Shown here: positions 1 through 64,000 of the stretch, one piece after another
Position numbering within the stretch: the stretch's first letter is position 1
How the letters are laid out: every line of letters starts with the position of its first letter
The notes under the pieces: model-generated
Database searches by the model: none
Seen by the model: only the letters and a program-made list of their open reading frames with translations
Told to the model about the DNA's origin: nothing
Position numbers and translations under genes: made by a program
From: Acuticoccus sediminis
Lineage (GTDB): Bacteria > Pseudomonadota > Alphaproteobacteria > Rhizobiales > Amorphaceae
Reading direction: 5' to 3'
Length of the DNA: 64,000 nucleotides
Assembly (NCBI RefSeq): GCF_003258595.1
Contig: NZ_QHHQ01000011.1
Span: 62,001-126,000, forward strand

Positions 1-681
1 GCAATGCTTGCGGGCGAGCTCGTAGAGCCGCCGCTCGATCGGCTTGCGCAGGCGGAAATAGTCCGGGTGAAGGGTCAGCACGTCCTGCGCGCGGATCGCC
101 TTGAAGACCCAGTCGGACAGCTTCACCTCGCACCACAGGAGGCGCCCGTCGAGCCCGTGCTTGCGCCGGATCGAGGCGGCGTCGATCAGGCCGAAGGTGC
201 TGTACTCCTCCTCGTCGCCCGCGCGCACGTTGGTGGAGATGCGCGTGCCGGCGAGCCGGTCGAGCGCTTCGGCGAGCGCGGCGTAGTCCTTCCCCGCCGT
301 GCCGCGGTTGGTGAAGATCAGCAGATCGCGCGAGTTGATCCGCACGTTCTGCGAGACCGCCTCCCCGCGATTGAGCTTCGCCATGATCTGCGAGATGCAA
401 TAGATGAGAATATCTTTGTCATAAATGGTGGCGAGCCCTTTCACGCTGGGCGTGATCTCGATCCAATTCCCGTTGTGCTCGTAACGGCGGATGGCCGTCT
501 CGGGCTTCTTGGAGAGCGAGTAGAACGGGTGCTCCATATGCTGCATCAGGTCCTTGAGGACCGCGTCTGCAACGTCGCAGATGAAGAGGTCCTGCTCGGG
601 GTGGCGCTCTGGCAGCAGCGTTGCGAGATCGCGCGCCGACTCGAGCGGCAGAGACGACTGTTGAGGCGTTTCGTAGCTCAT
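1..681 (-). CDS. repA: Plasmid replication initiator RepA (RPA family), N-terminal part
   Basis: Initiates replication of the replicon by binding iterons at the origin. The reading frame opens at the ATG at 681 and continues without a stop to the left edge, so about 227 N-terminal residues are visible and the C-terminus is missing. Recognisable parts are the segment DLFICDVADAVLKDLMQHME near the start, IYDKDILIYCISQI in the middle, and LRKPIERRLYELARKH at the cut edge, a typical winged-helix region of alphaproteobacterial RepA (RPA, PF10134). Seven iterons begin 11 bp upstream of the start and parA is divergent about 1.15 kb away, the usual RepA-plasmid layout. The family call is from memory of conserved segments. 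The position beside iterons strongly supports it. Confidence 0.9.
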   Translation of the reverse strand, partial: MSYETPQQSSLPLESARDLATLLPERHPEQDLFICDVADAVLKDLMQHMEHPFYSLSKKPETAIRRYEHNGNWIEITPSVKGLATIYDKDILIYCISQIMAKLNRGEAVSQNVRINSRDLLIFTNRGTAGKDYAALAEALDRLAGTRISTNVRAGDEEEYSTFGLIDAASIRRKHGLDGRLLWCEVKLSDWVFKAIRAQDVLTLHPDYFRLRKPIERRLYELARKHC

Positions 682-691
682 GGCGCACCCA

Positions 692-868
692 TTCGGGGTT
701 TCAGTGACTCGAACAGCAGATTCGGGGTTTCAGTGACCCCGACTCCACCTTCGGGGTTTCAGTGACCGCCGTCAATAGTTCGGGGTTTTAGTGACCACAG
801 CGACGGATTCGGGGTTTCAGTGACGCCGGTTCGGGGTTTCGATGACGGGGATTCGGGGTAACAGTGAC
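692..868 (+). repeat. Iteron array of replication origin (7 copies of a 17-mer)
   Basis: Seven direct copies of TTCGGGGTTTCAGTGAC start at 692, 721, 750, 779, 808, 830 and 852. Copies 1, 2, 3 and 5 are identical. Copy 4 has one change (TTTTAG), copy 6 reads TTTCGATGAC and copy 7 reads GTAACAGTGAC. Start-to-start spacing is 29 bp four times and then 22 bp twice. Between copies the spacer DNA is unrelated. Location directly upstream of repA makes these the likely RepA binding sites of oriV and of repA autoregulation. Confidence 0.95.
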
Positions 869-1833
869 CGGCTGGACGATTCCAGCGTCGATTCCAGCTT
901 GTCTTTCAGCGGGTTACGCGAACGGGGATTCCCCTTAACACGGAATCTAACACCCATTTAACCCCTCGAACCCGTGCCAGAACGAATCCGGGGGACGAAC
1001 GAAATTCCCCATCCGACACGAACGCACCGCATCGCGAGCCCCCTCCCCTACCGGTGAGAACCCGGCGATCCCGTCGATGATCCCCCGCTGACCTCGGCAC
1101 TCGACATGTGAAGCGCCATCCCCGCTGCAACGGCATCATAGGGCTGACGAAGCAGATCGTGCAGTTTCTGGACTGACGGTCCGTATCCTCCGGTTTTCGC
1201 ACTTACGAGTAAGACCGACCGGCTCGCACAATTTTCATGCCGTCGGTAAGGTCAGACATCATCGGGCGGCCAAAACCCGCACCGACCGTACAGCGCTGCC
1301 CTCCCGTACCGTACGTACTGGCCGACCGATATGTGTTGGCCACTCCGTACACATGAGACCAACCGATAACCCTATGATCCGGATTTCGTTGGGATTAAAT
1401 GAATGAGCCGGTTTTCATGCGGATGGTAAGTCCGATGCGGACACCATCATACCGGTACGACCGATCCGACAAGCCGTTCGGCTGACGTCACCGAACCGGC
1501 CTCCGAGCGGGCAGACGCAGGATATCAGCGGCACCCGGCACGGTCCTTTCCATCCCTACGAGACACAACATGCGGATATCGCCCGCAGCGGACGTATGGT
1601 CCTGCTCGGCTGCCCTTTATCCAAATTTCATACGTACGTTATGTCTGAAAACCATATGAGCCACACCAGCCGGATAGGCCGTCTGACACGCACCGTTAAC
1701 CGCATCGGGCGCACTGGCGGGGCGTTAACCTCCGGGTATTAGGCAAATATCCACCATTCCAGGACCATGCTCCGGCACACGCTCCGTCACGTTTTCGGCC
1801 GGACCGGCCGGTTATCGTGCGCATGAAAATGGG
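869..1833. other. Non-coding origin/partition region between repA and parA
   Basis: About 960 bp without a credible gene. It is less GC-rich than its surroundings and contains several short palindromes: CTTACGAGTAAG at 1202-1213, CGTACG-centred palindromes near 1310-1317 and 1631-1638, and the near-palindrome CATACGTACGTTATG at 1629-1643. A TTATCCAAA at 1617-1625 differs by one base from a DnaA box. Three copies of a 19-bp element are listed separately. The region presumably holds the rest of oriV, the divergent repA and parA promoters and a centromere-like partition site. Which stretch does which cannot be read from sequence alone. Confidence 0.6.
1232..1829. repeat. Three dispersed 19-bp repeats beside parA (candidate partition/operator sites)
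   Basis: Copies are TTTTCATGCCGTCGGTAAG at 1232-1250 (plus), TTTTCATGCGGATGGTAAG at 1412-1430 (plus) and TTTTCATGCGCACGATAAC at 1811-1829 (minus strand). The first nine bases are identical in all three and GRTAAS is shared at the other end. Copies 1 and 2 match at 16 of 19 positions. The inverted copy ends five bases before the parA start codon, where a ParA or ParB operator would sit. A weaker relative, ATTTCATACGTACGTTATG, lies at 1625-1643. They differ from the iterons. A role as parS or parA operator is inferred. Confidence 0.6.
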
Positions 1834-2691
1834 ATGAGCATGACCCAACGCCGACGCCCCGTGATCTCCTTCGCCACGTCGAAAGGGGGTTCGGGCAAAT
1901 CCACCTGCTGCATCGTGCTGGCCGGCGTCCTCGCCGATCAGGGCGGCCGCGTCGCGATCATCGACACCGACCCCACCCAGACCGTCTACCGCTGGGCGCA
2001 GAAGGACGGCCGGCCGAAAGGCATCGAGGTTTATTCCGCGACGAGCGAGGACGAGCTCCTCGATGCCATCGACGACGCCTCGCCCAAGAACCACGTCATC
2101 CTGATCGACGTCGAAGGGCGCGCCTCCGTCGTCGGCAACATGGCGATGGGCAAGTCCTCCCTGGTGATCGTTCCGGTCCAGCCGTCCGAGCCGGACGGGC
2201 ACGAGGCGGCCAAGACGATCCGCGCGATCAAGACCGCCGCCCGCGCCCACGAGCGCGACATCAAGTTCGCCGCCGTCATGAACCGGATCGCCGGCGCCAT
2301 CCGTTCGAACACCTACAAGGACGTCGTCCAGCAGTTCGCGTCCGGGGGCGTCCCGATCGCCGCTCACCTCGTCGACCGCGAGGCCTACCGCCGCATCTTC
2401 ATGGAAGGCGGCACGATCTTCACCCTCGAGAGCAATTCCAAGTCGCAGGTCGCCCAGCTCAAGAAGGCCCGTGCGGAGGCCTACGTCTTCGGCGAGCAGA
2501 TCGGGCGCATGGTCGGGCTGGTCGACGGGGGAGGGGGCCAGGCCGCGGACGAGACGATCGCGGAGGCCGCGGTCGACACCTTCCGCCGTGCCGCCATGGC
2601 CTCGCTCGACACGGAGGACGGGGAGGGCGAAACCCTCGACGACCTCGCCACCAGCACCATGCGAGACCTTGAGACCGAGGCCAGCCGATGA
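1834..2691 (+). CDS. parA: ParA-family partition ATPase
   Basis: Cytoplasmic Walker-type ATPase of 285 residues that drives segregation of the replicon to daughter cells. The deviant Walker A motif KGGSGKST is at residues 17-24, with the signature lysine at 17. The switch region IIDTDPTQT is at about 42-50, and the Walker B-like ILIDVEG lies at about 90. There is no N-terminal helix-turn-helix, so this is the short ParA/VirC1-like type. The ATG at 1834 is followed by a second in-frame ATG at 1840 that could be the true start. The stop overlaps the next gene by 4 bp (ATGA), indicating translational coupling. Divergent orientation from repA and the inverted repeat at its 5' end fit a plasmid partition operon. 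Confidence 0.92.
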   Translation: MSMTQRRRPVISFATSKGGSGKSTCCIVLAGVLADQGGRVAIIDTDPTQTVYRWAQKDGRPKGIEVYSATSEDELLDAIDDASPKNHVILIDVEGRASVVGNMAMGKSSLVIVPVQPSEPDGHEAAKTIRAIKTAARAHERDIKFAAVMNRIAGAIRSNTYKDVVQQFASGGVPIAAHLVDREAYRRIFMEGGTIFTLESNSKSQVAQLKKARAEAYVFGEQIGRMVGLVDGGGGQAADETIAEAAVDTFRRAAMASLDTEDGEGETLDDLATSTMRDLETEASR

Positions 2692-3149
2692 CGCAGTCCC
2701 GCACCACCACGTTCTCGTTCGACCCGGCGGACGTCGAGCCGGACGACCTCGAACGCGAGCGCTTCAAGGACAAGAACCGCAGAGCGTTCGAGCGCGCCGA
2801 CTACGTCCCGCCGGAGCTGCGCACGGCACCGGAACCCCGCGCGCCACGCGCGAGCGCGGCGCCGTCCCCGGCGCCGAAGCCGGCCGCACCGAAGGTGCCG
2901 AGCTTTCGCCGACAGCGGGGGCGTCCGGCGGGCGAGCGGCAGCACCGCGTCTCGTTCAAGAGCACCGAACCGCACCTCGCCGCGCTTTATGCCATCGCCG
3001 GGCAGGGTGAACTCGTCGGGGTCTTCGAGCACGCCGTCGAACTCCTGGCGCGCGAGGTCGCCGACAGCGAGCGCTACGCCGGCCGGCCGGTCGACCGCGA
3101 GGCGATGGAGGCCGTCCACCAGCTCCTGCGCTACGTCGAAGGCGGGTAG
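2688..3149 (+). CDS. Small ParB-like partition accessory protein
   Basis: A 153-residue protein translated from an ATG that overlaps the parA stop. The N-terminal third is acidic and charged. Residues about 45-70 form an Ala/Pro linker. A basic patch RRQRGRPAGERQHRVSFK follows at about 75-92, and the C-terminal 60 residues look helical. It lacks the HTH domain of a full ParB. Small proteins of this build accompany short ParA proteins on RepA-type plasmids and act as DNA-binding partners of ParA. That role is inferred from position and basic charge, and no specific family could be confirmed. About 100 bp separate it from the next gene. Confidence 0.65.
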   Translation: MTQSRTTTFSFDPADVEPDDLERERFKDKNRRAFERADYVPPELRTAPEPRAPRASAAPSPAPKPAAPKVPSFRRQRGRPAGERQHRVSFKSTEPHLAALYAIAGQGELVGVFEHAVELLAREVADSERYAGRPVDREAMEAVHQLLRYVEGG

Positions 3150-3251
3150 GGGAGGGCGAGGCCTGACCTCGCCGGCAGGCGGCCCGCGCGGCACCGCGCT
3201 GGCATCCCACTTGCGTGCGCTCGTTCCCGACCACGCAAGGACCGAGCCCCC

Positions 3252-4247
3252 ATGTCACGCACCCTCCGTTTCCGTGCGGCGCTTGCCGCGTTCGCCATAG
3301 CCGCATCGCTCACCGCCGCGCAGGCCGACGAACCGGTCAGGGTCGGTGGACTCTTCGCGGGCCGCATCGACGATGGCGGCTTCATGCAGGCGGGCTACAC
3401 GGGCCTCGCGAAGGCCGGCGACGCGCTCGGCGTCACCATCGACTACACCGACGGGATCAAGCCCGAGCCGGACCTCCTCGCCGAGGCGCTGCGGGCCCTC
3501 GCCGCCGATCATACCCTCGTCATCGCCCACGGCGGACAGAACAGCGCCGCGGCGAAGACGGTCGCGGCCGAGTTCCCCGATGTCACCTTCGTCGTCACGC
3601 AGGGCGGCGTCACCGGCGACAACCTCTCCAGCTACGAGGTTCTCCAGGAGCAGTCGGCGTTTCTCGCCGGAGTCCTCGCCGCCCGCGTCACGAAGACCGG
3701 CACCGTCGGGCACATGTCCGGCATCAAGGTCAAACCCGGCCTCAAGGGCCGCGCCGCCTACATCGCCGGCGTCGCCTACGCCGACCCGGACGTCACGGTC
3801 CTGACCAACTTCTCCGGGGACCAGGACGACAACGCCCTGTCCGCCAAGATCGCCAACGCCATGGCCGACGCAGGCGCCGACGTCGTCTTCACGATGCTGA
3901 ACGCCGGGCGCACCGGGGCCATCGACGCGATGCGCGAGCGCGGCGTGCGCCAGATCGGCAACGTGGTCGACTGGACCGCGATCGATCCCGTCTTCGTCGG
4001 CTCGGCGATGGCCGATTCCGGCATGGCGCTGTTCGATGCCGTCTCCGACTACGTGTCCGGCGCGTTCGAGCCGGGTGTGGTGCGCAGGATCGGCCTCGAC
4101 ACGCCGGAGGCCGTCAGCCTCGCCGTCGCCGACGACGTGCCGCAGGCGGTGCGGGACGAACTCGCCGCCGTCGCCGCGAAGATCGTCGCTGGCGAGATCG
4201 AGGTTCCGACGGAATGGGAGGGCGAGGAGTTCACGGTCGCGGACTGA
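3252..4247 (+). CDS. BMP/PnrA-family ABC transporter substrate-binding protein
   Basis: Periplasmic binding protein of 331 residues with a cleavable signal peptide ending around AAQA at residues 22-25. The mature protein starts VRVGGLFAGRIDDGGFMQAGYTGL, the usual opening of the basic membrane protein (PF02608) family that binds nucleosides or other purine-like ligands. Further family landmarks are IAHGGQNSAAAKTVAAEFPDV near 93-113, and SGIKVKPGLKG and NVVDW later. No permease or ATPase gene lies beside it, which is unusual because the family normally sits in a four-gene ABC operon. It must borrow a transporter encoded elsewhere or act as a sensor. The start has an AAGGA motif about 10 bp upstream. 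Confidence 0.85.
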   Translation: MSRTLRFRAALAAFAIAASLTAAQADEPVRVGGLFAGRIDDGGFMQAGYTGLAKAGDALGVTIDYTDGIKPEPDLLAEALRALAADHTLVIAHGGQNSAAAKTVAAEFPDVTFVVTQGGVTGDNLSSYEVLQEQSAFLAGVLAARVTKTGTVGHMSGIKVKPGLKGRAAYIAGVAYADPDVTVLTNFSGDQDDNALSAKIANAMADAGADVVFTMLNAGRTGAIDAMRERGVRQIGNVVDWTAIDPVFVGSAMADSGMALFDAVSDYVSGAFEPGVVRRIGLDTPEAVSLAVADDVPQAVRDELAAVAAKIVAGEIEVPTEWEGEEFTVAD

Positions 4248-4414
4248 GACGAATATTCTTGCGCCCCGTCGACCCTGACGAGGGCACGCTTCGCCGGTCT
4301 CGGGCGTTGTAGGTCGGAACCGGGCGAGGCGGTCTCGCCCGGGAGCGTCGACGAGCCGACCACGGCCCCGAGCGGGCAGCGGACGGCGGCGCGCGAAGAC
4401 TTGTCGAGGATCCG

Positions 4415-5566
4415 ATGACCACTTCACGTCCTGCACCGGTCCGACCGGAGCCGGTCCACGTCCGGCCGAACTGGGCTCTCGTCGGCATCTTCATCATCCT
4501 CGCCTTCGGCGCCGTCGCCCTCGCGCGCAGCTTCCTGATGCCGATGACGCTGGCGCTGCTGCTGTTCTTCGTCTTCGCCCTGCCGTGCCGTATCCTCGCG
4601 CGGGCCGGCATCCCGCCCAGCATTTCGGCGGGGATCATCACCCTGGCGCTCTTCTTCGGCCTCATCGGGGGGATCATGTCGCTGGCGGTGCCGATCGCCT
4701 CCGCCGTCGACGATGCGCCGCGGATCTTCGGCGCGCTGCAGGACAAGCTCGCCTCGCTGGAAGGCTCGGTCGACAAGATCCGCGATGCGATGAAGCAGGT
4801 CGAGACGATGGCCGTCCCGGAGGAGGGCGGAGGGGAGGCGACCAAGGTGGTGACGACCGGGACAGGCCTCGGCGTCCTCACCGGCATCGCGACGACGACA
4901 CCGGCGCTGCTTGGCCAGATCGTCTTCACCCTCGTGCTGCTCTTCTTCGCCCTCGCCTCGCGCGACCTCCTCTACCGACGCACGGTGGAGAGCTTCTCGC
5001 GCTTCCGCGACAAGCGGGCGGCACGGGCCGCCATCGACGAGATCGAGAAGAGCCTCGGCATCTATCTCGGGTCGATCACGCTGATCAACGCCATCCTCGG
5101 GCTCGCCATCGGGCTGGCGATGTGGGCCTGGGGGATGCCGGCGCCGGAGCTCTTCGGCGTCGCCGGCTTTGCCCTCAACTACGTCCCCTATGTCGGGCCG
5201 GTCTCGGGAATCATCATGGCGACGCTGGTCGCTCTGGTGACGCTCGACGGGGTGCTGCAGCCGATACTCGTCGGCATGACCATCCTCGGCCTGATCTCGC
5301 TCGAGGGGCAGTTCATCACGCCCTACTTCCTGTCGCGGCGGCTGAGCCTCAACCCGGTCGTGGTCTTCGTCGCGGTGGCGCTGTTCGCATGGTTGTGGTC
5401 GGCGATCGGCATGGTGGTCGCGGTGCCGATGCTGGTCGTGCTCAACGTGATGTGCGCCCACATCCCCGGCATGCAGGGCCTCGGCAATTTCCTGTCCGGG
5501 TCGGAGGAGACCTGTGCCGGGGAGGAGGATGCGCCGAAGGGTGGCGACACGCCCGCCGCGGCGTAA
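4415..5566 (+). CDS. AI-2E family (PerM-type) membrane transporter
   Basis: Inner-membrane protein of 383 residues. It has two N-terminal hydrophobic helices (about residues 20-75), a long loop (about 90-165), and a group of membrane segments from about 165 onward. The segment VAGFALNYVPYVGPVSGIIMA is the hallmark of the AI-2E/PerM family (PF01594). A second conserved stretch, ITPYFLSRRLSLNPVVVFVAVALFAWLWSAIGMVVAVPML, begins near residue 300. Members export autoinducer-2 or act as sodium/proton antiporters, and the substrate here is unknown. GAGG sits 5 bp before the ATG. The gene stands alone between the BMP protein and the HD hydrolase. Confidence 0.88.
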   Translation: MTTSRPAPVRPEPVHVRPNWALVGIFIILAFGAVALARSFLMPMTLALLLFFVFALPCRILARAGIPPSISAGIITLALFFGLIGGIMSLAVPIASAVDDAPRIFGALQDKLASLEGSVDKIRDAMKQVETMAVPEEGGGEATKVVTTGTGLGVLTGIATTTPALLGQIVFTLVLLFFALASRDLLYRRTVESFSRFRDKRAARAAIDEIEKSLGIYLGSITLINAILGLAIGLAMWAWGMPAPELFGVAGFALNYVPYVGPVSGIIMATLVALVTLDGVLQPILVGMTILGLISLEGQFITPYFLSRRLSLNPVVVFVAVALFAWLWSAIGMVVAVPMLVVLNVMCAHIPGMQGLGNFLSGSEETCAGEEDAPKGGDTPAAA

Positions 5567-5679
5567 TCGTCGATGCGGGCCGGCCCCTCGCGTCCATTGC
5601 CCGTCCGCGCTAAACCCGGGGCGATCGCCGCCGGGCGGTGAGCCCGGCCGCCACGCAGCGCCAAGAACCGGATCCCGCC

Positions 5680-6279
5680 ATGACCGCCCCCTCCGATGCG
5701 CTCTCGCGCCGTCTCTCCTTTCTGGCCGAGCTCGAAAAGCTGAAGTCGGTGACGCGCCAGTCCCGCCTCGTGGACGGGAGCCGCAACGAGAACTCGGCGG
5801 AGCACTCCTGGCATCTTGCGATGTTCGCGATGGTTCTCGCCCCGCACGCGCCGGGGGTCGACGTCGGGCGGGTGATCGAGCTCCTGCTCGTCCACGACAT
5901 CGTGGAGATCGACGCCGGCGACGTGCCGTACCACCTCGCCGGCAAGGACCTCGCGAAGATCGCCGAGGCCGAGAACGCCGCCGCCGCCAGACTGTACGGG
6001 CTGCTTCCGGGTGCTGAAGGGCAGCGGCTCCGCGCCCTTTGGGACGAGTTCGAGGCGGCCGAGACGCCGGAGGCGCGCTTCGCCAAGGGCCTCGACCGGC
6101 TGCAGCCGGTGCTCCTCAACCTGATGACGGACGGGGGCACGTGGGACGACTTCGCCGTAACGGAAGAACAGGTGATGGCGCGCTGCGGCCCACCGATCGA
6201 GGGCGCCTCGCCGGACCTGTGGGCCGCCGCAACAGACCTCATCCGCGCACACTTCGCCGCCCGCCGCGCCGACGCCTGA
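5680..6279 (+). CDS. HD-domain phosphohydrolase (YfbR/HDDC2-like 5'-deoxynucleotidase)
   Basis: A 199-residue soluble protein of the HD metal-dependent phosphohydrolase family. The metal-binding pattern is visible as ENSAEHSWHLAMFA (His42 and His45) and LLVHDIVEIDAGDVPYH (His72-Asp73). A distal Asp is expected in the region following LLPGAEGQRLRALWDEFE. The length fits HDDC2/YfbR-like enzymes that dephosphorylate deoxynucleoside monophosphates. A GTG at 5638 would add 14 residues, but the ATG at 5680 matches the normal family N-terminus. The gene is not clearly in an operon. Exact substrate cannot be deduced. Confidence 0.8.
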   Translation: MTAPSDALSRRLSFLAELEKLKSVTRQSRLVDGSRNENSAEHSWHLAMFAMVLAPHAPGVDVGRVIELLLVHDIVEIDAGDVPYHLAGKDLAKIAEAENAAAARLYGLLPGAEGQRLRALWDEFEAAETPEARFAKGLDRLQPVLLNLMTDGGTWDDFAVTEEQVMARCGPPIEGASPDLWAAATDLIRAHFAARRADA

Positions 6280-6305
6280 CCCCGGTCCAGCAGGAACTTT
6301 CCTCA

Positions 6306-6331
6306 TCCTGACGGCCGGCAGGCCGTCAGGA
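6306..6331. terminator. Strong stem-loop downstream of the HD hydrolase gene
   Basis: An 11-bp perfect stem (TCCTGACGGCC and its complement) closes a GGCA loop. No run of T follows, so it is a weak candidate for intrinsic termination and may stabilise the transcript end. The remainder of the gap to 6590 contains AT-rich DNA around 6385-6415 that could carry the promoter of the downstream regulator. No further structure was recognised there. Confidence 0.55.
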
Positions 6332-6590
6332 CCGGGCAGGCCGGATGAATGCCGCTCCCTGCTGTCGCGGTCAGTCAATTCTCGCCGCTCAAAAATAATT
6401 CGTGCCGCAAGTTACATCACCGGATGCCGGCAGCATCCGCTACGTGCCTGATCTATCAGGGGTAGCGCGATGTCGGTCAGGGATGGGCCGGTTCAGGGCG
6501 TTGGCCGTAAGACTTTTGTCCGTCTTGAACCTGCGCTAACGCTTACGTTGAAACAATGGTCCTATAATTCGTGGCGCAGCGGGGAAGGCG

Positions 6591-8543
6591 ATGTCGGGGC
6601 CCGACGGCGACGCCGAACTGTCAGCACTGATCCGCAGCCGGTCGTTCGCAGACGCGCCCGATCGCTTGATCCGTGCGAGCTGGCACCGGTGTCTCGAGGA
6701 CTTCCAGCTCGACCCGGGGCGCAAGCTCGCCATCGCGCAGCTCACCCCGGCCGAGACCGCCGTCGAGAGCGAGCGGTGCGGCCTAGCCCTTCACCTCGCC
6801 GAAATCCATCTCAACCGGCTTCAGGGCATCATGCAGCCCGCCGGCTACGCGGTGTCCTTCGCCAACCGCGACGCGGTCACGCTCGCCGCCCGCATCCCGC
6901 ACGAGTTCGACGTCGAGATCGGCCGGGCGCTCGCGCAGGGAACCCGCTGGCGCGAGGCGGAGATGGGCACCAACGGCATCGGCTCCTGCCTGCAGCTCCG
7001 CGAGTCGCTGATCGTCAACCGCGACGAGCACTTCCACACCTGCCACGAGATGATGAGCTGCTGCGTCGCGCCGGTCTTCGACCCGTTCGGCGCGCTGCTG
7101 GGATGCATCAACGCGTCCATGGTCGGCGGCTCGCTGCGGCGGATCGACCACCGGCTGGCGATGCAGCTCGTGAACCGGCACGCGCTGCTCCTGGAGGACG
7201 ATCTCGTCGGCAGCCTCGAGAACGCCTGCGCGTGGCTCAGCCTGCGTCCGCTCGACCGCACCTGGGACTGGCCCGCGCTCGTCGCGGTGGACGACGCCGG
7301 GCGCGTCATCGGCGCCAACAGCGCCGCCCGGCGGCTGGGGGCGGAGATCGCGGACGCGCGCGGCGAGCTCCTCGGCTTTCCGCTCGACGAGGTGCTCGGC
7401 TGCGACCTCGAACGCTTCATCCGCACCTCCGAGGAGGCGGCCATCGAGCTCCAGCTCGGCCGCCAGGGGGTGCCGCACCTCTACGCCTGCCGCGTGACCT
7501 GGCCGCCGCCACCGTTCGCCTTCCGCCGGCACACCGCGGTGTCGCCGTCGCCCGGCGCGCCCGCGCCGGTCCCGGCCACGCGGGCGCGGCCGGGCGGGCC
7601 GAGGCCGCTCGACCTCGCGTACCTCTGCGCCGGGGAGACGCGTCTGGCGCTCGAGCGCCCCCGCGTGGTCCGCGTCGCCGACGCGGGGGTGCCGGTGCTA
7701 CTCTGCGGCGAGACGGGCACCGGCAAGGACGCGTTCGCCCGGGCGATCCACGAGGCCAGCGCCCGGCAGGGCGGACCGTTCGTCACCTTCGACTGCGCCG
7801 CGGTCCCCGAAGCGCTGATCGAGCGGGAGCTCTACGGCGACGATGTCCCTCACGGTGCGGGGCGGCCGGCGGGCAAGCTGCAGCTCGCCTCCGGCGGGAC
7901 GCTCTTCCTCAACGAGATCGGCGACATGCCGCTGGCGCTCCAGACCCGGCTCCTCAGGGTCCTGTCGGACGGCGAGATCCATCCGCCCGGTGCGCCGGCG
8001 CCGATGCTCCTCGACCTGCAGCTCATCGCCGCGACGCATCGCGACCTGCCCGCCATGGTGGAGGAGGGCAGCTTCCGCCGCGACCTCTACCACCGCGTCT
8101 GCGGCTACGCGCTGTCGCTGCCGGCGCTGCGGGAACGCTCGGACCGACAGGTCCTCCTGCGGGCGATCATGGCGGAAGTCGGGGCGAACGGGTGCTCGTC
8201 GACCGTCGAGACGATCCTGCTGGGGTACGACTGGCCCGGCAACATCCGCGAGCTCCTGCAGACCGTCCGGATGGCGGCGGGCCTCGCCGGGGGAGGGCGC
8301 ATCGAAGTGGAGTGCCTGCCTGCGCACCTGCGCCTGAAGGCAGCCACCACGGCGGAGGCCGGGGCAGGGGAGTGCGCGGCACCGCTGCCGGTGAACTGCG
8401 ACGAGCGCCAGATGCTGCTCGAAGCGCTGCGCGCGACGCGGTGGAACATAACAGCGACGTCGCAGCGTCTCGGCCTCTCCCGCTCGACCGTGTACCGGCG
8501 CATCCGCAACTTCGACCTGCCGGTCCCGAGCCAGCTCATCTGA
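6591..8543 (+). CDS. AcoR-like sigma-54-type transcriptional regulator lacking GAFTGA
   Basis: A 650-residue regulator. The N-terminal GAF-like sensor (about residues 60-200) carries EMGTNGIGSCLQLRESLIVN, typical of the AcoR group. It is followed by a PAS-like segment, an AAA+ module and a C-terminal Fis-type HTH (NITATSQRLGLSRSTVYRRI near 615-645). Walker A is GETGTGKD at 373-380 and Walker B GGTLFLNEIGDM near 434. Between them the sequence reads ELYGDDVPHGAGRPAGKLQL, so the GAFTGA loop that contacts sigma-54 is missing. It may therefore regulate sigma-70 promoters, like some NtrC relatives. AcoR homologues often control alcohol or acetoin oxidation, and the PQQ dehydrogenase operon lies immediately downstream on the other strand. 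The target is inferred. Confidence 0.85.
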   Translation: MSGPDGDAELSALIRSRSFADAPDRLIRASWHRCLEDFQLDPGRKLAIAQLTPAETAVESERCGLALHLAEIHLNRLQGIMQPAGYAVSFANRDAVTLAARIPHEFDVEIGRALAQGTRWREAEMGTNGIGSCLQLRESLIVNRDEHFHTCHEMMSCCVAPVFDPFGALLGCINASMVGGSLRRIDHRLAMQLVNRHALLLEDDLVGSLENACAWLSLRPLDRTWDWPALVAVDDAGRVIGANSAARRLGAEIADARGELLGFPLDEVLGCDLERFIRTSEEAAIELQLGRQGVPHLYACRVTWPPPPFAFRRHTAVSPSPGAPAPVPATRARPGGPRPLDLAYLCAGETRLALERPRVVRVADAGVPVLLCGETGTGKDAFARAIHEASARQGGPFVTFDCAAVPEALIERELYGDDVPHGAGRPAGKLQLASGGTLFLNEIGDMPLALQTRLLRVLSDGEIHPPGAPAPMLLDLQLIAATHRDLPAMVEEGSFRRDLYHRVCGYALSLPALRERSDRQVLLRAIMAEVGANGCSSTVETILLGYDWPGNIRELLQTVRMAAGLAGGGRIEVECLPAHLRLKAATTAEAGAGECAAPLPVNCDERQMLLEALRATRWNITATSQRLGLSRSTVYRRIRNFDLPVPSQLI

Positions 8544-8568
8544 CCCCCGGCCCGGGACGAGCCGGGGG
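8544..8568. terminator. Hairpin between convergent genes
   Basis: CCCCCGGC at 8544-8551 pairs perfectly with GCCGGGGG at 8561-8568 around a 9-nt loop. It begins directly after the regulator stop codon and lies 12 bp before the end of the convergent exported-protein gene. It could serve as a bidirectional transcription stop, though no T-tract is present. Confidence 0.5.
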
Positions 8569-8580
8569 GCCTGTCCGTGC

Positions 8581-9228
8581 CTAGCTCTGCGGGCGGCGCT
8601 TCACCTCGAACGAGGTGGCGTTGACGACGTCGTCGGCGGCGTCGCGGTAGAGCTGCGTCTGCAGCACGATCTCCCGACCGTCGGTCACCTTCTCGCAGCG
8701 CTCGTCGACGAAGGTGCCGCCGACCTCGCGCCGCTCCGCGGACGGCTGGCCGACCGAGCACTGCCAGCCCTGCCAGCCGTAGTGCGACTTCACCTTGTTG
8801 CCGAGAAGGAAGGCCTTCTTGTGCATGTACTGCCGCGCCTCGGGGTCGGTGCGCACCGCGAGCGTCTCGAGGACGCCGTCGGCGTCGACGCGCACCGTCA
8901 GCTCGACCGGATGGCCGGCGACGCGCGTGCCGCCCCACTTGTCGTTGACGGAGATCCACTCCTGCGCGGCGTCGTCGTAGTAGACGCGCACCGTGCGCAG
9001 GCCCGCGGCATCGGCCGGGCACTCCAGCACGGCGCTCCATTCGGACACGTGCGCGACGGGCGCGCCGTCCGGCCCCAGGCAGGCGAGGTCGCCGTAGCCG
9101 TGGTGGGACAGGATGGTGACCGGCTCGCCGACGGTCAGCGTGCGGATGTCGCCCGCGGCGGCCATCGTGGCGAAGGACAGCGCCAGACCGGCGCCGAAGA
9201 GAATGGATCCGGGTACGGATCGTGTCAT
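8581..9228 (-). CDS. Exported protein of unknown function, PQQ-dehydrogenase operon
   Basis: A 215-residue protein. The ATG at 9228 gives a clear signal peptide (MTRSVPGSILFGAGLALSFA, cleavage near AAAG), so the mature protein is periplasmic. It contains three or four cysteines (LACLGPDG, LECPAD, WQCSVG, ERCEKV) that could form disulfides, and mixed beta-strand patterns. I do not recognise the family. It is the last gene of a minus-strand unit with the cytochrome c and PQQ alcohol dehydrogenase, separated from the cytochrome gene by 124 bp with a strong hairpin. A role as a periplasmic accessory of the dehydrogenase is inference from context. Confidence 0.75.
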   Translation of the reverse strand: MTRSVPGSILFGAGLALSFATMAAAGDIRTLTVGEPVTILSHHGYGDLACLGPDGAPVAHVSEWSAVLECPADAAGLRTVRVYYDDAAQEWISVNDKWGGTRVAGHPVELTVRVDADGVLETLAVRTDPEARQYMHKKAFLLGNKVKSHYGWQGWQCSVGQPSAERREVGGTFVDERCEKVTDGREIVLQTQLYRDAADDVVNATSFEVKRRPQS

Positions 9229-9307
9229 GGCATCGTCTCCCCAGGGAACGGGACGATGCCCGCTCCGTCGTCTTGTTCTTGGCTTCCGGGTCTTGCGGTC
9301 CGTGGCC

Positions 9308-9337
9308 CGCGCCGGGCGGAACAGGCCGCCCGGCGCG
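9308..9337. terminator. 12-bp stem-loop between cytochrome c and downstream gene
   Basis: CGCGCCGGGCGG (9308-9319) pairs perfectly with CCGCCCGGCGCG (9326-9337) around the loop AACAGG. It sits inside the operon rather than at its end. It may act as a partial terminator or as a 3' stabiliser for the upstream cytochrome and dehydrogenase message. Confidence 0.55.
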
Positions 9338-9352
9338 GCGGGCACGGGCGGA

Positions 9353-10207
9353 TCACTCGTAGATGCTGCACATGCGGGACTTGTCGCCCCAGAAGGCCTT
9401 GCACTCCTCGAGGGTCGGCTCGCCTTTGCCGACCACGTCATGGCGCAGATAGTAGACCAGCGCGTCGAGCTGACGGTCGCTGACGGACTTCGGCGCTTTC
9501 GGCGGCATCATCTCGCCGAGTTGTGTCGCCGTCATGTCGTAGCAGCTCGTGTCGTCGCCCTTGTAGGCGGTGCGCGAGTGGTAGGGCATCCCGGTGTTGG
9601 GCCGGCCGCACAGGATCACCGTGCGCAGCTGGTCGTCGTCGAGCGCGGACTGGCGCAGCGAGAGCGCGGCCCCGCCGTAGCCGCCGCCGCCGCTGCCGTG
9701 CCACTTGTGGCAGCCGATGCAGTTGGCCGACTCGAAGACCTTCTTGCCCCGGTCGAGCAGCGCCGTGTCCACGACCTTCCCGCCCTCCGCCGCGGCCGAG
9801 CGGTCGAGGACCTTGGCGTAGACCTTGACCGTAAAATTGGCGTCGAAGCCGGCGGCGCCGACGATCTGGATGCCCTTGCCCTCGAAGCGGCCCGTCGCGT
9901 CGCCGTCGGCGACGGTCTCGGCGAGCGTCTTGCCGTCCTGCGCGACCGCGAAGTGCGCCTTCGCGCCCGGGTCGCCTTCCACACGCCAGATGAGCTGCAC
10001 GGTCTTGGGCTCCCAGGTGAGGGCGAACGCCGCGCTGTCCTGGCAGCCGTCGGCTCCGCACGTCACCGGGACCGTGGCGATGAGGTCCTCCCGGAACGAG
10101 GGATTGTTGTGCGCCTGGACGGCTGGAATGGCGAAAAACGAGCCGAGCAACGCGGCCGAACAGGCGACCTGCACGAACCCGCGCAGGCGCCGCGATAGGC
10201 GGACCAT
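9353..10207 (-). CDS. Exported class I cytochrome c, partner of PQQ dehydrogenase
   Basis: A 284-residue periplasmic electron carrier. The ATG at 10207 opens a signal peptide (MVRLSRRLRGFVQVACSAAL, cleavage near VQAH). Residues about 35-140 form an extra N-terminal domain with two cysteines. The single haem site is CIGCH at residues 163-167. A later Met (MPYHSR or EMMPPK) is the probable sixth ligand. Genes for PQQ alcohol dehydrogenases are regularly followed by such a cytochrome, which takes electrons from PQQH2. It lies 110 bp downstream of the dehydrogenase on the same strand. The N-terminal domain is larger than in a minimal XoxG-type cytochrome. Confidence 0.85.
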   Translation of the reverse strand: MVRLSRRLRGFVQVACSAALLGSFFAIPAVQAHNNPSFREDLIATVPVTCGADGCQDSAAFALTWEPKTVQLIWRVEGDPGAKAHFAVAQDGKTLAETVADGDATGRFEGKGIQIVGAAGFDANFTVKVYAKVLDRSAAAEGGKVVDTALLDRGKKVFESANCIGCHKWHGSGGGGYGGAALSLRQSALDDDQLRTVILCGRPNTGMPYHSRTAYKGDDTSCYDMTATQLGEMMPPKAPKSVSDRQLDALVYYLRHDVVGKGEPTLEECKAFWGDKSRMCSIYE

Positions 10208-10253
10208 CGATGAACCTCCCTTCCCCGTATCGGGGTCTTGTTCTTTGGCAGAA

Positions 10254-10280
10254 GGCCGCGGCGCCTGAGGCGCCGCGGCC
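10254..10280. terminator. 12-bp stem-loop between PQQ dehydrogenase and cytochrome c genes
   Basis: GGCCGCGGCGCC (10254-10265) pairs perfectly with GGCGCCGCGGCC (10269-10280) with only TGA as loop. A second, smaller hairpin (CGTCCCG with CGGGACG) lies at 10285-10305. Both are in the intergenic gap of a co-oriented operon and may set different levels of dehydrogenase and cytochrome mRNA. Confidence 0.55.
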
Positions 10281-10317
10281 GGAACGTCCCGCTCCGCGCG
10301 GGACGCGGGGGATGCGA

Positions 10318-12111
10318 TCAGAGCTCGAAGACGTAGAGCATCGAGCTCGGCTCGATCTTCTCCAGGCCCTTCGTCCCGTCGACGAACCACTTGGGCCACG
10401 CCCCGCCGAGGCCGACGAGGATGGCGATGTACTGCTTGCCGTCGACCTCGTAGGTCATCGGCGGCGCGTTGAGGCCGGCGTTGGTGTGGAACTGCCACTT
10501 CAGCTCGAGCGTGTCGGCGTCGAGCGCGAGGAGCTTGCCGTCCGGCGTGCCGGTGAAGACGAGCCCGCCCGCCGTGGTCAGGATGCCGCCCAGCAGCGGG
10601 TAGTCGGTCGGATACTTGCCGACGATCTTGCCGGTGGACACGTCGATCGCCGCGACGCTACCGGTGATCGGCTGGTGCTGGGACGGGCCGCCGCCGGTGA
10701 ACCACTCACGCGGCTTGTAGGACTCGCCCGGCACCATCTCCTCGTTGGTGATCGTGTTGCAGCTCTCGATCACCGGGATGTACCAGCGCTTCAGGTCCGG
10801 ATTGTACGCCGTCGGGGGCCAGTTCTTGCCGCCCATGTTGCCGGGGCAGGTCACGCCGACCGGGTTCTCGCGGTTCGCCACCGTGCCCTGGGCGTAGGTC
10901 TGGACCTTCTTCGTCCGGTCGTAGTTGAGCGGCAGGCCCGTCTCCTCGTCGAGGCCCGGGGTCCAGGTCAGCTCTTCGACGAACGGCGTCCCCCAGATGA
11001 ATTCGCCGGTCTCCCGGTCGAGCGCGTAGCCGAAGCCGTTGCGGTCGGCGTGAAGGGCGAGCTTGTGCTCGTCCCCGTCGATCGGCGCGTTCACCAGGAC
11101 GTGCTCGGACACCGAGTCGTAGTCGTAGGGGTCGTTCGGCGTGTACTGGTGGTGCCAGACGATCTCGCCGGTGTCGGCCTTCAGCGCGATGGCGCTGTTG
11201 GTATAGAGGTTGTCACCCGGCCGGTACTCCGCGTCCCAGTCCGGGCCCGGGTTGCCGACGCCCCAGATGATGAGGTTGGTCTCCGGGTCGTAGGAGCCGG
11301 TGACCCAGGTGGAGCCGCCGCCGTTCTTCCAGGCGTCGTGGTCGTCGGCCCAGGTGTCCGCCCCCGGCTCGCCCGGCTGCGGGATGGTGTGGCGGCGCCA
11401 GACCTCCTCCTCGGTGTTGAGGTCCGTGGCCGCGAGCCAGCCGCGGATGCCGTACTCGGCGCCCGCCACGCCCGTGATGGCGAGATCGCCGACGATCAGC
11501 GGCGCACCGGTGATCGTCTCCGAGATGGACGGATCGGCGACCTCGCGCTCCCATGCGACCTCGCCGGTCTCCTTGTCGGTGGCGATGAGGCGGCCGTCGA
11601 GCGTGTGGGAGATGACCTTGTCTTTCCACAGCGCGACGCCGCGGTTGTTGACGCCGCAGCAGGCGACCGCGCCGGCCCAGTCCTTGTCGGTCTCCGGGTT
11701 CATCTTCCAGATGAGCTTGCCGGACCCGTCTGAGATGTCGAGCTTGTAGACCGAGCCCCAGCCGTCGGTGATGTACATCGCCCCGTCTTCGACGATGGGC
11801 GTGCCTTCGAGGCCGCCGTGCGGCCAGATTCCGCCGCCTTCCACGCCGCCGAGGGCGAAGCTCCAGGCCATCTTCAGATCACCGACGTTCTCGGTGTTGA
11901 TCTTGTCGAGGGTGGAGTAGCGGGTTGCGGCATAGTTGCCGTGGTGATGGATCCAGTTCTGCGGCTCCGCGCCCGCGTTCAGCAGCCGCTCCTGGGTCAT
12001 CTCTCCGGCATGGGCCATGCCGATGCAGCCGGTCGCCATGAGGGCCACCAGCGCCGTTGCCATTCCACCTTGGCGCCACCGGGCGCGGTAAGACTTGGAG
12101 ACTATTGGCAT
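10318..12111 (-). CDS. PQQ-dependent alcohol dehydrogenase, lanthanide-type signature
   Basis: A 597-residue quinoprotein of the methanol/ethanol dehydrogenase family, exported to the periplasm (signal peptide about residues 1-35, cleavage near AHAG). It oxidises an alcohol to an aldehyde and passes electrons to cytochrome c. Visible active-site features are the vicinal disulfide CC at 151-152, metal ligands Glu219 (GAEYGIRG) and Asn287 (GNPGPDWD), the catalytic Asp330, and a second Asp at 332 in DPYDYDSVSE. The Asp two residues after the catalytic one marks lanthanide-dependent enzymes (XoxF, ExaF, PedH), whereas calcium enzymes have Ala there. Substrate cannot be fixed from sequence. No PQQ biosynthesis genes are in the window. 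Palindromes about 110 bp upstream may regulate it. Confidence 0.93.
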   Translation of the reverse strand: MPIVSKSYRARWRQGGMATALVALMATGCIGMAHAGEMTQERLLNAGAEPQNWIHHHGNYAATRYSTLDKINTENVGDLKMAWSFALGGVEGGGIWPHGGLEGTPIVEDGAMYITDGWGSVYKLDISDGSGKLIWKMNPETDKDWAGAVACCGVNNRGVALWKDKVISHTLDGRLIATDKETGEVAWEREVADPSISETITGAPLIVGDLAITGVAGAEYGIRGWLAATDLNTEEEVWRRHTIPQPGEPGADTWADDHDAWKNGGGSTWVTGSYDPETNLIIWGVGNPGPDWDAEYRPGDNLYTNSAIALKADTGEIVWHHQYTPNDPYDYDSVSEHVLVNAPIDGDEHKLALHADRNGFGYALDRETGEFIWGTPFVEELTWTPGLDEETGLPLNYDRTKKVQTYAQGTVANRENPVGVTCPGNMGGKNWPPTAYNPDLKRWYIPVIESCNTITNEEMVPGESYKPREWFTGGGPSQHQPITGSVAAIDVSTGKIVGKYPTDYPLLGGILTTAGGLVFTGTPDGKLLALDADTLELKWQFHTNAGLNAPPMTYEVDGKQYIAILVGLGGAWPKWFVDGTKGLEKIEPSSMLYVFEL

Positions 12112-12220
12112 AGTGCGTTTCTACCCTTGTTGTCGTTCTTATGTGCGACGGCGTCGTGTCGGGACTGTGCGCCATCGGCAGTGTTCGAGCCCCATGCAGA
12201 GGCCGGCAAGAGGCTAGAAC

Positions 12221-12251
12221 AAGAATACCTATTCTTAAAGATCAAAATCTT
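12221..12251. promoter_or_regulatory. Twin palindromes upstream of the PQQ dehydrogenase gene
   Basis: AAGAATACCTATTCTT (12221-12236) is a perfect 7-2-7 inverted repeat. One base later AAGAT-CAAA-ATCTT (12238-12251) forms a second. They stand in an AT-rich island about 110-140 bp before the dehydrogenase start codon and look like a promoter/operator region for that minus-strand operon. Confidence 0.5.
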
Positions 12252-12694
12252 GAATCGGCGTCGCTTCCTTTGGTGAATACATCAAGTGTTCCAAGATGAG
12301 GTCCTCTGCGATACGGTGTGCGACAGATGTCGCAGGCGGCTCCGGGCGGGTCCCGGCCGCGCGCCCGGGCAGGCTCTCTCCGGCCGCCTCCGGGCGCGGA
12401 CCCGCAAGCATCTCATACGGCTACGCGGCGATGGCATGCCGTTTGCTATGGCACGGATCGCGGCCCGTCTCCGCGCGGGATCCGGCACGGGTTCCGGTGT
12501 GACCGGGTGCCCCTCGAGCGCGCGGTGACACAGGTTCCGCGAAGGAGTGTCCATGACGGATCGTCGGGGCCGTGCCCCGATGGCGGCTGGGACCGCCTGA
12601 CGACGAGACGAAGGGGCAGGCCGTGCCCCGTTCCGCCGCCAGGCGGCCGGGACGGGCCGGGACCGGTCCGCGAACGAGAAACGCAGGAGCAGGT
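12252..12694. other. Intergenic region without recognised gene
   Basis: About 440 bp between the dehydrogenase promoter region and the SDR gene. Several open frames cross it, but they are Arg/Pro-rich, lack ribosome sites and resemble random GC-rich DNA. An inverted repeat-rich stretch near 12620-12660 is seen. I recognise no RNA gene or coding sequence. Confidence 0.5.
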
Positions 12695-13456
12695 ATGGAT
12701 CTGGGTCTGAAGGGGATGAAGGCGCTGGTCACCGGCGGGACGAAGGGGATCGGCCGGCATTGCGCCGAGATCTTCGCCGCCGAGGGCGCCGACGTCGCGG
12801 TCTGCGCGCGCAAGGCCGAGGAGGTCGCCGACACCGTGGCCGCGCTCGAGGCGAAGGGAGTGAAGGCCTTCGGCCAGGCCGTCGACGTCGCCGACAAGGC
12901 CGCGTTCGAGCGCTTCGTGGCGGCCGCCGCGGACGCGCTCGGCGGGCTCGACATGGTCGTCGCCAACGTGTCGGCACTGGCGGTCGCCGACGACGAGGCG
13001 GCGTGGAAGGCGGGTTTCGAGACCGACCTCATGCACACCGTGCGGCTCGTCAATACGGCGATGCCCTTCCTGGAACAGTCGAAGGCCGCGTCCATCACCG
13101 CGATCTCCAGCGTGTCGGGCCGCGAGACGGACTTCACCGGCCCGGCCTACGGCGCCTACAAGGCCGCGCTCGTCCACTACATGCACGGCCTCGCGGTGAA
13201 GCTCGCGCCGAAGATGATCCGCGCCAACGCGGTCTCGCCGGGCAACACTTACTTCGAAGGCGGGATCTGGAACCAGATCGAGACCGGCAACCCGGAACTC
13301 TTCGCCGAGGCGCTGGCGCTCAACCCGACCGGGCGAATGGGCAGGCCCGAGGAGGTCGCCCGCGGCGTCGTCTTCCTGGCGAGCCCCGCCTCGTCCTTCA
13401 CGACGGGAACCAACCTCGTCGTCGACGGCGCGCTCACCCGCGGCGTCCAGCTCTGA
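12695..13456 (+). CDS. Short-chain dehydrogenase/reductase (SDR)
   Basis: Cytoplasmic NAD(P)-dependent oxidoreductase of 253 residues with a Rossmann fold. The cofactor motif TGGTKGIG is at residues 14-21. The catalytic triad is ISSVS (Ser) followed by YGAYK with Tyr and Lys in YxxxK spacing. The C-terminal SPASSFTTGTNLVVDGALTRG matches the family end. The canonical NNAG is replaced by VANVSAL, an uncommon but tolerated change. The ATG at 12695 has AGGAGCAGG just upstream. It precedes the amide importer genes by 228 bp and may belong to their function, but this is uncertain. Substrate unknown. Confidence 0.88.
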   Translation: MDLGLKGMKALVTGGTKGIGRHCAEIFAAEGADVAVCARKAEEVADTVAALEAKGVKAFGQAVDVADKAAFERFVAAAADALGGLDMVVANVSALAVADDEAAWKAGFETDLMHTVRLVNTAMPFLEQSKAASITAISSVSGRETDFTGPAYGAYKAALVHYMHGLAVKLAPKMIRANAVSPGNTYFEGGIWNQIETGNPELFAEALALNPTGRMGRPEEVARGVVFLASPASSFTTGTNLVVDGALTRGVQL

Positions 13457-13684
13457 GGCGAAGGCCATCGGTCGTCGACCGCGTCGCGAGCCTCGATCGG
13501 TGGCGCTTTGTCACGCCTGCGTATTGCGCAGGCGGCGGCATGCCTCATGAGCGAACCAAGAAGTGTTAAATGGCATGCATCTCGTCTTATTTTGCCGATT
13601 TGGGTGACAGAGATCGTCCAAAATTGAGGCTTTGAAACAATATACTTCGGAATTAGCGTCCGGTCGGCAACAGATGGAGGTTCC

Positions 13685-14935
13685 ATGGCCAGACTGACGC
13701 GGCGATCGTTTGTTACGGGAACCAGTGCACTCGCTCTCGGCTCCGGTATTCTTCCCATGCCGGGCATTCTGCGCCGTGCTCGCGCGCAGGACGGACCGGT
13801 CAAGATCGGCTGCCTGTTCTCCTCCTCCGGCACCATGGCCAACATCGAAGGCCGTCTGAACGACGTCGTGAAGATGGCCGCCGCCGAGCTGAACGCCGCG
13901 GGCGGCGTCCTCGGCCGTGAGGTCGAGGTGATGGTCTCCGATCCCGCCTCCGACTGGCCGCTCTACGCCCAGATCGGCCGCCAGATGCTGCAGCAGGAGG
14001 GCGTGGCGTCGCTGTTCGGCTGCTGGACGTCGGTGTCGCGCAAGTCGGTCCTGCCCGTCGTGGAGCAGAACAACGGCCTCCTGTTCTACCCGCTGCACTT
14101 CGAGGGCGACGAGAACTCCGAGAACGTCGTCTACCTCAACTCGCCCCCGGCGAGCTCCGTGCTGCCGGCGGTCGACTACCTCATGAGCGACGACGGCGTC
14201 GCGGCGAAGCGCTTCTTCATGCTCGGCTCCGACTACGTGTGGCCGCGCACGATCAACAAGCAGCTCAAGGGCTACTTCGAGTCGCTGGGCTTCGATTCCT
14301 CGTCCTGGCGGGAAGAGTACGTGCCGTTCGGCTTCTCCAACTTCCAGTCGCTGGTGCAGGAGATCCGCCGCTTCGCCGACGAGCCGGGCGGCCAGCCGGT
14401 GGTGATCCTCACCGTCGTCGGCTCCTCCATCCCGGACTTCTTCCGCGAGTTCGCCAACCAGGGCATCATGGCGACCGACATCCCCGTCCTCGGCCTCGAC
14501 GCGCTGGAGGCCGACTTCGAGGGCCTCAACACCGAGGAACTGGTCGGCCACCTCAACTGCTGGGCCTACCTGCAGGCGGTCGACGCGCCCGAGAACGAGA
14601 CGTTCATGAAGAACTGGGCGGACTACGTCGGCGCCAACAACGTGCCGTATCCGCCGAACGTCGTGATCGACCCGATGGTGTCGGCCTATGACGGCGTGAA
14701 GTTCTGGGCGATGGCGGCGGAGAAGGCCGGCTCGTTCGACGTGCCCGAAGTGCGCTCCGCGTTCGGCGGCCTCTCGTTCTCCGACCCGTCCGGCTACAAC
14801 ATCTCCATGACGAGCGAGAACAACTACGTCTCCCGCGGCGTCTTCATCGGCTCGCTGAACTACGACAGCGCGTTCGACATCCTGTGGCAATCGGAGGGCA
14901 CGCCGAAGCCCGTCCCGTTCAGCGAATTCGGCTGA
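13685..14935 (+). CDS. urtA: UrtA/FmdD-type urea or short-amide ABC substrate-binding protein
   Basis: Periplasmic binding protein of 416 residues. A twin-arginine-like leader (RLTRRSFVTG, then a hydrophobic stretch, cleavage near RAQ at about 36) is followed by VKIGCLFSSSGTMANIE, the characteristic start of the UrtA/AmiC branch of type I binding proteins. Other conserved blocks are SLFGCWTSVSRKSVLPVVE and NGLLFYPLHFEGDE. It begins a run of genes equivalent to urtABCDE. Because the run ends in a formamidase gene and no urease is present, formamide or another short amide is the likelier ligand. A hairpin separates it from the permease gene. The upstream 228 bp contain AT-rich DNA near 13560-13650 suitable for a promoter. 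Confidence 0.88.
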   Translation: MARLTRRSFVTGTSALALGSGILPMPGILRRARAQDGPVKIGCLFSSSGTMANIEGRLNDVVKMAAAELNAAGGVLGREVEVMVSDPASDWPLYAQIGRQMLQQEGVASLFGCWTSVSRKSVLPVVEQNNGLLFYPLHFEGDENSENVVYLNSPPASSVLPAVDYLMSDDGVAAKRFFMLGSDYVWPRTINKQLKGYFESLGFDSSSWREEYVPFGFSNFQSLVQEIRRFADEPGGQPVVILTVVGSSIPDFFREFANQGIMATDIPVLGLDALEADFEGLNTEELVGHLNCWAYLQAVDAPENETFMKNWADYVGANNVPYPPNVVIDPMVSAYDGVKFWAMAAEKAGSFDVPEVRSAFGGLSFSDPSGYNISMTSENNYVSRGVFIGSLNYDSAFDILWQSEGTPKPVPFSEFG

Positions 14936-14960
14936 GCGGCCGTCTCCCCGACGCCATGAG

Positions 14961-14987
14961 CCCGCGCGGCGCCGGTCGCCGCGCGGG
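14961..14987. terminator. Stem-loop after the binding-protein gene
   Basis: CCCGCGCGGCG (14961-14971) pairs perfectly with CGCCGCGCGGG (14977-14987) around a 5-nt loop, in the 106-bp gap between urtA and urtB. Hairpins here commonly let binding proteins be made in excess over membrane components by stopping some transcripts or protecting the 3' end. Confidence 0.55.
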
Positions 14988-15041
14988 TCGTCCCTCACGC
15001 GGGCGCCGTCCGCCCGCCCGTCTCAAAGGCTCGAACCGCCC

Positions 15042-16679
15042 TTGTTCTCACGGTTGACGCCCCTTTTGCGCGGGCTCCTCGGCCTCATGGCCGTGCTGAC
15101 GCCGCTCGTGTGCGGCGAGGCGGCCGCGCAAGGCGCGGGCGCGGCGGAGGTACCGCTCGACCGGGCCGCCATCGCCGCCGGCCTCTGCACCGACGCGGGC
15201 GACACGCTGGACCGCGCCGCCGACGCGCTCGGCGATGCGAGCGACGACGACCTCGCCTTCCTGCGCCGGATCACCGATGCCCTCATGGGCCGCAACCTCG
15301 TCTGCGGCGAGACGGTCGCGATCAAGTCCGGCGGCGGCACGGTCGACGCGCTCACCGGCGCGCCGGCCGACGCCAGCGGCAAGACACCGGTGCTCAATCT
15401 CCGCAACCGCGCCAGCGCCGAGAACCTCGGGGCGGCGCTGACGCTCCTGACCCCCTCCAGCGCGTCGGACCGGGATCGTGCGCTGCGCGTCCTCGCGCGC
15501 CGGCCGCAGGGCGTCTCCGCCGCTGCGCTCGCGAGGGCGGCCGAGGCCGCCCTCGACGATGCGAGCCGCGCCGCCATCGAGGAACTCGCCGTCGTCGCCT
15601 CGCTCGCGTCCGAGGACGTCTCCGAGCGCATCGCCGCCGTCGAGGCGCTCGCGCGGACGCCCAACCGCCGCAACCTCGGCCGCCTCGAGGCGCTGAAGGG
15701 CGAGCCGGCCTACGAGGGCGACACGGCCTTCCGCGACGCCGTCGACGCCGCGATCGGCGAGGCCTCCACCTGGGTGCGGATCGCCGACGCCCTGTCGGTG
15801 CTCTTCAGCGGGCTGTCCTACGCATCGATCCTCTTCATCGCCGCGGTGGGGCTCGCCATCGTCTTCGGGCTGATGGGCGTCATCAACCTCGCCCACGGCG
15901 AGTTCATCATGATCGGCGCCTACGTCACCTTCATGGTCCAGGAGGTGCTGCGGGCGCTCGCTCCGGCGCTGGTGGACTGGTACCTCATCCTCGCGATCCC
16001 GTTCACCTTCCTGGTGACGGCGGCCATCGGCGTCGCCATCGAGCTCCTCGTCGTGCGCCACCTCTACCGGCGGCCGCTGATGACGCTGCTCGCCACCTGG
16101 GCGGTCAGCCTGTTCCTCGTGAACATCGTGCGCGTCACCTTCGGCACCCAGAACCTCGCCTTCGCGACGCCGTCCTACATCTCCGGCGGCTTCACCCTGA
16201 TCGGCGACTTCATCGTCACGCAGAACCGCCTCTTCGCGATCGTCTTCGCGCTGGTCGTGCTCGCTGCCACCTGGCTGATCCTCAAGAAGACGCCGTTCGG
16301 CCTCAACGTGCGCGCCGTGACGCAGAACCGCGAGATGGCGAGCGCCATCGGCATCGCGACCCGGCGGGTGGACATGCTGGCGTTCGGGCTCGGCTCGGGC
16401 CTTGCCGGTCTCGCAGGTCTGGCGCTGGCGCCGATCTACAACGTCAACCCGCTGATGGGGACCAACTTCATCATCGAGAGCTTCATGGTCGTGGTGCTCG
16501 GCGGCGTCGGCAGCCTCGCCGGCACGCTGATCGCCGCGCTCGGCATCGGTCAGATCAACGTGCTGATCGAGCCGATCTGGGGGGCCGTCGCCGCCAAGGT
16601 GATCGTGCTGCTCCTCATCATCGCCTTCATCCAGCGCCGGCCCGAGGGGCTGTTCGCCGCGCCGGGACGCCGCAAATGA
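15042..16679 (+). CDS. urtB: UrtB-type ABC transporter permease with exported N-terminal domain
   Basis: A 545-residue inner-membrane permease. A signal-like segment (residues about 8-30) leads into an approximately 220-residue alanine-rich helical periplasmic domain, then a LivH-type permease from about residue 245 (LSYASILFIAAVGLAIVFGL, GVINLAHGEFIMIGAYV). This two-part build and the length are typical of UrtB. A TTG at 15042 is chosen because it gives a complete signal peptide, and an internal ATG at 15087 would delete half of it. The stop overlaps urtC by 4 bp. It forms the membrane channel with UrtC for the amide or urea importer. Confidence 0.87.
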   Translation: MFSRLTPLLRGLLGLMAVLTPLVCGEAAAQGAGAAEVPLDRAAIAAGLCTDAGDTLDRAADALGDASDDDLAFLRRITDALMGRNLVCGETVAIKSGGGTVDALTGAPADASGKTPVLNLRNRASAENLGAALTLLTPSSASDRDRALRVLARRPQGVSAAALARAAEAALDDASRAAIEELAVVASLASEDVSERIAAVEALARTPNRRNLGRLEALKGEPAYEGDTAFRDAVDAAIGEASTWVRIADALSVLFSGLSYASILFIAAVGLAIVFGLMGVINLAHGEFIMIGAYVTFMVQEVLRALAPALVDWYLILAIPFTFLVTAAIGVAIELLVVRHLYRRPLMTLLATWAVSLFLVNIVRVTFGTQNLAFATPSYISGGFTLIGDFIVTQNRLFAIVFALVVLAATWLILKKTPFGLNVRAVTQNREMASAIGIATRRVDMLAFGLGSGLAGLAGLALAPIYNVNPLMGTNFIIESFMVVVLGGVGSLAGTLIAALGIGQINVLIEPIWGAVAAKVIVLLLIIAFIQRRPEGLFAAPGRRK

Positions 16680-17818
16680 CCCCACGCGATCCCCTCGCCG
16701 CGCTGTTCGCGGCCCCGGCCGGCGCCTCGCGCGGCGGCTCACCCGCCGTCATCGGGGCGGTGGCCCTGGCGCTCGTCGCGGTCGTCGTGCTGGGCGGGCC
16801 GCTGGCCGGGTCGGAGGCGGGCCTTTCGCCCTACATGGTCAACCTCGTCGGCCAGCTCGCGGCCTTCGCGCTGCTCGCCGTCTCGCTCGATCTCATCTGG
16901 GGCTTCGCCGGCATCCTCAGCCTCGGCCACGGGCTCTACTTCGCCATCGGCGGCTACGTCATCGCCATGCACCTTCTCAAGCACGGCTACGAGACGACCG
17001 GCACGGTGCCCGACTTCATGCAGTTCATGGGGTGGAGCGAATTCCCGGTCTACTGGTTCGGCCTCGAGCTCTTCCCCTACGCGCTGGTCGTCGCGGTCGC
17101 CGCCGCCGGGCTGGTCGCGTTCGTCTTCGGCTACGTGTCGTTCCGGTCCCGGGTCGGCGGCGTCTACTTCGCCATCATCACGCAGGCGCTCGTCTACGTC
17201 GCGATGCTCTTGATGTTCCGCAACGACACGGGCTTCGGCGGCAACAACGGAATGACCGGTTTCTCCGTCATCTTCGGTTACCCGATCAACACGCCGGGCG
17301 CGGCCATGGCGATGTCGGCGGCCTCGCTCGCGGTGCTGCTCGCGGCGCTGCTCGGCACGCGCGCGCTTGTGCGCTCGCAGTTCGGCCGGCTGGTGCTCGC
17401 CGCGCGCGACGACGAGGTGCGCCTCAAGACGCTCGGCTACGACACGCTGAGGATCAAGCTCGCCCTCTGGTGCCTGTCGGCGGTCCTGGCGGCGCTGGCG
17501 GGGATGCTCTACGTGCCGCAGGTCGGCATCATCAACCCGCGCGTCCTGTCGCCGGAGCTATCGATCGAGATCGCCGTCTGGGTCGCGGTCGGCGGCCGGG
17601 GCCATCTGACCGGAGCCGTCATCGGCGCCGTCCTGGTGAACGCCCTGAAGTTCTGGCTCTCGACCAACGCGCCGGAATTGTGGCCCTTCATCCTCTCCGG
17701 CCTCGTCATCGTGGTGGTGCTCGTCCTGCCGAACGGGCTGACGGACCTGTCGGCCGCCGTCCGTGGCGCCATGGGACGCACCGGACGCCGCGCGGCCGCG
17801 CGGGAGGCGACGCCGTGA
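16676..17818 (+). CDS. urtC: UrtC-type ABC transporter permease
   Basis: Second inner-membrane permease of the importer, 380 residues with about nine hydrophobic segments. The LivM-like signature is LDLIWGFAGILSLGHGLYFAIGGY near residues 75-98. RSQFGRLVLAARDDEVRLKTLGYD, later in the chain, is the cytoplasmic coupling loop that meets the ATPases. The N-terminal 20 residues are cytoplasmic. The ATG overlaps the urtB stop, and its own stop overlaps the next GTG start, so the three genes are translationally coupled. Confidence 0.88.
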   Translation: MTPRDPLAALFAAPAGASRGGSPAVIGAVALALVAVVVLGGPLAGSEAGLSPYMVNLVGQLAAFALLAVSLDLIWGFAGILSLGHGLYFAIGGYVIAMHLLKHGYETTGTVPDFMQFMGWSEFPVYWFGLELFPYALVVAVAAAGLVAFVFGYVSFRSRVGGVYFAIITQALVYVAMLLMFRNDTGFGGNNGMTGFSVIFGYPINTPGAAMAMSAASLAVLLAALLGTRALVRSQFGRLVLAARDDEVRLKTLGYDTLRIKLALWCLSAVLAALAGMLYVPQVGIINPRVLSPELSIEIAVWVAVGGRGHLTGAVIGAVLVNALKFWLSTNAPELWPFILSGLVIVVVLVLPNGLTDLSAAVRGAMGRTGRRAAAREATP

Positions 17819-18537
17819 CGGACGCGATCATCGTCGACGACCTCACGGTCCGCTTCGGCAGCCTCACCGCCATCAACGGACTGTCGCTGGCGATCCGCTA
17901 CGGCGAGATCCACGCCCTGATCGGCCCCAACGGTGCCGGCAAGTCGACGCTGCTCGACGTCATCTGCGGCGTGACGCGGCCGACGTCGGGCGGGGTCCGG
18001 CTGGACCATGAGGTCGAGCTGGGACGCACGAGGGAGGCGGGCATCGCCGCCCTCGGCCTCTTCCGCAAGTTCCAGAAACCGAGTGTCTTCGACGCGCTCA
18101 CCGTGTTCGAGAACGCCACGCTCGGCAGCGGCCACGGCCGCTGGCGCCGCCCCAGCGAGGCGGAGGCGGAGCGGGCGATGGCGACCCTGACGCGGGTCGG
18201 CCTCGCCGGCCGGGCCGGCGTGCTGGCCGGCGAGCTCGCGCACGGCGAAAAGCAGTGGCTCGAGATCGCCATGGTGGTCGCGGCGGCGCCGAAGGTCCTG
18301 ATGCTGGACGAGCCGGTCGCCGGCCTCAGCGACGAGGAGCGCGACCGCACCGCGAGCCTGGTGCGCGAGCTCTCGGCGCCCGACTGCGCCATCGTCGTCG
18401 TCGAGCACGACATGGATTTCGTCGCCAAGATCGCCGACCGTGTCACGGTCCTGCATGAGGGGAGCGCGCTGTTCGAGGGGTCCATGGACAAGGTCCGGGC
18501 CGACCAGCGCGTCATTGACGTCTACCTCGGCCGCTGA
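17815..18537 (+). CDS. urtD: UrtD-type ABC transporter ATPase
   Basis: Cytoplasmic ATP-binding subunit of 240 residues, LivG-like. Walker A is GPNGAGKS (residues about 38-45). The Q-loop is KFQKPSVFDALTVFEN, the signature region reads LAHGEKQWLEIAMV in place of LSGGQ, as is normal for UrtD, and Walker B is VLMLDEPVAGLS. The GTG at 17815 overlaps the urtC stop. It energises amide or urea import together with UrtE. Confidence 0.9.
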   Translation: MTDAIIVDDLTVRFGSLTAINGLSLAIRYGEIHALIGPNGAGKSTLLDVICGVTRPTSGGVRLDHEVELGRTREAGIAALGLFRKFQKPSVFDALTVFENATLGSGHGRWRRPSEAEAERAMATLTRVGLAGRAGVLAGELAHGEKQWLEIAMVVAAAPKVLMLDEPVAGLSDEERDRTASLVRELSAPDCAIVVVEHDMDFVAKIADRVTVLHEGSALFEGSMDKVRADQRVIDVYLGR

Positions 18538-18555
18538 CGATGATGGGGCGGTGAC

Positions 18556-19248
18556 ATGAAGATCGAGATCGAACACCTCGACCAGCACTACGGCTCGGCG
18601 CAGATCCTGCGGGACGTCTCGCTGACGGTCGACAGCGGCGAGTGCGTCGCCCTGCTCGGCCGCAACGGAGCGGGCAAGACGACCCTCATCAAGTGCCTCG
18701 TCGGCACGCTGAGCCCCACCTCCGGCCGCATCCTGGCGGACGGGCAGGATATCACCGCGATGCGCCCGCACCTGCGCTCGCGGATGGGCTTCGCGACGGT
18801 GCCGCAGGGGCGGGAGGTCTTCCGCGAGCTGACGGTCAGGGAGAACATCCTCGCCGCCGCCAGAGCCCACGGCCACGCGAGCGACGGCACCATCGAAGAG
18901 ACCGTGGAGCGCTTTCCCGTCCTGCCGCAGATGTGGTCGCGCAGCGCCGGCCAGCTCTCCGGCGGTCAGCAGCAGCAGCTCGCCTTCGCGCGAGCCCTGG
19001 TGACGCGGCCGTCGGTCCTGCTCCTCGACGAGCCGACCGAAGGCATCCAGCCGTCCATCGTGGCCGCGATCGGCGACCTCATCGCGTCCCTCAAGGGCGC
19101 GATGACGGTGATCCTGGTGGAGCAGTACGTCGACTTCGCGCTCGGCCTCGCCGAGAGTGCCGTCACCATGGACCGCGGCCGTGTCAGCGCGAAGATCCCC
19201 AAGGCGGAGTTCGACCGCACGGTGCTCAGAACATCCGTGTCGGTCTAG
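18556..19248 (+). CDS. urtE: UrtE-type ABC transporter ATPase
   Basis: Second ATP-binding subunit, 230 residues, LivF-like. Walker A is GRNGAGKT at about 36-43, the signature is LSGGQQQQLAFARAL, and Walker B is VLLLDEPTEGIQPSI, the last segment being characteristic of UrtE. It lies 18 bp after urtD and 46 bp before the acetamidase/formamidase gene, so all six genes probably form one operon. Confidence 0.9.
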   Translation: MKIEIEHLDQHYGSAQILRDVSLTVDSGECVALLGRNGAGKTTLIKCLVGTLSPTSGRILADGQDITAMRPHLRSRMGFATVPQGREVFRELTVRENILAAARAHGHASDGTIEETVERFPVLPQMWSRSAGQLSGGQQQQLAFARALVTRPSVLLLDEPTEGIQPSIVAAIGDLIASLKGAMTVILVEQYVDFALGLAESAVTMDRGRVSAKIPKAEFDRTVLRTSVSV

Positions 19249-19294
19249 CACCCGGCCCCGCGCGGCCGCGATAAGCATGAGAGAGGAAGACGCG

Positions 19295-20230
19295 ATGGCA
19301 AGCCACGAGATCCCCGGAACCCACGAAACCATGGTCTGGGGCTATTTCGACGCCACGACCCCGCCGGTCGCGACCGTCGAGTCCGGGGACGAGGTGACGC
19401 TCTATTCCTTCCCGGCGGGCGGCGCCGAGGCGCTTCCGGCCGATCGCTCGATCGTCCCCCCGGCCTACCTGGAGGCGATCGAGAGCCTGACGCAGGGCGC
19501 CGGGCCGCACTTCGTCACCGGCCCCGTCTTCGTCAAGGGCGCCGTGCCCGGCGACGTGCTCCAGGTCGACATCCTGGAGACGGACGTGACGATGGACTGG
19601 GGCTTCATGGCGATCCTGCCGCTGCTCGGCACCGCCCCGGAGGCGTTCACCGAGTACGAGACGATCCACCCGAAGATCGACCGCGAACGGCGCGTCATGG
19701 TGATGCCCTGGGGTGCGGAGATCCCGCTCGACCCGTTCTGCGGCATCATCGGCGTCGCGCCGCCGCCGGAGTGGGGCCGCTGCGGCTCCCCCGTGCCGCG
19801 CGCCTTCGGCGGCAACATGGACAACAAGGAGCTGAAGCCCGGCACGACGCTCTACCTCCCGGTCTTCAACGAGGGGGCGCTGTTCTTCGCCGGCGACGGC
19901 CACGGCGTGCAGGGTGACGGCGAGGTGTGCATCACCGCGCTGGAGACGGGCGTGAAGGCCACCTTCCGCCTCACCGTGCGCAAGGACCTCTCCTACGCCA
20001 AGCCGTTCGCCGAGAACGAGACCCACCTCATCGCCATCGGCCTCAACGAGGACCTCGACGACGCCGCCAAGGAGGCGGTGCTGGAGATGGTGGACCGGAT
20101 CTGCGAGCGCACCAACCTCTCCCGCAACCAGGCCTACATGCTGTGCTCGGTCGCGGCGGACGTGCGTGTCACCCAGCTCGTCGACGGCAACAAGGGCATC
20201 CACGTGATGCTGCCGAAGTCGGTGCTGTGA
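19295..20230 (+). CDS. fmdA: Acetamidase/formamidase
   Basis: Cytoplasmic amide hydrolase of 311 residues (acetamidase/formamidase family, PF03069) that would release ammonia and a short carboxylate from formamide or acetamide. Conserved segments are GHGVQGDGEVCITALET and IHPKIDRERRVMVMPWGAEIPLDPFCGIIGVAP. The ATG at 19295 has GAGAGGA 8 bp upstream, and an ATG at 19277 would overlap that ribosome site. It terminates the urt-like operon and gives the best clue to the cargo of the importer. A 10-bp hairpin follows it. Confidence 0.88.
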   Translation: MASHEIPGTHETMVWGYFDATTPPVATVESGDEVTLYSFPAGGAEALPADRSIVPPAYLEAIESLTQGAGPHFVTGPVFVKGAVPGDVLQVDILETDVTMDWGFMAILPLLGTAPEAFTEYETIHPKIDRERRVMVMPWGAEIPLDPFCGIIGVAPPPEWGRCGSPVPRAFGGNMDNKELKPGTTLYLPVFNEGALFFAGDGHGVQGDGEVCITALETGVKATFRLTVRKDLSYAKPFAENETHLIAIGLNEDLDDAAKEAVLEMVDRICERTNLSRNQAYMLCSVAADVRVTQLVDGNKGIHVMLPKSVL

Positions 20231-20306
20231 CCCGTCCCTGACGGTCGGACCCGGGAGGGCAGGGGCGGGGTCGACGGTCACCCCGCCGCCGGTCTGTGGA
20301 GAAGTT

Positions 20307-20330
20307 GGGCCTGCGGCTGACCGCAGGCCC
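20307..20330. terminator. Bidirectional hairpin between convergent genes
   Basis: GGGCCTGCGG (20307-20316) and CCGCAGGCCC (20321-20330) form a perfect 10-bp stem with loop CTGA, between the amidase gene and the convergent beta-propeller gene. No T-run is present. Confidence 0.55.
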
Positions 20331-20346
20331 GGGGGAGGGCAGGTCG

Positions 20347-21540
20347 CTACGACCGCGGCCAGGCGACGCCCTGATAGCCGCGCGGGATCTGGCCGATCCC
20401 CTTGTTCACGAACTTCTGGATGCGCTTACCTTCCCAGGTCTCGGTGGTGTAGATGTTCCCCTCCGAGTCCACGGCGATGCTGTGCACCCCGTAGAACTGC
20501 CCCGGCTGGCGCCCGCCGCCGCCGAAGGAGCTGATCTCCTCCAGCGACTCCCGCTCAAGGATGCGCACGACGCGGTTCATCCCGTCGGCCATGTAGATGA
20601 AGCGCTGCTCCGGATCCGGAGAGAACGTCAGGTCCCAGGTCGACCCTGCGCCGAGCGTCTCGGGCGCGAAGAACGCTTCCTTCACGAACGTGCCGTCCGG
20701 CTGGAAGATCTGGACCCGGTCATTGGCGCGGTCGCACACGTAGACGAGACCGTCGACCGCCCGCTCCACGCAGTGCACGGGATTGCGGAATTGCTGCGCG
20801 GGCTCCGCGTTCGGGTCGTAGGGGCCGAGGTCGGTATCGTCGGGCTTGTTGCCGTAGGCGCCCCAGAACCGCTTCATCTCGCCGGTGTCGGCGTCGATGA
20901 CGGCGACGCGCTTGTTGCCGTAGCCGTCGGCGAGGTACGCCTCGTTCGTCTCCGGATCGACCCAGATCTTGGCGACGCGGCCGAAGTTCTCGGTGTCGTT
21001 GCTGCCGGCGTTGGTGCCGGAGCCGCCGACCTGCATCAGGAACTTGCCGTCCTTGGTGAACTTGAGGACCATCGCGTCCTTGGCGCCGTTGCCGCCGATC
21101 CAGACGTTGCCCTTGTAGTCGACGTGGATGCCGTGGTTGGACGCCGGCCAGTCGTAGCCTTCGCCGGGACCGCCCCAGGAGTCGAGCAGGTTGCCCTCCT
21201 TGTCGAACACCAGGACCGGCGGCGCGCCGACGCAGCAGCCGGAGGTGACCGCGGGCTCCAGCTCGGCCGTCTTCTCGTTGTCGTCGAGGGTGGATGAGCC
21301 GCGGTGGATCATCCAGATGTGGTCCTGATCGTCCACCCACACGCCGATCGACATGCCGAGCAGCCAGTTGTTGGGCAGCGGCTTGGGCCAGAGCGGATCG
21401 ACCTCGAAGACGGGGCCCTCGACGGTGGCGTTCTGGGCTTCCGCCTGGCCCTGCAGCGCAGCCTGGCCGAACCAGAGGGCGGCACCGATCGCCACCAGAC
21501 CCAGGCCGTAGGTATGGCTTCGGAATCGCGTCAAGTTCAT
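20347..21540 (-). CDS. Exported NHL-repeat beta-propeller protein
   Basis: A 397-residue protein with an N-terminal signal segment (residues about 10-36, ending GQAEAQN) and repeated NHL-like strands such as DGKFLMQVGGSG, KIWVDPETNEAYLADGYGNKRV and SIAVDSEGNIYTTETWEGKRIQKF. It therefore folds as a six-bladed beta-propeller of the peptidylglycine-lyase-like group in the periplasm. A pair of cysteines (SGCCVGAPP) may form a vicinal disulfide. The ATG at 21540 is preferred, with AGGGAG 6 bp upstream. Such propellers can bind ligands or hydrolyse lactones, and no specific function can be assigned. It is divergent from the HupE-like gene, with AT-rich DNA between them. Confidence 0.78.
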   Translation of the reverse strand: MNLTRFRSHTYGLGLVAIGAALWFGQAALQGQAEAQNATVEGPVFEVDPLWPKPLPNNWLLGMSIGVWVDDQDHIWMIHRGSSTLDDNEKTAELEPAVTSGCCVGAPPVLVFDKEGNLLDSWGGPGEGYDWPASNHGIHVDYKGNVWIGGNGAKDAMVLKFTKDGKFLMQVGGSGTNAGSNDTENFGRVAKIWVDPETNEAYLADGYGNKRVAVIDADTGEMKRFWGAYGNKPDDTDLGPYDPNAEPAQQFRNPVHCVERAVDGLVYVCDRANDRVQIFQPDGTFVKEAFFAPETLGAGSTWDLTFSPDPEQRFIYMADGMNRVVRILERESLEEISSFGGGGRQPGQFYGVHSIAVDSEGNIYTTETWEGKRIQKFVNKGIGQIPRGYQGVAWPRS

Positions 21541-21737
21541 CATGAACTCCCTGTGTCGGGTTGACTTTTCTTCTTCTGGCGCCCCGCGAAATCTTCGGCG
21601 CGAGCGTGTCAACCTGAGGTCAGGGTATCAGCCCTCGACACGATTTGTCATGCAATAATGTACGCATTAATGTGTAAGAAAAAGCATGCGGTGGATCGGC
21701 GGCCCTGAAACCGGCGCGTCCGCCCGAGGGAAGGGCG

Positions 21738-23234
21738 ATGATGAGGGTGATCCGCAGCGCGCGGTCCGGGTGGGCTGCGCCCATGACCGGGCGACGTCCC
21801 CGAGCGATTCCCGGCGGTTCGGGGAGCGGCCGGCGCGGGCTCGTCCCGGCACTCGCCATGGTCCTGGCGGCGCTCCTCGCCCTCGCCGGGTCGATGCAGG
21901 GGGCGAGCGCCCATGACGTTCCGGCCGACATCCGCATCAACGGGTTCGTGCGGCCTGCGGGCGACCGCCTGCAGCTCCTGCTGCGCGTTCCGATGCTGGC
22001 GCTGCTGGAGGTCGACTTCCCCAAGCACGGCGCCGGGTACCTGACGATCTCCGAAGCGGACCAGTCGCTGCGCAACGCGGTCAAGCTCTGGCTGACCGAC
22101 AAGATCGAGGTCTGGGAGGACCGGCGGCTGCTGCCCAAGCCGGAGGTCGTCAGCCCGAGGGTGTCGCTGCCTTCGGACCGGTCCTTCGCGTCGTTCGAGA
22201 CCGCGCTCGCCCACCTCGGCGACCCGCCGCTCGCCGACGACCTCGACCTCTACTGGAACCAGCAGATGCTGGACGTGCTGCTGGAATACCCGATCACGTC
22301 GGAGACGGCGCGCTTCACGATCGAGCTCGGGGTCCAGCAGTTCGCGCTGCGCGTCAACACCTCGCTGCGTTTCCTGCCGCCCGGCGGGGGCGTGCGTCCC
22401 TTCGAGTTCGTGGGCAATCCCGGGCCGCTCCATCTCGATCCGAGCTGGGCGCAGGCGGCGTGGCGCTTCTTCGTGGACGGATTCCACCACATCCTCGGCG
22501 GCATCGACCACCTGCTCTTCCTCCTCTGCCTGGTGGTGCCGTTCCTGAGGCTGCGCCCGCTCCTCGTGCTGGTGACGTCGTTCACGCTCGCCCACTCCGT
22601 CTCGCTGACGGCGGCCGCCTTCGGGTTCGTGCCCGACGCGCTCTGGTTCGCGCCGCTGATCGAGACGCTGATCGCCGCCACGATCGTCTACATGGCGCTC
22701 GAGAACATCGTCATCGCCGCGCAGCGGCGGGCACAGGAGACCCAGCTCAGGCGGCGCTGGATCGTCACCTTCTGCTTCGGCCTCATCCACGGGTTCGGGT
22801 TCTCCTTCCTGCTGCGGGAGCAGTTCCAGTTCGCGGGCGAGCACCTCATCACCTCGCTGGCGATGTTCAATCTCGGCGTCGAGGCCGGCCAGATCACCGT
22901 GCTTCTCGTCCTGGTGCCGGTTCTGAGGATGGCGTTCCGCTACATCGTGCCGGAGCGGCTCGGCGTCATCGTCGTCTCCGCGCTCGTCGTCCACACCGCG
23001 TGGCACTGGATGATCGAGCGCGGCGACGACCTGATGCAGTTCCGCTTCCCCGAGCTTAGCGCGCTCTTCCTCGCCGGCGTCCTGCGGGCGCTTCTCGCGA
23101 TGCTGGTGATCGGCGTCGCGCTCGCCCTCGCCGACCGCTGGCTCGCCCGCCGCCGCATCCTTCGTCCGTCCCCGGCCATGGCCGAGCAGCAGCCCCGGTC
23201 CGATGCGGGTCCGGCGGAAGGGGCGATGTCATAG
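21738..23234 (+). CDS. HupE/UreJ-like integral membrane protein
   Basis: A 498-residue protein. After an N-terminal hydrophobic segment with a likely cleavage site near GASAHD (about residue 57), a periplasmic domain of roughly 180 residues precedes six or seven membrane helices. The family motif FVDGFHHILGGIDHLLFLLC near residue 245 has the histidines of HupE/UreJ proteins, which are proposed nickel or metal permeases. TLAHSVSLTAAAF and FGLIHGFGFSFLL are also conserved. An ATG at 21783 could be the true start. The stop overlaps the convergent LysR gene by 6 bp. The substrate is unknown, and no hydrogenase or urease is nearby. Confidence 0.75.
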   Translation: MMRVIRSARSGWAAPMTGRRPRAIPGGSGSGRRGLVPALAMVLAALLALAGSMQGASAHDVPADIRINGFVRPAGDRLQLLLRVPMLALLEVDFPKHGAGYLTISEADQSLRNAVKLWLTDKIEVWEDRRLLPKPEVVSPRVSLPSDRSFASFETALAHLGDPPLADDLDLYWNQQMLDVLLEYPITSETARFTIELGVQQFALRVNTSLRFLPPGGGVRPFEFVGNPGPLHLDPSWAQAAWRFFVDGFHHILGGIDHLLFLLCLVVPFLRLRPLLVLVTSFTLAHSVSLTAAAFGFVPDALWFAPLIETLIAATIVYMALENIVIAAQRRAQETQLRRRWIVTFCFGLIHGFGFSFLLREQFQFAGEHLITSLAMFNLGVEAGQITVLLVLVPVLRMAFRYIVPERLGVIVVSALVVHTAWHWMIERGDDLMQFRFPELSALFLAGVLRALLAMLVIGVALALADRWLARRRILRPSPAMAEQQPRSDAGPAEGAMS

Positions 23235-24149
23235 CCCGACGGGCGGCGCGCCGGCCGCAGGCCCGCCGGGAGCGGCCTGGCGGGCGAGGCAGGACACGAA
23301 GTCGGCGAGGCAGGCGGGACGGGAGCGGTTGTTCTTCCACACCGCGTAGACATCGCCCTTGATCGGCGCGCCGTCGTTGTGGAGGGCGATCGTGCGGGCG
23401 GCGTCCCGCACCGGGCGGGCGGAGGTGGAGACGACCGCGATGCCGTGCCCGTCGTCGGCGAGGCAGGCGAGCGTCTCGGCACTGTCGCTCTCCAGCAGGA
23501 TGTTCGGCCGCAGTCCGGAGCTCGCGCACGTGAGGTCGAAGAGCTGCCGCGTCAGGAACCCCCGCCGCAGCAGCATCAGGTGCTCGTCCGCGATGTCCGC
23601 GATGGTCGCCGCCGAGGCGCCCTCCAGCCGGTGCCCGGGGGGAACGACGAGCCGCAGTGCCGCTTCGAAGAGCTTGGTCCCCGCGAGCCCGCGCGCGTTG
23701 CTGAACGCGGCGACGGCGACATGGACGACGCCCGTGTCCACCATCTCGAGGAGGCTGTCGTTGTCGCCTTCGCTCAGGATCACGTCGACGAGGGGATAGC
23801 TCTCGCGGAAGCGCACCATCGTCGGCGACACCAGCCGCGCGATCGTCTGCGACGTTGCGCCGACGCGCAGCAGCCCGACGCTGCCGCTCTGCAGCTTCTG
23901 GGACCGGTCGACGAGGTGCTGCGCCTGGTCGATCAGCGCGACGGCCCCCCGCAGGAGATCCTCCCCCTCCGCCGTAAGGACGAGGCGGTTGCCGACCCGC
24001 TCGAACAGCGTGAGCCCGAGGCGCTTCTCCAGCGCCTGCATCTGCCGCGACAACGCCGGCTGGCTGAGATGCACCACCTCCGCCGCCCGCGAGATGTTGA
24101 GGCGTTCGGCGACGGCGACAAAGTTCTGGATCTGCCTGAAATCGAGCAC
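23229..24149 (-). CDS. LysR-family regulator, divergent from pxpA
   Basis: A 306-residue LysR-type transcription factor. The N-terminal HTH contains ISRAAEVVHLSQPALSRQMQ at about 19-38. A linker helix and a periplasmic-binding-like effector domain follow (LLRVGATSQTIARLVSPTMV onward). The GTG at 24149 has AAGGGGA 6 bp upstream. Its own start region reads GGAATGCAGTG, resembling the GGAATGCATTGGAC element before pxpA. It probably controls pxpA and the tricarboxylate transporter genes, because that element recurs before tctC. Confidence 0.88.
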   Translation of the reverse strand: MLDFRQIQNFVAVAERLNISRAAEVVHLSQPALSRQMQALEKRLGLTLFERVGNRLVLTAEGEDLLRGAVALIDQAQHLVDRSQKLQSGSVGLLRVGATSQTIARLVSPTMVRFRESYPLVDVILSEGDNDSLLEMVDTGVVHVAVAAFSNARGLAGTKLFEAALRLVVPPGHRLEGASAATIADIADEHLMLLRRGFLTRQLFDLTCASSGLRPNILLESDSAETLACLADDGHGIAVVSTSARPVRDAARTIALHNDGAPIKGDVYAVWKNNRSRPACLADFVSCLARQAAPGGPAAGAPPVGL

Positions 24150-24232
24150 TGCATTCCCCTTTCGCCGATGTCAGCGGCGATCGAGGCGGCCGGAAACGAT
24201 GAACCTCTCGACCTTCGCGGATCATGCGGAAA

Positions 24233-24266
24233 ATGCATGGTCGATGCCAGGAGGAATGCATTGGAC
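24233..24266. promoter_or_regulatory. ATGCAT operator region between lysR and pxpA
   Basis: ATGCAT palindromes at 24233-24238 and 24256-24261 lie in the lysR-pxpA intergenic region. The second is part of GAATGCATTGGAC (24254-24266), which is repeated exactly before tctC at 25184-25196. Candidate binding site for the adjacent LysR protein. Confidence 0.55.
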
Positions 24267-24333
24267 GAAGGCTGCGTTTCTCCATACCGCACAACTCGCT
24301 CGAAGACGTATCCAGCGGGAGGGATGTCCGGAC

Positions 24334-25101
24334 GTGCGCATCAACATCAATGCCGACATCGGCGAAAGCTTCGGCCACTATCGGATCGGCAACGACAGCG
24401 TGATCATGGCCGGGATCGGATCGGCCAACATCGCCTGCGGCATGCACGCCGGCGATCCTACGATCATGACCGAGACCGTCCGGCTGGCGATCGAGAACGG
24501 CGTGTCGATCGGCGCGCATCCGGGCTTCAACGACCTGTGGGGCTTCGGCCGGCGGCAGATCCGCATGCGGGCGATCGACCTGCAGCACCTCGTCACCTAC
24601 CAGATCGGCGCGCTGATGGCGCTGGCCGGGGCACAGGGCGCCCGGGTGACGCACGTCAAGCCGCACGGCGCTCTCAACAATATGGCCCACTCGCAGGACG
24701 ATGTGGCGCTGGCCGTCGCACGCGGCATCAAGGCGGCGGATCCGGACCTCATCTTCGTCGCAAACGCCAACTCGGCGATGACGCGCGCGGGGGAGAGCGT
24801 CGGCCTGAAGGTCGCCAACGAGGCCTATATCGACCGCCGCTACGACGACACCGGCTACATGCTCTCGCGCGAGCGGGACGACGCGGTGATCCACGATCCG
24901 GAGGAAGCCGCCGAACAGGTTGTCCGTTTCCTCGAGGAGGGGGCCATCATCTCGACCACCGGCAAACGGGTCGAGGCCGAGATCCACTCCTTCTGCCTCC
25001 ACGGTGACGAGCCGACCGCGGGAGTGGTGCTCGACGCCGTGCGCAAGCGCCTCGCGGCGGCGTCCATCGAGGTCGTCACCCTGCCCGAACTCCTCGGCTG
25101 A
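24334..25101 (+). CDS. pxpA: LamB/YcsF family protein, 5-oxoprolinase subunit A-like
   Basis: A 255-residue cytoplasmic protein of the LamB/YcsF family. Conserved blocks are ININADIGESFG at the start, SANIACGMHAGDP, IGAHPGFNDLWGFGRR, THVKPHGALNN and IHSFCLHGDEPTA. In bacteria PxpA works with PxpB and PxpC to open 5-oxoproline at the cost of ATP, but neither partner gene is here. The GTG at 24334 is chosen because it matches the family N-terminus and has GGGAGGG 10 bp upstream. A good hairpin follows it, and a tripartite tricarboxylate transporter comes next, suggesting use of an imported lactam or carboxylate. Confidence 0.85.
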   Translation: MRININADIGESFGHYRIGNDSVIMAGIGSANIACGMHAGDPTIMTETVRLAIENGVSIGAHPGFNDLWGFGRRQIRMRAIDLQHLVTYQIGALMALAGAQGARVTHVKPHGALNNMAHSQDDVALAVARGIKAADPDLIFVANANSAMTRAGESVGLKVANEAYIDRRYDDTGYMLSRERDDAVIHDPEEAAEQVVRFLEEGAIISTTGKRVEAEIHSFCLHGDEPTAGVVLDAVRKRLAAASIEVVTLPELLG

Positions 25102-25106
25102 CCCGC

Positions 25107-25134
25107 CGCGCCCCGCACATCCCGGCGGGGCGCG
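25107..25134 (+). terminator. Intrinsic terminator-like hairpin after pxpA
   Basis: CGCGCCCCGC (25107-25116) pairs with GCGGGGCGCG (25125-25134) around an 8-nt loop, and pyrimidine-rich CCCTTCTT follows. It would end the pxpA transcript and separate it from tctC. Confidence 0.6.
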
Positions 25135-25177
25135 CCCTTCTTCCGTCCCGACCATGTGCCCGGCGCATGATGGAACG

Positions 25178-25196
25178 ATGCATGAATGCATTGGAC
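25178..25196. promoter_or_regulatory. ATGCAT operator before tctC
   Basis: Two ATGCAT palindromes (25178-25183 and 25186-25191) are 2 bp apart. The segment GAATGCATTGGAC at 25184-25196 is identical to that before pxpA. It lies about 60 bp before the tctC start codon, a likely binding site for the LysR protein encoded at 23229-24149. Confidence 0.55.
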
Positions 25197-25254
25197 AGAG
25201 GGAAGGGGGGCTGATTGGCTAAACCGTTACTAAACTTACGGAGGACGACCGAGA

Positions 25255-26208
25255 ATGCGCTTGCGCTTCTTCCTGGCACTTGCCGCTGCAACCTCAGTCG
25301 CGTTCACGGGTCTTTCGGCTCAGGACCGCGCGTGGGCCGACTTCCCCGAGAAATCGGTGACCATCAACGTCGGCTTCGGCGCCGGCGGCGGCGTCGACAC
25401 GATCACGCGGGCCATTGCCCCGGTGCTGTCCGAAGCGCTGGGTGAGACGGTCATCGTCGTCAACCAGCCCGGCGCCGGCGGCGCCGTCGCGACGACGCGG
25501 CTGAAGGCCACTCCGGGCGACGGCTACACCCTCGTCGCCACCACCTCGACGACGCTGACCTTCGATCCGCACACCGGCGCGGTCGCCTTCGATGTCGGCG
25601 AGTTCGACTATATCGCCGCGTTCGGCACCTTCCCCGAGGCGCTGATCGCGCTGCCGTCCCGCGGCTGGGCCGACCTCAGCGCCATGCTGGAGGAGGCCAA
25701 GGCCAACGGCACCGCGCTGACCTACGCCTCGAACACCGCGATCGACAAGATGGTGACCGCGGCCCTCTCCAAGGCGAGCGGCGTGACGATCAACCCGGTC
25801 CCGGTCGAGAGCGGCGCGGAGTCGGTGTCGCAGACCCTTGGCGGGCATGTCGACTTCGCCTACAGCTCCGGCACGTACTACCCGCAGGCGGTCTCCGGCG
25901 ACCTTATGATCCTCGCCGGCCTCGGCGACGATCCCGTCCCCGGCTTCGAGGAGCGGCCGACCCTGCGCGGTCTCGGCTACGACATCTCGAGCGTCAACAT
26001 GATCCTCTACCTCGCCCCGAAGGGTCTGCCGGCGGACGCGAAGGCGAAGCTCGTCGAGGCGTTCGACGCGGCGGCGAAGAGCGACGCGCTGCTGAGCGTC
26101 CTCGACAAGCGCAACATGGGCAGCTTCACCGTCACGGGTGACGCGCTGACGGCGCTGATCGAGAAGCAGTACAAGCAGTTCGGCACGCTGGCGGAGGGGC
26201 AGAACTGA
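25255..26208 (+). CDS. tctC: Tripartite tricarboxylate transporter substrate-binding protein (TctC/Bug)
   Basis: A 317-residue periplasmic solute-binding protein. A signal peptide ends near residue 27. The Bug-family opening is KSVTINVGFGAGGGVDTITRAIAP, followed by VVNQPGAGGAVATTRLKATPGDGYTL. These segments form the carboxylate-binding loops. GGAGG lies 9 bp before the ATG. It captures a carboxylated ligand for TctA/TctB. Together with pxpA and a LysR gene under a shared element, the ligand might be a 5-oxoproline-like acid, though this is inference. Confidence 0.88.
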   Translation: MRLRFFLALAAATSVAFTGLSAQDRAWADFPEKSVTINVGFGAGGGVDTITRAIAPVLSEALGETVIVVNQPGAGGAVATTRLKATPGDGYTLVATTSTTLTFDPHTGAVAFDVGEFDYIAAFGTFPEALIALPSRGWADLSAMLEEAKANGTALTYASNTAIDKMVTAALSKASGVTINPVPVESGAESVSQTLGGHVDFAYSSGTYYPQAVSGDLMILAGLGDDPVPGFEERPTLRGLGYDISSVNMILYLAPKGLPADAKAKLVEAFDAAAKSDALLSVLDKRNMGSFTVTGDALTALIEKQYKQFGTLAEGQN

Positions 26209-26222
26209 GCCCCAAGCCGATC

Positions 26223-26669
26223 ATGCGGGCCGCTCCCGTCATCGAGTTCGCGATCGTGGGCGGCCTGTGCGCGGTCGCCTACTTCGTCCTGATCCCGGCG
26301 CAGATCTCCGCGCAGGGCGCCGTCGGCCTCCGGGCCGACGTCGTCCCGCGCGTCGCCGTGGTCGCGATCGCGCTGTTCGCGCTCCTCCACATGGTGGCGC
26401 GGCTCACCGTCGCCGCCCCGCCGTCAACCGCGCCGGACCCGGGCGGGAACGCGGGCGAGGCGGCGCCGCCGTTGCGCTACGTGGCGCTGCTGCTGACGGC
26501 CATCGCGGCCGGCTATGCCGGGATCATCTGGCTCGGTCTCGTCGCCGGCGGTGCCGTCACCGTCCTCCTCATCACGCTGGCGCTCGGCGAGCGGCGGCCG
26601 CTTCGCCTGGCGCTGCACGCCCTCGGCGGTGCCGCTGTCGCGGGCCTCATCCCCCTTCTCGGACTTTGA
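26223..26669 (+). CDS. tctB: Tripartite tricarboxylate transporter small membrane subunit (TctB)
   Basis: A 148-residue inner-membrane protein with four hydrophobic segments (about residues 8-30, 42-60, 85-105 and 108-145) and a short acidic/proline loop between the second and third. TctB proteins are poorly conserved. The size, topology and position between tctC (15 bp upstream) and tctA identify it. Confidence 0.82.
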   Translation: MRAAPVIEFAIVGGLCAVAYFVLIPAQISAQGAVGLRADVVPRVAVVAIALFALLHMVARLTVAAPPSTAPDPGGNAGEAAPPLRYVALLLTAIAAGYAGIIWLGLVAGGAVTVLLITLALGERRPLRLALHALGGAAVAGLIPLLGL

Positions 26670-26733
26670 CTGTCGACATGTCCCTTCCCCGGACGGCGCC
26701 TGGGCGCCGAACCCATCGCCGGACCCACGCATC

Positions 26734-28245
26734 GTGAGCATGATCATCGACGGTTTCGGCGCGGCTCTCGCGCCGTCCTCGCTCGTCTCCATCGTGCTGG
26801 GGGTGCTGTTCGGCTACCTCGTCGGCGTCATTCCGGGGCTCAGCCGTCCGGCGGCGCTCTCCATCGCCGTGCCGCTGACCTATACGATGAGCCCGATCTC
26901 GGCGATCGCCTTCCTCATCGGCATCGCCAAGGCGAGTGCCGCCGGCGGCGCGACCGGGGCGATCCTCCTCAACACCCCGGGCGAGCCGAGCTCGGCGGCC
27001 ACGTGCTTCGAGGGCTACCCGCTCGCCAAGGCCGGGCAGGCGACGAAGGCGCTCAAGGTCGCGCTCTACTCGTCCGTGTTCGGCGATATCTGCGCGACCA
27101 TCGTGCTCATCGCGCTGGCCCGCCCGCTCGCCGCCTTCGCGCTTCAGATGGGGCCGGTGGAGATGACCGCCGTCATGCTCTTCGCGCTGACCTTCATCGC
27201 CGGCCTCTCCGGAACGGCGCTGTCGCGCGGGCTCATCTCGGGCACGCTCGGCCTGCTGCTGGCGACCGTCGGCCTCGATCCCGAAACGGCGACGCCGCGC
27301 CTCACCTTCGGCATCGTCGACCTGTTCGACGGGGTCCCGCTGCTGGCGGTCACCGTCGGCATGCTCGCCTTCACCGAGATGCTGGTCCAGGCCGAGCAGT
27401 ACCTCGTGAAGGTGCGGCGCGGCACCCACGTCGAGCCGGCGCCGCACCGGCACGACCAGAGCCTCTCCCTGGCCGAGATCAAGCGCATCGCGCCGACCGC
27501 GGTGCAGTCGACCGGTGTCGGCATCGCGGCCGGGATCATCCCCGGGCTCGGCCCGACGATCGGCGCCTTCCTCGCCTACTCGATCGCGCGGCGGACCGGC
27601 CGGCCGGGCGACAAGTGGGGCGAGGGCGAGATCAAGGGCGTCGCGGCCACCGAGGCGGCGGACAACGCCGTGCTCCCCGCGAGCTTCATTCCGCTCTTCG
27701 CGATCGGGCTCCCCGGCAGCGTCTCCGCGGCGATCCTCGTCGCCGCCTTCATGCTGCACGGCGTCGCCCCGGGCCCGCTCATCTTCGAGCAGCATCCGGA
27801 CCTGATGTACGGGATCTACGCGGCGATGCTGGTGGCGAGCGTCGCGATGCTGCTGATCGGCCGCGTCGGACTCCACCTGTTCGCGCGCATCGGCGACGTG
27901 CCGCTGACGACGATCGTGCCGTTCGTCGTCCTCTTCTGCTTCCTCGGCTCCTACCTCGAGACGCACACGCTCTTTTCCATCACCGTGATGCTGGCGCTCG
28001 GCCTGCTCGGGTACGTGATGCAGCGCTTCGGCTACTCGGTCGTCACCTTCCTGATCGGCTTCGTGGTCGGGCCGCTGTTCGAGATCTCGCTGCGCCAGAG
28101 CCTCGTCATCGCCAAGACGCACGGCCTCAGTCCGGCGGACCATCCGATCGCGATCATCTTCGTCGTCCTGACGATCGGTGCCGCCGTCGTCTTCGCGCGG
28201 GAGAGCCTCTCGAACCGCCCGGGCCGCGTCAGCGAGGGCGAGTAG
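26734..28245 (+). CDS. tctA: Tripartite tricarboxylate transporter large permease (TctA)
   Basis: Inner-membrane transport subunit of 503 residues with about twelve hydrophobic segments. Signature parts are GYLVGVIPGLSRPAALSIAV near residue 30, AILLNTPGEPSSAATCFEGY near 80-100, and GIIPGLGPTIGAFLAYSIAR near 270. The GTG at 26734 or the ATG at 26740 may be the start, since neither has a strong ribosome site. It is the last gene of the tctCBA group. A hairpin follows before the convergent P450 gene. Confidence 0.9.
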   Translation: MSMIIDGFGAALAPSSLVSIVLGVLFGYLVGVIPGLSRPAALSIAVPLTYTMSPISAIAFLIGIAKASAAGGATGAILLNTPGEPSSAATCFEGYPLAKAGQATKALKVALYSSVFGDICATIVLIALARPLAAFALQMGPVEMTAVMLFALTFIAGLSGTALSRGLISGTLGLLLATVGLDPETATPRLTFGIVDLFDGVPLLAVTVGMLAFTEMLVQAEQYLVKVRRGTHVEPAPHRHDQSLSLAEIKRIAPTAVQSTGVGIAAGIIPGLGPTIGAFLAYSIARRTGRPGDKWGEGEIKGVAATEAADNAVLPASFIPLFAIGLPGSVSAAILVAAFMLHGVAPGPLIFEQHPDLMYGIYAAMLVASVAMLLIGRVGLHLFARIGDVPLTTIVPFVVLFCFLGSYLETHTLFSITVMLALGLLGYVMQRFGYSVVTFLIGFVVGPLFEISLRQSLVIAKTHGLSPADHPIAIIFVVLTIGAAVVFARESLSNRPGRVSEGE

Positions 28246-28258
28246 GCGCCGTGCAGCG

Positions 28259-28281
28259 GGCCGGGTCGTTCGCTCCCGGCC
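28259..28281. terminator. Hairpin between convergent tctA and P450 genes
   Basis: GGCCGGG (28259-28265) pairs with CCCGGCC (28275-28281) around a 9-nt loop in the convergent gap. It has no T-tract. Confidence 0.4.
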
Positions 28282-28369
28282 GCCGCACCACGTCGGGGCT
28301 TTCGGAGGAGTGTCTGCCGCATGGCACCGGCCTCTCCGGAGGCGGGGGCCATGCGGGACAGTCGCGGCG

Positions 28370-29563
28370 TCAGGCGCGGGGCGTCACGCGGACCGGCAGC
28401 GTGGTCGGGACCATGCCGATCGTGACCTTCGCCCGCTCGATGGGGCCCGTCACCTCGATCGTGCCGATCCGTTCGGCGAGCACCGTGAAGGCCTCGATCA
28501 TCTCCATCCGCGCGAGCGGCGCGCCGATGCAGGCATGGCTGCCGAAGCCGAACGTCATGTGCGCGTTGCGGCCGCGATGGATGTCGAAGGAGTCCGGGTT
28601 CTCGAACGCCCTGGGGTCACGGTTGACCGCCATCGCCAGAACCGTGGCGACCTCGCCCGCTTCCGCCGGCATCCCGGCGAACTCCGTCGGCGCGACGGCC
28701 TGGCGCGACATGTGGTGCGTGATCGAGGCGTAACGCAGGCCCTCCTCCACAGCCCCGGGCGCGAGGGCCGGGTCGGCGGACAGCTTCGCCCACTCGGACG
28801 GGTTCTCCAGCAGCGCCATCATCGTGTTGGCGAGCTGACGGCGGGTGGTGTCCATCCCGGCGCGGGTCAGCTCCATCGCGATGCCGACGACCTCGAGCTC
28901 GCGGTGGCCCTCCATGGCCCGGATGAGCTCGGAGAAGATGTCGTCCTTGAGGTCCTCGCGCCGCTCGCGCAGAAGCCCGAGCAGATAGGCCTCCAGCGAC
29001 CGCCAGGCCGCCTCGATCTCCGACAGCTTCTCGCGCGGGAGGAAGATGTCCGTCCATCGCGCGCTGGAGTCGACCCAGGCCGACACCATGTCGATGTCCT
29101 TCATCGGCAGGCCGAGGATCGGCGCGAGGACGTGCGCCGGGAACGGGTGGAAAAGCTCCTTCACGAGGTCGCCTTCGCCCCGCTCCATGATCGGATCGAG
29201 CAGCTCCTCGAAGCGTTCGCGGATGCGCGGGCGCAGCGTCTCGAGGACGTGGCCGCGGAACACGCGGGTCAGGATCTTGCGCAGCGCCAGATGCTCGGGC
29301 CCGTGGCGGGTGAGCAGCGGCTCCTTCGTGCGCTCGCTGAGGTAGGGCGAGACCTCCTCGGGGATGTGGTAGACGGCGATCGGCAGGTCCCGCCGCAGGA
29401 TGTCGCGCGCCTCCTCGCGGCGCAGGACGGCAAGGCCCTTGTCGCTCGAAGCGTAGGGACACTTGCTGGCGAGATCGGTGAGAAACGCGATCGGGTTCTC
29501 ACTCGTCTGCTCGTCCTCCCAGCGCAGGACCGGCATGTCGTCCGTCGTGGCGTCATCAGTCAT
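28370..29563 (-). CDS. Cytochrome P450
   Basis: A 397-residue soluble bacterial P450 mono-oxygenase. The haem-ligand motif is FGFGSHACIGAPLAR with Cys345, the I-helix oxygen-activation motif AGMDTT is at 235-240, and the K-helix ExxR is EGLR near 274-277. Length and absence of a membrane anchor fit class I P450s that need a ferredoxin and reductase, neither of which is encoded here. It is the last gene of a minus-strand unit with an ABC importer and a 78-residue protein, so it probably hydroxylates the imported compound. Substrate unknown. Confidence 0.93.
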   Translation of the reverse strand: MTDDATTDDMPVLRWEDEQTSENPIAFLTDLASKCPYASSDKGLAVLRREEARDILRRDLPIAVYHIPEEVSPYLSERTKEPLLTRHGPEHLALRKILTRVFRGHVLETLRPRIRERFEELLDPIMERGEGDLVKELFHPFPAHVLAPILGLPMKDIDMVSAWVDSSARWTDIFLPREKLSEIEAAWRSLEAYLLGLLRERREDLKDDIFSELIRAMEGHRELEVVGIAMELTRAGMDTTRRQLANTMMALLENPSEWAKLSADPALAPGAVEEGLRYASITHHMSRQAVAPTEFAGMPAEAGEVATVLAMAVNRDPRAFENPDSFDIHRGRNAHMTFGFGSHACIGAPLARMEMIEAFTVLAERIGTIEVTGPIERAKVTIGMVPTTLPVRVTPRA

Positions 29564-29697
29564 TGGCTTGACCCCTTCGTGGTCGAGATCGTCATGGCAT
29601 CAGGGCGCCATTCGTCTGGCTGCAGACGCGCTGGCGGAGGTGGACATGTCCCGGTCTGCACGGCGGCCGCCCGCGGACGGCGCCGGCGCGCCGGACA

Positions 29698-29934
29698 TCA
29701 GTCGGGGCAGCCGGCCTTGATCCAGCTGCGGAAGAGGGCGACGTGCTCCTCGGGCCAGCTTCGGTCGCACGGCATGTCGCCGGACTTCAGGCGGGCGTAG
29801 ATGGAGCGGCTGTGCGTGCGCACGTCCTCGATCTCCCAGAGGTCGAAGATGAAGAGCATCTGGTCCCGGTCGAACCGCAGGAACAGCGGCTTGATGTCGG
29901 TCTCGAAGCTCGGCGGCGATGTTTCGGCATCCAT
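29698..29934 (-). CDS. Small conserved protein with MPCD motif
   Basis: A 78-residue protein without signal peptide or membrane helix. It follows a recurring pattern, DIKPLF...D...M...FDLW..EDV, ending with LKSGDMPCDRSWPEEHVALFRSWI and a GCPD tail. I have seen this pattern in small bacterial proteins and as C-terminal tails of larger ones, but know no defined function. The two cysteines (MPCD and AGCPD) could bind a metal or another redox partner. It sits between the binding-protein gene and the P450 gene on the same strand, 134 bp before the P450 start. An accessory role for the P450 is a guess. Confidence 0.7.
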   Translation of the reverse strand: MDAETSPPSFETDIKPLFLRFDRDQMLFIFDLWEIEDVRTHSRSIYARLKSGDMPCDRSWPEEHVALFRSWIKAGCPD

Positions 29935-30003
29935 GGATCAGGTTCGTTGCGTTGGATCGGCGGAGCGGATCCGCGCCGGCCGGTGCCGGCGCGGTCGCGG
30001 CAC

Positions 30004-31074
30004 TCAGCCCGCGTAGTTGCGGGCCTGGTCGGCGATGGCCTCGCGGTCGAAGTCGTTGATCGCCTCCAGGAACGAAGGGTCCCAGATCTGGGACACGTCG
30101 AAGCCGGCGTCGAGGTGGCCGGTCTGGGCGAGCTCGGCGATCACGCGCTCCCACTGGGCATCGCCCGCCGAGCCGTAGTTGGTTGCATCGCCCAGCGCGA
30201 AGCCGTCGAAGCGCGACAGGAAGATGCGCTTGGCCTGCGCGATCTCCTCCGGTGTGCCGCCGCCCTGGGGCCGGGTCTGCGGGTAGACTTCCCAGTGCAG
30301 GCGGATGGCCGCGTCCGGGTTCGCCTGGCCGAACACGACGGCCTTGGCGATGCCGCGGCAGAGCTTGATGTAGCTCTCCGGATCGCTGTCGATCCGCTCC
30401 TGGTTGCCGGTCACGAAGTTGCCGAGCAGCATGTTGTAGTAGCTCGGGTAGTGGTAATCGAACTCGAGGCCGAGGTTCTCCAGCGCCGCGACGGCCGTGT
30501 CCCAGGACACCCAGGCCTTGATGTCGCCCCGGCGAAGGGCGAGCGCCGCCGGCGCGCCGGTGCCGGTCGCGACCAGCTCGATGTCGTTCTCGATGTCGAT
30601 CCCAGCCTCGGCGAAGGTGCCGCTGGCGAGCGGGTTGGTGTGGATCACCGGGGTGCCGACGGTGGCCCCGCGCAGCGTCGCGAGGTCGGTGATCCCGGCG
30701 CTCTTGAGCGTGACGATGCGGCTGATCGGCTGGCGCGAATGCTGGTAGCCGGTCTTGACGGGCATGCCGTTGGCGCGCGCGAACAGCATCTCCTCTGCGG
30801 TGATGGTGACGAACTCCATCCGCCCGCCGCTGACCATCTGCATGCCGGTCGTGGAGCCCGCGACGCCGAAGACGTCGACGTTGAGGCCTTCCTGCTCCCA
30901 GAAGCCGAGCGCCTGAGGCAGCGACGAGTGGGCCGCGTGCCCGGTGGAGATGTCCGTTGTCGTCGGACCGAAGCGGATGACGGAGCCGCTCTGGCCGAAG
31001 GCAGGTCCACCGAAGCTGGCGAGCGCCGCTGCGCCCATCCCGCCTGCGACGAAGGTACGACGAGAAATGGTCAT
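30004..31074 (-). CDS. NMT1/TauA-like ABC transporter substrate-binding protein
   Basis: A 356-residue periplasmic binding protein. The leader MTISRRTFVAGGMGAAALAS has a twin-arginine look and cleaves near AFGQ (about residue 28). Conserved pieces are QALGFWEQEGLNVDVFGVAGS and ITDLATLRGATVGTPVIHTN. The family (SsuA/TauA/NMT1) binds sulfonates, nitrate, pyrimidine or aromatic compounds. The gene is preceded within 12 bp by a permease gene and belongs to a complete importer. The ligand cannot be deduced, and the P450 nearby suggests an organic compound needing hydroxylation. Confidence 0.87.
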   Translation of the reverse strand: MTISRRTFVAGGMGAAALASFGGPAFGQSGSVIRFGPTTTDISTGHAAHSSLPQALGFWEQEGLNVDVFGVAGSTTGMQMVSGGRMEFVTITAEEMLFARANGMPVKTGYQHSRQPISRIVTLKSAGITDLATLRGATVGTPVIHTNPLASGTFAEAGIDIENDIELVATGTGAPAALALRRGDIKAWVSWDTAVAALENLGLEFDYHYPSYYNMLLGNFVTGNQERIDSDPESYIKLCRGIAKAVVFGQANPDAAIRLHWEVYPQTRPQGGGTPEEIAQAKRIFLSRFDGFALGDATNYGSAGDAQWERVIAELAQTGHLDAGFDVSQIWDPSFLEAINDFDREAIADQARNYAG

Positions 31075-31086
31075 GATGTTCGGAGC

Positions 31087-31887
31087 CTAGTGTTTCCAGG
31101 TGAGGAGGCGGCGGGACGCGAAGTCGATGGCGTAGAAGAACGCCAGTCCGAGCAGCGCCACGACGATGAGGGCGGCGAAGGCTTCGTCGAGCCGGATGCG
31201 CGAGTTGGCCTCGAGGACGAGGTGGCCGAGACCGGCGCTCGCCCCGATGAACTCGCCGACGATGGCGCCGGTGAAGGCGAAGACCGAGGCGAGCGAGAAG
31301 CCGGCGAAGATGTGCGGCAGCGCCGAGGGGAACCTGATGTAGCGCAGCACCTGCCAGCGGCTGGCACCCATGGAGCGCGCGGTCTCGATGAGGCCCGGCG
31401 GCGTCGCATGGAGCCCGGTGATCGTCGTCACGAGCACCGGAAAGAGGCAGATCATCGTCGCGACGGCGATCTTGGAGGAGACGCCGAAGCCGAACCAGAT
31501 GATGAAGAGCGGGGCGAGGGCGATCTTCGGCGTCGCCTGGATCGCCACGAGCCACGGATAGACCGCCCGCTCCATGAGCCTCACCTCGGCGATGAGGACC
31601 GCGAGGACGAGACCGAGGACGCACGCGATGGCGAACCCGCTGAGCGCCTCGAAGGTCGTGACCCCGGCATGATAGACGAGGTGACCGTTGGCGAGCCCCT
31701 CGAACAGCGCCACCAGCACGGCCGACGGCTGCGGGATCAGGAAACGCGGCACGACGCCGATCCGCGTGCCGATCTCCAGCAGCAGAAGCGCGGCGAACAC
31801 CACGCCCGCGGCGGTGAGCAGGCCCCGCGGCACGCGGAGCCAGCGGAACGGGCGGGCGGGCGCCTCAGCGGCGGCGACGTTGCTCAC
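31087..31887 (-). CDS. ABC transporter permease (SsuC/TauC type), first copy
   Basis: A 266-residue inner-membrane protein with about six helices. The cytoplasmic coupling motif (EAA loop) is visible as IETARSMGASRWQVLRYIRF near residue 150-175. Translation appears to start at a GTG (31887). It differs clearly from the other permease in this cluster, so the two probably form a heterodimer. It lies between the ATPase and binding-protein genes on the minus strand. Confidence 0.87.
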   Translation of the reverse strand: MSNVAAAEAPARPFRWLRVPRGLLTAAGVVFAALLLLEIGTRIGVVPRFLIPQPSAVLVALFEGLANGHLVYHAGVTTFEALSGFAIACVLGLVLAVLIAEVRLMERAVYPWLVAIQATPKIALAPLFIIWFGFGVSSKIAVATMICLFPVLVTTITGLHATPPGLIETARSMGASRWQVLRYIRFPSALPHIFAGFSLASVFAFTGAIVGEFIGASAGLGHLVLEANSRIRLDEAFAALIVVALLGLAFFYAIDFASRRLLTWKH

Positions 31888-31953
31888 CGTGCCCCCGCCG
31901 CGGTCCGGGGCGCGGGAAGCGGGGCGGCGCCGCGTTGCGCGGGAACGGCGGGA

Positions 31954-32706
31954 TCAAACATAGTCGAGCACCTTCCGGATGGCGGCGGTGTAGGAGCCGA
32001 ACTCCGGGGTCGACACGATGTCGATGGAGCGCGGGCGCTCCAGTTCGATGTCGATGGACTGCGTGACGCGGCCCGGCCGTGGCGACATGACGAGCACACG
32101 GTCCGAGAGGAACACCGCCTCGGTGATGGAGTGGGTGATGAGCAGGACGGTCTTGCCAGTCGCCGCCGCGATGCGGCTCAGCTCGAGGTTCATGACGTCG
32201 CGCGTCATGGCGTCGAGCGCGCCGAACGGTTCGTCGAGCAGGAGGATCTTGGGCTCCTGGATCAGCGCGCGGGCGATCGACACGCGCTGGCGCATCCCGC
32301 CGGAAAGCTCGGCGGGCAGCTTGGTCTCGAAGCCGGACAGCCCCACCATGTCGATGAGGTCGGCCGCCATCTTGCGATACTTCGCCTTGTTCAGGCGCCG
32401 GATCTCGATGGGCAGCATCACGTTGTCGAGGACGTTGCGCCAGGGCAGGAGGTTGGCGTCCTGGAAGACGACAGCGACCTCGCGGCTCGGCCCGGTGATC
32501 GGCGTCCCCTCGACCTCGACCCGGCCGGCATAGTCCGGGATCAGGCCGGCGAGGATGCGCAGCATCGTCGTCTTGCCGCATCCCGAGGGGCCGACGATGG
32601 AGACGAAACCGCCCTCGTCGACTTCCATCGACACCTGGTCGAGGGCGAGAACCGTTTCGCCGGCCTTGGTGTGATAGGTCTTCGACAGCGACTCGGTGAT
32701 GATCAT
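31954..32706 (-). CDS. ABC transporter ATPase (SsuB/TauB type)
   Basis: A 250-residue cytoplasmic ATP-binding subunit. Walker A is GPSGCGKT near residues 39-46, the Q-loop is [18 protein letters not shown], the ABC signature is [15 protein letters not shown], and Walker B is [16 protein letters not shown]. The ATG at 32706 gives the usual SsuB-like start. It is flanked on both sides by permease genes of the same strand and energises that importer. Confidence 0.9.
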
Positions 32707-32798
32707 GGCGGCATGCTCGATTGGGGCTGGAGCCCATCGGGCCGTCGCGCCGGCCTTCGGGCCGGCGCCGGAGGGTCCGATGGCGGTGTCGCGCGGGC

Positions 32799-33569
32799 CT
32801 AGCTGGCCCACGACGTGAGGCGGCGACGGGCAAACTGCGTCGCGAAGTGCAGCGAGATGCCGACGCTCGACAGAACGATCAGGATCGCGAACACCCGGTC
32901 GGTCGCGAGCACCTCGTTGGCGTAGAGGATGAGTCGGCCCAGTCCGGCCCGCGAGCCGGCGAACTCGGCCACGATCGAGCCGATCAGCGCCGCGATCGCG
33001 GCGATATTCACGCCGGACAGGATGTAGGGAAGCGCGTACGGGATCTTCAGCTTGATCAGCGTCTGCATCCGGGAGGCGCCGAGCGCACGGAAGAGGTCCT
33101 GCTGTCCCGCCGGAACCGCCCCCAGTCCCGCGAGCGTCGCGATCAGCACGGGGAAGTAGGCGATGGCGGTGGCGAGGTAGACCTTGGAGCCGATGCCGTA
33201 GCCGAACCAGGTGATGGCGAGCGGCGCCAGCGCGATCTTCGGGAAGGCCTCGAAGGCGACGAGGATGGGATTGGCGACCTCGCGCAGCTCCTCCGACTGC
33301 GCGACGAAGGCGGCGCTCGCGACGCCCAGGACGATGGAGATGGCGAGCGCGATCAGCGTCTCGGCCAGCGTGGTCCCGATGTGGGGCCAGAAGATCCCGG
33401 ACGAGAAGCCGTAGTGGAGCTGGTTGGCGACGTCCCGCGGCGAGGGCAGCATCAGCGGGTCGACGAAGCCCGCCGCGGTGATGACGTCCCAGCACGCGAG
33501 GACGATGAGAAAGAACGCGAGGGGCGGGACGACGACCTCGATGAGGCCCCTGAGAGCGGCGCTACGCAT
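32799..33569 (-). CDS. ABC transporter permease (SsuC/TauC type), second copy
   Basis: A 256-residue inner-membrane protein with about six helices. The coupling loop reads [20 protein letters not shown] near residue 155-175, followed by [25 protein letters not shown]. It is the first gene of the six-gene minus-strand unit. Two unlike permeases in one SsuABC-like cluster are less common than a single homodimeric one. The upstream region has an AT-rich island. Confidence 0.87.
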
Positions 33570-34181
33570 CGTGCGCTCCGGGCCGATCCAGCCGCGGGCC
33601 GGCCGTGGCGGCGCCTAGGGCCGCCGCCCGCGCGCTGTCGGTCGAAGAGTGGCTGTGCGGCTTCATTTGCGCGGCCTCTCGATGGGACGTTGAGGGGTCG
33701 GGAGTGGGCGGTCTGATGTCCGAAGTGTTACTAAAAATAGGACCATAGGCCCTTAGGGTGGTCAATTACTTCGCACGCTGAATTTTTAATCATTATAACG
33801 TGCGGGTTTGTGCCACTCGCGACGCGAAATGCATGCTTCGACATCCATGAGCGACTCTCGTGGGCGGGGGTCTGCCTACGATCGCGACGCGTCGCCGCCG
33901 TCATGCCGCACAGGCACGGTTCGAAAAGTCCGAATGGAGATGCCGGGTTAGCCGGCCTCGTCGGCGTGAATGCGCCGGTTCGCGCGGGGTCCTCGCCTGC
34001 CTGATGCGGAACGATTCCGATCCGGGTCGCCTCCGTCCGGAGCCTCGCCTGCCGCGCGATGGGCATGGTCAATAGATCCCGTTCGGCCTTCTTGAGGACC
34101 GAATGCGGGCCGATAAGGCGCCGGGCCGACGCGGAAACGGAGCCCGCGCGGTCTCGACATCGGACACGGGAGACTTGGGTG
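33570..34181. other. Divergent intergenic region with AT-rich island
   Basis: About 610 bp between the minus-strand importer operon and the VOC-like gene. The stretch 33720-33800 is distinctly AT-rich and contains ATTATA at 33792-33797 (TATAAT on the minus strand) and the imperfect inverted repeat GACCA...TGGTC (33741-33763), good candidates for promoter and operator of the importer. At 33847-33861, ATGAGCGACTCTCGT is a weak match to the operator repeated further right. No gene was recognised. Confidence 0.5.
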
Positions 34182-34688
34182 ATGGCGATTCCGAAGAACA
34201 CGATCTGTCTCTGGTATGACAAGGACGCCGAGGAGGCAGCACGGTTCTATGCCGAGGTCTTTCCCGACAGCGCGGTCACGGCGGTGCATCGTGCGCCCGG
34301 TGACTACCCGTCCGGCAAGGCGGGCGACGTCCTGACCGTCGAATTCACGGCCTTCGGTATTCCCTGCCTCGGGCTCAACGGTGGCCCCCTCTTCCAGCAC
34401 AACGAGGCGTTCTCGTTTCAGGTCGCCACGGACGATCAGGAGGAGACGGACCGCTACTGGAACGCGATCGTGGGCAACGGCGGGCAGGAGAGCGCCTGCG
34501 GCTGGTGCAAGGACCGCTGGGGCGTGTCCTGGCAGTTCACGCCGCGGGTCCTGACCGAGGCGCTGGCGGCCGGCGGCGAGGAAGCCAAACGGGTGTTCGA
34601 GGCGATGTTGGAGATGGGCAAGATCGATGTGGCGACGATCGAGGCCGCCCGGCGCGCCGACGCTACGGCGACACGGGGCGGGTCCTGA
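34182..34688 (+). CDS. VOC/PhnB-like protein (3-demethylubiquinone methyltransferase fold)
   Basis: A 168-residue cytoplasmic protein of the PhnB-like glyoxalase/VOC superfamily (PF06983), named after 3-demethylubiquinone-9 3-methyltransferase although not truly a methyltransferase. Landmarks are ICLWYDKDAEEAARFYAEVFPDS at the start, FGIPCLGLNGGPLFQHNEAFSFQV in the middle and CGWCKDRWGVSWQFTP. The GGGAG near 34170 supports the ATG at 34182. It lies next to a convergent LysR gene at the left edge of the detoxification island. Molecular function unknown. Confidence 0.85.
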   Translation: MAIPKNTICLWYDKDAEEAARFYAEVFPDSAVTAVHRAPGDYPSGKAGDVLTVEFTAFGIPCLGLNGGPLFQHNEAFSFQVATDDQEETDRYWNAIVGNGGQESACGWCKDRWGVSWQFTPRVLTEALAAGGEEAKRVFEAMLEMGKIDVATIEAARRADATATRGGS

Positions 34689-34721
34689 ACGACCGCCACC
34701 GAGCCGCGAGACCTTGCAGCC

Positions 34722-35627
34722 TCAGCCGACGTGACGCAGGGCGTCGACGATGACGGCGAAGGCCGGCGAGGACTGGCGGCGGTGCGGGTAATAGAGGTAG
34801 TAGCCCGGGAAGGGCGGGCTCCAGTCCTCCAGGACGGGGACGAGGCGGCCCTCCTCGATGTGCCGTTCGACGAGGCTCTCCGGCGCGTAGCCGAGCCCGT
34901 AGCCGGCGAGGGCCGCATTGACCACAGGGCCGATGGCGTTGAAGGTCAACTGGCCGTCGACGCGGACCCGCAGCTCCCGCTCGTCCTTCTCGAACTCCCA
35001 GGCGTATAGGCCGCCGTGCGTCGGCAGGCGCAGGTTGATGCAGACATGGTCGGTGAGGTCCTGCGGCACGACCGGCCTTTCCCTCCCCTGGAAATAGGAC
35101 GGCGCGCCGACGACGAGCATGCGGAAATCGGGCCCCACGCGCACCGCGATCATGCCGTCGTCGACCTGCTCGCCCAGTCGGACGCCGGCATCGAACTTCT
35201 GCCCGACGATGTCCGTCAGGCCGTACTCGGACACGATCTCGACCTTGAGGTCCGGATAGTTCTTCAGGACCGGAGCCAGTTTCGGCCAGATCACGGTGTC
35301 CGCCGCGTAGTCGGTCGCGGTGATGCGGAACGTGCCGGCCGGGCGATCCTTCATGTCGATCAGCACGGCCAGCTCTTCCTCGATCTCGGCGAGGCGGGGC
35401 GCGATCCGCTTCAGGACACGCTCGCCCTCGGGCGTCGGCGTCACCTTGCGCGTCGTACGGGTGAGGAGGCGGATGCCGAGCCTCTCCTCGAGGCCGCGCA
35501 TGGAGTGGCTGAGCGCGGACTGCGACACCCCGATCTGCGCGGCGGCGCGCGTGAAACTCCCTTCACGAGCGACGACGATGAAGGACATCAGGTCGGCCAC
35601 GTTTTCGCGCAGCATTAATGAGCTCAT
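34722..35627 (-). CDS. LysR-family regulator of the detoxification island
   Basis: A 301-residue LysR-type regulator. The HTH is GSFTRAAAQIGVSQSALSHSM at about residues 23-43, followed by LTRTTRKVTPTPEGERVL. The effector domain matches the subgroup with QRRQSSPAF near the C-terminus, common for regulators of reductases and exporters. The start could be the ATG at 35627 or the one at 35615. The 15-bp inverted repeat ATGAGCTCATCTCAT at 35618-35632 overlaps this start, and TATAAT on the minus strand (35645-35650) lies just upstream, so autorepression is likely. The same repeat recurs before genes up to 8 kb away. Confidence 0.9.
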   Translation of the reverse strand: MSSLMLRENVADLMSFIVVAREGSFTRAAAQIGVSQSALSHSMRGLEERLGIRLLTRTTRKVTPTPEGERVLKRIAPRLAEIEEELAVLIDMKDRPAGTFRITATDYAADTVIWPKLAPVLKNYPDLKVEIVSEYGLTDIVGQKFDAGVRLGEQVDDGMIAVRVGPDFRMLVVGAPSYFQGRERPVVPQDLTDHVCINLRLPTHGGLYAWEFEKDERELRVRVDGQLTFNAIGPVVNAALAGYGLGYAPESLVERHIEEGRLVPVLEDWSPPFPGYYLYYPHRRQSSPAFAVIVDALRHVG

Positions 35628-35632
35628 CTCAT
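35618..35632. promoter_or_regulatory. Operator copy 1 (ATGAGC-N3-GCTCAT type) at lysR start
   Basis: ATGAGCTCATCTCAT matches the consensus ATGAGC-N3-GCTCAT at 11 of 12 specified positions and keeps the LysR T-N11-A spacing. A further half site, ATGAGCGCAG on the minus strand, lies at 35637-35646, directly downstream of a TATAAT. Likely autoregulatory site. Confidence 0.65.
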
Positions 35633-35650
35633 GGGACTGCGCTCATTATA

Positions 35651-36058
35651 GCGGCGCGGTCGCTGATGCCGACGCGACATTTTCTCCCCGAGGTCCTCCG
35701 AACGGCAACGAACGAGGTGTTGGAGCACGGGGAGAGCGCCGCCCCGGCGGCCGCGAGGTGCGGTCCCGGCCCCGTCCCCGGGCCGCCGCCGGACCGATAT
35801 CGACGGGCGTGTGCCCGCTGTTGCGGGGAGATTCGGCTGGTGAAGCGGCGCGTTCGGAGTAGAAGCGATCTTCCCGAGGGTGCCGGCCACTGAACTCGCG
35901 TGTCGGGCGGCAGTGCATCCGGCGCCGTTCCATGAGCCGGCCTCATCAAACCTATCAGCGCCTCACCATAGTCACTCGCTTCCACATCGTTATGTCAGTC
36001 ACGGCCTGATCAGCGCTGCCGCTGAGGAGGCCATTGCAGCAACGGTACGGAAATAGAC
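35651..36058. other. Divergent intergenic region, lysR to CMD gene
   Basis: About 400 bp. Beyond the operator close to lysR it holds only short Arg-rich open frames without ribosome sites. It presumably carries the CMD gene promoter, but no second clear copy of the operator was found. Confidence 0.4.
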
Positions 36059-36826
36059 ATGCGGAAGATTGCAATACTTGCCGGCGCGCTGGCCATGACT
36101 GGACCGACGGCGAAGGCCCAGGAGGCGCTTCCGGTCGAAATGGAGCGGCTCGGCGCCGTGTCTCCGGCCCTGCAGGCCTATACGGCGGACGACCTCTTCG
36201 GATCCGTCTGGCAGGACAGCGCCCTGTCCCAGCGCGACCGGGCGCTCCTGACCGTGGCCGCCCTGATCGCGCGGAGCGAGGACGAAGGGCTGGCCGAGTA
36301 TATCGATCTGGCGATCGACCGCGGCGTGACGCCTGCCGAGATCTCCGAGACGATCACGCACCTCGCGTTCTACGCCGGCTGGCAGAACGCCATGAAGGGC
36401 GTCGACGCGGCGGCCGAGGTGTTCGAAGCCCGCAACGTCACGGCCGCCGACCTGCCCGCAGTCGAACCTCAGTCCATGCTTCCGCTCGATCAGGAATCGG
36501 AGGACCAGCGCCAGTCCTTCGTGCAGGAGCGCTTCGGCAACGTCAGCCAGGGTGTCGTCGACAACACCGAAAAGCTTCTGTTCCTTGATCTGTGGCTTCG
36601 CCCCGCGCTGGCGCCGCGCGACCGCAGCCTCGTGACGGTTTCCGCTCTGATCGCCACCGGCAAGGTGGAGCAGGTGACGTTCCACCTCAACCGGGCGATG
36701 GACAACGGGCTGACGAAGGACGAAGCGTCGGCGGCCCTGGCGCACCTCGCCTTCTACGCCGGCTGGCCGAACATTTTCTCGGCCATGCCCGTCGTCAAGG
36801 AGGTCTTCGACAGCCGCGAGGGCTGA
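36059..36826 (+). CDS. Exported double carboxymuconolactone-decarboxylase-domain protein
   Basis: A 255-residue protein with a short signal peptide (MRKIAILAGALAMTGPTAKA, cleavage near AQE). It contains two CMD/AhpD-like domains: one at about 45-120 (SQRDRALLTVAALIARS, THLAFYAGWQNAM) and one at about 175-250 (APRDRSLVTVSALIATG, AHLAFYAGWPNIF). Neither has the CxxC of AhpD peroxidases, so it is more like gamma-carboxymuconolactone decarboxylase in chemistry. The periplasmic location is unusual for this family. It is the first plus-strand gene after the divergent lysR and is followed by the cupin. Confidence 0.87.
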   Translation: MRKIAILAGALAMTGPTAKAQEALPVEMERLGAVSPALQAYTADDLFGSVWQDSALSQRDRALLTVAALIARSEDEGLAEYIDLAIDRGVTPAEISETITHLAFYAGWQNAMKGVDAAAEVFEARNVTAADLPAVEPQSMLPLDQESEDQRQSFVQERFGNVSQGVVDNTEKLLFLDLWLRPALAPRDRSLVTVSALIATGKVEQVTFHLNRAMDNGLTKDEASAALAHLAFYAGWPNIFSAMPVVKEVFDSREG

Positions 36827-36920
36827 ACTGGCGTCCTGCGCATGTCTTCGGGGGTGTCACAGGAATCGCCCCCGGAGCGGAGCCCGCAGCCGGTCACTCG
36901 CTCCGGCTGGCGATGGTTTC

Positions 36921-36935
36921 ATGAGCGCAGCTCAT
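36921..36935. promoter_or_regulatory. Operator copy 2 before the cytoplasmic cupin
   Basis: ATGAGCGCAGCTCAT is a perfect 6-3-6 inverted repeat 89 bp before the cupin start codon. It matches the LysR T-N11-A rule and is the best copy of the repeated operator. Confidence 0.7.
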
Positions 36936-37024
36936 GAGTGCCAGTCGAGCCGGCGCCGTTTTCGATGCCGATCGCCCGACTATCTGTCTCGGCAGACACG
37001 CGTCATTTCGAAGAGCATGAAGCC

Positions 37025-37420
37025 ATGAAAATCACACGAGCCGGAAGTCAATCATCGAACCCCGGCCCCGAGGACTGGTTCACCGGGAGGGTTCGTATCG
37101 ACCCGCTTTTCGCCGCCGAGGAGCCGGGCCGCACGTCCGGCGCGGCGGTGACGTTCGAGCCGGGCGCGCGGACGGCCTGGCACACCCACCCGCTCGGCCA
37201 GACCCTGATCGTGACCCAGGGCAAGGGCCGTGTGCAGCGCGAAGGCGGCCCGATCGAAGAGATCCGTCCCGGCGACGTCGTCTGGTTCCCGGCCGGCGAG
37301 AAGCACTGGCACGGCGCGTCCCCGGACGTCGCGATGACGCACATCGCGATCCAGGAATCGCAGGACGGATCGCCGGTCACCTGGCTCGAGAAGGTCAGCG
37401 ACGCCGACTATCAGGGCTGA
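37025..37420 (+). CDS. Small cupin protein, cytoplasmic copy
   Basis: A 131-residue single-domain cupin. The metal site is seen in [20 protein letters not shown] (two His and a Gln/Glu position) and in [14 protein letters not shown] (last His). No signal peptide exists if translation starts at the ATG at 37025, which fits family length. Its closest relative in the window is the exported cupin at 38335, with about half the residues alike in the core. Cupins beside CMD proteins occur widely in gene sets for stress by quinones or aldehydes. Enzyme activity unknown. Confidence 0.87.
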
Positions 37421-37509
37421 CGGCCCCGCGGCGGGCCCGCTGCCCCGACCGCTGCCCCGGCCCGCCGACCAATCCACGCGAGCTGGCCGCTCCCGATCAA
37501 GGACAAGTC

Positions 37510-38220
37510 ATGCGACCGAAGATCACCTGCCACATGATCACATCCCTCGACGGTCGCCTGCGTCCGGACCGCTGGAGCGGACCGGCGGGCGCGTCGATGA
37601 TGGACCTCGTCCATCGCGTCTATGACGACACCGCCGGGCAGTTCGAGGCGGACGGGTGGATCGTCGGGCGGAAGACCATGGCCGACTATCTGGGCGAGAT
37701 CCCGGACCCGGTCCTGCTCGACGCACCGTCCGTCCGCGCCCCGCACGTCGGTTCGCGCGGCGGTCGGAATCTCGCGGTGGCGATCGATCCGTCGGGCCGG
37801 CTGCGGTTCGAGGACGACAACGTCGACGGCGACCACGCCGTCGTGATCCTCTCCCAGCGGGTTCCCGATTCGACGCTCGCGCGGCTGCGCGAGCGTGGCG
37901 TCTCGTATGTCTTCGCCGGCGCGGACGGTCACGATCTCGCCGACGCGCTGGAGGCCGTCGCTGACGCCCTCTCGGTGCGCCACCTGATCCTGCAGGGGGG
38001 TGCCGTCATCAACGGGTCGTTCCTCGCCGCTGGCCTGATCGACGAGGTGTCCACCCTGATCGCACCGGCCATCGACGGCCTCTCGGGCATCCCGGCGATC
38101 TTCGAGCACGACGGGGGCCCCGACAGCCGCCCTGCTGCGGGCCAGCACCTTCGCCTCATCTCCAGCCAGACACTGGAGGACGGCGTGATCTGGCTCCGCC
38201 ATGAGGTCCGCCGCGGCTGA
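37510..38220 (+). CDS. RibD C-terminal/dihydrofolate-reductase-like NADPH reductase
   Basis: A 236-residue cytoplasmic protein of the RibD C-terminal family (pyrimidine reductase fold). Landmarks are ITCHMITSLDGRL at the start, DGWIVGRKTMADYL near residue 55, VRHLILQGGAVINGSFLAAGL near 155-175 and DEVSTLIAPAIDG. It binds NADPH and reduces an unknown carbonyl or imine. There is no riboflavin gene nearby, so it is not part of vitamin synthesis here. It lies 89 bp after the cupin gene and probably shares its transcript. Confidence 0.87.
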   Translation: MRPKITCHMITSLDGRLRPDRWSGPAGASMMDLVHRVYDDTAGQFEADGWIVGRKTMADYLGEIPDPVLLDAPSVRAPHVGSRGGRNLAVAIDPSGRLRFEDDNVDGDHAVVILSQRVPDSTLARLRERGVSYVFAGADGHDLADALEAVADALSVRHLILQGGAVINGSFLAAGLIDEVSTLIAPAIDGLSGIPAIFEHDGGPDSRPAAGQHLRLISSQTLEDGVIWLRHEVRRG

Positions 38221-38334
38221 CACCGGCCGCACCCCGAAGTTCGGCCGTCCTGCCGTGCCGCGAGGCGCGGGCGGGGAGGTCGTGCGCCGGCCTGGCCGAT
38301 CAGGGCCAGCCCACCCAACTCTCTGGAGTGATTG

Positions 38335-38799
38335 ATGCTTAGACAGACCGCAATCGCCATCACCGCCGCCCTGGCCGTATCCGGCGCGTCCGCGCAAGAG
38401 ATGGAGATCACCAGGAATGGCAGTCGGGACGGCATGATCGGTTCGCCGGACCTCTTCACCGGCACCGTCTACGTGGAGCCGGTGTTCGGCAACCCGGAGC
38501 CCTTCATGGTCAACGCGGGCAAGGTGACGTTCCTGCCGGGGGCGCGGTCCAACTGGCACACGCACCCGGCGGGCCAGATGCTGATCGTCATCGACGGGAC
38601 CGGCTGGGTCCAGGAAGAGGGCGAGGAAAAGCAGGTGATGCAGCCCGGCGACGTGATCTGGTGCCCGCCCGCGGTGAAGCACTGGCACGGCGCGACGGAC
38701 ACGACCTCGGTCACCCACTACGCCGTCCAGCAGTTCGAGAACGGCGAGAACGTGACCTGGATGGAGCCTGTTACCGACGAGCAGTTCGCCGCCGAGTAA
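38335..38799 (+). CDS. Small cupin protein, exported copy
   Basis: A 154-residue cupin with a signal peptide ([20 protein letters not shown], cleavage near residue 20). The metal-binding motifs [20 protein letters not shown] and [14 protein letters not shown] parallel the cytoplasmic cupin encoded 1.3 kb upstream, so this looks like a duplicated gene that gained secretion. GGAG lies 6 bp before the ATG. The periplasmic location matches that of the CMD protein and the cyclophilin-like protein in the same island. Confidence 0.87.
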
Positions 38800-39010
38800 T
38801 CACCGGACGCCTTCGAGACTGCGGCAGACGGCCATCACGCCGCCGCCTGCCGCGACAACTCCCCGCCTCCGCACGACGGCCCCCGCGCGCGGTGTGACCG
38901 CGAGCAAGTGGCCAGCCGATTGTTTGGCGAATTGCACCCGAGCCACGGCGGCGTCCGTCCCGCATCATGGGCGGCCGTTTTCGGCACTCGATCTGAATGG
39001 AAAGCACGCC

Positions 39011-40411
39011 ATGACCGGCGAACATCGTCTGGACGGAGCGACCGGTGTCCGCCCGGCGGCCGAGAAGGCCGCACTCAGCCTCACAGTGGTCTCCGCCGCG
39101 ACGGCGCTGGTCCTCATCGTCTTCACCATCCCGCTGACGACGATGAGCGCCACATCGAGGATGCTCGCCATGGGGCCGAGCGGGGAAGCGTGGCTCCTCT
39201 CCGCCATGCCCCTCGGCGCGGCGACCGGCCTTCTCGGTGCGGCGGCGCTCGGCGACGACCATGGCCGGCGTCTGGTCTTCCTCTGGGGTCTTGGCGTGAT
39301 GGCGGCCGCGTCCGTTCTGGGTGCCGTCGCGACAACGAGCCTGGTGCTCATCGTCGCGCGGATCGTGCAGGGGCTCGGCGGCGCGGCGGTGATGGCGTGC
39401 GGGCTCGGCCTCGTCGGCAGGATCTACCCGGAGGGGCGGGCGCGCGCGACCGCGGCGGGGGTCTGGGCCGCGGGTCTGGGCGCCGGCGTCGCGATCGGCC
39501 CGATCCTCGCGTCCTGCCTCACCGGTCTCGGCGGATGGACGGCGTCGTACTGGGCCAATGCCATCCTGTCGGCCGGCCTGCTCGTGGCCGGCCACGTCCT
39601 CCTGCCGCCGTCGGAGCCGCGACGGCCGCAGCCGGCGGACTGGCTCGGCACCATCCTGCTGATGGCGGGCCTCGCAATGTTCATGGCCGCGCTGACGGAG
39701 ATGCGCTTCGGCATTGCCAGGCCGACGGTGATCCTGCTGCTGGCCGGCGGGCTTGCCGTCCTCGGCGCCTTCGCCGTGGTCGAGCTGAGGCATCCCCGGC
39801 CGATCCTCGAATTGCACTTGTTCCGGAGCCCCGCCTTTTCCGGCGCGACGATCGCGGCCTTCGCATCCGGGGCCGGTGTGCTGGCGCTGATGTCCCTCGT
39901 TCCGACGATGATGATGCGGGCGATGCAGGCGACGGCGCTCGACGCCTCGCTGGTCCTCACGGCGTGGTCGGCGACCAGCGTCGTCACGGCGCTCTGCGCG
40001 CGCTGGCTGCCGGAGACGCTGACGCCGCGCGTTCTCCTGGTCGGCGGTCTCATCGCCTGCGGGGTCGCCCAGATGCTGCTCTTCGGGAGGTCACCGGACG
40101 GTTCCGCGCTTCTGCTGCTTCCCGGCCTCTTCCTGGCCGGTGCGGCCAACGGGGTGCTCAACGCCGCGCTCGGCCGGCAGGCGGTCGCCACGGTGCCGGC
40201 GGACCGGGTCGCCATGGGTAGCGGGGCCAACAACACCGCGCGCTATCTCGGCTCGGCCATCGGCATCACGGTCGGCGCGGTCCTGATGGCGCACGGCGCG
40301 GACGTCGACGGCGTGGACGGGCTGCTCTCCGGGTGGAACGAGGCCACCCTGATCACCACGGGCTTCTCGCTACTGGGCGCGATCACCGTCGCCGTCGCCA
40401 GGGACGGATGA
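39011..40411 (+). CDS. MFS multidrug-type exporter (DHA2 family)
   Basis: A 466-residue inner-membrane transporter with about fourteen hydrophobic segments. The MFS motif A region is LLGAAALGDDHGRRLVFLWG near residue 75-95, and IVQGLGGAAVMACGLGLV forms the conserved fourth helix. The central loop EPRRPQPADW separates the halves. The family exports cationic or lipophilic compounds using protons. The ATG at 39011 gives the proper cytoplasmic N-terminus. It stands in the middle of the detoxification island. Its stop codon overlaps an operator copy. Confidence 0.88.
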   Translation: MTGEHRLDGATGVRPAAEKAALSLTVVSAATALVLIVFTIPLTTMSATSRMLAMGPSGEAWLLSAMPLGAATGLLGAAALGDDHGRRLVFLWGLGVMAAASVLGAVATTSLVLIVARIVQGLGGAAVMACGLGLVGRIYPEGRARATAAGVWAAGLGAGVAIGPILASCLTGLGGWTASYWANAILSAGLLVAGHVLLPPSEPRRPQPADWLGTILLMAGLAMFMAALTEMRFGIARPTVILLLAGGLAVLGAFAVVELRHPRPILELHLFRSPAFSGATIAAFASGAGVLALMSLVPTMMMRAMQATALDASLVLTAWSATSVVTALCARWLPETLTPRVLLVGGLIACGVAQMLLFGRSPDGSALLLLPGLFLAGAANGVLNAALGRQAVATVPADRVAMGSGANNTARYLGSAIGITVGAVLMAHGADVDGVDGLLSGWNEATLITTGFSLLGAITVAVARDG

Positions 40412-40422
40412 ATGCCGCTCAT
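40408..40422. promoter_or_regulatory. Operator copy 3 before the cyclophilin-like gene
   Basis: ATGAATGCCGCTCAT matches the repeated operator at 10 of 12 specified positions and keeps T-N11-A. It lies 136 bp before the next start codon. Confidence 0.5.
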
Positions 40423-40558
40423 CAGTGCTTGCGGGCTAGCCTGTTGTTCGGCGTTGCGCGACCGGGTCATATCAGCGCGAAATCACGAACCACCCGCGTG
40501 GCGCCGCTCGGCCGCATGACAGATCGGGAGGCGCCGGCATGAAGCGCAGGGGCAGGAC

Positions 40559-41005
40559 ATGAGGGGGCGGACAGGCCGGACCACCATCGCGCTCGTCGCT
40601 GCTCTTTTCATGGCGACCGCGCCGGCGGGCAACGCTTCGGCAGAAGGAGCCGACATGAACATCCGCATCATCATCGACGGCGAGGTTTCGACGGCAACGC
40701 TCGAAGACAATGCCGCGGCGCGGGACTTTGCTGCTCTCCTGCCCCTCGACCTCACCCTGAAGGACTACCACGGCATCGAGAAGGTCTCGCCCCTTCCGGC
40801 CAAACTCTCGACGCGAGGCACGCCGGACGGGATCGACCCCGACGTCGGTGACATCACGCTCTACGCCCCGTGGGGAAACCTTGCGATCTTCTACCGTGAC
40901 TTCGGCTATTCGCGGGGCCTCGTGCGCTTGGGGCGCATCACCTCCGGCCTCGAACGCCTGCAGCGGCAGGACAGCTTCAGCGCCCGGATCGAGAGGGCCG
41001 ACTGA
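40559..41005 (+). CDS. Exported cyclophilin-like fold protein
   Basis: A 148-residue protein with a signal peptide (cleavage near ASAEGA, about residue 29). The mature part MNIRIIIDGEVSTATLEDNAAARDFAALLPL and the segment DITLYAPWGNLAIFYRDFGYS are typical of the cyclophilin-like domain family (PF18050). It is usually found with reductases and LysR regulators. The ATG at 40559 is preceded by GGGGCAGG. An operator copy lies upstream. Biochemical role unknown, though the fold may bind a small ligand. Confidence 0.85.
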   Translation: MRGRTGRTTIALVAALFMATAPAGNASAEGADMNIRIIIDGEVSTATLEDNAAARDFAALLPLDLTLKDYHGIEKVSPLPAKLSTRGTPDGIDPDVGDITLYAPWGNLAIFYRDFGYSRGLVRLGRITSGLERLQRQDSFSARIERAD

Positions 41006-41111
41006 GGCCAGCCGCGCGACCGACACATCCGCCTCGTGCGCCGGCGCCCCTGAACGGCGGGGCCATCGGGTTCACCGCTGCCCCACGTCCTGAGTGCTGG
41101 CCATTGTGTCG

Positions 41112-41126
41112 ATGAGCAAGGCTCAT
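41112..41126. promoter_or_regulatory. Operator copy 4 before the DUF6152 gene
   Basis: ATGAGCAAGGCTCAT is a perfect 6-3-6 inverted repeat matching copy 2, 107 bp before the start codon of the exported DUF6152 gene. Confidence 0.7.
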
Positions 41127-41233
41127 AGGAGCTTGCAGAAGAGCGCGATTATTCACCCCGCGACCGTCACCTAGAGTGCCGGCGCATGGTGCATGCACCG
41201 GCACTCAGTTCAATGCACTGGAGATCCATCTCG

Positions 41234-41755
41234 ATGCGCAGGCTCATCAAGACGGCAGCCGTATTGGCGGTGACTGCGGCGGCATTCGCCGCGGCCGGAA
41301 CGGCCTCACGTGTTTCAGCGCATCATGGCTGGAGTTCTTTCGACACGCGCGCGGCTTACTACGTCCGCGGCACCGTCACTTACGTGCGCTGGGGCAACCC
41401 TCACTCGGAGGTGACGATCCGCGTCGACGCGGCGGAGCTGCCGGAGGGTTTCAGGGAGCGGCCGCTGCCGCCGGGCGGCAACGAGGCCAACGGAGCGCCG
41501 ACGCTGGCATCCGCCCGGCCCTATGAAGGCGAGCAGCAGGAACTGCATCTCGTCCTCGCCGGGCCCGGCTGGATGGCGCGGTGGGGCATGGACCGCCCGC
41601 TCGCCAATGGCGAGACGATCGAAGTGCTGGGCTTCCTCGGCAGCGCCGACGCCGAGGAGATGCGACCGGTGATGTTCTGGCTCGAGGACGGGCAGGGGGT
41701 GTGGCAGCAGCTCACCGCGCTGCCGGCACGCCCCGAGCCGGCGCCCTCGAACTGA
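41234..41755 (+). CDS. Exported DUF6152 family protein
   Basis: A 173-residue periplasmic protein. The signal peptide (residues 1-29) ends at VSAHHGWSSFDTR, which is the diagnostic start of DUF6152 proteins. YYVRGTVTYVRWGNPHSEVTIRV is conserved too. A paired histidine at the mature N-terminus might bind a metal. ATG codons at 41186 and 41213 would lengthen the leader but spoil it. It is followed 57 bp later by a DUF6644 membrane protein, a pair commonly seen together. Function unknown. Confidence 0.82.
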   Translation: MRRLIKTAAVLAVTAAAFAAAGTASRVSAHHGWSSFDTRAAYYVRGTVTYVRWGNPHSEVTIRVDAAELPEGFRERPLPPGGNEANGAPTLASARPYEGEQQELHLVLAGPGWMARWGMDRPLANGETIEVLGFLGSADAEEMRPVMFWLEDGQGVWQQLTALPARPEPAPSN

Positions 41756-41812
41756 GTTTCAAGGCGCCGGCCGCAGCCGTCGGCCAGCGCCGCCGCATTG
41801 AACGGACCGCCG

Positions 41813-42316
41813 ATGATCGATGCGATTCCCATGCTCGGGCCGGTCCTGACCGGCATCGAACAGTCGGCCCTCGGGACTGCGGTGCGCATGACACCGCAGC
41901 TCTACCCGATATTGGAGAGCCTCCACATTCTCGGCATCGGCCTGCTCGTCGGCCCCGCCGTCGCGGTCGACATGCGGCTGCTCGGGCTTGGCGGCCGGTC
42001 AATTCCCGTCAGCACCGTCCTGCGGCATCTGTTGCCGCTCTGCTACGCGGGCTTTGCCCTCGCCGGCGTCTCCGGCCTGATGATGTTCAGCGGCATCGCG
42101 CTGGCGGTCGGGCAGAGCGCGGCGGCGCCCTGGAAGCTCGGACTGATCCTCCTCGGCGCACTCAACATCGCGGTCTTCCATCGCGGCATCCATCGCTCGG
42201 TCGCGTCATGGGACCGAGCGCCCGTACCGCCGCGCCGGGCCCGCATCGCCGGAGCGGCGTCGGCGCTCGTCTGGACCGGCGTGATCGTCGCCGGGCGATA
42301 CCTCGCCTACGTCTGA
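41813..42316 (+). CDS. DUF6644 family membrane protein
   Basis: A 167-residue inner-membrane protein with four hydrophobic segments. Landmarks are LGTAVRMTPQLYPILESLHILGIGLLVG and AVDMRLLGLGG. Histidines in the first and second helices (SLHILG, LRHLLPL) could bind haem, as suspected for this group. It is encoded right after the DUF6152 gene and probably works with it. Activity unknown. Confidence 0.82.
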   Translation: MIDAIPMLGPVLTGIEQSALGTAVRMTPQLYPILESLHILGIGLLVGPAVAVDMRLLGLGGRSIPVSTVLRHLLPLCYAGFALAGVSGLMMFSGIALAVGQSAAAPWKLGLILLGALNIAVFHRGIHRSVASWDRAPVPPRRARIAGAASALVWTGVIVAGRYLAYV

Positions 42317-42356
42317 CCGGCGGGCTCCGGCGGTGTGCCGTTCACGGTCGCAAAAA

Positions 42357-42383
42357 AGGCCGCTCCCGTCTGGGGAGCGGCCT
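42357..42383 (-). terminator. Rho-independent terminator of the aldo/keto reductase gene
   Basis: A perfect stem of AGGCCGCTCCC with its complement is followed on the minus strand by TTTTTT. It lies 140 bp downstream of the aldo/keto reductase stop codon and is the most canonical intrinsic terminator in the window. It could also stop transcription from the left. Confidence 0.85.
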
Positions 42384-42519
42384 CTCGTCCTCGTACGCCA
42401 CCGTGCCATGACGACGCCCGCGGCATCCGGGCGGAACCACAGGAACGCGTTCGCGATCTCCCCGGCCGTTCGGAGGCCATCGACGCCGGAAGTCCGGGAC
42501 CGGACGGCGGGCGGTCCGG

Positions 42520-43383
42520 CTACATCCTGCCCCCGTAGACCGGGAAGACGCTCGCATCGCCGTAGTCCTTGATGGGCTCGGCGCTCCTGAGCACGTCCAT
42601 GTCCGCGTCGGAGATGTCGAAGTCGACGGCGGCGTTGCTGCGCATGTGGTCCGGGTTCGCCGTCTTGGGCAGCGGCAGCAGGCCGAGCTCGAGGCAGTAG
42701 CGGATACAAAGCTGCGGGACGCTCACGCCGTACTTCGCGGCCATCGCGGCGATATCGGTGTTGCCGAGGATCTTCCCGTGGCCAACCGGCGAGTACGCCT
42801 CGACCAGCATGCCCTTGCTCCTGGTGTAGTCGATCAGGTCGAACGGCGTGTTGCTGACATGCGCGAGGATCTGGTTGATCATCGGCCTGGTGGCCGCGTT
42901 GTCGATCAGGTTGTCGAGGTCGGCCTGCTGGAAGTTCGACACGCCGATGGCGCGGATCTTGCCGGCCGCGTACGCCTCTTCGAGCGCCCGCCAGGCCTCC
43001 AGATTGCCGTCGAAATAGCGATCCTCGCCGCCGAAATCGGACCACGGCTGCGGGCTGTGGATGATCATCAGGTCGATGTGGTCGAGGCCGAGGGTCTTCA
43101 GCGACCCGTCGATCGACGACTTCGCCGCCTCGTGGGTCTTGATGCCGGCGTCGAGCTTGGTCGTCACGAAGAGCGACTCGCGCGGGACGCCGCAGCCGCG
43201 GACCGCCTCGCCGACGCCCCGCTCGTTGCCGTAGGCCTGCGCCGTGTCGATGTGGCGGTATCCGATCTCGACGGCGGCGCGGACCGCTTTCGCGACGACG
43301 CCGTCATCGATCATCCAGGTGCCCAGGCCGAGCTTCGGAATGTCGACACCGTTCGGCAGGGTGTAGGTTTCGTCCAGGACCAT
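42520..43383 (-). CDS. Aldo/keto reductase (2,5-diketo-gluconate reductase-like)
   Basis: A 287-residue NADPH-dependent reductase of aldehydes and ketones with a TIM barrel. The catalytic tetrad is Asp46, Tyr51 (DTAQAYGNE), Lys76 (TTKLD) and His109 (MIIHSPQ). AIGVSNFQ and YCLELGLLPLPKTANP are also family motifs. AAAAGG lies before the ATG at 43383. It is transcribed toward the island. An operator copy lies 212 bp upstream, so it likely joins the same regulon and reduces a toxic carbonyl. Confidence 0.92.
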   Translation of the reverse strand: MVLDETYTLPNGVDIPKLGLGTWMIDDGVVAKAVRAAVEIGYRHIDTAQAYGNERGVGEAVRGCGVPRESLFVTTKLDAGIKTHEAAKSSIDGSLKTLGLDHIDLMIIHSPQPWSDFGGEDRYFDGNLEAWRALEEAYAAGKIRAIGVSNFQQADLDNLIDNAATRPMINQILAHVSNTPFDLIDYTRSKGMLVEAYSPVGHGKILGNTDIAAMAAKYGVSVPQLCIRYCLELGLLPLPKTANPDHMRSNAAVDFDISDADMDVLRSAEPIKDYGDASVFPVYGGRM

Positions 43384-43594
43384 TGTGTTGCCTTTTCTTC
43401 CGGGCTGCTGTGAGCCGCATCTCGTTCCGGATCGGGCACCGCCGGGCGCCGCGCTCCCGGCCGGGCCATGCCGGCCGGGGTGGACGCGTCGATGTCGCCA
43501 TCGGCGTTCCGGGCGCGCCGCGTGCCGTGCTCCGCTGATCGGGATGTACGGCGGCAGGGGCCCGAAGATTACCGATGCAGGCCGGCAATCACTC

Positions 43595-43609
43595 ATGAGC
43601 AGGGAACAT
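43595..43609. promoter_or_regulatory. Operator copy 5 upstream of the aldo/keto reductase gene
   Basis: ATGAGCAGGGAACAT matches ATGAGC-N3-GCTCAT at 10 of 12 specified positions with the T-N11-A spacing intact. It lies in a 411-bp gap (43384-43794) in which no gene was recognised. Confidence 0.5.
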
Positions 43610-43794
43610 CAATCAACCGGGCCGCGTGCGCGGCAACCGGCGACGGCCTTGGGACGAGGATGACGCAGATGGGGGCGGCGGGGCAAGATCGCCGCCGGTC
43701 GCGTAGTCTCCAGGGCGCGCCTCATGCCCGGGCGGCATCGGGGACGCTGCCGATACAGGGCGAGGTCGGGTCCCGGCCTCGCCCTGGCCTCGGT

Positions 43795-45210
43795 CTACGC
43801 GGCGGCGCGGGCCGGGAGCATCGTGCCGGGGGCGACGACGATGGGGTCGAGGCCGGCCGCGGCGATGGTGTCGCGGCCGGCGGGGGTCGTGAAGAAGCGG
43901 CTGGGGCCGGGATAGACCGTGCCGTCCTCCATCAGCCGCCGGCCGCCCGCGTAGGTGAGGACGGGCGTCAGGCGGTCCATGTCCAGAACCGTGATGTCGC
44001 CGTCCGCGCCCGGCGCCAGATGGCCCTTGTCGGCGAGGCCCAGGATGTGGGCCGGCGTGAGGCTCGCCTTGATGGCAAAGTCGGCGAGCGTCAGCGCGTT
44101 CATGCGCACGAGGGGCAGGCCCCGCTCGACGATATCGTTGCGGGGGAGGCCGCCGCCGTCCGTCGCCAGCGCGTCGATCCCGAACCGGCCGTCCTTCGAC
44201 CTGGCCGTGACGAGATGAATGCGCGGCTCCGGTCCGTTCACCATGCAGCTGACGCCGACCATGGTGCCGGCGGCCTTCCAGACAGCGACGCCGTCCGCGC
44301 CGGTGACGAGGCCGACGACCCCGCCGACGTCGGCCTGCACGTGGATCCAGCCGTCCGTGATCGCCTGTTCCACACCGTCCTGCGTGTGCGCGTAGCCGCC
44401 TGCGGTGAGGACGCGGCGGGCGGCGTTGCTCTCCGGGACACCGTTGGAGCAGCTTCCCGGAAAGCCGTTGAACGGGGCGAGGTAGGATTCGGACCAGATC
44501 GCCGGATAGCGCGCCAGGACCTCGATCGCCTCCTGGCCCTCGATGACCCCGGGCTTCTCGAAGCCGCGGCAATAGCTGTTGACGTGGGGCATGTGGAGGG
44601 GGTTGCCGTCCGCGAGGAGGCACGCCTCCTCCATGGTGGCGACGGAGGGGTTCGGCGTCTCGAGCGTCCCGGCGTGGAAGGCGACATAGGCCCCGTGCGC
44701 GCCGCAGGTGGCGATGACGGCCGCCGAGCCGTCCTGCGTCAGCGGGAAGTGTCCGCCGAGGAGCTTCAGGCCGATCGCGCCGCCCTTGAGCGCGACGGCC
44801 AGATAGTCCTCCACCTCGCCGGGCGACGGGCTCGCCGAGCCGACCGTGTGGCCGGGACGCACGTAGCTGATGCAGCCGACGCTGAGGCCGACGCCGTGCT
44901 TCGCCGTCGAGGACACCATCCCCTCGATGGGGCCGGCCATGTCGAGCGCGGTGGTGACGCCGGCGAGGGCAAGCATCCTGTGGCCGATGGGCCCGCCCAT
45001 CCACTCCGAGAGGTGGACGTGCATGTCGACGATGCCGGGCATGACGACCTTGCCGGACACGTCATGCTCCATGGTGGCGGTGCCCCGGATCGTCGGCTCC
45101 ACACGAGCAATGCGTCCGTCCTGCACCGCCACGTCCATCACCTGGTCGATCCCGTTCTTCGGGTCGACGACGTGTCCGCCGCGCAGCAGCGCATCAAAAT
45201 GCTCGGCCAT
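43795..45210 (-). CDS. Amidohydrolase-superfamily enzyme (dihydroorotase/deacetylase-like)
   Basis: A 471-residue metal-dependent hydrolase. The HxH metal motif is seen in MPGIVDMHVHLSEW at about residues 57-70. A conserved Lys in GGAIGLKLLGGH may be carboxylated. Later ligands are likely the His in FHAGTLETP and GGYAHTQDG and the Asp in ALATDGGG. The C-terminus holds the expected LAPGADGDITVLDMD composite strand. It resembles dihydroorotase-like and formylmethanofuran-dehydrogenase-A-like deacetylases. It is divergent from the Zn alcohol dehydrogenase and TRAP genes and may open an amide or ring of the compound that transporter imports. Substrate unknown. Confidence 0.82.
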   Translation of the reverse strand: MAEHFDALLRGGHVVDPKNGIDQVMDVAVQDGRIARVEPTIRGTATMEHDVSGKVVMPGIVDMHVHLSEWMGGPIGHRMLALAGVTTALDMAGPIEGMVSSTAKHGVGLSVGCISYVRPGHTVGSASPSPGEVEDYLAVALKGGAIGLKLLGGHFPLTQDGSAAVIATCGAHGAYVAFHAGTLETPNPSVATMEEACLLADGNPLHMPHVNSYCRGFEKPGVIEGQEAIEVLARYPAIWSESYLAPFNGFPGSCSNGVPESNAARRVLTAGGYAHTQDGVEQAITDGWIHVQADVGGVVGLVTGADGVAVWKAAGTMVGVSCMVNGPEPRIHLVTARSKDGRFGIDALATDGGGLPRNDIVERGLPLVRMNALTLADFAIKASLTPAHILGLADKGHLAPGADGDITVLDMDRLTPVLTYAGGRRLMEDGTVYPGPSRFFTTPAGRDTIAAAGLDPIVVAPGTMLPARAAA

Positions 45211-45522
45211 ATCTGTTCTCCGCCGTTTCGGTGCCGGGATGCATCCGGCAGGCGGGATGTCCGCGACAAGTAAGGCTTAGAGGCTTTTCAGGATTTCCGG
45301 AATGCCAACCGCCGGGAAATGACGCCGGCGGTCGCGGGACCGGTCCTCGACCGCGTGCGGCCGTGTCTCCGGCGGGCCCGCCCGGACCGATCGGGGCACC
45401 CGACCGCATCCGCCACGCAGCGGGAACTCGCTTGACCAAACATCCATATTTGTGTTCGTTATGTCCAACTTACAGGACAACAATAAAATTCCAATATGTC
45501 CTGGCCTGGGGGAGGGCAGACT
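45211..45522. promoter_or_regulatory. Divergent promoter region with TGTCC-N8-GGACA repeat
   Basis: About 310 bp between the amidohydrolase and alcohol dehydrogenase genes. The stretch 45440-45500 is AT-rich and contains the inverted repeat TGTCC (45462-45466) and GGACA (45475-45479), a candidate operator for both genes. No regulator gene is adjacent to this pair. Confidence 0.45.
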
Positions 45523-46620
45523 GTGAAAGCCGCCGTACTTCGTGCGTATCGGGAGCCTCTCAGCGTCGAGGATGTGGACCTCCTCCCGCCGCAGACTGGC
45601 GAAGTTCGTATTCGTTTCGCCGCGAGCGGTGTCTGTCACAGCGACATGACACGAATCGAAGGGGCGCGACCCTCTTCCTTGCCGATCGTTCTGGGACACG
45701 AAGCGTCCGGCTATGTGGAGGAGGTCGGCCCCGGCGTCACCGACCTCGCCATCGGCGATCGCGTCGTCCTCTCCTTTGTCTACGATTGTGGGCGGTGCTT
45801 CTACTGCTGCAACGGCCGGCCCAACCTGTGCGAGGTCGGCATCGGGATGCTGAAGAGCGGCACGATGGTCGACGGCACCACGCGTCTGCGCAAGGGCGAC
45901 GAGGTCATTCACCACATGGTCGTCTCGTCCTTCGCCGAGCAGGCGGTGGTCCCGGCCCGCTGCGCGACCAGGATCCCCGAGGCGATGCCGATGGACGTCG
46001 CCGCGCTGATCGGCTGCGCGGTCCTCACCGGCACGGGCGCCGTCTTCAACACCGGCGCCGTGCGGCCGGGGGACACGATGCTCGTCGTCGGCTCCGGCGG
46101 CGTCGGCCTCAACGTGGTGCAGGCGGCCGCCATCGCCGGGGCGCGGGTCATCCTGGTCTCGGACCTCAGCGCCGAGAAGCGGCGGATGGCGCTGGACTTC
46201 GGTGCGACGCACGTCGTCGACCCGCGCGAGGAGGACCCCGTCGCCATGGCGAAGTCGCTGACCGGCGGCCGCGGCGTGGATTTCTCGTTCGAGGCGATCG
46301 GCCACAAGGCGACGATCCGCCAGTGCTACGACGCCATCCGCCCCGGCGGAAAGGCCATCGTCGTCGGCGCGGCGGAGGCTGGAAGCTGCTGCGAGATCGA
46401 GGCGCTGACGCTCCCGATCCAGGAGAAGGTGCTCACCGGCTCGATGTACGGCGGCGCCCGGCCACGCCTCGACGTCGAACGGCTCGTCGACCTCTACACG
46501 CGCAAGAGGCTGCGGCTCGACGAGCTGATCACCCGCACCTACCGGCTCGGCGAGATCAACGACGCGCTGCACGACCTGCACGAGGGCCGCCTGGCCCGGG
46601 GCCTGATCCGGTATGAGTGA
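45523..46620 (+). CDS. Zinc-dependent alcohol dehydrogenase (MDR family)
   Basis: A 365-residue NAD(P)-dependent alcohol dehydrogenase. The catalytic zinc site uses Cys38 (GVCHSD) and His59-Glu60 (GHEASG). The structural zinc lobe is Cys89, Cys92, Cys95 and Cys103 (CGRCFYCCNGRPNLC). The nucleotide fold has VVGSGGVGLNV. GTG at 45523 is preferred over the ATG at 45496 because GGGGGAGGG precedes it and the protein then starts at the usual MKAAVL. Its end overlaps the TRAP small-permease gene by 8 bp, so uptake and oxidation of the substrate are linked. Confidence 0.9.
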   Translation: MKAAVLRAYREPLSVEDVDLLPPQTGEVRIRFAASGVCHSDMTRIEGARPSSLPIVLGHEASGYVEEVGPGVTDLAIGDRVVLSFVYDCGRCFYCCNGRPNLCEVGIGMLKSGTMVDGTTRLRKGDEVIHHMVVSSFAEQAVVPARCATRIPEAMPMDVAALIGCAVLTGTGAVFNTGAVRPGDTMLVVGSGGVGLNVVQAAAIAGARVILVSDLSAEKRRMALDFGATHVVDPREEDPVAMAKSLTGGRGVDFSFEAIGHKATIRQCYDAIRPGGKAIVVGAAEAGSCCEIEALTLPIQEKVLTGSMYGGARPRLDVERLVDLYTRKRLRLDELITRTYRLGEINDALHDLHEGRLARGLIRYE

Positions 46621-47161
46621 CACCGTCGCGGCGGCGCCGCTTCGCGGTCTCCCCACGCCCTTCCGCCAGATCGAGGCCGCGCTCAGCACGGTCCTGCGTG
46701 TCGTGGCGGTGTTCCTGATCTGCCTCAGCACCGCGCTCGCCTTCGCCAGCGTCGTCCTGCGCTACCTCTTCGGCACGTCCTACGGGATGGTCGAGGAGGT
46801 GTGCCGGTTCTCGATCGTCTATGCGGTGCTCCTCTATTTCGGGCCGCTCATCATGCGCAACGCGCACCTTGCGATGACGGTCGTCACCGACCTCCTGCCC
46901 CGGCGTCTGAACCGGACGGTCGACATCGTCCAGACGCTGCTGCTCGCCGCGCTGCTGGTCTGGCTGATGCGGTCGGCATGGACGTGGGAGGCGGGGCTCT
47001 ATTCCATGGGCCTCCTCACCATGTCGGGCGAGATGCAGGCGTGGGTGCCCTCCGCGGCGCTCCCCGTCGGCATCGCCCTCGCCCTCGTCTTCACGCTGCT
47101 GCGCCTCATCGCCCTTGCCGTCGGCACGCCCCTGCCGCACGCGACGGAGGCGGCGGAATGA
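46613..47161 (+). CDS. dctQ: TRAP transporter small permease (DctQ), system 1
   Basis: A 182-residue inner-membrane protein with four helices. The family segment VVLRYLFGTSYGMVEEVCRFSIVY lies at about residues 45-70, followed by GPLIMRNAHLAMTVV. It overlaps the alcohol dehydrogenase and the next permease gene (ATGA), showing tight coupling. It pairs with DctM as the membrane unit of a sodium-driven carboxylate or similar uptake system. Confidence 0.88.
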   Translation: MSDTVAAAPLRGLPTPFRQIEAALSTVLRVVAVFLICLSTALAFASVVLRYLFGTSYGMVEEVCRFSIVYAVLLYFGPLIMRNAHLAMTVVTDLLPRRLNRTVDIVQTLLLAALLVWLMRSAWTWEAGLYSMGLLTMSGEMQAWVPSAALPVGIALALVFTLLRLIALAVGTPLPHATEAAE

Positions 47162-48423
47162 CCGCGCTCGGGATCGGCGCGTTCTTCATCCTGCTCCTCG
47201 TCGGCACGCCGATCTGGGCGGCGATGCTGATCTCGGGCGCCATCGTCCTGGTGCTCGACATCGGAATGCCGGCGCAGGCCGTGACCTCGCAGCTTTTCAT
47301 CTCCATCGACAGCTGGCTGCTGCTGGCGGTGCCCTTCTTCCTCTTCGCTGGCAACCTGATGACCGAGATGGGGCTGGCCGGGCGTCTCTTCCGGTTCATC
47401 GAGAACCTCATCGGCCACACGCGCGGCGGCCTGCCGGCGACGGGCGTCGTCACCTGCGCCATCTTCGGCGCGCTGTCCGGTTCGTCCACCGCGACGGTCG
47501 TGGCGGTCGGGTCGATGCTGGTGCCGCACATGCTGCGGGCGGGCTACGACCGCCATGACGCGCTCGGCGTCATCGCGGTCTCGGGCACGCTGGGGCAGAT
47601 GATCCCGCCCAGCATCTACATGATCCTCTTTGCGGCCATCGCGCAGATGGACGTCTCGAAGCTCTTCCTCGCCGGCATCCTGCCGGGCCTCGTCATCACC
47701 GTGCTGCTCGTCGCGACCGCCGTCATCCTGTCCTGGTACGGCGACCGGAAGCTGCGCGAACGGGCGGGCTCCAAGGCGGTCATGAAGAGCTTCGTCGATG
47801 CGCTGCCGGCGCTGGCGATGCCGGTGATCGTGCTCGGCGGCATCTACGGCGGCCTCTTCACGCCGACCGAGGCGGCTGCCGTCGCCGTCGCCTACGTGCT
47901 GGCGATGAGCGCGATCTTCGAGCGCGGGAACTTCACCTTCAGGACGTTCTTCCGCTGTGCGGAGTCGGCGGTCGTCACCACGACGATCATCTTCATCATC
48001 CTCGGTGGCGCGACCGTCTTCGCCAACGCGATGACATTCGCCGGCATTCCGCAGACCGTGACGGAGTTCATGACCTCGCTGCCCGTGGGCGACCACGGGA
48101 CGATGGCGATCGTGCTGCTGCTCTTCATCGCGCTCGGCACCGTGCTCGACCCGGTGCCGATCCTCTACATCACCCTGCCCATCGTGTTCCCGATCGTGCA
48201 GGCCATCGGCTACTCGCCGACGCACTTCGCCGTGCTCACGATCGCCTGCATGATGATCGCGCAGGTCACGCCCCCGGTCGGCATGAGCCTCTTCGCGCTC
48301 TCCGGCTTCTTCAAGGTTCCCATCGGCACGGTGATCCGCGGCGCGATGCCGTACTTCGCCGCGCTGCTTCTTTCGCTGCTGGTCCTCTGGTGGGTCCCCT
48401 GGCTCGCCACGGTCGCGGAATGA
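47158..48423 (+). CDS. dctM: TRAP transporter large permease (DctM), system 1
   Basis: A 421-residue inner-membrane transport protein with about twelve helices. Diagnostic segments are LVGTPIWAAMLISGAIVL, CAIFGALSGSSTATVVAVGS, GTLGQMIPPSIYMILFAAIAQ and TPTEAAAVAVAYVL. The ATG overlaps dctQ by 4 bp. The substrate-binding protein gene follows 51 bp later. Confidence 0.92.
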   Translation: MTALGIGAFFILLLVGTPIWAAMLISGAIVLVLDIGMPAQAVTSQLFISIDSWLLLAVPFFLFAGNLMTEMGLAGRLFRFIENLIGHTRGGLPATGVVTCAIFGALSGSSTATVVAVGSMLVPHMLRAGYDRHDALGVIAVSGTLGQMIPPSIYMILFAAIAQMDVSKLFLAGILPGLVITVLLVATAVILSWYGDRKLRERAGSKAVMKSFVDALPALAMPVIVLGGIYGGLFTPTEAAAVAVAYVLAMSAIFERGNFTFRTFFRCAESAVVTTTIIFIILGGATVFANAMTFAGIPQTVTEFMTSLPVGDHGTMAIVLLLFIALGTVLDPVPILYITLPIVFPIVQAIGYSPTHFAVLTIACMMIAQVTPPVGMSLFALSGFFKVPIGTVIRGAMPYFAALLLSLLVLWWVPWLATVAE

Positions 48424-48474
48424 GCCGCTCGAGGCTCGCAATAACCGAATAAAACAATCGAGGGAGAGAACTCC

Positions 48475-49497
48475 ATGGGTACCAAATTCGCTCGGGCGGC
48501 ACTCGGCGTCGCCGCCGCGGCCTTCCTCGCCGCGGGTCTCGGCGCGACCGACGCGGACGCCAAGCAGCTCCGCTTCGTCCACGCCTATCCGACCGCCTCG
48601 CAGCACCACAAGAACGTCCAGTGGTTCACGCAGGAGGTGACGAAGCGCACCGACGGCGACGTCACCTTCCAGGTCTTCCCGTCCGCGCAGGTCATGCCGA
48701 TCAACCAGGAGCTTCCGGCGATCCTCTCCGGTCAGGTCTCCATGACCTATTCGGTGGCGCCGATCGCGGCCAGCGTCGAGCCGCTGTGGGGCATCTTCGA
48801 CCTGCCGTTCCTGTTCGACATCGCGCTCGACGACACCAGCCATGGCCGCCGCTTCTTCGACAGCGAGAAAGGCGGGGGGATGCTGGCGAGCGCGATGGAG
48901 AAACGCGGCTTCAAGCTCGTGTCGATCGCCCCGACCGACTATCCGAGCTCGTTCTTCCTGACCAAGCCGGAGCCGGTCGAGACGATGGACGGGCTCCATG
49001 GCCTGAAGCTGCGCTCGCCGGGCGGTCGTATCGGCCAGCTTTCGGGCGAGACGTTCGGGTATTCGCCGATCGCGATTGCCGGGGTCGAGCTGGTGCCGGC
49101 GCTGACGCAGGGCGTGGTGGACGGCGGAATCCTGCCGCCGATCTACACCCGCGACAACAAGCTGCCGCTGAAGGGCCTGACCGTCGCGCCCTACAACTGG
49201 CCGGCCGTGACGCCGATCATCATGTCGCTCGCCGAGTTCAAGAGCCTTCCGGAGAAGGACCAGAAGGTCATCATGGAGGTCGGCGCGGAGCTGTCGCAGA
49301 AGTCGCTGAAGATCGTCGAGGAGCAGACCACGGCGGCCATCAAGGAGCTGGAGGCCGGCGGCGCGAAGGTCGTCTACATCAGCGAGGCGGACCTCCCGGC
49401 CTGGCGTGAGAAGGCGCAGCCGGTGTGGGAGGCCTTCGTCGAGATGACCGGCGAGGACGGCAAGGCGATGCTCGACGAGGCCATCAGCCTGCGCTAG
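48475..49497 (+). CDS. dctP: TRAP transporter substrate-binding protein (DctP), system 1
   Basis: A 340-residue periplasmic binding protein. The signal peptide cleaves near ADAKQLRF (about residue 28). FVHAYPTASQHHKNVQWFTQEV begins the mature part, and the DctP ligand-carboxylate region includes LHGLKLRSPGGRIGQ with the usual Arg. AGGGAGAG precedes the ATG. The ligand could be an organic acid handled by the nearby amidohydrolase and alcohol dehydrogenase. The 275 bp after it hold no recognised feature. Confidence 0.88.
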   Translation: MGTKFARAALGVAAAAFLAAGLGATDADAKQLRFVHAYPTASQHHKNVQWFTQEVTKRTDGDVTFQVFPSAQVMPINQELPAILSGQVSMTYSVAPIAASVEPLWGIFDLPFLFDIALDDTSHGRRFFDSEKGGGMLASAMEKRGFKLVSIAPTDYPSSFFLTKPEPVETMDGLHGLKLRSPGGRIGQLSGETFGYSPIAIAGVELVPALTQGVVDGGILPPIYTRDNKLPLKGLTVAPYNWPAVTPIIMSLAEFKSLPEKDQKVIMEVGAELSQKSLKIVEEQTTAAIKELEAGGAKVVYISEADLPAWREKAQPVWEAFVEMTGEDGKAMLDEAISLR

Positions 49498-49772
49498 CGC
49501 CCGGCCCCGCAAACGGGCATCCCCACTGGCGGCGCTTCTGTTTAAGCTTCGGCAACGAGGCGGGCCTGGAAGCGCCGTCACGACCGCGAAGAGTCATAGT
49601 GTGCGATGTACCTTCAGCATAAGTGACATCAACTTGGGCCACAGCTGATCTTCGCCCCCCGTCTGTCGGCGAGCCGGTAGCTTCGAACCCGGGTCGTGGG
49701 CGCTCTGGCTCCTGCCGTGAGTGGCCCCGGCCGTCTCCCGGAACATCGCACCGTGCCCGGGCGCAGGACGCC

Positions 49773-50669
49773 TCATGCCGGGTCGTCGTCCACAGGTCGC
49801 GGCGCGCGGGACGGGCCGGTGAGGCTCGCGGTGAGACGTTGAAGGGCGTCCGCTTTCGGGTTGGCCGCGTCCCAGACGAGCCGGTAGGTGTGCTGGCCCC
49901 GGTCGACCTCGAGGTCCAAGGGACGGACGAGACGCCCCGTCGCGAGGTCGTCGCCGACGAGGGCGAGCTGGGCGAGCGCGACACCCCGCCCGGCGATGGC
50001 CGCCTCATAGGCGATCGCCGAACTCTCCATCGAGATGAAGCGCAGGCCGGAGGTGTCATGAACCCCCGCCGCCGTCAGCCAGATCGTCCAGTCGTCCGGA
50101 CGGTGAGGCGTCGACAGGAGCGGGTGCGTCAGGAGACCGGCGATATCGCCCCGGTGTCTTTCGGCGATCCTAGGCGCGGCGACCGGGGCGAGTATGTTGG
50201 CGATCAACGGATGGCTCTCGAGGCCCCAGTCCCCCTCACCGAGGCGGATCGCGGCGTCGAGGCCGGCCAGTTCGGTCCAGAGCGAGGCCATTGTCAGCTG
50301 CACCTCGATATCCGGGTTGGCGACCTGGAACGCGGCTAGGCGCGGCAGCAGCCACCGTGTCGCGAACGTCGTGTAGGAGCGTAGCCGCAGGACCGTGCAG
50401 CGCGCGGCGCGTGCCGTCTCCGCGCTCGCCCGCCGGATCTGCTCGAAGCCCGGCCGAAGGCCTTCGGCGAGCATCCGCCCGCGGGCGGTCAGCGCAATCC
50501 CGCGCCCCACACGCTCGACGAGACGCTCGCCGTAGGTTGCTTCCAGCAGCTTGAGATTCCGGCTGACCGCGCCCGGCGTCACGCACAGCTCGTCCGCCGC
50601 GGCGCTGACGCTGCCGTGGCGGGAAACAGCCTCGAAAGCCTGGAGCGCGACGAGCGATGGGAGCGTCAT
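49773..50669 (-). CDS. LysR-family regulator (GcvA-like), divergent from CoA-transferase operon
   Basis: A 298-residue LysR-type regulator of the GcvA-like subgroup. The N-terminus LPSLVALQAFEAVSRHGSVSAAADELCVTPGAVSRNLK contains the HTH. DIEVQLTMASLWTELAGLDAAIRLG lies in the effector domain. A perfect 23-bp palindrome starts four bases before its start codon, covering the likely ribosome and transcription start region, and lies about 80 bp before the divergent CoA-transferase gene. It probably controls that operon and itself. Confidence 0.9.
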   Translation of the reverse strand: MTLPSLVALQAFEAVSRHGSVSAAADELCVTPGAVSRNLKLLEATYGERLVERVGRGIALTARGRMLAEGLRPGFEQIRRASAETARAARCTVLRLRSYTTFATRWLLPRLAAFQVANPDIEVQLTMASLWTELAGLDAAIRLGEGDWGLESHPLIANILAPVAAPRIAERHRGDIAGLLTHPLLSTPHRPDDWTIWLTAAGVHDTSGLRFISMESSAIAYEAAIAGRGVALAQLALVGDDLATGRLVRPLDLEVDRGQHTYRLVWDAANPKADALQRLTASLTGPSRAPRPVDDDPA

Positions 50670-50672
50670 GGC

Positions 50673-50695
50673 AATGTTGAGCCTAGCTCAACATT
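50673..50695. promoter_or_regulatory. Perfect 10-3-10 palindrome, LysR operator
   Basis: AATGTTGAGC (50673-50682), CTA, GCTCAACATT (50686-50695): every base pairs in the inverted repeat. It lies between divergent lysR and CoA-transferase genes and obeys T-N11-A, so it is a very good LysR binding site. Confidence 0.75.
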
Positions 50696-50774
50696 TGCGC
50701 CAAATAAAATCGTTTGTCGTTTTGCCCCGCCCCGAGCACCGTCCGTCCAACAACGAAAAGTCTGGGAGGAGCCG

Positions 50775-51974
50775 GTGACGAGCAACGCCCTCGAAGGGGT
50801 GGTCGTCCTTGATTTCGGACAGCTGATCGCTGCGCCCGTGTGCGGCATGTGGCTTGCCGACCTCGGCGCGACCGTCATCAAGATCGAGCCGCCGTCCGGC
50901 GAGCTCGCGCGCACACTCGGGCCCCCGAGCGTCAACGGCGAGAGCGTCGTCCTGCTCGCCTCGAACCGCAACAAGCTCGGTCTTTCGCTCGACCTGAAGC
51001 ACCGCGATGCCCGGCGTGTGGTGGCGCGCGCGGCGCAACGGGCCGACGTCCTCGTGCACAACTTCCGACCCGGCGTCGCCGAGCGGCTCGGAATGGGGTT
51101 CGCCGACCTTCGGGCCGTCCAGCCCCGCCTGGTCTACTGCGCCATCTCCGCCTACGGGCAGACCGGTCCGTGGCGCGATCAGCCGGGCGTCGACGGCATC
51201 GTCCAGGCCGCCAGCGGGATTATGAACACGATCGGTTCGGAGCGCGGGCCCGGCAAGGTGCCGCTGCCCGTCGCCGACATGACGGGCGCGCTGTTCGCGA
51301 CGATCTCGATCCTCGCGGCGCTGCGCACCCGCGACCGCACGGGCCATGGCGCCTCGCTCGATATCGATCTTTTCGCCGGCATGATGATGCTGCAGCACCT
51401 CAACCTCACCGACTACCTGACGAACGGCGCGCTGCCGCAGCCGACCGGCAGCGCGGCGAGCTACGCCGCACCCAACGAGGCGTTCCCGACGGCCGACGGG
51501 TGGATCATGGTCGCTGCCTATCAGGGCGCGAAATGGCCCGTCCTTTGCGAGGTCCTTGGCTGCCCCGACCTTGCCGGCGACCCGCGGTTCGCGACCAACG
51601 GCGACCGTGTCACGAACCGGGCGGAGCTTCACCGCGAGCTGGACAGGCGGTTCGCCGCGGCCACGGCCCGCGAATGGGCGGCCCGGCTTGCGGCGCGGGA
51701 CGTGATGGCGACGCCGGTCGCCGACTTCGCCGCAGTGGTCGAGAGCGGCGCCTACCAGCCGCAGCGCAGCGAGGTGACGACCGATCACCCGGCGTCCGGC
51801 CCGGTGCGCATGCCGCGCTTCGCTTTCGGCAGCACCGCCGACCCCGGTCCGCAGCGGGCGGCGCCGATGCTCGGCCAGGACAGTCGCGCCGCTCTCGAGC
51901 TCGTCGGTTTCGCTCCTCGCGAGATCGAAGCCCTGATCGCCGATGGCGTCGTCAGCGAAGGGGCCGCGGCATGA
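50775..51974 (+). CDS. CaiB/BaiF-type (class III) CoA-transferase
   Basis: A 399-residue cytoplasmic CoA-transferase that moves CoA between acids. The N-terminus is LEGVVVLDFGQLIAAPVCGMWLADLGATVIKIEPP, typical of the family. VLVHNFRPGVAERLGMGFADL and YCAISAYGQTGPWRDQPGVDGIVQAASGIM follow. GTG at 50775 is chosen because GGGAGGAG lies just before it. The stop overlaps the enoyl-CoA hydratase start by 4 bp. It would activate the acid imported by the TRAP system encoded in the same operon. Confidence 0.92.
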   Translation: MTSNALEGVVVLDFGQLIAAPVCGMWLADLGATVIKIEPPSGELARTLGPPSVNGESVVLLASNRNKLGLSLDLKHRDARRVVARAAQRADVLVHNFRPGVAERLGMGFADLRAVQPRLVYCAISAYGQTGPWRDQPGVDGIVQAASGIMNTIGSERGPGKVPLPVADMTGALFATISILAALRTRDRTGHGASLDIDLFAGMMMLQHLNLTDYLTNGALPQPTGSAASYAAPNEAFPTADGWIMVAAYQGAKWPVLCEVLGCPDLAGDPRFATNGDRVTNRAELHRELDRRFAAATAREWAARLAARDVMATPVADFAAVVESGAYQPQRSEVTTDHPASGPVRMPRFAFGSTADPGPQRAAPMLGQDSRAALELVGFAPREIEALIADGVVSEGAAA

Positions 51975-52768
51975 GCTTCGTGGACATCGAACGGCACGGA
52001 CGCGTGGCCCTTCTGGCGCTGAACAGCCCGGCCGACCGCAATGCGCTCTCGCGGCAGGACCAGTGCGACGCGCTCGCCGAGGCGCTCCACGAGGTCAACG
52101 CCGAGCAGGACGTGCACGTTGCCGTCCTCACCGGGCGCGGGCCCGCGTTCTGCGCCGGCGGCAACGTCAAGGACATGCGCACGAAGGCGGGCTTCATGGC
52201 CGGGACGCCGACGGAGATGGAGCGGGCCTACCGACGTGGCCTGCATCGCATCCCCCTGGCCTTCCAGGCGCTCGAGGTGCCGGTGATCGCCGCCGTCAAC
52301 GGCCCCGCGATGGGGGCGGGGTTGGATATCGCGGCCATGTGCGACCTGAGGATCGCCTCCACCGAGGCGCGCTTCGCCGAGGTCTTCGTGCGCCTCGGGA
52401 TCATCTCGGGGATCGGCGGGGCGTGGTTCCTGCCGCGGGTTCTGGGGCCGGCGCGCGCGGCCGAGCTCGCCTTCACCGGGCGTGTGCTCGACGCCGGGAC
52501 CGCGCTCCAATGGGGTCTCGTCTCGGAAGTGACCGAGCCGGGCGCGCTTCTCGACCGCGCCCTCACGCTTGCCGGCGAAATGGCGCAGCACTCCGGCGTC
52601 GCGCTGCGCTACTACAAGCGCCTCATCCGCATGGGTACGCAGCAGGATCTCGCGACCGCCCTCGACGCGACGGCGGCGCTCCAGGTGCTCGCCCATTCCA
52701 CCCCCGAGCACGAGGCGGCCGTGGACGCGATGCTGTCGCGCATGAGCCGGCGGGAGTCGGCCTCGTGA
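51971..52768 (+). CDS. Enoyl-CoA hydratase/isomerase family protein
   Basis: A 265-residue crotonase-fold enzyme. The oxyanion-hole motifs are AFCAGGNVKDM near residue 60 and NGPAMGAGLDIAAMCDLRIAS near 112-132. The Glu at the second catalytic position lies in the segment FAEVFVRLGIISGIGGAW, which departs from the classical hydratase pattern at some positions. It probably hydrates or isomerises the CoA ester produced by the upstream transferase. Start and stop overlap both neighbours. Confidence 0.88.
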   Translation: MSFVDIERHGRVALLALNSPADRNALSRQDQCDALAEALHEVNAEQDVHVAVLTGRGPAFCAGGNVKDMRTKAGFMAGTPTEMERAYRRGLHRIPLAFQALEVPVIAAVNGPAMGAGLDIAAMCDLRIASTEARFAEVFVRLGIISGIGGAWFLPRVLGPARAAELAFTGRVLDAGTALQWGLVSEVTEPGALLDRALTLAGEMAQHSGVALRYYKRLIRMGTQQDLATALDATAALQVLAHSTPEHEAAVDAMLSRMSRRESAS

Positions 52769-53310
52769 GCGCGCTCGGCAATCTTCTCGTCCGCCTCGAG
52801 CGGCTGTCCGTCATCCTCGGCTGCATCGCGCTGTTTTCGATGATGGTTCTCATCACCGCCGACGTCGCCCTGCGCTATGGGCTGAACCGGCCGTTCGTGT
52901 TCACCCGCGACGTCGTCGGGCTCTACCTGATGCCGGCGGTCTTCTTCCTCGTGCTGTCCGACAGCTTGCGCGACGGCGCGCAGATCCGCGTCACGCTCCT
53001 GCGCGACGTGATGGGGAAGCGGATGCGCGCGGTCGCCGACGTGATCGGCGATCTCCCGGCGCTCGCGGCCTTCGCGGTCATCCTCTATGGCAGCGTATGG
53101 CAGGGCATCGAAGCGTTCGCGCGCGACGAGGTGGTGGCCGGATCGATCCCGTGGCGGGTGTGGCCGTCCTTCGCGCTCGTGGCGGCGGGCACGCTGATGC
53201 TCATCGTCCGCCTCGCGGCGACGACGGTCCGCGCCATCGCCGCGCCCGATGCCGTGCATGAGGGTACGACGGATGCCGGCGCCGTCGAGGCGCTGGAGGT
53301 GACGCGATGA
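52765..53310 (+). CDS. dctQ: TRAP transporter small permease (DctQ), system 2
   Basis: A 181-residue four-helix inner-membrane protein. ADVALRYGLNRPFVFTRDVVGLYLMPAVFFL lies near residues 29-60. GTG at 52765 overlaps the hydratase stop, and its own stop overlaps the next ATG. It is clearly different in sequence from the first TRAP small subunit in this window. Confidence 0.87.
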   Translation: MSALGNLLVRLERLSVILGCIALFSMMVLITADVALRYGLNRPFVFTRDVVGLYLMPAVFFLVLSDSLRDGAQIRVTLLRDVMGKRMRAVADVIGDLPALAAFAVILYGSVWQGIEAFARDEVVAGSIPWRVWPSFALVAAGTLMLIVRLAATTVRAIAAPDAVHEGTTDAGAVEALEVTR

Positions 53311-54593
53311 TCACCGCCGGCATTCTCCTCTCGCTTCTGGCACTGCTTGCGATCGGCACCCCGGTCGGCTTCGCCATGCTGATCACGGGCGTTGCCGGGC
53401 TGTGGCTGACGGTCGGCTGGCAGGCGACGCTCGGCGTTCTGGAGACGACGCCGCTCGCCATCGCCGGCACGTTCGAGTTCCTGACCATCCCGCTGTTCCT
53501 GTTGATGGCCGAGTTCGTGCTGCGCAGCGGCAAGGTCGACGATCTGTTCCGTGTCACTGCCGCGTGGGTCGGGCGGGTGCGGGGCGGGCTGGGCATGGCG
53601 ACCGCGATCGCGGGTGCCGGGTTCGGGGCGATCTGCGGGACGTCGACCGCCTCGGCGGCGACGCTGTCGGCGACGAGCCTGCCGGCGATGATCCGCCAAG
53701 GCTACGCGCCGAGCTTCGCCGCCGGCGTCGTCGCGATCTCCGGCACCCTGGCGATGCTGATCCCGCCGAGCGTCGCGATGATCGTCTACGGCCTCCTCGC
53801 CAACGTGGACATCGGGCGCCTGCTCATTGCCGGAATCCTGCCCGGCCTCCTCGTGATGGCGACCATCGTCGGCACGGTCTATCTCCTCGCGCTGCGCCGG
53901 CCGCAGGACGCGCCGTCGGCCCCCTCCGTCGCCTTGCGCGACAGGGTGCGGATGCTCGCCCCCGTCGGGCCGATCGTGGCCCTGTTCGCGCTCGTCACGG
54001 CGGTGATCTATCTCGGCCTCGCGACACCGACGGAGGCGGCCGCGGTCGGCGCGTTCGGCGCCTTCATCCTGCTCGCCTGGTGCGGCCGCCTCACCCGGCG
54101 CAACGTCGTCGACGCGCTGCGCCGCGCCGCGCACGGCAGCGCGATGATCCTCGTCATCCTGCTCGGCGCCAGCGTGTTCGGCTACTTCTTCGCGCTGACG
54201 CAGATCACGACGAGCCTCGTCGACGGGGTCGGCGCTCTCGGCCTCGCCCCCTGGCAGGTGCTCGTCATCATCCTGCTCGGATACATCGTGCTCGGCTCGT
54301 TCCTGGACCAGATCGCGATCCTGGTGCTGACCGTGCCGGTGGTGGTCCCCCTGATGCAGTCGCTCGGCTTCGACCTCGTCTGGCTCGGCGTTCTCATCAT
54401 CGTCACGGCCGAGCTCGGCATGGTGACGCCGCCCGTCGGGCTCAACTGCTTCATCGTCGCGCGCTATGCCGAGCGGCCGCTCGGCGAGGTCTTCCGCGGC
54501 GTCCTTCCACACATCGTCGCGCACCTCGTAGCGATTGCCCTTCTCATCGCGCTCCCGGGCATCACGCTGTGGCTGCCGGGGCTGATGAAATGA
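53307..54593 (+). CDS. dctM: TRAP transporter large permease (DctM), system 2
   Basis: A 428-residue inner-membrane protein with about twelve helices. GTPVGFAMLITGVAGLWL, GAICGTSTASAATLSATSLP and SGTLAMLIPPSVAMIVYGLLA are family signatures. It belongs to the TRAP system co-transcribed with CoA-transferase and enoyl-CoA hydratase. Confidence 0.92.
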   Translation: MITAGILLSLLALLAIGTPVGFAMLITGVAGLWLTVGWQATLGVLETTPLAIAGTFEFLTIPLFLLMAEFVLRSGKVDDLFRVTAAWVGRVRGGLGMATAIAGAGFGAICGTSTASAATLSATSLPAMIRQGYAPSFAAGVVAISGTLAMLIPPSVAMIVYGLLANVDIGRLLIAGILPGLLVMATIVGTVYLLALRRPQDAPSAPSVALRDRVRMLAPVGPIVALFALVTAVIYLGLATPTEAAAVGAFGAFILLAWCGRLTRRNVVDALRRAAHGSAMILVILLGASVFGYFFALTQITTSLVDGVGALGLAPWQVLVIILLGYIVLGSFLDQIAILVLTVPVVVPLMQSLGFDLVWLGVLIIVTAELGMVTPPVGLNCFIVARYAERPLGEVFRGVLPHIVAHLVAIALLIALPGITLWLPGLMK

Positions 54594-54616
54594 CTATAAA
54601 AACAGGAGGAAACATC

Positions 54617-55645
54617 ATGAAATCCATCGTTCTCGCGTGCGCCGCCGCGGCGCTCTCCACCGGCGCGCTGGCGCAGGAGGTGACGCTGCGGATGGGCGAC
54701 TCGCTGCCCGTCGGTCACGTCATCGCCGAGACCGCGACGAAGCCATTCATCGACCGGGTCGAGAGCCTGTCGAACGGGACGGTCAAGATCGACTACTTCC
54801 CGGCCGAGCAGGTCGGCAAGGCGAAGGATTTCCTGCGCCTGACGCAGGCCGGGCTGATCGACATCGGCTACATCGGACCGTCCTACGTCCCGGAAAAGAT
54901 GCCCCTTTCGGCGGTTGCCGAGCTGCCGGGCGCATCGAAGACCTCTTGCGAGGTCATGCGCACCTACTGGCGCCTTGCCCGCGAAGGCGGGTTCCTGTTC
55001 GAGAAGGAGTACCAGCCGAACGGCATCCGCCCGCTGTTCGTCGTGGCGCTGCCGCCCTACCAGCTCATCCTGGCATCGGACTCGGTGGCGTCAGTCGACG
55101 ACCTCGAGGGACAGAAGCTGCGCGCGGCTGGCGGCGCGCAGAGCCTGACGCTCGAGAAGCTCGGCATGGTGCCGGTGCGCATGGCGCCGCCGGAGATCTA
55201 CGATTCCATGTCCCGCGGGACGGTGGACGGTGCCTTGCTCGCCCTCATCAGCGTCGACAGCTACAAGCTCACGGATCTGACCAAGGCGATCACGACGGAC
55301 CAGAATTTCGGCACTATCGCGGTGGCCTACTCGATCAGCGAGCGCAAGTGGCGCACCCTTCCCGAAGCGGTTCAGAACGTCCTCGGCGAGGCCGGGGATC
55401 AGGTCGTGGAGAACGCATGCGCCGCGTTCGACGAGAAGGAGGGCGCGGCATCCAGCGCGATGAAGGCGGCCGGTGTCGGCGTCGTTTCATTCGACGAGAG
55501 CGGGACCGCGGCCCTTCAGGCTGCGAACGCGAGCATCGCCGAGGCGTGGGCGACGGAGCTCGACTCCCGCGACCAGCCGGGCCACGAGGCGCTGGCGGCC
55601 TTTCGGACCGCGCTCGACGCGGTGCGGGGCACGGCGACGCGATGA
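54617..55645 (+). CDS. dctP: TRAP transporter substrate-binding protein (DctP), system 2
   Basis: A 342-residue periplasmic binding protein. The signal peptide is short (cleavage after ALAQ, residue 19). The mature start is EVTLRMGDSLPVGHVIAETATKPF. DDLEGQKLRAAGGAQSLTLEKLG holds the expected ligand Arg. AGGAGGA lies 6 bp before the ATG. It gathers the acid that is passed to the CoA-transferase. The identity of the acid is unknown. Confidence 0.88.
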   Translation: MKSIVLACAAAALSTGALAQEVTLRMGDSLPVGHVIAETATKPFIDRVESLSNGTVKIDYFPAEQVGKAKDFLRLTQAGLIDIGYIGPSYVPEKMPLSAVAELPGASKTSCEVMRTYWRLAREGGFLFEKEYQPNGIRPLFVVALPPYQLILASDSVASVDDLEGQKLRAAGGAQSLTLEKLGMVPVRMAPPEIYDSMSRGTVDGALLALISVDSYKLTDLTKAITTDQNFGTIAVAYSISERKWRTLPEAVQNVLGEAGDQVVENACAAFDEKEGAASSAMKAAGVGVVSFDESGTAALQAANASIAEAWATELDSRDQPGHEALAAFRTALDAVRGTATR

Positions 55646-55696
55646 CGTCCGCTGCCGGCTCTCGCCCCCGGGCGAGGGCCCTTCGGCGAGGTCGGT

Positions 55697-56602
55697 TCAA
55701 ACGATCTCGCCCAGATGCTCGCGCATCCACCTCGCCTCTTCGGTCGCGCTGCGGCGGAAGTGACGCCTGAAATCGCGGCTGAACTGGGCAGCGCTCGCAT
55801 ACCCGACCCTCGCCGCGATCGCGGCGATCGGCCCCTCCTGCCGCGCGATCATCAGGCGCGCCTCGTGCAGCCGCATGGCCTTGACGTACTGGATCGGCGT
55901 GCTGCCGGTCAGGGTCTTGAAATGCGCGTGGTAGGAGGGGGCGCTCATCCCCACCTCGGCCGCGAGTTCAGTCACCGACAGACCCTCGTGATAGCATTCG
56001 CGGATCCGGGCGAGGCTCCGCACGATCCGGCCGACCGCACCACGCTGCTGGAGGGCCGCCGCCAGCGCGCCGCCCTGCGGACCGACGAGCACCCGGTAGT
56101 GCAGTTCCCGCAGGAGACCCGGTCCCAGGATCGCAAGCTCGCCCGGATCGCAGAGTGCGCGAAGGGTGCGCAGCAGCACATCCGCGACGACGGGGTCCAT
56201 GGGGCTTGAAACGAGGCTCCGCGCGGGGGAGGGCCGCGAGGCCTGCTGCCGCGCGCCCAGCTCCGTCACGATTTCGGCGGCAAGGCGCAGGTCGAAATCG
56301 AGGTAGATCGCCAGCAGCGGTCGCTCCGGGCTCGCCTGCGAGGCCATCCGGAACGCGACCGGGACCGACACGGCAAGATAATGGTCCGCGTCGTAGCGGT
56401 AGACCTCCCCTTCGAGGAATCCCTGCTTCGAGCCCTGCAGCACGAACACCGCACCGGGGCGGTAGAGCACCGGCACGTCCTCGAGGATCGCTTCCGACCT
56501 GAGCAGCCGGACGGAGTCCAGGCCGGTGGAGTTGTAGCCCGGCCGCGGAGCGAGGCGCCGGGCGAGATCGGTCAATGAAGCGGGCGCCTCACTCATGTTC
56601 AT
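55697..56602 (-). CDS. AraC-family regulator
   Basis: A 301-residue transcription factor with an N-terminal sensory domain of the AraC_N type (RLAPRPGYNSTGLDSVRLLRSE, VLYRPGAVFVLQGSKQGFL) and a C-terminal pair of HTH motifs (ELAAEVGMSAPSYHAHFKTLTGSTPIQYVKAMRLHEAR, AARVGYASAAQFSRDFRRHF). The subgroup often activates an adjacent dehydrogenase or reductase gene, here the divergent SDR at 56699. The ATG at 56602 is chosen, and a TTG at 56614 or ATG at 56596 is possible. Confidence 0.88.
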   Translation of the reverse strand: MNMSEAPASLTDLARRLAPRPGYNSTGLDSVRLLRSEAILEDVPVLYRPGAVFVLQGSKQGFLEGEVYRYDADHYLAVSVPVAFRMASQASPERPLLAIYLDFDLRLAAEIVTELGARQQASRPSPARSLVSSPMDPVVADVLLRTLRALCDPGELAILGPGLLRELHYRVLVGPQGGALAAALQQRGAVGRIVRSLARIRECYHEGLSVTELAAEVGMSAPSYHAHFKTLTGSTPIQYVKAMRLHEARLMIARQEGPIAAIAARVGYASAAQFSRDFRRHFRRSATEEARWMREHLGEIV

Positions 56603-56698
56603 AGGATCAGGCAAGAGACGTAGAGAAATCGCACTGGGTGGCGATCGATGGCGAGAGCATCTGTCAATCCAGACGAATGATCAAGACGAGACTGATTC

Positions 56699-57526
56699 AT
56701 GTCAGGAAAGACCTTCTTCATCACCGGCGCCAACTCCGGATTCGGCTTTGCCATCGCCGAGGCGGCCGCCTCGGCGGGTCATACGGTCATCGGCACCGTC
56801 CGTTCGGAGGCTGCGCGGGAGTCGTTGCTGGAGCGCCTGCCGCAGGTCCGCGCGATCCTGTGCGACGTGACCGAGTTCGACCGCATCCCCGCCATCGTCG
56901 CGCAGGCCGAGCAGGAGCACGGCGCGGTGGACGTACTGATCAACAACGCCGGCTACGGCCACGAGGGCGTGCTCGAGGAATCGCCCCTGGACGAGATGCG
57001 TCGGCAGTTCGACGTGAACGTGTTCGGCGCCGTGGCCGTCGCCAAGGCCTTCCTGCCGCGCTTCCGCGAGCGGCGCGGCGGCTTCATCGTCAACGTCACG
57101 TCGATGGGCGGAATGATCACCATGCCGGGGATCGCCTACTACTGCGGGAGCAAATTCGCGCTGCAGGGCATCTCCGAGGTGATGCGCGCGGAAATGGCGC
57201 CCTTCGGCGTGCGCGTGACCGCGCTCTGCCCCGGCTCGTTCCGCACCGACTGGGCGGGGCGCTCCATGGTGCGGACCGAGCGTTCGATCCCGGACTACGA
57301 CGCCCTCTTCGATCCCATCCGCGCGGCGCGCCAGGAGAAGAGCGGCAAGCAGCTCGGCGATCCCGAGAAGCTGGCAGCCGCGGTCCTGACGCTCGTCGCG
57401 TCCGACGATCCCCCGCCGCAACTGCTGCTCGGAAGCGATGCGCTGACGCTGGTGAGGGACCGGATCGAACGCATGAAGCAGGAGCTCTCGGACTGGGAGG
57501 CGCTGACCCGCTCCACCGACGGCTGA
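56699..57526 (+). CDS. SDR-family oxidoreductase, AraC-linked
   Basis: A 275-residue cytoplasmic SDR. The cofactor motif is TGANSGFG near residues 8-15, NNAGYGHEG lies near 81, the catalytic Ser is in NVTSMGG and the YxxxK motif reads YYCGSKFAL. The family end lies in a longer C-terminal tail. This type (oxidoreductase of 270-280 residues) is frequent next to AraC regulators. It is the likely target of the divergent AraC gene. Substrate unknown. Confidence 0.88.
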   Translation: MSGKTFFITGANSGFGFAIAEAAASAGHTVIGTVRSEAARESLLERLPQVRAILCDVTEFDRIPAIVAQAEQEHGAVDVLINNAGYGHEGVLEESPLDEMRRQFDVNVFGAVAVAKAFLPRFRERRGGFIVNVTSMGGMITMPGIAYYCGSKFALQGISEVMRAEMAPFGVRVTALCPGSFRTDWAGRSMVRTERSIPDYDALFDPIRAARQEKSGKQLGDPEKLAAAVLTLVASDDPPPQLLLGSDALTLVRDRIERMKQELSDWEALTRSTDG

Positions 57527-57563
57527 AGGGGAGCGGCGAACCGAGGGCGTGGTGCGTGCCGGC

Positions 57564-58373
57564 CTAGAGGCCCGGCCACATTCCGCCATCGAGCCGCAGG
57601 TTCGACCCGGTGATGTAGCTGGCGCGGGGGCTGACGAGGAAGGCGACGGCGTCGGCGATCTCCTCGAGCGTGCCGCACCGCCCGGCGGGAACCTGAGCGA
57701 ACAGCGGCAGAGCCGTTCGTTCGATGTCCGGCCACGACGCGTCCCGCGCGAGCCCCTGGTTCGCCGCCGCGGTCCGGAACGCCTCCTCGAGGCTGGTGCT
57801 GTGGATCGTCCCGGGCGAAACGGTGTTTGCGGTGATGCCGTCCTTCGCGACGGCCTTGGCGAGCGAAGCGGTCATCGCGATCATCGCGGCCTTGGCCGCC
57901 GCGTAGTCCGGCCGATTGGACGGCGGCATCAACGCGGCGAGGCTGGAGATGTTGAGGATCCGTCCCCACTTCGCCGCCCGCATGCCCGGCAGGAGCGGGG
58001 TGGTGACCCGGACGGCCGCGAGGACGTTGCGGTCGTAGCCCGTCGCCCACGTGTCCGGGCGCGTCGTGGTCCAGTCTTCCGTCCGTCCGGAGCCGCCCGC
58101 GTTGTTGACCACGATCCCGACCGGCTTCGCGAACGCCTGTGCGCTGGCGACAAGGCGGTCGACCGCGTCGTCGTCCGTCAGGTCGCCAAGGACGGCATAA
58201 GCGCGTCCACCCTCGGCGACAATGGAGTGCGCGACGTCCTCGGTCTTCGTCTTGTCACGGCCGTGGACGATCACGACGGCGCCTTCGCGCGCCAGTCCTC
58301 GGGCGACGGCTTCGCCGATGCCCTTGCTGCTGCCCGTGACGAGCGCCACGCGCCCGTCGAGTTTCAAATCCAT
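57564..58373 (-). CDS. SDR-family oxidoreductase (FabG-like), HxlR-linked
   Basis: A 269-residue cytoplasmic SDR of the 3-oxoacyl-ACP reductase-like type. GSSKGIGEAVARGLA carries the glycine motif near residue 13. VNNAGGSGRT, the Ser of NISSLAAL and the YAAAK motif (PDYAAAKAAM) complete the active site. The C-terminus SPRASYITGSNLRLDGGMWPGL matches family members. It is divergent from the HxlR gene with a palindromic 44-bp intergenic region. Substrate unknown. Confidence 0.9.
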   Translation of the reverse strand: MDLKLDGRVALVTGSSKGIGEAVARGLAREGAVVIVHGRDKTKTEDVAHSIVAEGGRAYAVLGDLTDDDAVDRLVASAQAFAKPVGIVVNNAGGSGRTEDWTTTRPDTWATGYDRNVLAAVRVTTPLLPGMRAAKWGRILNISSLAALMPPSNRPDYAAAKAAMIAMTASLAKAVAKDGITANTVSPGTIHSTSLEEAFRTAAANQGLARDASWPDIERTALPLFAQVPAGRCGTLEEIADAVAFLVSPRASYITGSNLRLDGGMWPGL

Positions 58374-58382
58374 CGCGCAGGT

Positions 58383-58409
58383 CCCATTTTGATCCCGGGA
58401 TTTGATGGG
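58383..58409. promoter_or_regulatory. Imperfect palindrome between SDR and HxlR genes
   Basis: CCCATTTTGATCCC (58383-58396) faces GGGATTTGATGGG (58397-58409). The arms CCCAT...ATCCC and GGGAT...ATGGG mirror each other. The gap is only 44 bp, so this likely is the HxlR operator for both divergent genes. Confidence 0.6.
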
Positions 58410-58417
58410 GGCATGCG

Positions 58418-58888
58418 GTGAGCGAGGCAATTACGCACTTAAAGGTGCCTATGGACCCGGAAATAAGGCTCGATTGTCTCGGCCCGGACGGCTCGGTTGC
58501 TCACGTGAGCCGGGTGCTGCGGTCCATCAGTGGGCGATGGAAACTGCATATCTTGTTTCGTCTGTTCGCCGAGCCCACCATGCGCAACGCGCAGTTGCTG
58601 AAAGACATCCCGAATATTTCGCAGAAGATGTTGACGCAGCACCTGAGGGAGCTCGAGAACGACGGACTGGTGGCGAGGCGCGACTTCGACGAGCGGCCGC
58701 CGCGGGTCGAATACGAGCTGACGCGTTCGGGCCGCGCCCTTACCCCGGTCCTGATCTCGGTGAGAGGGAATTCTCCCGCCTGCATCTCGAGGACAGGGAC
58801 CGGATTACAGATTGACCGGGCGTGCCGTTCCGGCGCGCCTTCGCGCGGGGCGCGGCGATGGCATCAGATGCCGGCGTACCACTGGTAG
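58418..58888 (+). CDS. HxlR-family regulator, possibly frameshifted near its end
   Basis: A winged-helix transcription factor of the HxlR family, 156 residues as read. The conserved core is present: GRWKLHILFRLF, PNISQKMLTQHLRELENDGLVAR, RVEYELTRSGRALTPVL (to about residue 113). After that the protein becomes atypical and reads past the end of the convergent gene. A shifted frame after about 58760 gives LGEREFSRLHLEDRDRITD and stops at 58815, closer to normal HxlR length and avoiding the 25-bp overlap. A small deletion or sequencing error is suspected. GTG at 58418 is the probable start. It likely regulates the divergent SDR. Confidence 0.8.
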   Translation: MSEAITHLKVPMDPEIRLDCLGPDGSVAHVSRVLRSISGRWKLHILFRLFAEPTMRNAQLLKDIPNISQKMLTQHLRELENDGLVARRDFDERPPRVEYELTRSGRALTPVLISVRGNSPACISRTGTGLQIDRACRSGAPSRGARRWHQMPAYHW

Positions 58889-59643
58889 CCCCGATCTTCC
58901 CAATAGCCGCCGTTGCCGCCCCACAGGTCCTTCAGGCTTTGGACGAGCTCGATGCGCATGAGATATTTGGCGTGCTTGTAGCCGAGCTGCCGTTCGACCC
59001 GCAGGCGCAGCGGTGCGCCGTGGCCGACCGACAGGTCCGCGCCGTTCATGGCGTAGGCGAGGATGGTCTGCGGGTGGAAGGCGTCGACGAGGTCGATGCT
59101 CTCATAGTATCGGCCGCTGCCGTCGAACGTCAGCTCCAGTTCGTCGGCACAGTGGAAGACGGCGAAGCGTGCATTCGGCATCAGCCCCACCGCACCGAGG
59201 ATCGTGGCGAGCGGCACGCCCGTCCACTGGCCGATCGCGCTCCAACCCTCGACGCAGTCGTGCCGGGTGATCTGCGTGCGCGCGGGCAGCGCCTTGAGAT
59301 CGGCCAGGGAGAACGCCCCCGGCCGCTGCACCAGGCCATCCACCTTCAGCCGCCAGTGCGCGAAGCCGTCGGCCTCCAGGGCCGCATACTCCTCGCTCCC
59401 CGGCCGGCTGGTGCCGTTGACGCGGAAGGATGGCGATATGTCCGTTGCCTGGAACTCGCGTGCGAGCGCGTTGCGGCCGAGCAGGAGGCGCTGCACCCGC
59501 ATGGTCAACGTCTCGGCTGAACGCAGCACCGTATCGACGTCGGCATTCTGGCCGAGCGGATCGCAGCCGCTCAGCGGCAGCGCCGCGGCGGCGGCCGCTC
59601 CGCCCGCGAGAAGGCGGCGACGCGTCAGGGCATGGCCGGTCAT
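58864..59643 (-). CDS. Molybdopterin-dependent oxidoreductase (sulfite oxidase/MsrP-like), Tat lipoprotein
   Basis: A 259-residue exported molybdoenzyme. The leader has the twin arginine (LTRRRLLAGG) and a lipobox-like LPLSGC at 22-27, so it may be a Tat-exported lipoprotein. The Mo-ligand cysteine is Cys130 in TRHDCVEGWSAIGQWTGVPL. GAPLRLRVERQLGYKHAKYL near the end is conserved in sulfite-oxidase-family enzymes. Its start overlaps the cytochrome b gene stop by 4 bp, the usual pairing of periplasmic oxidoreductase and membrane electron donor, as for MsrP/MsrQ. Substrate not deduced. Confidence 0.9.
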   Translation of the reverse strand: MTGHALTRRRLLAGGAAAAAALPLSGCDPLGQNADVDTVLRSAETLTMRVQRLLLGRNALAREFQATDISPSFRVNGTSRPGSEEYAALEADGFAHWRLKVDGLVQRPGAFSLADLKALPARTQITRHDCVEGWSAIGQWTGVPLATILGAVGLMPNARFAVFHCADELELTFDGSGRYYESIDLVDAFHPQTILAYAMNGADLSVGHGAPLRLRVERQLGYKHAKYLMRIELVQSLKDLWGGNGGYWEDRGYQWYAGI

Positions 59644-60545
59644 CGGTCGGATCCTTTCTCGCGGATGGCGTAGCGTCCGGTGATCATGGAGCGCAGGTTG
59701 TTGAGGGGGCCGGAAAGAACGACCATCGCGACATGCACGAGGACGAACAGGACCACGAGCGAGGCCGTGATGAAGTGGATCGTCCGGGCCGATTGACGTC
59801 CGCCGAAGATGTCGAGGAGCACTGGGAAGGCGGCGTCCATGGCCGGCGACATCGTCAGTCCGGTCACGACCATCAGCGGGAGCAGCACGAAGATGACCGC
59901 GAGGTAGGAGATCTTCTGGAGCCCGTTGTAGCGCCGTGCCTCATCGCCCTGCGGAAAGCGCAGGCGTGCGTGGTCGAGGATCTCCCGCCAGAGATGCCGC
60001 GGGGTCAGCTGGTCACGGTCCGGGGCCAGGTCCCGCGCGACATGGCGGCTCAGCACCCCGGCGAGAAGATAGACGAGGCCGTTGGCCACGAAGAGCCACG
60101 CGAAGAAGAAGTGCCACCGTCGTCCCGTGGCAAGGTCCTGATAGGACGGTATGGTGAGCCACGCCGGAAACGCGCGTGCCACCGGCCTGCCGTCCAAGGT
60201 CGACAATCCGAGCACGCCGGTCGTCGGCAAAGTGACGGATCCGACGCGGACGACGCCGCGGGTCCCGCTCGGGCCGCTTTCGGCGCCGATCGACAGGACC
60301 GCGGGATCGCCGTCGGCGCCGTATCGACCCCAGTAGAGCTCCGGGTGCGCGTTGAAGATCTGCAGCCCGCTCAGGAGCAGGAGCGCGATGCAGAGAGCAT
60401 TGACCCAGTGCGTCAGGCGTGTGGCGATCGAATGCCGCTTTATGAGAGTGCTCCGCGCGGGCTTCGGCCCGTTTGCTGTCCGCTCGAACATGAGACGGCT
60501 CCCATCTGTGGGTTGGTGACTGTCGTCGGGTCCCGCTTCCGCCAT
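59640..60545 (-). CDS. Membrane cytochrome b (b561-type) subunit
   Basis: An approximately 301-residue inner-membrane cytochrome b. Hydrophobic segments hold haem-ligand histidines: HSIATRLTHWVNALCIALLLLSG, WHFFFAWLFVANGLVYLLAG, and IHFITASLVVLFVLVHVAMV near the end. A periplasmic insert separates the first and second helices. It would pass quinol electrons to the adjacent Mo protein. The ATG at 60545 is chosen because AAGGGAT precedes it. ATG at 60491 is possible. A perfect 24-bp palindrome lies upstream. Confidence 0.85.
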   Translation of the reverse strand: MAEAGPDDSHQPTDGSRLMFERTANGPKPARSTLIKRHSIATRLTHWVNALCIALLLLSGLQIFNAHPELYWGRYGADGDPAVLSIGAESGPSGTRGVVRVGSVTLPTTGVLGLSTLDGRPVARAFPAWLTIPSYQDLATGRRWHFFFAWLFVANGLVYLLAGVLSRHVARDLAPDRDQLTPRHLWREILDHARLRFPQGDEARRYNGLQKISYLAVIFVLLPLMVVTGLTMSPAMDAAFPVLLDIFGGRQSARTIHFITASLVVLFVLVHVAMVVLSGPLNNLRSMITGRYAIREKGSDR

Positions 60546-60603
60546 TGCCGATCCCTTTTCGACGCGGTGCCGCCCACGCTCGGGGCGTCGGGACACAGGT
60601 GAA

Positions 60604-60627
60604 GGAGCCGGCCGCGCGGCCGGCTCC
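60604..60627. repeat. Perfect 24-bp palindrome between operon genes
   Basis: GGAGCCGGCCGC followed immediately by GCGGCCGGCTCC, between the exported-protein gene and the cytochrome b gene on the minus strand. It can form a hairpin in RNA and may reduce read-through or protect the first message. Confidence 0.6.
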
Positions 60628-60635
60628 CCGCTCCG

Positions 60636-61250
60636 TCACATCGGCGGGACGACGCCGTTCTTGCCGACGATGACCCGCTGGGCGGAGACGGCACCGGAAC
60701 TGTCCTTCCGGGCGGCGATGAAGACGGTGACACCCGCCTTCAGATCGGCCGGCGTTGCTGCGGCGAGCGTCACGACCGGCACCCCGTCCGGGATGGAGAT
60801 CGCCTTTTCCTTGCCGTTGTAGGTGAGCGTCACCGTGCGCCCGTCGACGCCCTTGACCGCGTTCGCGACGGTCGCGTTCGTCATGGTGCTGTTGGGCTTC
60901 AGGTCCCAGCCGAAGCTGCCTTCGCCGACGCCGCTCATCGCCGGCGGGAAGATCACCACCTCGAGCGCGCCGTCGCCGCCGTCGGCCTTCGGGAGCGACG
61001 CGATGCCGACGTAGTCGCCGGGCTTGATGTCCGTGACGGCGGCCTTGCCGACGCCTGCGAGCTTCCAGCCGTCGGCGAGGGTCACCTCGACCGTCTCGCC
61101 CTCACGGGTCTTCACCGTCAGGGCGCTGTCCGCCGCTTCGACGATGTCGCCGCGGATGCGCACGATTTCGCCCTGGCTCTGCGCCATCGCCGTGACGGGC
61201 GCACCGAGGGCGGCCGCGACGAGCAGGGTGGAAAGGGTCATTCTCAGCAT
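60636..61250 (-). CDS. Exported OB-like protein (DUF5666-type)
   Basis: A 204-residue periplasmic protein. The signal peptide cleaves near AMAQ (residue 24). The mature protein repeats the strand pattern VRIRGDIVEAADSALTVKTREGETVEVTLADG and GVDGRTVTLTYNGKEKAISIPDG, so it likely has two OB-like beta-barrels as in DUF5666 proteins. Conserved LKPNSTMTNATVA is seen in relatives that also lie beside molybdopterin oxidoreductases and cytochrome b genes. It is the first gene of the unit, with a TetR operator 15 bp before the start codon. Function unknown. Confidence 0.8.
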   Translation of the reverse strand: MLRMTLSTLLVAAALGAPVTAMAQSQGEIVRIRGDIVEAADSALTVKTREGETVEVTLADGWKLAGVGKAAVTDIKPGDYVGIASLPKADGGDGALEVVIFPPAMSGVGEGSFGWDLKPNSTMTNATVANAVKGVDGRTVTLTYNGKEKAISIPDGVPVVTLAAATPADLKAGVTVFIAARKDSSGAVSAQRVIVGKNGVVPPM

Positions 61251-61265
61251 ATCAAGTTCCGATCT

Positions 61266-61277
61266 ACTAGTTGGTAG
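61266..61277. promoter_or_regulatory. TetR operator copy before the redox operon
   Basis: ACTAGTTGGTAG is the exact reverse complement of CTACCAACTAGT at 62083-62094 upstream of the tetR gene. Located 16 bp before the exported-protein start codon. Confidence 0.7.
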
Positions 61278-61381
61278 GTTTCGGGCGCATGAGCGCGCAC
61301 CCGCGCGGCGATCGCGGAACGGTCTGGCGATCGTCCGTCAGTCTGGCCGGCGGGCTGACGCTCGCCTGCGGGGTCGAAGAC

Positions 61382-61969
61382 TTATCCCGACCGGCTCGTC
61401 AGTCGCTCGAGGAGCGGTCCGACGATGCTTTCGAACATCTTCGGGTCGCCATAGGCCCGTGCCGACAGCATCGCGCCATGGACCGTCGCCATGAAGGATT
61501 CTCCTTCGACGCGGGGAGAGGCCGAGAGGTTCAGCCGCCCGTCGCGCGCACCACGTTCCATCACCGATGTCAGCCAGGCCGACAGCGCGCGAAAATGCGC
61601 TCGCACCTCGTACACGACCTCCTCCGGCAGAACCGGGATCTCCGAGGCCAGCAGCGCGCAGAGGCAGATGGGGACCGAGGCGTCCTCGATGCAGGTGACC
61701 CAGACCCTCGTATAGGCACGAAGCTGTTCCACCGGGTCGGAGACGGACCGCTCCAGCCGGGCGATCCCGTCCTCGACGGAATGGCGGTGGCTGGCCACGA
61801 GCTCGCGCACGAGATCGACCTTGCTGGGGAAGTGGTGATGGATGCTCGGCTTGCGCACGCCGACGACCTTGGCGATGTCGGCGTAGCTGAAGCCATTGTA
61901 GCCGCCCGCCATGACGAGCGTGCGCGCACAGGCGAGGATCTCGTCGGCGGTGCTGGACACGTTGGCCAT
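61382..61969 (-). CDS. TetR-family repressor
   Basis: A 195-residue TetR-type regulator. The HTH is GFSYADIAKVVGVRKPSIHHHFPSKVDLV at about residues 25-55, with YNGFSY typical for its subgroup, and the rest is the helical ligand domain. ATG at 61969 with GGAG upstream gives normal length. Two identical 12-bp elements, one upstream of this gene and one before the redox operon, point to control of both. Similar repressors sense reactive electrophiles such as quinones. Inducer unknown. Confidence 0.88.
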   Translation of the reverse strand: MANVSSTADEILACARTLVMAGGYNGFSYADIAKVVGVRKPSIHHHFPSKVDLVRELVASHRHSVEDGIARLERSVSDPVEQLRAYTRVWVTCIEDASVPICLCALLASEIPVLPEEVVYEVRAHFRALSAWLTSVMERGARDGRLNLSASPRVEGESFMATVHGAMLSARAYGDPKMFESIVGPLLERLTSRSG

Positions 61970-62082
61970 CTGGCATTCACTCCTGTCCGACGCTCGGCCG
62001 GCGCGGGCGCCCTCCGTGATGTACACGGGGGAGCAGCGGGCGCCCGCCGAGCGACAGCACGTCTCGTGCGCTGCAGCTGAAT

Positions 62083-62094
62083 CTACCAACTAGT
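62083..62094. promoter_or_regulatory. TetR operator copy upstream of tetR
   Basis: CTACCAACTAGT lies within the larger near-palindrome ACCAACTAGTCGGT (62085-62098), which differs from perfect ACCAACTAGTTGGT at one position. It is 114 bp before the tetR start codon. Confidence 0.7.
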
Positions 62095-62228
62095 CGGTTT
62101 GTGTCAAGCTGAGTTCGGGACGTTGGGTTTCACGGCTGTGTGAACGGTCCGGCGCGACCACGGCATCGCCGAGGCTGAAAGCATCGCTCGATGCACGCGG
62201 GCTGCCGGGTCCGTCACGCACTGGGGTA

Positions 62229-62438
62229 TCCGGAGTCCTGCAGAGCGGAACGCGCGACCTGTTCCTCTCCAACACGGTCCGGCTCCACCGCAAGCTGCGG
62301 CGCGCGGGCGCCACGGCCGAACTTCACGTCTTCGAGGCGATGCCGCACGGCGGGTTCGGAGGGGCCCCGGAGGATCTGGAGCTCGCCGCCGAACTCGTCC
62401 GCTTCGTCAGGGACTGTCTGCCGCCGCAGGTGCGCTGA
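62229..62438 (+). pseudogene. C-terminal remnant of an alpha/beta hydrolase
   Basis: An open frame without a usable start encodes about 69 residues with SGTRDLFLSNTVRLHRKLRR and LHVFEAMPHGGFGG, the C-terminal third of alpha/beta-hydrolase-3-type esterases, including the acid-carrying RD and the catalytic His (MPH). The nucleophile elbow and the rest of the enzyme are absent upstream. The stop is intact at 62436. This is a truncated gene and a sign of past rearrangement between the TetR region and the CoA-transferase. Confidence 0.75.
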
Positions 62439-62588
62439 CGCCCGGCCGGCGCACCGCCTGCGCCATCGTCCCGCGCGACTGACCGGGCCGGTCAATCCAT
62501 CCTGTCCCACCGGGACCGCCGCCCTGCGGGAGCCACCGGCATCCGTCGAAGGCTTTCCTCGTTGCCCGCGGCGCGGGGGGACGGGGTG

Positions 62589-63731
62589 TCAGGCGAGGGC
62601 GCCGAGGTCCTGCAGTGCGGCGATGCGGTCCGGGGCGATGTCCCAGCGGGAGAGGGCGTCGGCACCGGACCCGCGCGGCTGCGGCGGTGACGGCACGCCT
62701 GCGGGCGTCTCGGAGAACCGCGGTGCCGGCGCCGGTTGGGCGACACCGCCGACGCGCACGTAGGCGCCGCGGAGGGCGGCGTGCGGGTGCGCCTCCGCCT
62801 CGGCGAAGTCCAGCACCGGGGTGGCGCAGGCGTCGCTGCCGGCGAACCGCTCGGCCCAGTGGTCGCGCGTCTGGCTCGCGATCCGCTCGGCGAGGAGGCG
62901 CCTCGCCTCGGGCCAGTTCTCCCGGTGCGTCACGTCGGGGAATCCGGCCGGGTCGAAGCCCAGCCCCTCCAGCAGCTCGCGCCGGAACTTGGCCTCGATG
63001 GGCGCCACCGCGAGATATCTGCCATCGGCGCAGATGTAGCTGTCGTAGTGCGGCGCGCCGCCGTCGAGGAGGCTCCTGCCGCGCGTCTCGCCATGGAGCC
63101 CCGCCGCGAACAGCCCGCGGATGGGCGCCGACAGCAGCGAGACGCCGTCGACGATGGCCGCGTCCACCACCTGGCCCTGCCCCGTCTCGCGGGCGGAGAG
63201 GATCGCGGCGAGGAGACCGAGGACGAGCATGAGGCTGCCGCCGGCGTAGTCGCCGAGGAGGTTGAGCGGCGGCACCGGCGCGTCGCCCGGCCGGCCGATG
63301 GCGTTGAGCACGCCCGTCAGCGCCAGATAGGTGAGGTCGTGCCCGGCCGTGGGTGCCAGCGGGCCCTCCTGCCCCCAGCCCGTAAGGCGGCCGTAGGCGA
63401 GGCGGGGATTGCGCATGAGGCATGGTTCCGGGCCGAGGCCGAGGCGCTCCATGACGCCGGGGCGGAACCCCTCCACCAGTCCGTCCACCTGGGCGATGAG
63501 GTCGAGCGAGAGCGCCACCGCCTCGGGCCGCTTCAGGTCGAGCGCGATGGAGGGCCGGCCGCGCGCGGCGAAGTCGAACTCGACCGGCCGCTCGATGCCG
63601 ATACCGGACGGCACGATCCTGTCGATCCGGATCACCTCCGCGCCGAGGTCGGCAAGCACCATCGCGGCGAAGGGGCCGGGTCCGATGCCGACCATCTCCA
63701 CGAACTTCAGCCCGGCAAGCGGGCCGGTCAT
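62589..63731 (-). CDS. CaiB/BaiF-type CoA-transferase (alpha-methylacyl-CoA racemase-like)
   Basis: A 380-residue enzyme of the class III CoA-transferase/racemase family. The N-terminus GPLAGLKFVEMVGIGPGPFAAMVLADLGAEVIRIDR and YGRLTGWGQEGPLAPTAGHDLTYLALTGVL are the signatures, and the GHDLTY segment is characteristic of the alpha-methylacyl-CoA racemase branch. It overlaps by 4 bp with the upstream acetyl-CoA hydrolase/transferase gene on the same strand, suggesting common use in acyl-CoA metabolism. Confidence 0.9.
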   Translation of the reverse strand: MTGPLAGLKFVEMVGIGPGPFAAMVLADLGAEVIRIDRIVPSGIGIERPVEFDFAARGRPSIALDLKRPEAVALSLDLIAQVDGLVEGFRPGVMERLGLGPEPCLMRNPRLAYGRLTGWGQEGPLAPTAGHDLTYLALTGVLNAIGRPGDAPVPPLNLLGDYAGGSLMLVLGLLAAILSARETGQGQVVDAAIVDGVSLLSAPIRGLFAAGLHGETRGRSLLDGGAPHYDSYICADGRYLAVAPIEAKFRRELLEGLGFDPAGFPDVTHRENWPEARRLLAERIASQTRDHWAERFAGSDACATPVLDFAEAEAHPHAALRGAYVRVGGVAQPAPAPRFSETPAGVPSPPQPRGSGADALSRWDIAPDRIAALQDLGALA

Positions 63732-64000
63732 GCCACCCTCGCCGCGTCGTGCCAGTCGCGCAGGAGCGTCTCCCTGTGCTCGGGGGCGGCGATGGCGACC
63801 ATCCGGCGGATGCGCTCGGAGATCGGCTGGCCGCGCAGTTCGGCCACGCCGTGCTCGGTGACGAACGTGTCGGCGTCGGCGCGGGCGCAGGTCACGGTGC
63901 CGACGTGGGCGACGATGCGGCTCCGCCCCTTCGCCGTGGTCGAGGGCAGCGCGATGATCGAGCGGCCGCCGTCCGAGGCCTGGGCGGCGCGCACATAGTC
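63728..64000 (-). CDS. Acetyl-CoA hydrolase/transferase family protein, C-terminal part
   Basis: Only the last 90 residues are in the window; the gene runs off the right edge. SIIALPSTTAKGRSRIVAHV and VTEHGVAELRGQPISERIRRMVAIAAPEHRETLL are conserved in the C-terminal domain of acetyl-CoA hydrolases and 4-hydroxybutyrate or propionate CoA-transferases. It precedes and overlaps the CaiB-type gene. The exact acyl substrate is unknown. Confidence 0.88.
   Translation of the reverse strand, partial: DYVRAAQASDGGRSIIALPSTTAKGRSRIVAHVGTVTCARADADTFVTEHGVAELRGQPISERIRRMVAIAAPEHRETLLRDWHDAARVA

Follow-up and report, generated by a model that had tools for sequence, protein, structure and literature searches.

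The 64,000-nucleotide stretch of the Acuticoccus sediminis genome analyzed here (the window) carries what we take, with a probability of roughly 60%, to be an aldehyde/electrophile-responsive LysR regulon shared across proteobacterial classes, in which one LysR protein would act through ATGAG-N5-CTCAT operators on five target units and on paoABC. The operator sites, their clustering and conservation, the promoter layout, and the gene families were computed. The original prediction had placed a dispersed detoxification set under a single LysR protein. Comparison (a matrix from relatives, tracking of LysR orthologues, and promoter spacing) supported the view that one regulator governs scattered genes, while the purely local scope gave way to a probable member, paoABC, on another contig; the detoxification theme was kept but had been unspecified, and aldehyde/electrophile defense is now its likeliest form. 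The shared promoter layout of the targets and the link to paoABC are new here, and we found no description of this regulon in the literature searched, with subscription journals mostly outside reach.

Regulator and gene content

The window LysR had both domains of a LysR-type regulator above cut-off (PF00126, 79.4 bits; PF03466, 122.4 bits), and a T-N11-A inverted repeat lies at its own gene and at the targets and is conserved in relatives. With the lysR start at 35615, 3 bp separate the gene from its operator, which then has the -17/-16 offset found in 33/42 perfect-core lysR upstream regions of relatives. The ORF from an alternative start at 35627 is also open. Besides lysR itself, the predicted sites delimit five target units: CMD; the presumed operon cupin 1-RibD-cupin 2-MFS; the cyclophilin-like gene; DUF6152-DUF6644; and the aldo/keto reductase (AKR). 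Both cupins exceeded the NF049940 cut-off of 140 and are predicted members of the (R)-mandelonitrile lyase family. Signal peptides are likely on the CMD-family protein and cupin 2, and the true start of DUF6152, read from its signal peptide, is likely 41234. Assignment of the CMD protein to 4-carboxymuconolactone decarboxylase PcaC was rejected (TIGR02425, 110.2 vs a cut-off of 155.7), which leaves it in the CMD superfamily only, as was assignment of the AKR as a DkgA or DkgB equivalog (175.6 vs 425 and 148.4 vs 327, both below cut-off).

Table 1 Genes, predicted operators, and predicted -10 elements in the window. Scores are matrix scores; + distances are from the operator.
Feature	Position	Strand	Evidence
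lysR regulator, 297 aa from start 35615	34722..35615	-	Pfam HTH_1 + LysR_substrate above cut-off
Predicted operator 1, ATGAGCTCATCTCAT, abuts lysR	35618..35632	.	Score 24.5, rank 2 in window
Predicted operator 2, ATGAGCCGGCCTCAT, before CMD	35932..35946	+	Score 21.2; TA at +59
Predicted -10 TATGTC, CMD promoter	35991..35996	+	Position by layout from relatives; departs from strict TANNNT
CMD-family protein, two CMD domains	36059..36826	+	PF02627; relative of PDB 4g9q
Predicted operator 3, ATGAGCGCAGCTCAT, before cupin 1	36921..36935	+	Score 29.0, rank 1 in window
Predicted -10 TATCTG, cupin 1 promoter	36981..36986	+	TA at +60
Cupin 1, (R)-mandelonitrile lyase family	37025..37420	+	NF049940 202.8 bits; relatives PDB 4bif, 8oz8, 4uxa
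RibD C-terminal-domain reductase-like protein	37510..38220	+	PF01872
Cupin 2, (R)-mandelonitrile lyase family	38332..38799	+	NF049940 171.3 bits
MFS transporter, DHA2-like	39011..40411	+	PF07690; TIGR00711 101.6 bits, under cut-off 230
Predicted operator 4, ATGAATGCCGCTCAT, before cyclophilin-like gene	40408..40422	+	Score 20.0; TA at +62
Cyclophilin-like fold protein	40559..41005	+	PF18050
Predicted operator 5, ATGAGCAAGGCTCAT, before DUF6152	41112..41126	+	Score 21.2; TAGAGT at +60
DUF6152 protein	41186..41755	+	PF19649
DUF6644-like membrane protein, start uncertain	41813..42316	+	PF20349 26.4 bits, just under cut-off 27
Aldo/keto reductase, DkgA/B-like	42520..43383	-	PF00248; DkgA model 175.6 bits, under cut-off 425
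Predicted operator 6, ATGTTCCCTGCTCAT on - strand	43595..43609	-	Score 16.8; TA at +61 on - strand

Predicted operators in the window and genome

The five sites named in the original prediction (35618, 36921, 40408, 41112, and 43595) were all present with T-N11-A spacing, and two of them, 36921 and 41112, form perfect 6-3-6 repeats. A further proposed site, 33847, had a background-like score (11.0 vs 10.85 at the unrelated 54604) and was therefore dropped. The top six in the window under a matrix trained solely on other genomes were 36921, 35618, 41112, 35932, 40408, and 43595; the candidate operator at 35932, which precedes the CMD start by 113 bp, had not been named earlier, and 36921 was the genome-wide best match to the model built from relatives. 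The weakest of the six, 43595, is oriented toward the - strand, with 212 bp between it and 43383, the likely start of AKR. GAGTG follows operator 6 on that strand and likewise follows operator 3. Degenerate sites are under-counted by the matrix because all training sites had a perfect ATGA-N7-TCAT core.

ATGAG-N5-CTCAT occurred at 6 places in the whole genome (7,759,911 bases), four of them within 5.5 kb at window positions 35618–41126, and its reverse-read control at none. The ATGA-N7-TCAT core occurred at 19 places, 5 in the island, with 2 for the reverse-read control. The two other exact ATGAG-N5-CTCAT places were set aside on extended-matrix scores of 7.7 and 10.8 vs 16.8–29.0 in the island. 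Clustering of good matches gave a Poisson estimate of ~1e-11 for a region picked after the fact. Matches with three mismatches were not enriched in the window (19 observed vs 26.5 expected from shuffling), so enrichment is confined to good matches. Across the whole-genome scan the motif was not equally frequent elsewhere, and its predicted concentration in the island stands.

Conservation in relatives

In related genomes, sites tracked LysR orthologues. With cross-validated matrices, 78/104 orthologue loci (≥55% identity; Alpha-, Beta-, and Gammaproteobacteria) had a site at a threshold score of 15, vs 1/104 with the reversed matrix; the other 26 had none at that score, and none was found at plasmid loci L148 and L152. 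The perfect core was present in 84/215 upstream regions of relatives, de-duplicated from 258 by shared 30-mers and leaving out the own locus (L065), own-genome loci (L062–L064, L066, L067), low-identity loci (L059–L061), and duplicates (L069, L074). Control spacings from 3 to 13 other than N7 were found in 0 to 7 of the same 215 regions and permuted half-sites in 0 or 1. Site density was highest at lysR and dropped to 0–1 per bin past 7 kb. No core site was found upstream of DUF6152, DUF6644, and MFS relatives (1, 2, and 4 regions examined). Sites mostly lay between genes, facing them, with a fixed distance to the -10 element, and 71/81 sites away from lysR were intergenic by ORFs from a rough script. 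Cupin 1 matched 274 plasmid records, 17 of them from Klebsiella or Escherichia.

Palindromes arise by chance and the three-mismatch counts were not raised, but chance, or a repeated mobile element carrying the palindrome, is contradicted by the genome counts, the upstream counts and matrix from relatives, and the orthologue tracking; the DNA flanking the six sites also differs beyond the operator arms. We give either origin almost no credence.

The sites could alternatively belong to a different LysR-type regulator whose boxes have a similar core. MetR is one such, its operator being ATGAA-N5-TTCAT (PMC5002191), which contains ATGA-N7-TCAT. At a strict threshold the model matched 8/24 LysR genomes but also 7/126 genomes without a LysR orthologue. 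(G006 belongs to the genus but lacks the orthologue; its one weak match fell in a seemingly coding stretch and was taken as chance.) The window operators share the four-base half-site and spacing with MetR but prefer G/C beside the core, and the two regulators differ in LysR subgroup and targets. MetR was absent from the best 25 of 52 NCBIfam matches of the window LysR, the sites concentrate at lysR and its neighbors, and no window target resembles a methionine gene; a foreign regulator is thus very improbable.

Promoter layout

Target promoters had a common layout, with the operator at 0, a CTAATC-like -35 at 37–42, and a -10 near 60. A layout of this kind is expected of LysR activators, and spacing to the -10-like elements predicts operators near -65 of activated promoters. 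All five window target promoters had TA at 59–62, though strict TANNNT occurred in only 1/5 and TA alone in the other four. At single-target sites, TANNNT at +59 to +61 was found in 16/37 toward the target vs 1/37 away from it, and at lysR-proximal sites in 16/52 toward the divergent gene and 0/52 toward lysR. Ancylobacter operators, at plasmid loci outside all training, had the -35 and TA at 60–61 in 5/5 cases. The lysR-proximal site mostly ended 2–3 bp before lysR, suggesting autoregulation.

A narrower reading is that LysR sites are real but that regulation stops at lysR, CMD, and the cupin operon, with the weaker 40408, 41112, and 43595 as decoys. The cyclophilin-like, DUF, and AKR sites were backed by fewer relatives, and 43595 has two core mismatches. 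Toward their genes, all three sites nevertheless show TA at +60 to +62, for which chance gives ~4% per promoter, and a Klebsiella plasmid AKR gene with an operator 83 bp upstream also counts against decoys, making this reading improbable.

For the wider regulon, we infer binding, activation, autoregulation, inducer, and substrate as follows. The LysR protein would bind the ATGAG-N5-CTCAT operators. Since only 3 bp lie between the operator at lysR and the start codon, binding there would probably limit expression of the gene. LysR bound at the five target units would sit ~66 bp ahead of where transcription is predicted to begin, beside a poor, CTAATC-like -35 that is itself half-site-like, and inducer-bound LysR may recruit or free RNA polymerase. 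The targets and unlinked paoABC would deal with reactive aldehydes or related electrophiles by oxidation, reduction, binding, and export.

paoABC and the inducing signal

The best off-island site in the genome lies on another contig (C4), in front of the operon for a periplasmic aldehyde oxidoreductase, paoABC, and has a window-type layout (predicted operator score 18.1, CTAATC present, TA at 61). PaoA (340.1 bits vs a cut-off of 322) and PaoC (1197.9 vs 1180) both exceeded cut-off, and the middle gene is FAD_binding_5. The site on its own was not significant (genome-wide E 1.06). By this promoter the regulon probably extends past the local island to unlinked paoABC. The paoA evidence over genomes was mixed: paoA lies 2–4 kb from lysR in G005, G117, and G147, and among 30 copies tested, scores >15 occurred in 6/24 in LysR genomes and 0/6 in genomes without LysR (P 0.30), with TA near 60 in only three of the six. 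Copies in the closest relatives scored 8.4 (G004) and -3.3 (G005).

The E. coli K-12 paoA promoter resembles those of the window (site score 19.6, TAATCC at 37–42, TATGCT at 59), and no site reached 15 in the other 106 kb of K-12 DNA scanned. YagP, a LysR relative beside E. coli paoABC, matched the effector domain at 33% but, unlike the window LysR, is a fragment without a DNA-binding domain. The 11 kb examined at paoABCD/YagP showed no local cupin/CMD cluster.

The same regulon might instead respond to reactive chlorine or general oxidative stress. In PMC9751292, the proteins with the strongest links to chlorite dismutase include a 131-aa cupin of unknown function, along with LysR and SDR families; cupin 1 is likewise 131 aa long. 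Site-linked genes (70/86 site-linked proteins profiled, the other 16 mostly the central LysR) include cytochrome P460, formamidase-like, and other genes whose fit to aldehydes is not clear. We consider a chlorine or oxidative signal unlikely, as a search of this genome gave no chlorite dismutase and paoABC and the AKR point to aldehydes.

Nearest known systems

The predicted regulon resembles LysR-type activators of divergent or multi-promoter local regulons in its HTH_1 and LysR_substrate domains, T-N11-A operator, operator beside its own gene, and operators near -66 of predicted target starts. It departs from usual LysR local regulons in that its scattered target units, at least five in number, each have an operator of their own, and in having one more, predicted unlinked unit. 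CrgA of Neisseria (PDB 3hhg) is among the closest solved LysR proteins and, according to PMC6422896, regulates mdaB via T-N11-A. The P. aeruginosa SJTD-1 CrgA operator was rejected as the same element, being mirror repeats in that paper and not the window palindrome. The best NCBIfam match by E-value was E. coli YafC, whose neighbor dkgB is an aldo/keto reductase; the window LysR was not accepted as its counterpart (NF040888, 147.1 vs a cut-off of 470; 27.6% identity), and no operator was found near yafC/dkgB (best score -1.2). The window cupins belong by NF049940 to the family of GtHNL-type cupins (PDB 4bif, 4uxa) but, unlike these, are placed inside a predicted regulon with aldehyde enzymes.

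More tentatively, and with the odds somewhat against it, the regulon may be a horizontally shared proteobacterial aldehyde defense in which operator, CTAATC, and a -10 at +60 mark any member gene, giving hydroxynitrile-lyase-type cupins, CMD, and cyclophilin-like partners a first physiological setting and leaving the paoABC promoter operator and the LysR fragment YagP as its E. coli K-12 remnant. If true, one short promoter signature would make regulon members readable from genomes in three proteobacterial classes and would hint at present or past control of E. coli paoABC, and mandelonitrile-lyase-like cupins, CMD-like periplasmic and cyclophilin-like proteins, and DUF6152/DUF6644 would gain a common setting in aldehyde/electrophile defense.

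Operator clustering

The predicted operator of the window LysR, a 15-bp inverted repeat (core ATGA-N7-TCAT or, longer, ATGAG-N5-CTCAT), was concentrated in the island running from lysR to the aldo/keto reductase (AKR) gene. Genome-wide, four of the six ATGAG-N5-CTCAT places lay inside the island and the backwards control pattern occurred nowhere, bearing out the local clustering originally noted. The shorter core gave 5/19 places inside, with two for its backwards control. Allowing three mismatches in the window yielded 19 matches against 26.5 expected, no excess, so the signal is confined to good matches. A 27-bp matrix trained on other genomes' sites, own genome excluded, placed all five sites named in the original prediction in the window's top six, with scores of 16.8–29.0 and 35932 as the one additional site. 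The site previously called weak, 33847, ranked next, beside 54604. A whole-genome scan with an Infernal sequence model built on 83 sites of relatives, in which 150 of 361 candidates were scored, returned nine matches at E up to 10, comprising both strands of four island sites and one place on contig C4. The genome assembly comprises 44 contigs and 7.76 Mb, versus 4.4 to 5.6 Mb in the seven genus mates searched.

Features of the island, its operators and related loci (scores from the other-genome matrix)
Feature	Position	Strand	Score	Remark
lysR	34722-35615	-		One end of island
CMD, cupin 1, RibD-like reductase, cupin 2, MFS transporter				In this order after lysR
Cyclophilin-like protein, DUF6152, DUF6644-like				In this order after MFS transporter
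AKR	42520-43383	-		Other end of island
Operator	36921		29.0	
Operator	35618		24.5	
Operator	41112		21.2	
Operator	35932		21.2	
Operator	40408		20.0	
Operator	43595		16.8	
Weak site	33847		11.0	
Next-ranked place	54604		10.85	
Off-island operator	C4:269112			Upstream of PaoA gene
Infernal match	C4:269109			
LysR paralogue (L066)	G000:C5:503603-504598			Own genome
yagP, E. coli K-12	L196:1882-2292			

Conservation in relatives

A LysR of at least 55% identity occurred in 24/150 relatives' genomes, and a second collection comprised 80 named loci from Alpha-, Beta- and Gammaproteobacteria; 104 loci with a LysR at this identity underlie the neighbour-gene and site counts. At least one window-like gene lay within 8 kb of lysR in 92 of them: cupin 1 in 81, the carboxymuconolactone decarboxylase family (CMD) in 31, RibD in 19, cyclophilin-like in 18, cupin 2 in 15, MFS in 4, AKR in 3, DUF6152 in 2 and DUF6644 in 1. 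These frequencies make cupin 1 the constant partner, with the other genes variable. Near the window-LysR clade, the rare DUF6152 recurred in unrelated genomes (L098, L110, L138, L074, L152), often accompanied by DUF6644 or a small neighbouring protein.

Among relatives, 84/215 upstream regions left after de-duplication contained the perfect core, versus 0 to 7 for spacers of 3 to 13 except 7 and 0 or 1 for permuted half-sites. In a split-half test, with matrices trained on one half of the loci and applied to the remainder (score >15, within 6 kb), 78/104 loci had a match, and the reversed matrix matched in 1/104. Of 134 core sites, our five included, 53 were at the lysR start; density was raised to ~6 kb either side of lysR, with two sites at least 7 kb away. 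Sites away from the lysR start were intergenic in 71/81 cases by a rough ORF script. The core half-site equals that of MetR (PMC5002191).

Spread and proposed autoregulation of LysR

Where a perfect core was present upstream of lysR in relatives, its position relative to the start was -17 or -16 in 33/42 cases. For the window lysR this position is -17, and TATAAT lies a dozen bases upstream from the lysR-proximal operator; both placements fit a model in which lysR would be repressed by its own protein. Phylogenetic analysis of 59 LysR proteins grouped the window LysR into an 11-member set (support 98) that mixes Alpha- and Gammaproteobacteria and includes Acuticoccus, Halomonas, Arhodomonas, Henriciella, Thalassospira, Jiella, Kushneria and Salinicola. 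A close orthologue occurred in G004 and G005 out of the seven further genus members searched. Transfer between classes is likely.

Two ATGA-N7-TCAT sites flank a second LysR gene of the genome (L066, 38% identity). Because CTGATC, together with TA at 61, accompanies one of them on the - strand, the paralogue may use a related operator.

Promoter layout

Numbering from the first operator base, single-target sites had TANNNT at 59-61 in 16/37 cases toward the gene and 1/37 away, and lysR-proximal sites in 16/52 toward the divergent gene and 0/52 toward lysR. The latter showed further peaks at 65 and, larger, at 31, the last probably the backward reading of lysR's own -10. The average sequence at 37-42 was CTAATC. 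In the five window targets TA stood at 59, 60, 62, 60 and 61, with strict TANNNT in just one; the chance of TA within four given starts is ~4%. Six plasmid loci were kept out of all training: four had sites >15, numbering 4, 3, 5 and 6, whereas L148 and L152 had none. On the Ancylobacter plasmid, 5/5 operators had a CTAATC-like sequence and, at 60-61, TA on the + strand, which also carries cupin, CMD, alcohol dehydrogenase and 2Fe-2S genes; Klebsiella plasmid sites preceded SDR, MFS, AKR and nitroreductase genes.

Periplasmic aldehyde oxidoreductase genes

The best of 14 off-island ATGA-N7-TCAT places (score 18.1, next 14.8) lies on C4, 88 bp upstream of a PaoA gene followed by the FAD subunit and PaoC; this PaoA and PaoC exceed curated cut-offs. 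It was the sole off-island place >10.9 combining a CTAATC-like -35 with TA near 60. Among 30 PaoA-like copies with loci retrieved, 6/24 in LysR genomes and 0/6 in genomes without it scored >15, a difference not significant alone (P 0.30); three of those six lacked TA near 60, and copies of the two closest relatives scored poorly. A second own PaoA copy had no operator (-11.0). The genome has six PaoA-like iron-sulfur subunit genes, with two upstream regions scored and an operator at the C4 copy only. The location of paoA 2-4 kb from lysR in the relatives G005, G117 and G147 favours the link.

A site in the E. coli K-12 paoA promoter, 123 bp upstream of paoA, scored 19.6 and was followed by TAATCC at positions 37-42 and by TATGCT at 59; no place in 106 kb of other K-12 DNA reached 15. 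YagP, a LysR effector-domain fragment adjoining paoD, shared 33% identity over 119 residues with the window LysR and 25% over 108 with YafC. In K-12, yagP has the end of the CP4-6 prophage on one side and paoD on the other. The same short YagP-type protein is annotated in E. coli records among the matches listed, and no full-length LysR beside paoD among 40 listed of 3,583 matching records.

Regulon role

The 70 site-linked proteins of relatives included cupin (11), MFS (7), cyclophilin-like (6), CMD (5), SDR (4), LysR (4), molybdenum-enzyme 2Fe-2S subunits (3), zinc alcohol dehydrogenase (ADH; 3), RibD-like (3), cytochrome P460 (3), AKR (2), one RND pump and others. PQQ-type GSDH genes accounted for two. 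Chlorine stress may be the regulon signal, a reading we keep because a 131-aa cupin, candidate counterpart of the regulon cupin ((R)-mandelonitrile lyase family, like cupin 2), shows a strong link with chlorite dismutase in PMC9751292; however, chlorite dismutase was not found in our genome. Aldehydes or related electrophiles fit as the theme from the protein families, through oxidation (PaoABC), reduction (AKR, SDR, ADH, RibD-like) and export; cytochrome P460 and a formamidase-like gene have no clear fit to it.

In agreement with the original prediction, in which no description of this regulon as a unit was known, a literature search of partial coverage found no published description. LysR regulons are a known kind, and this one is unusually well marked for that kind.
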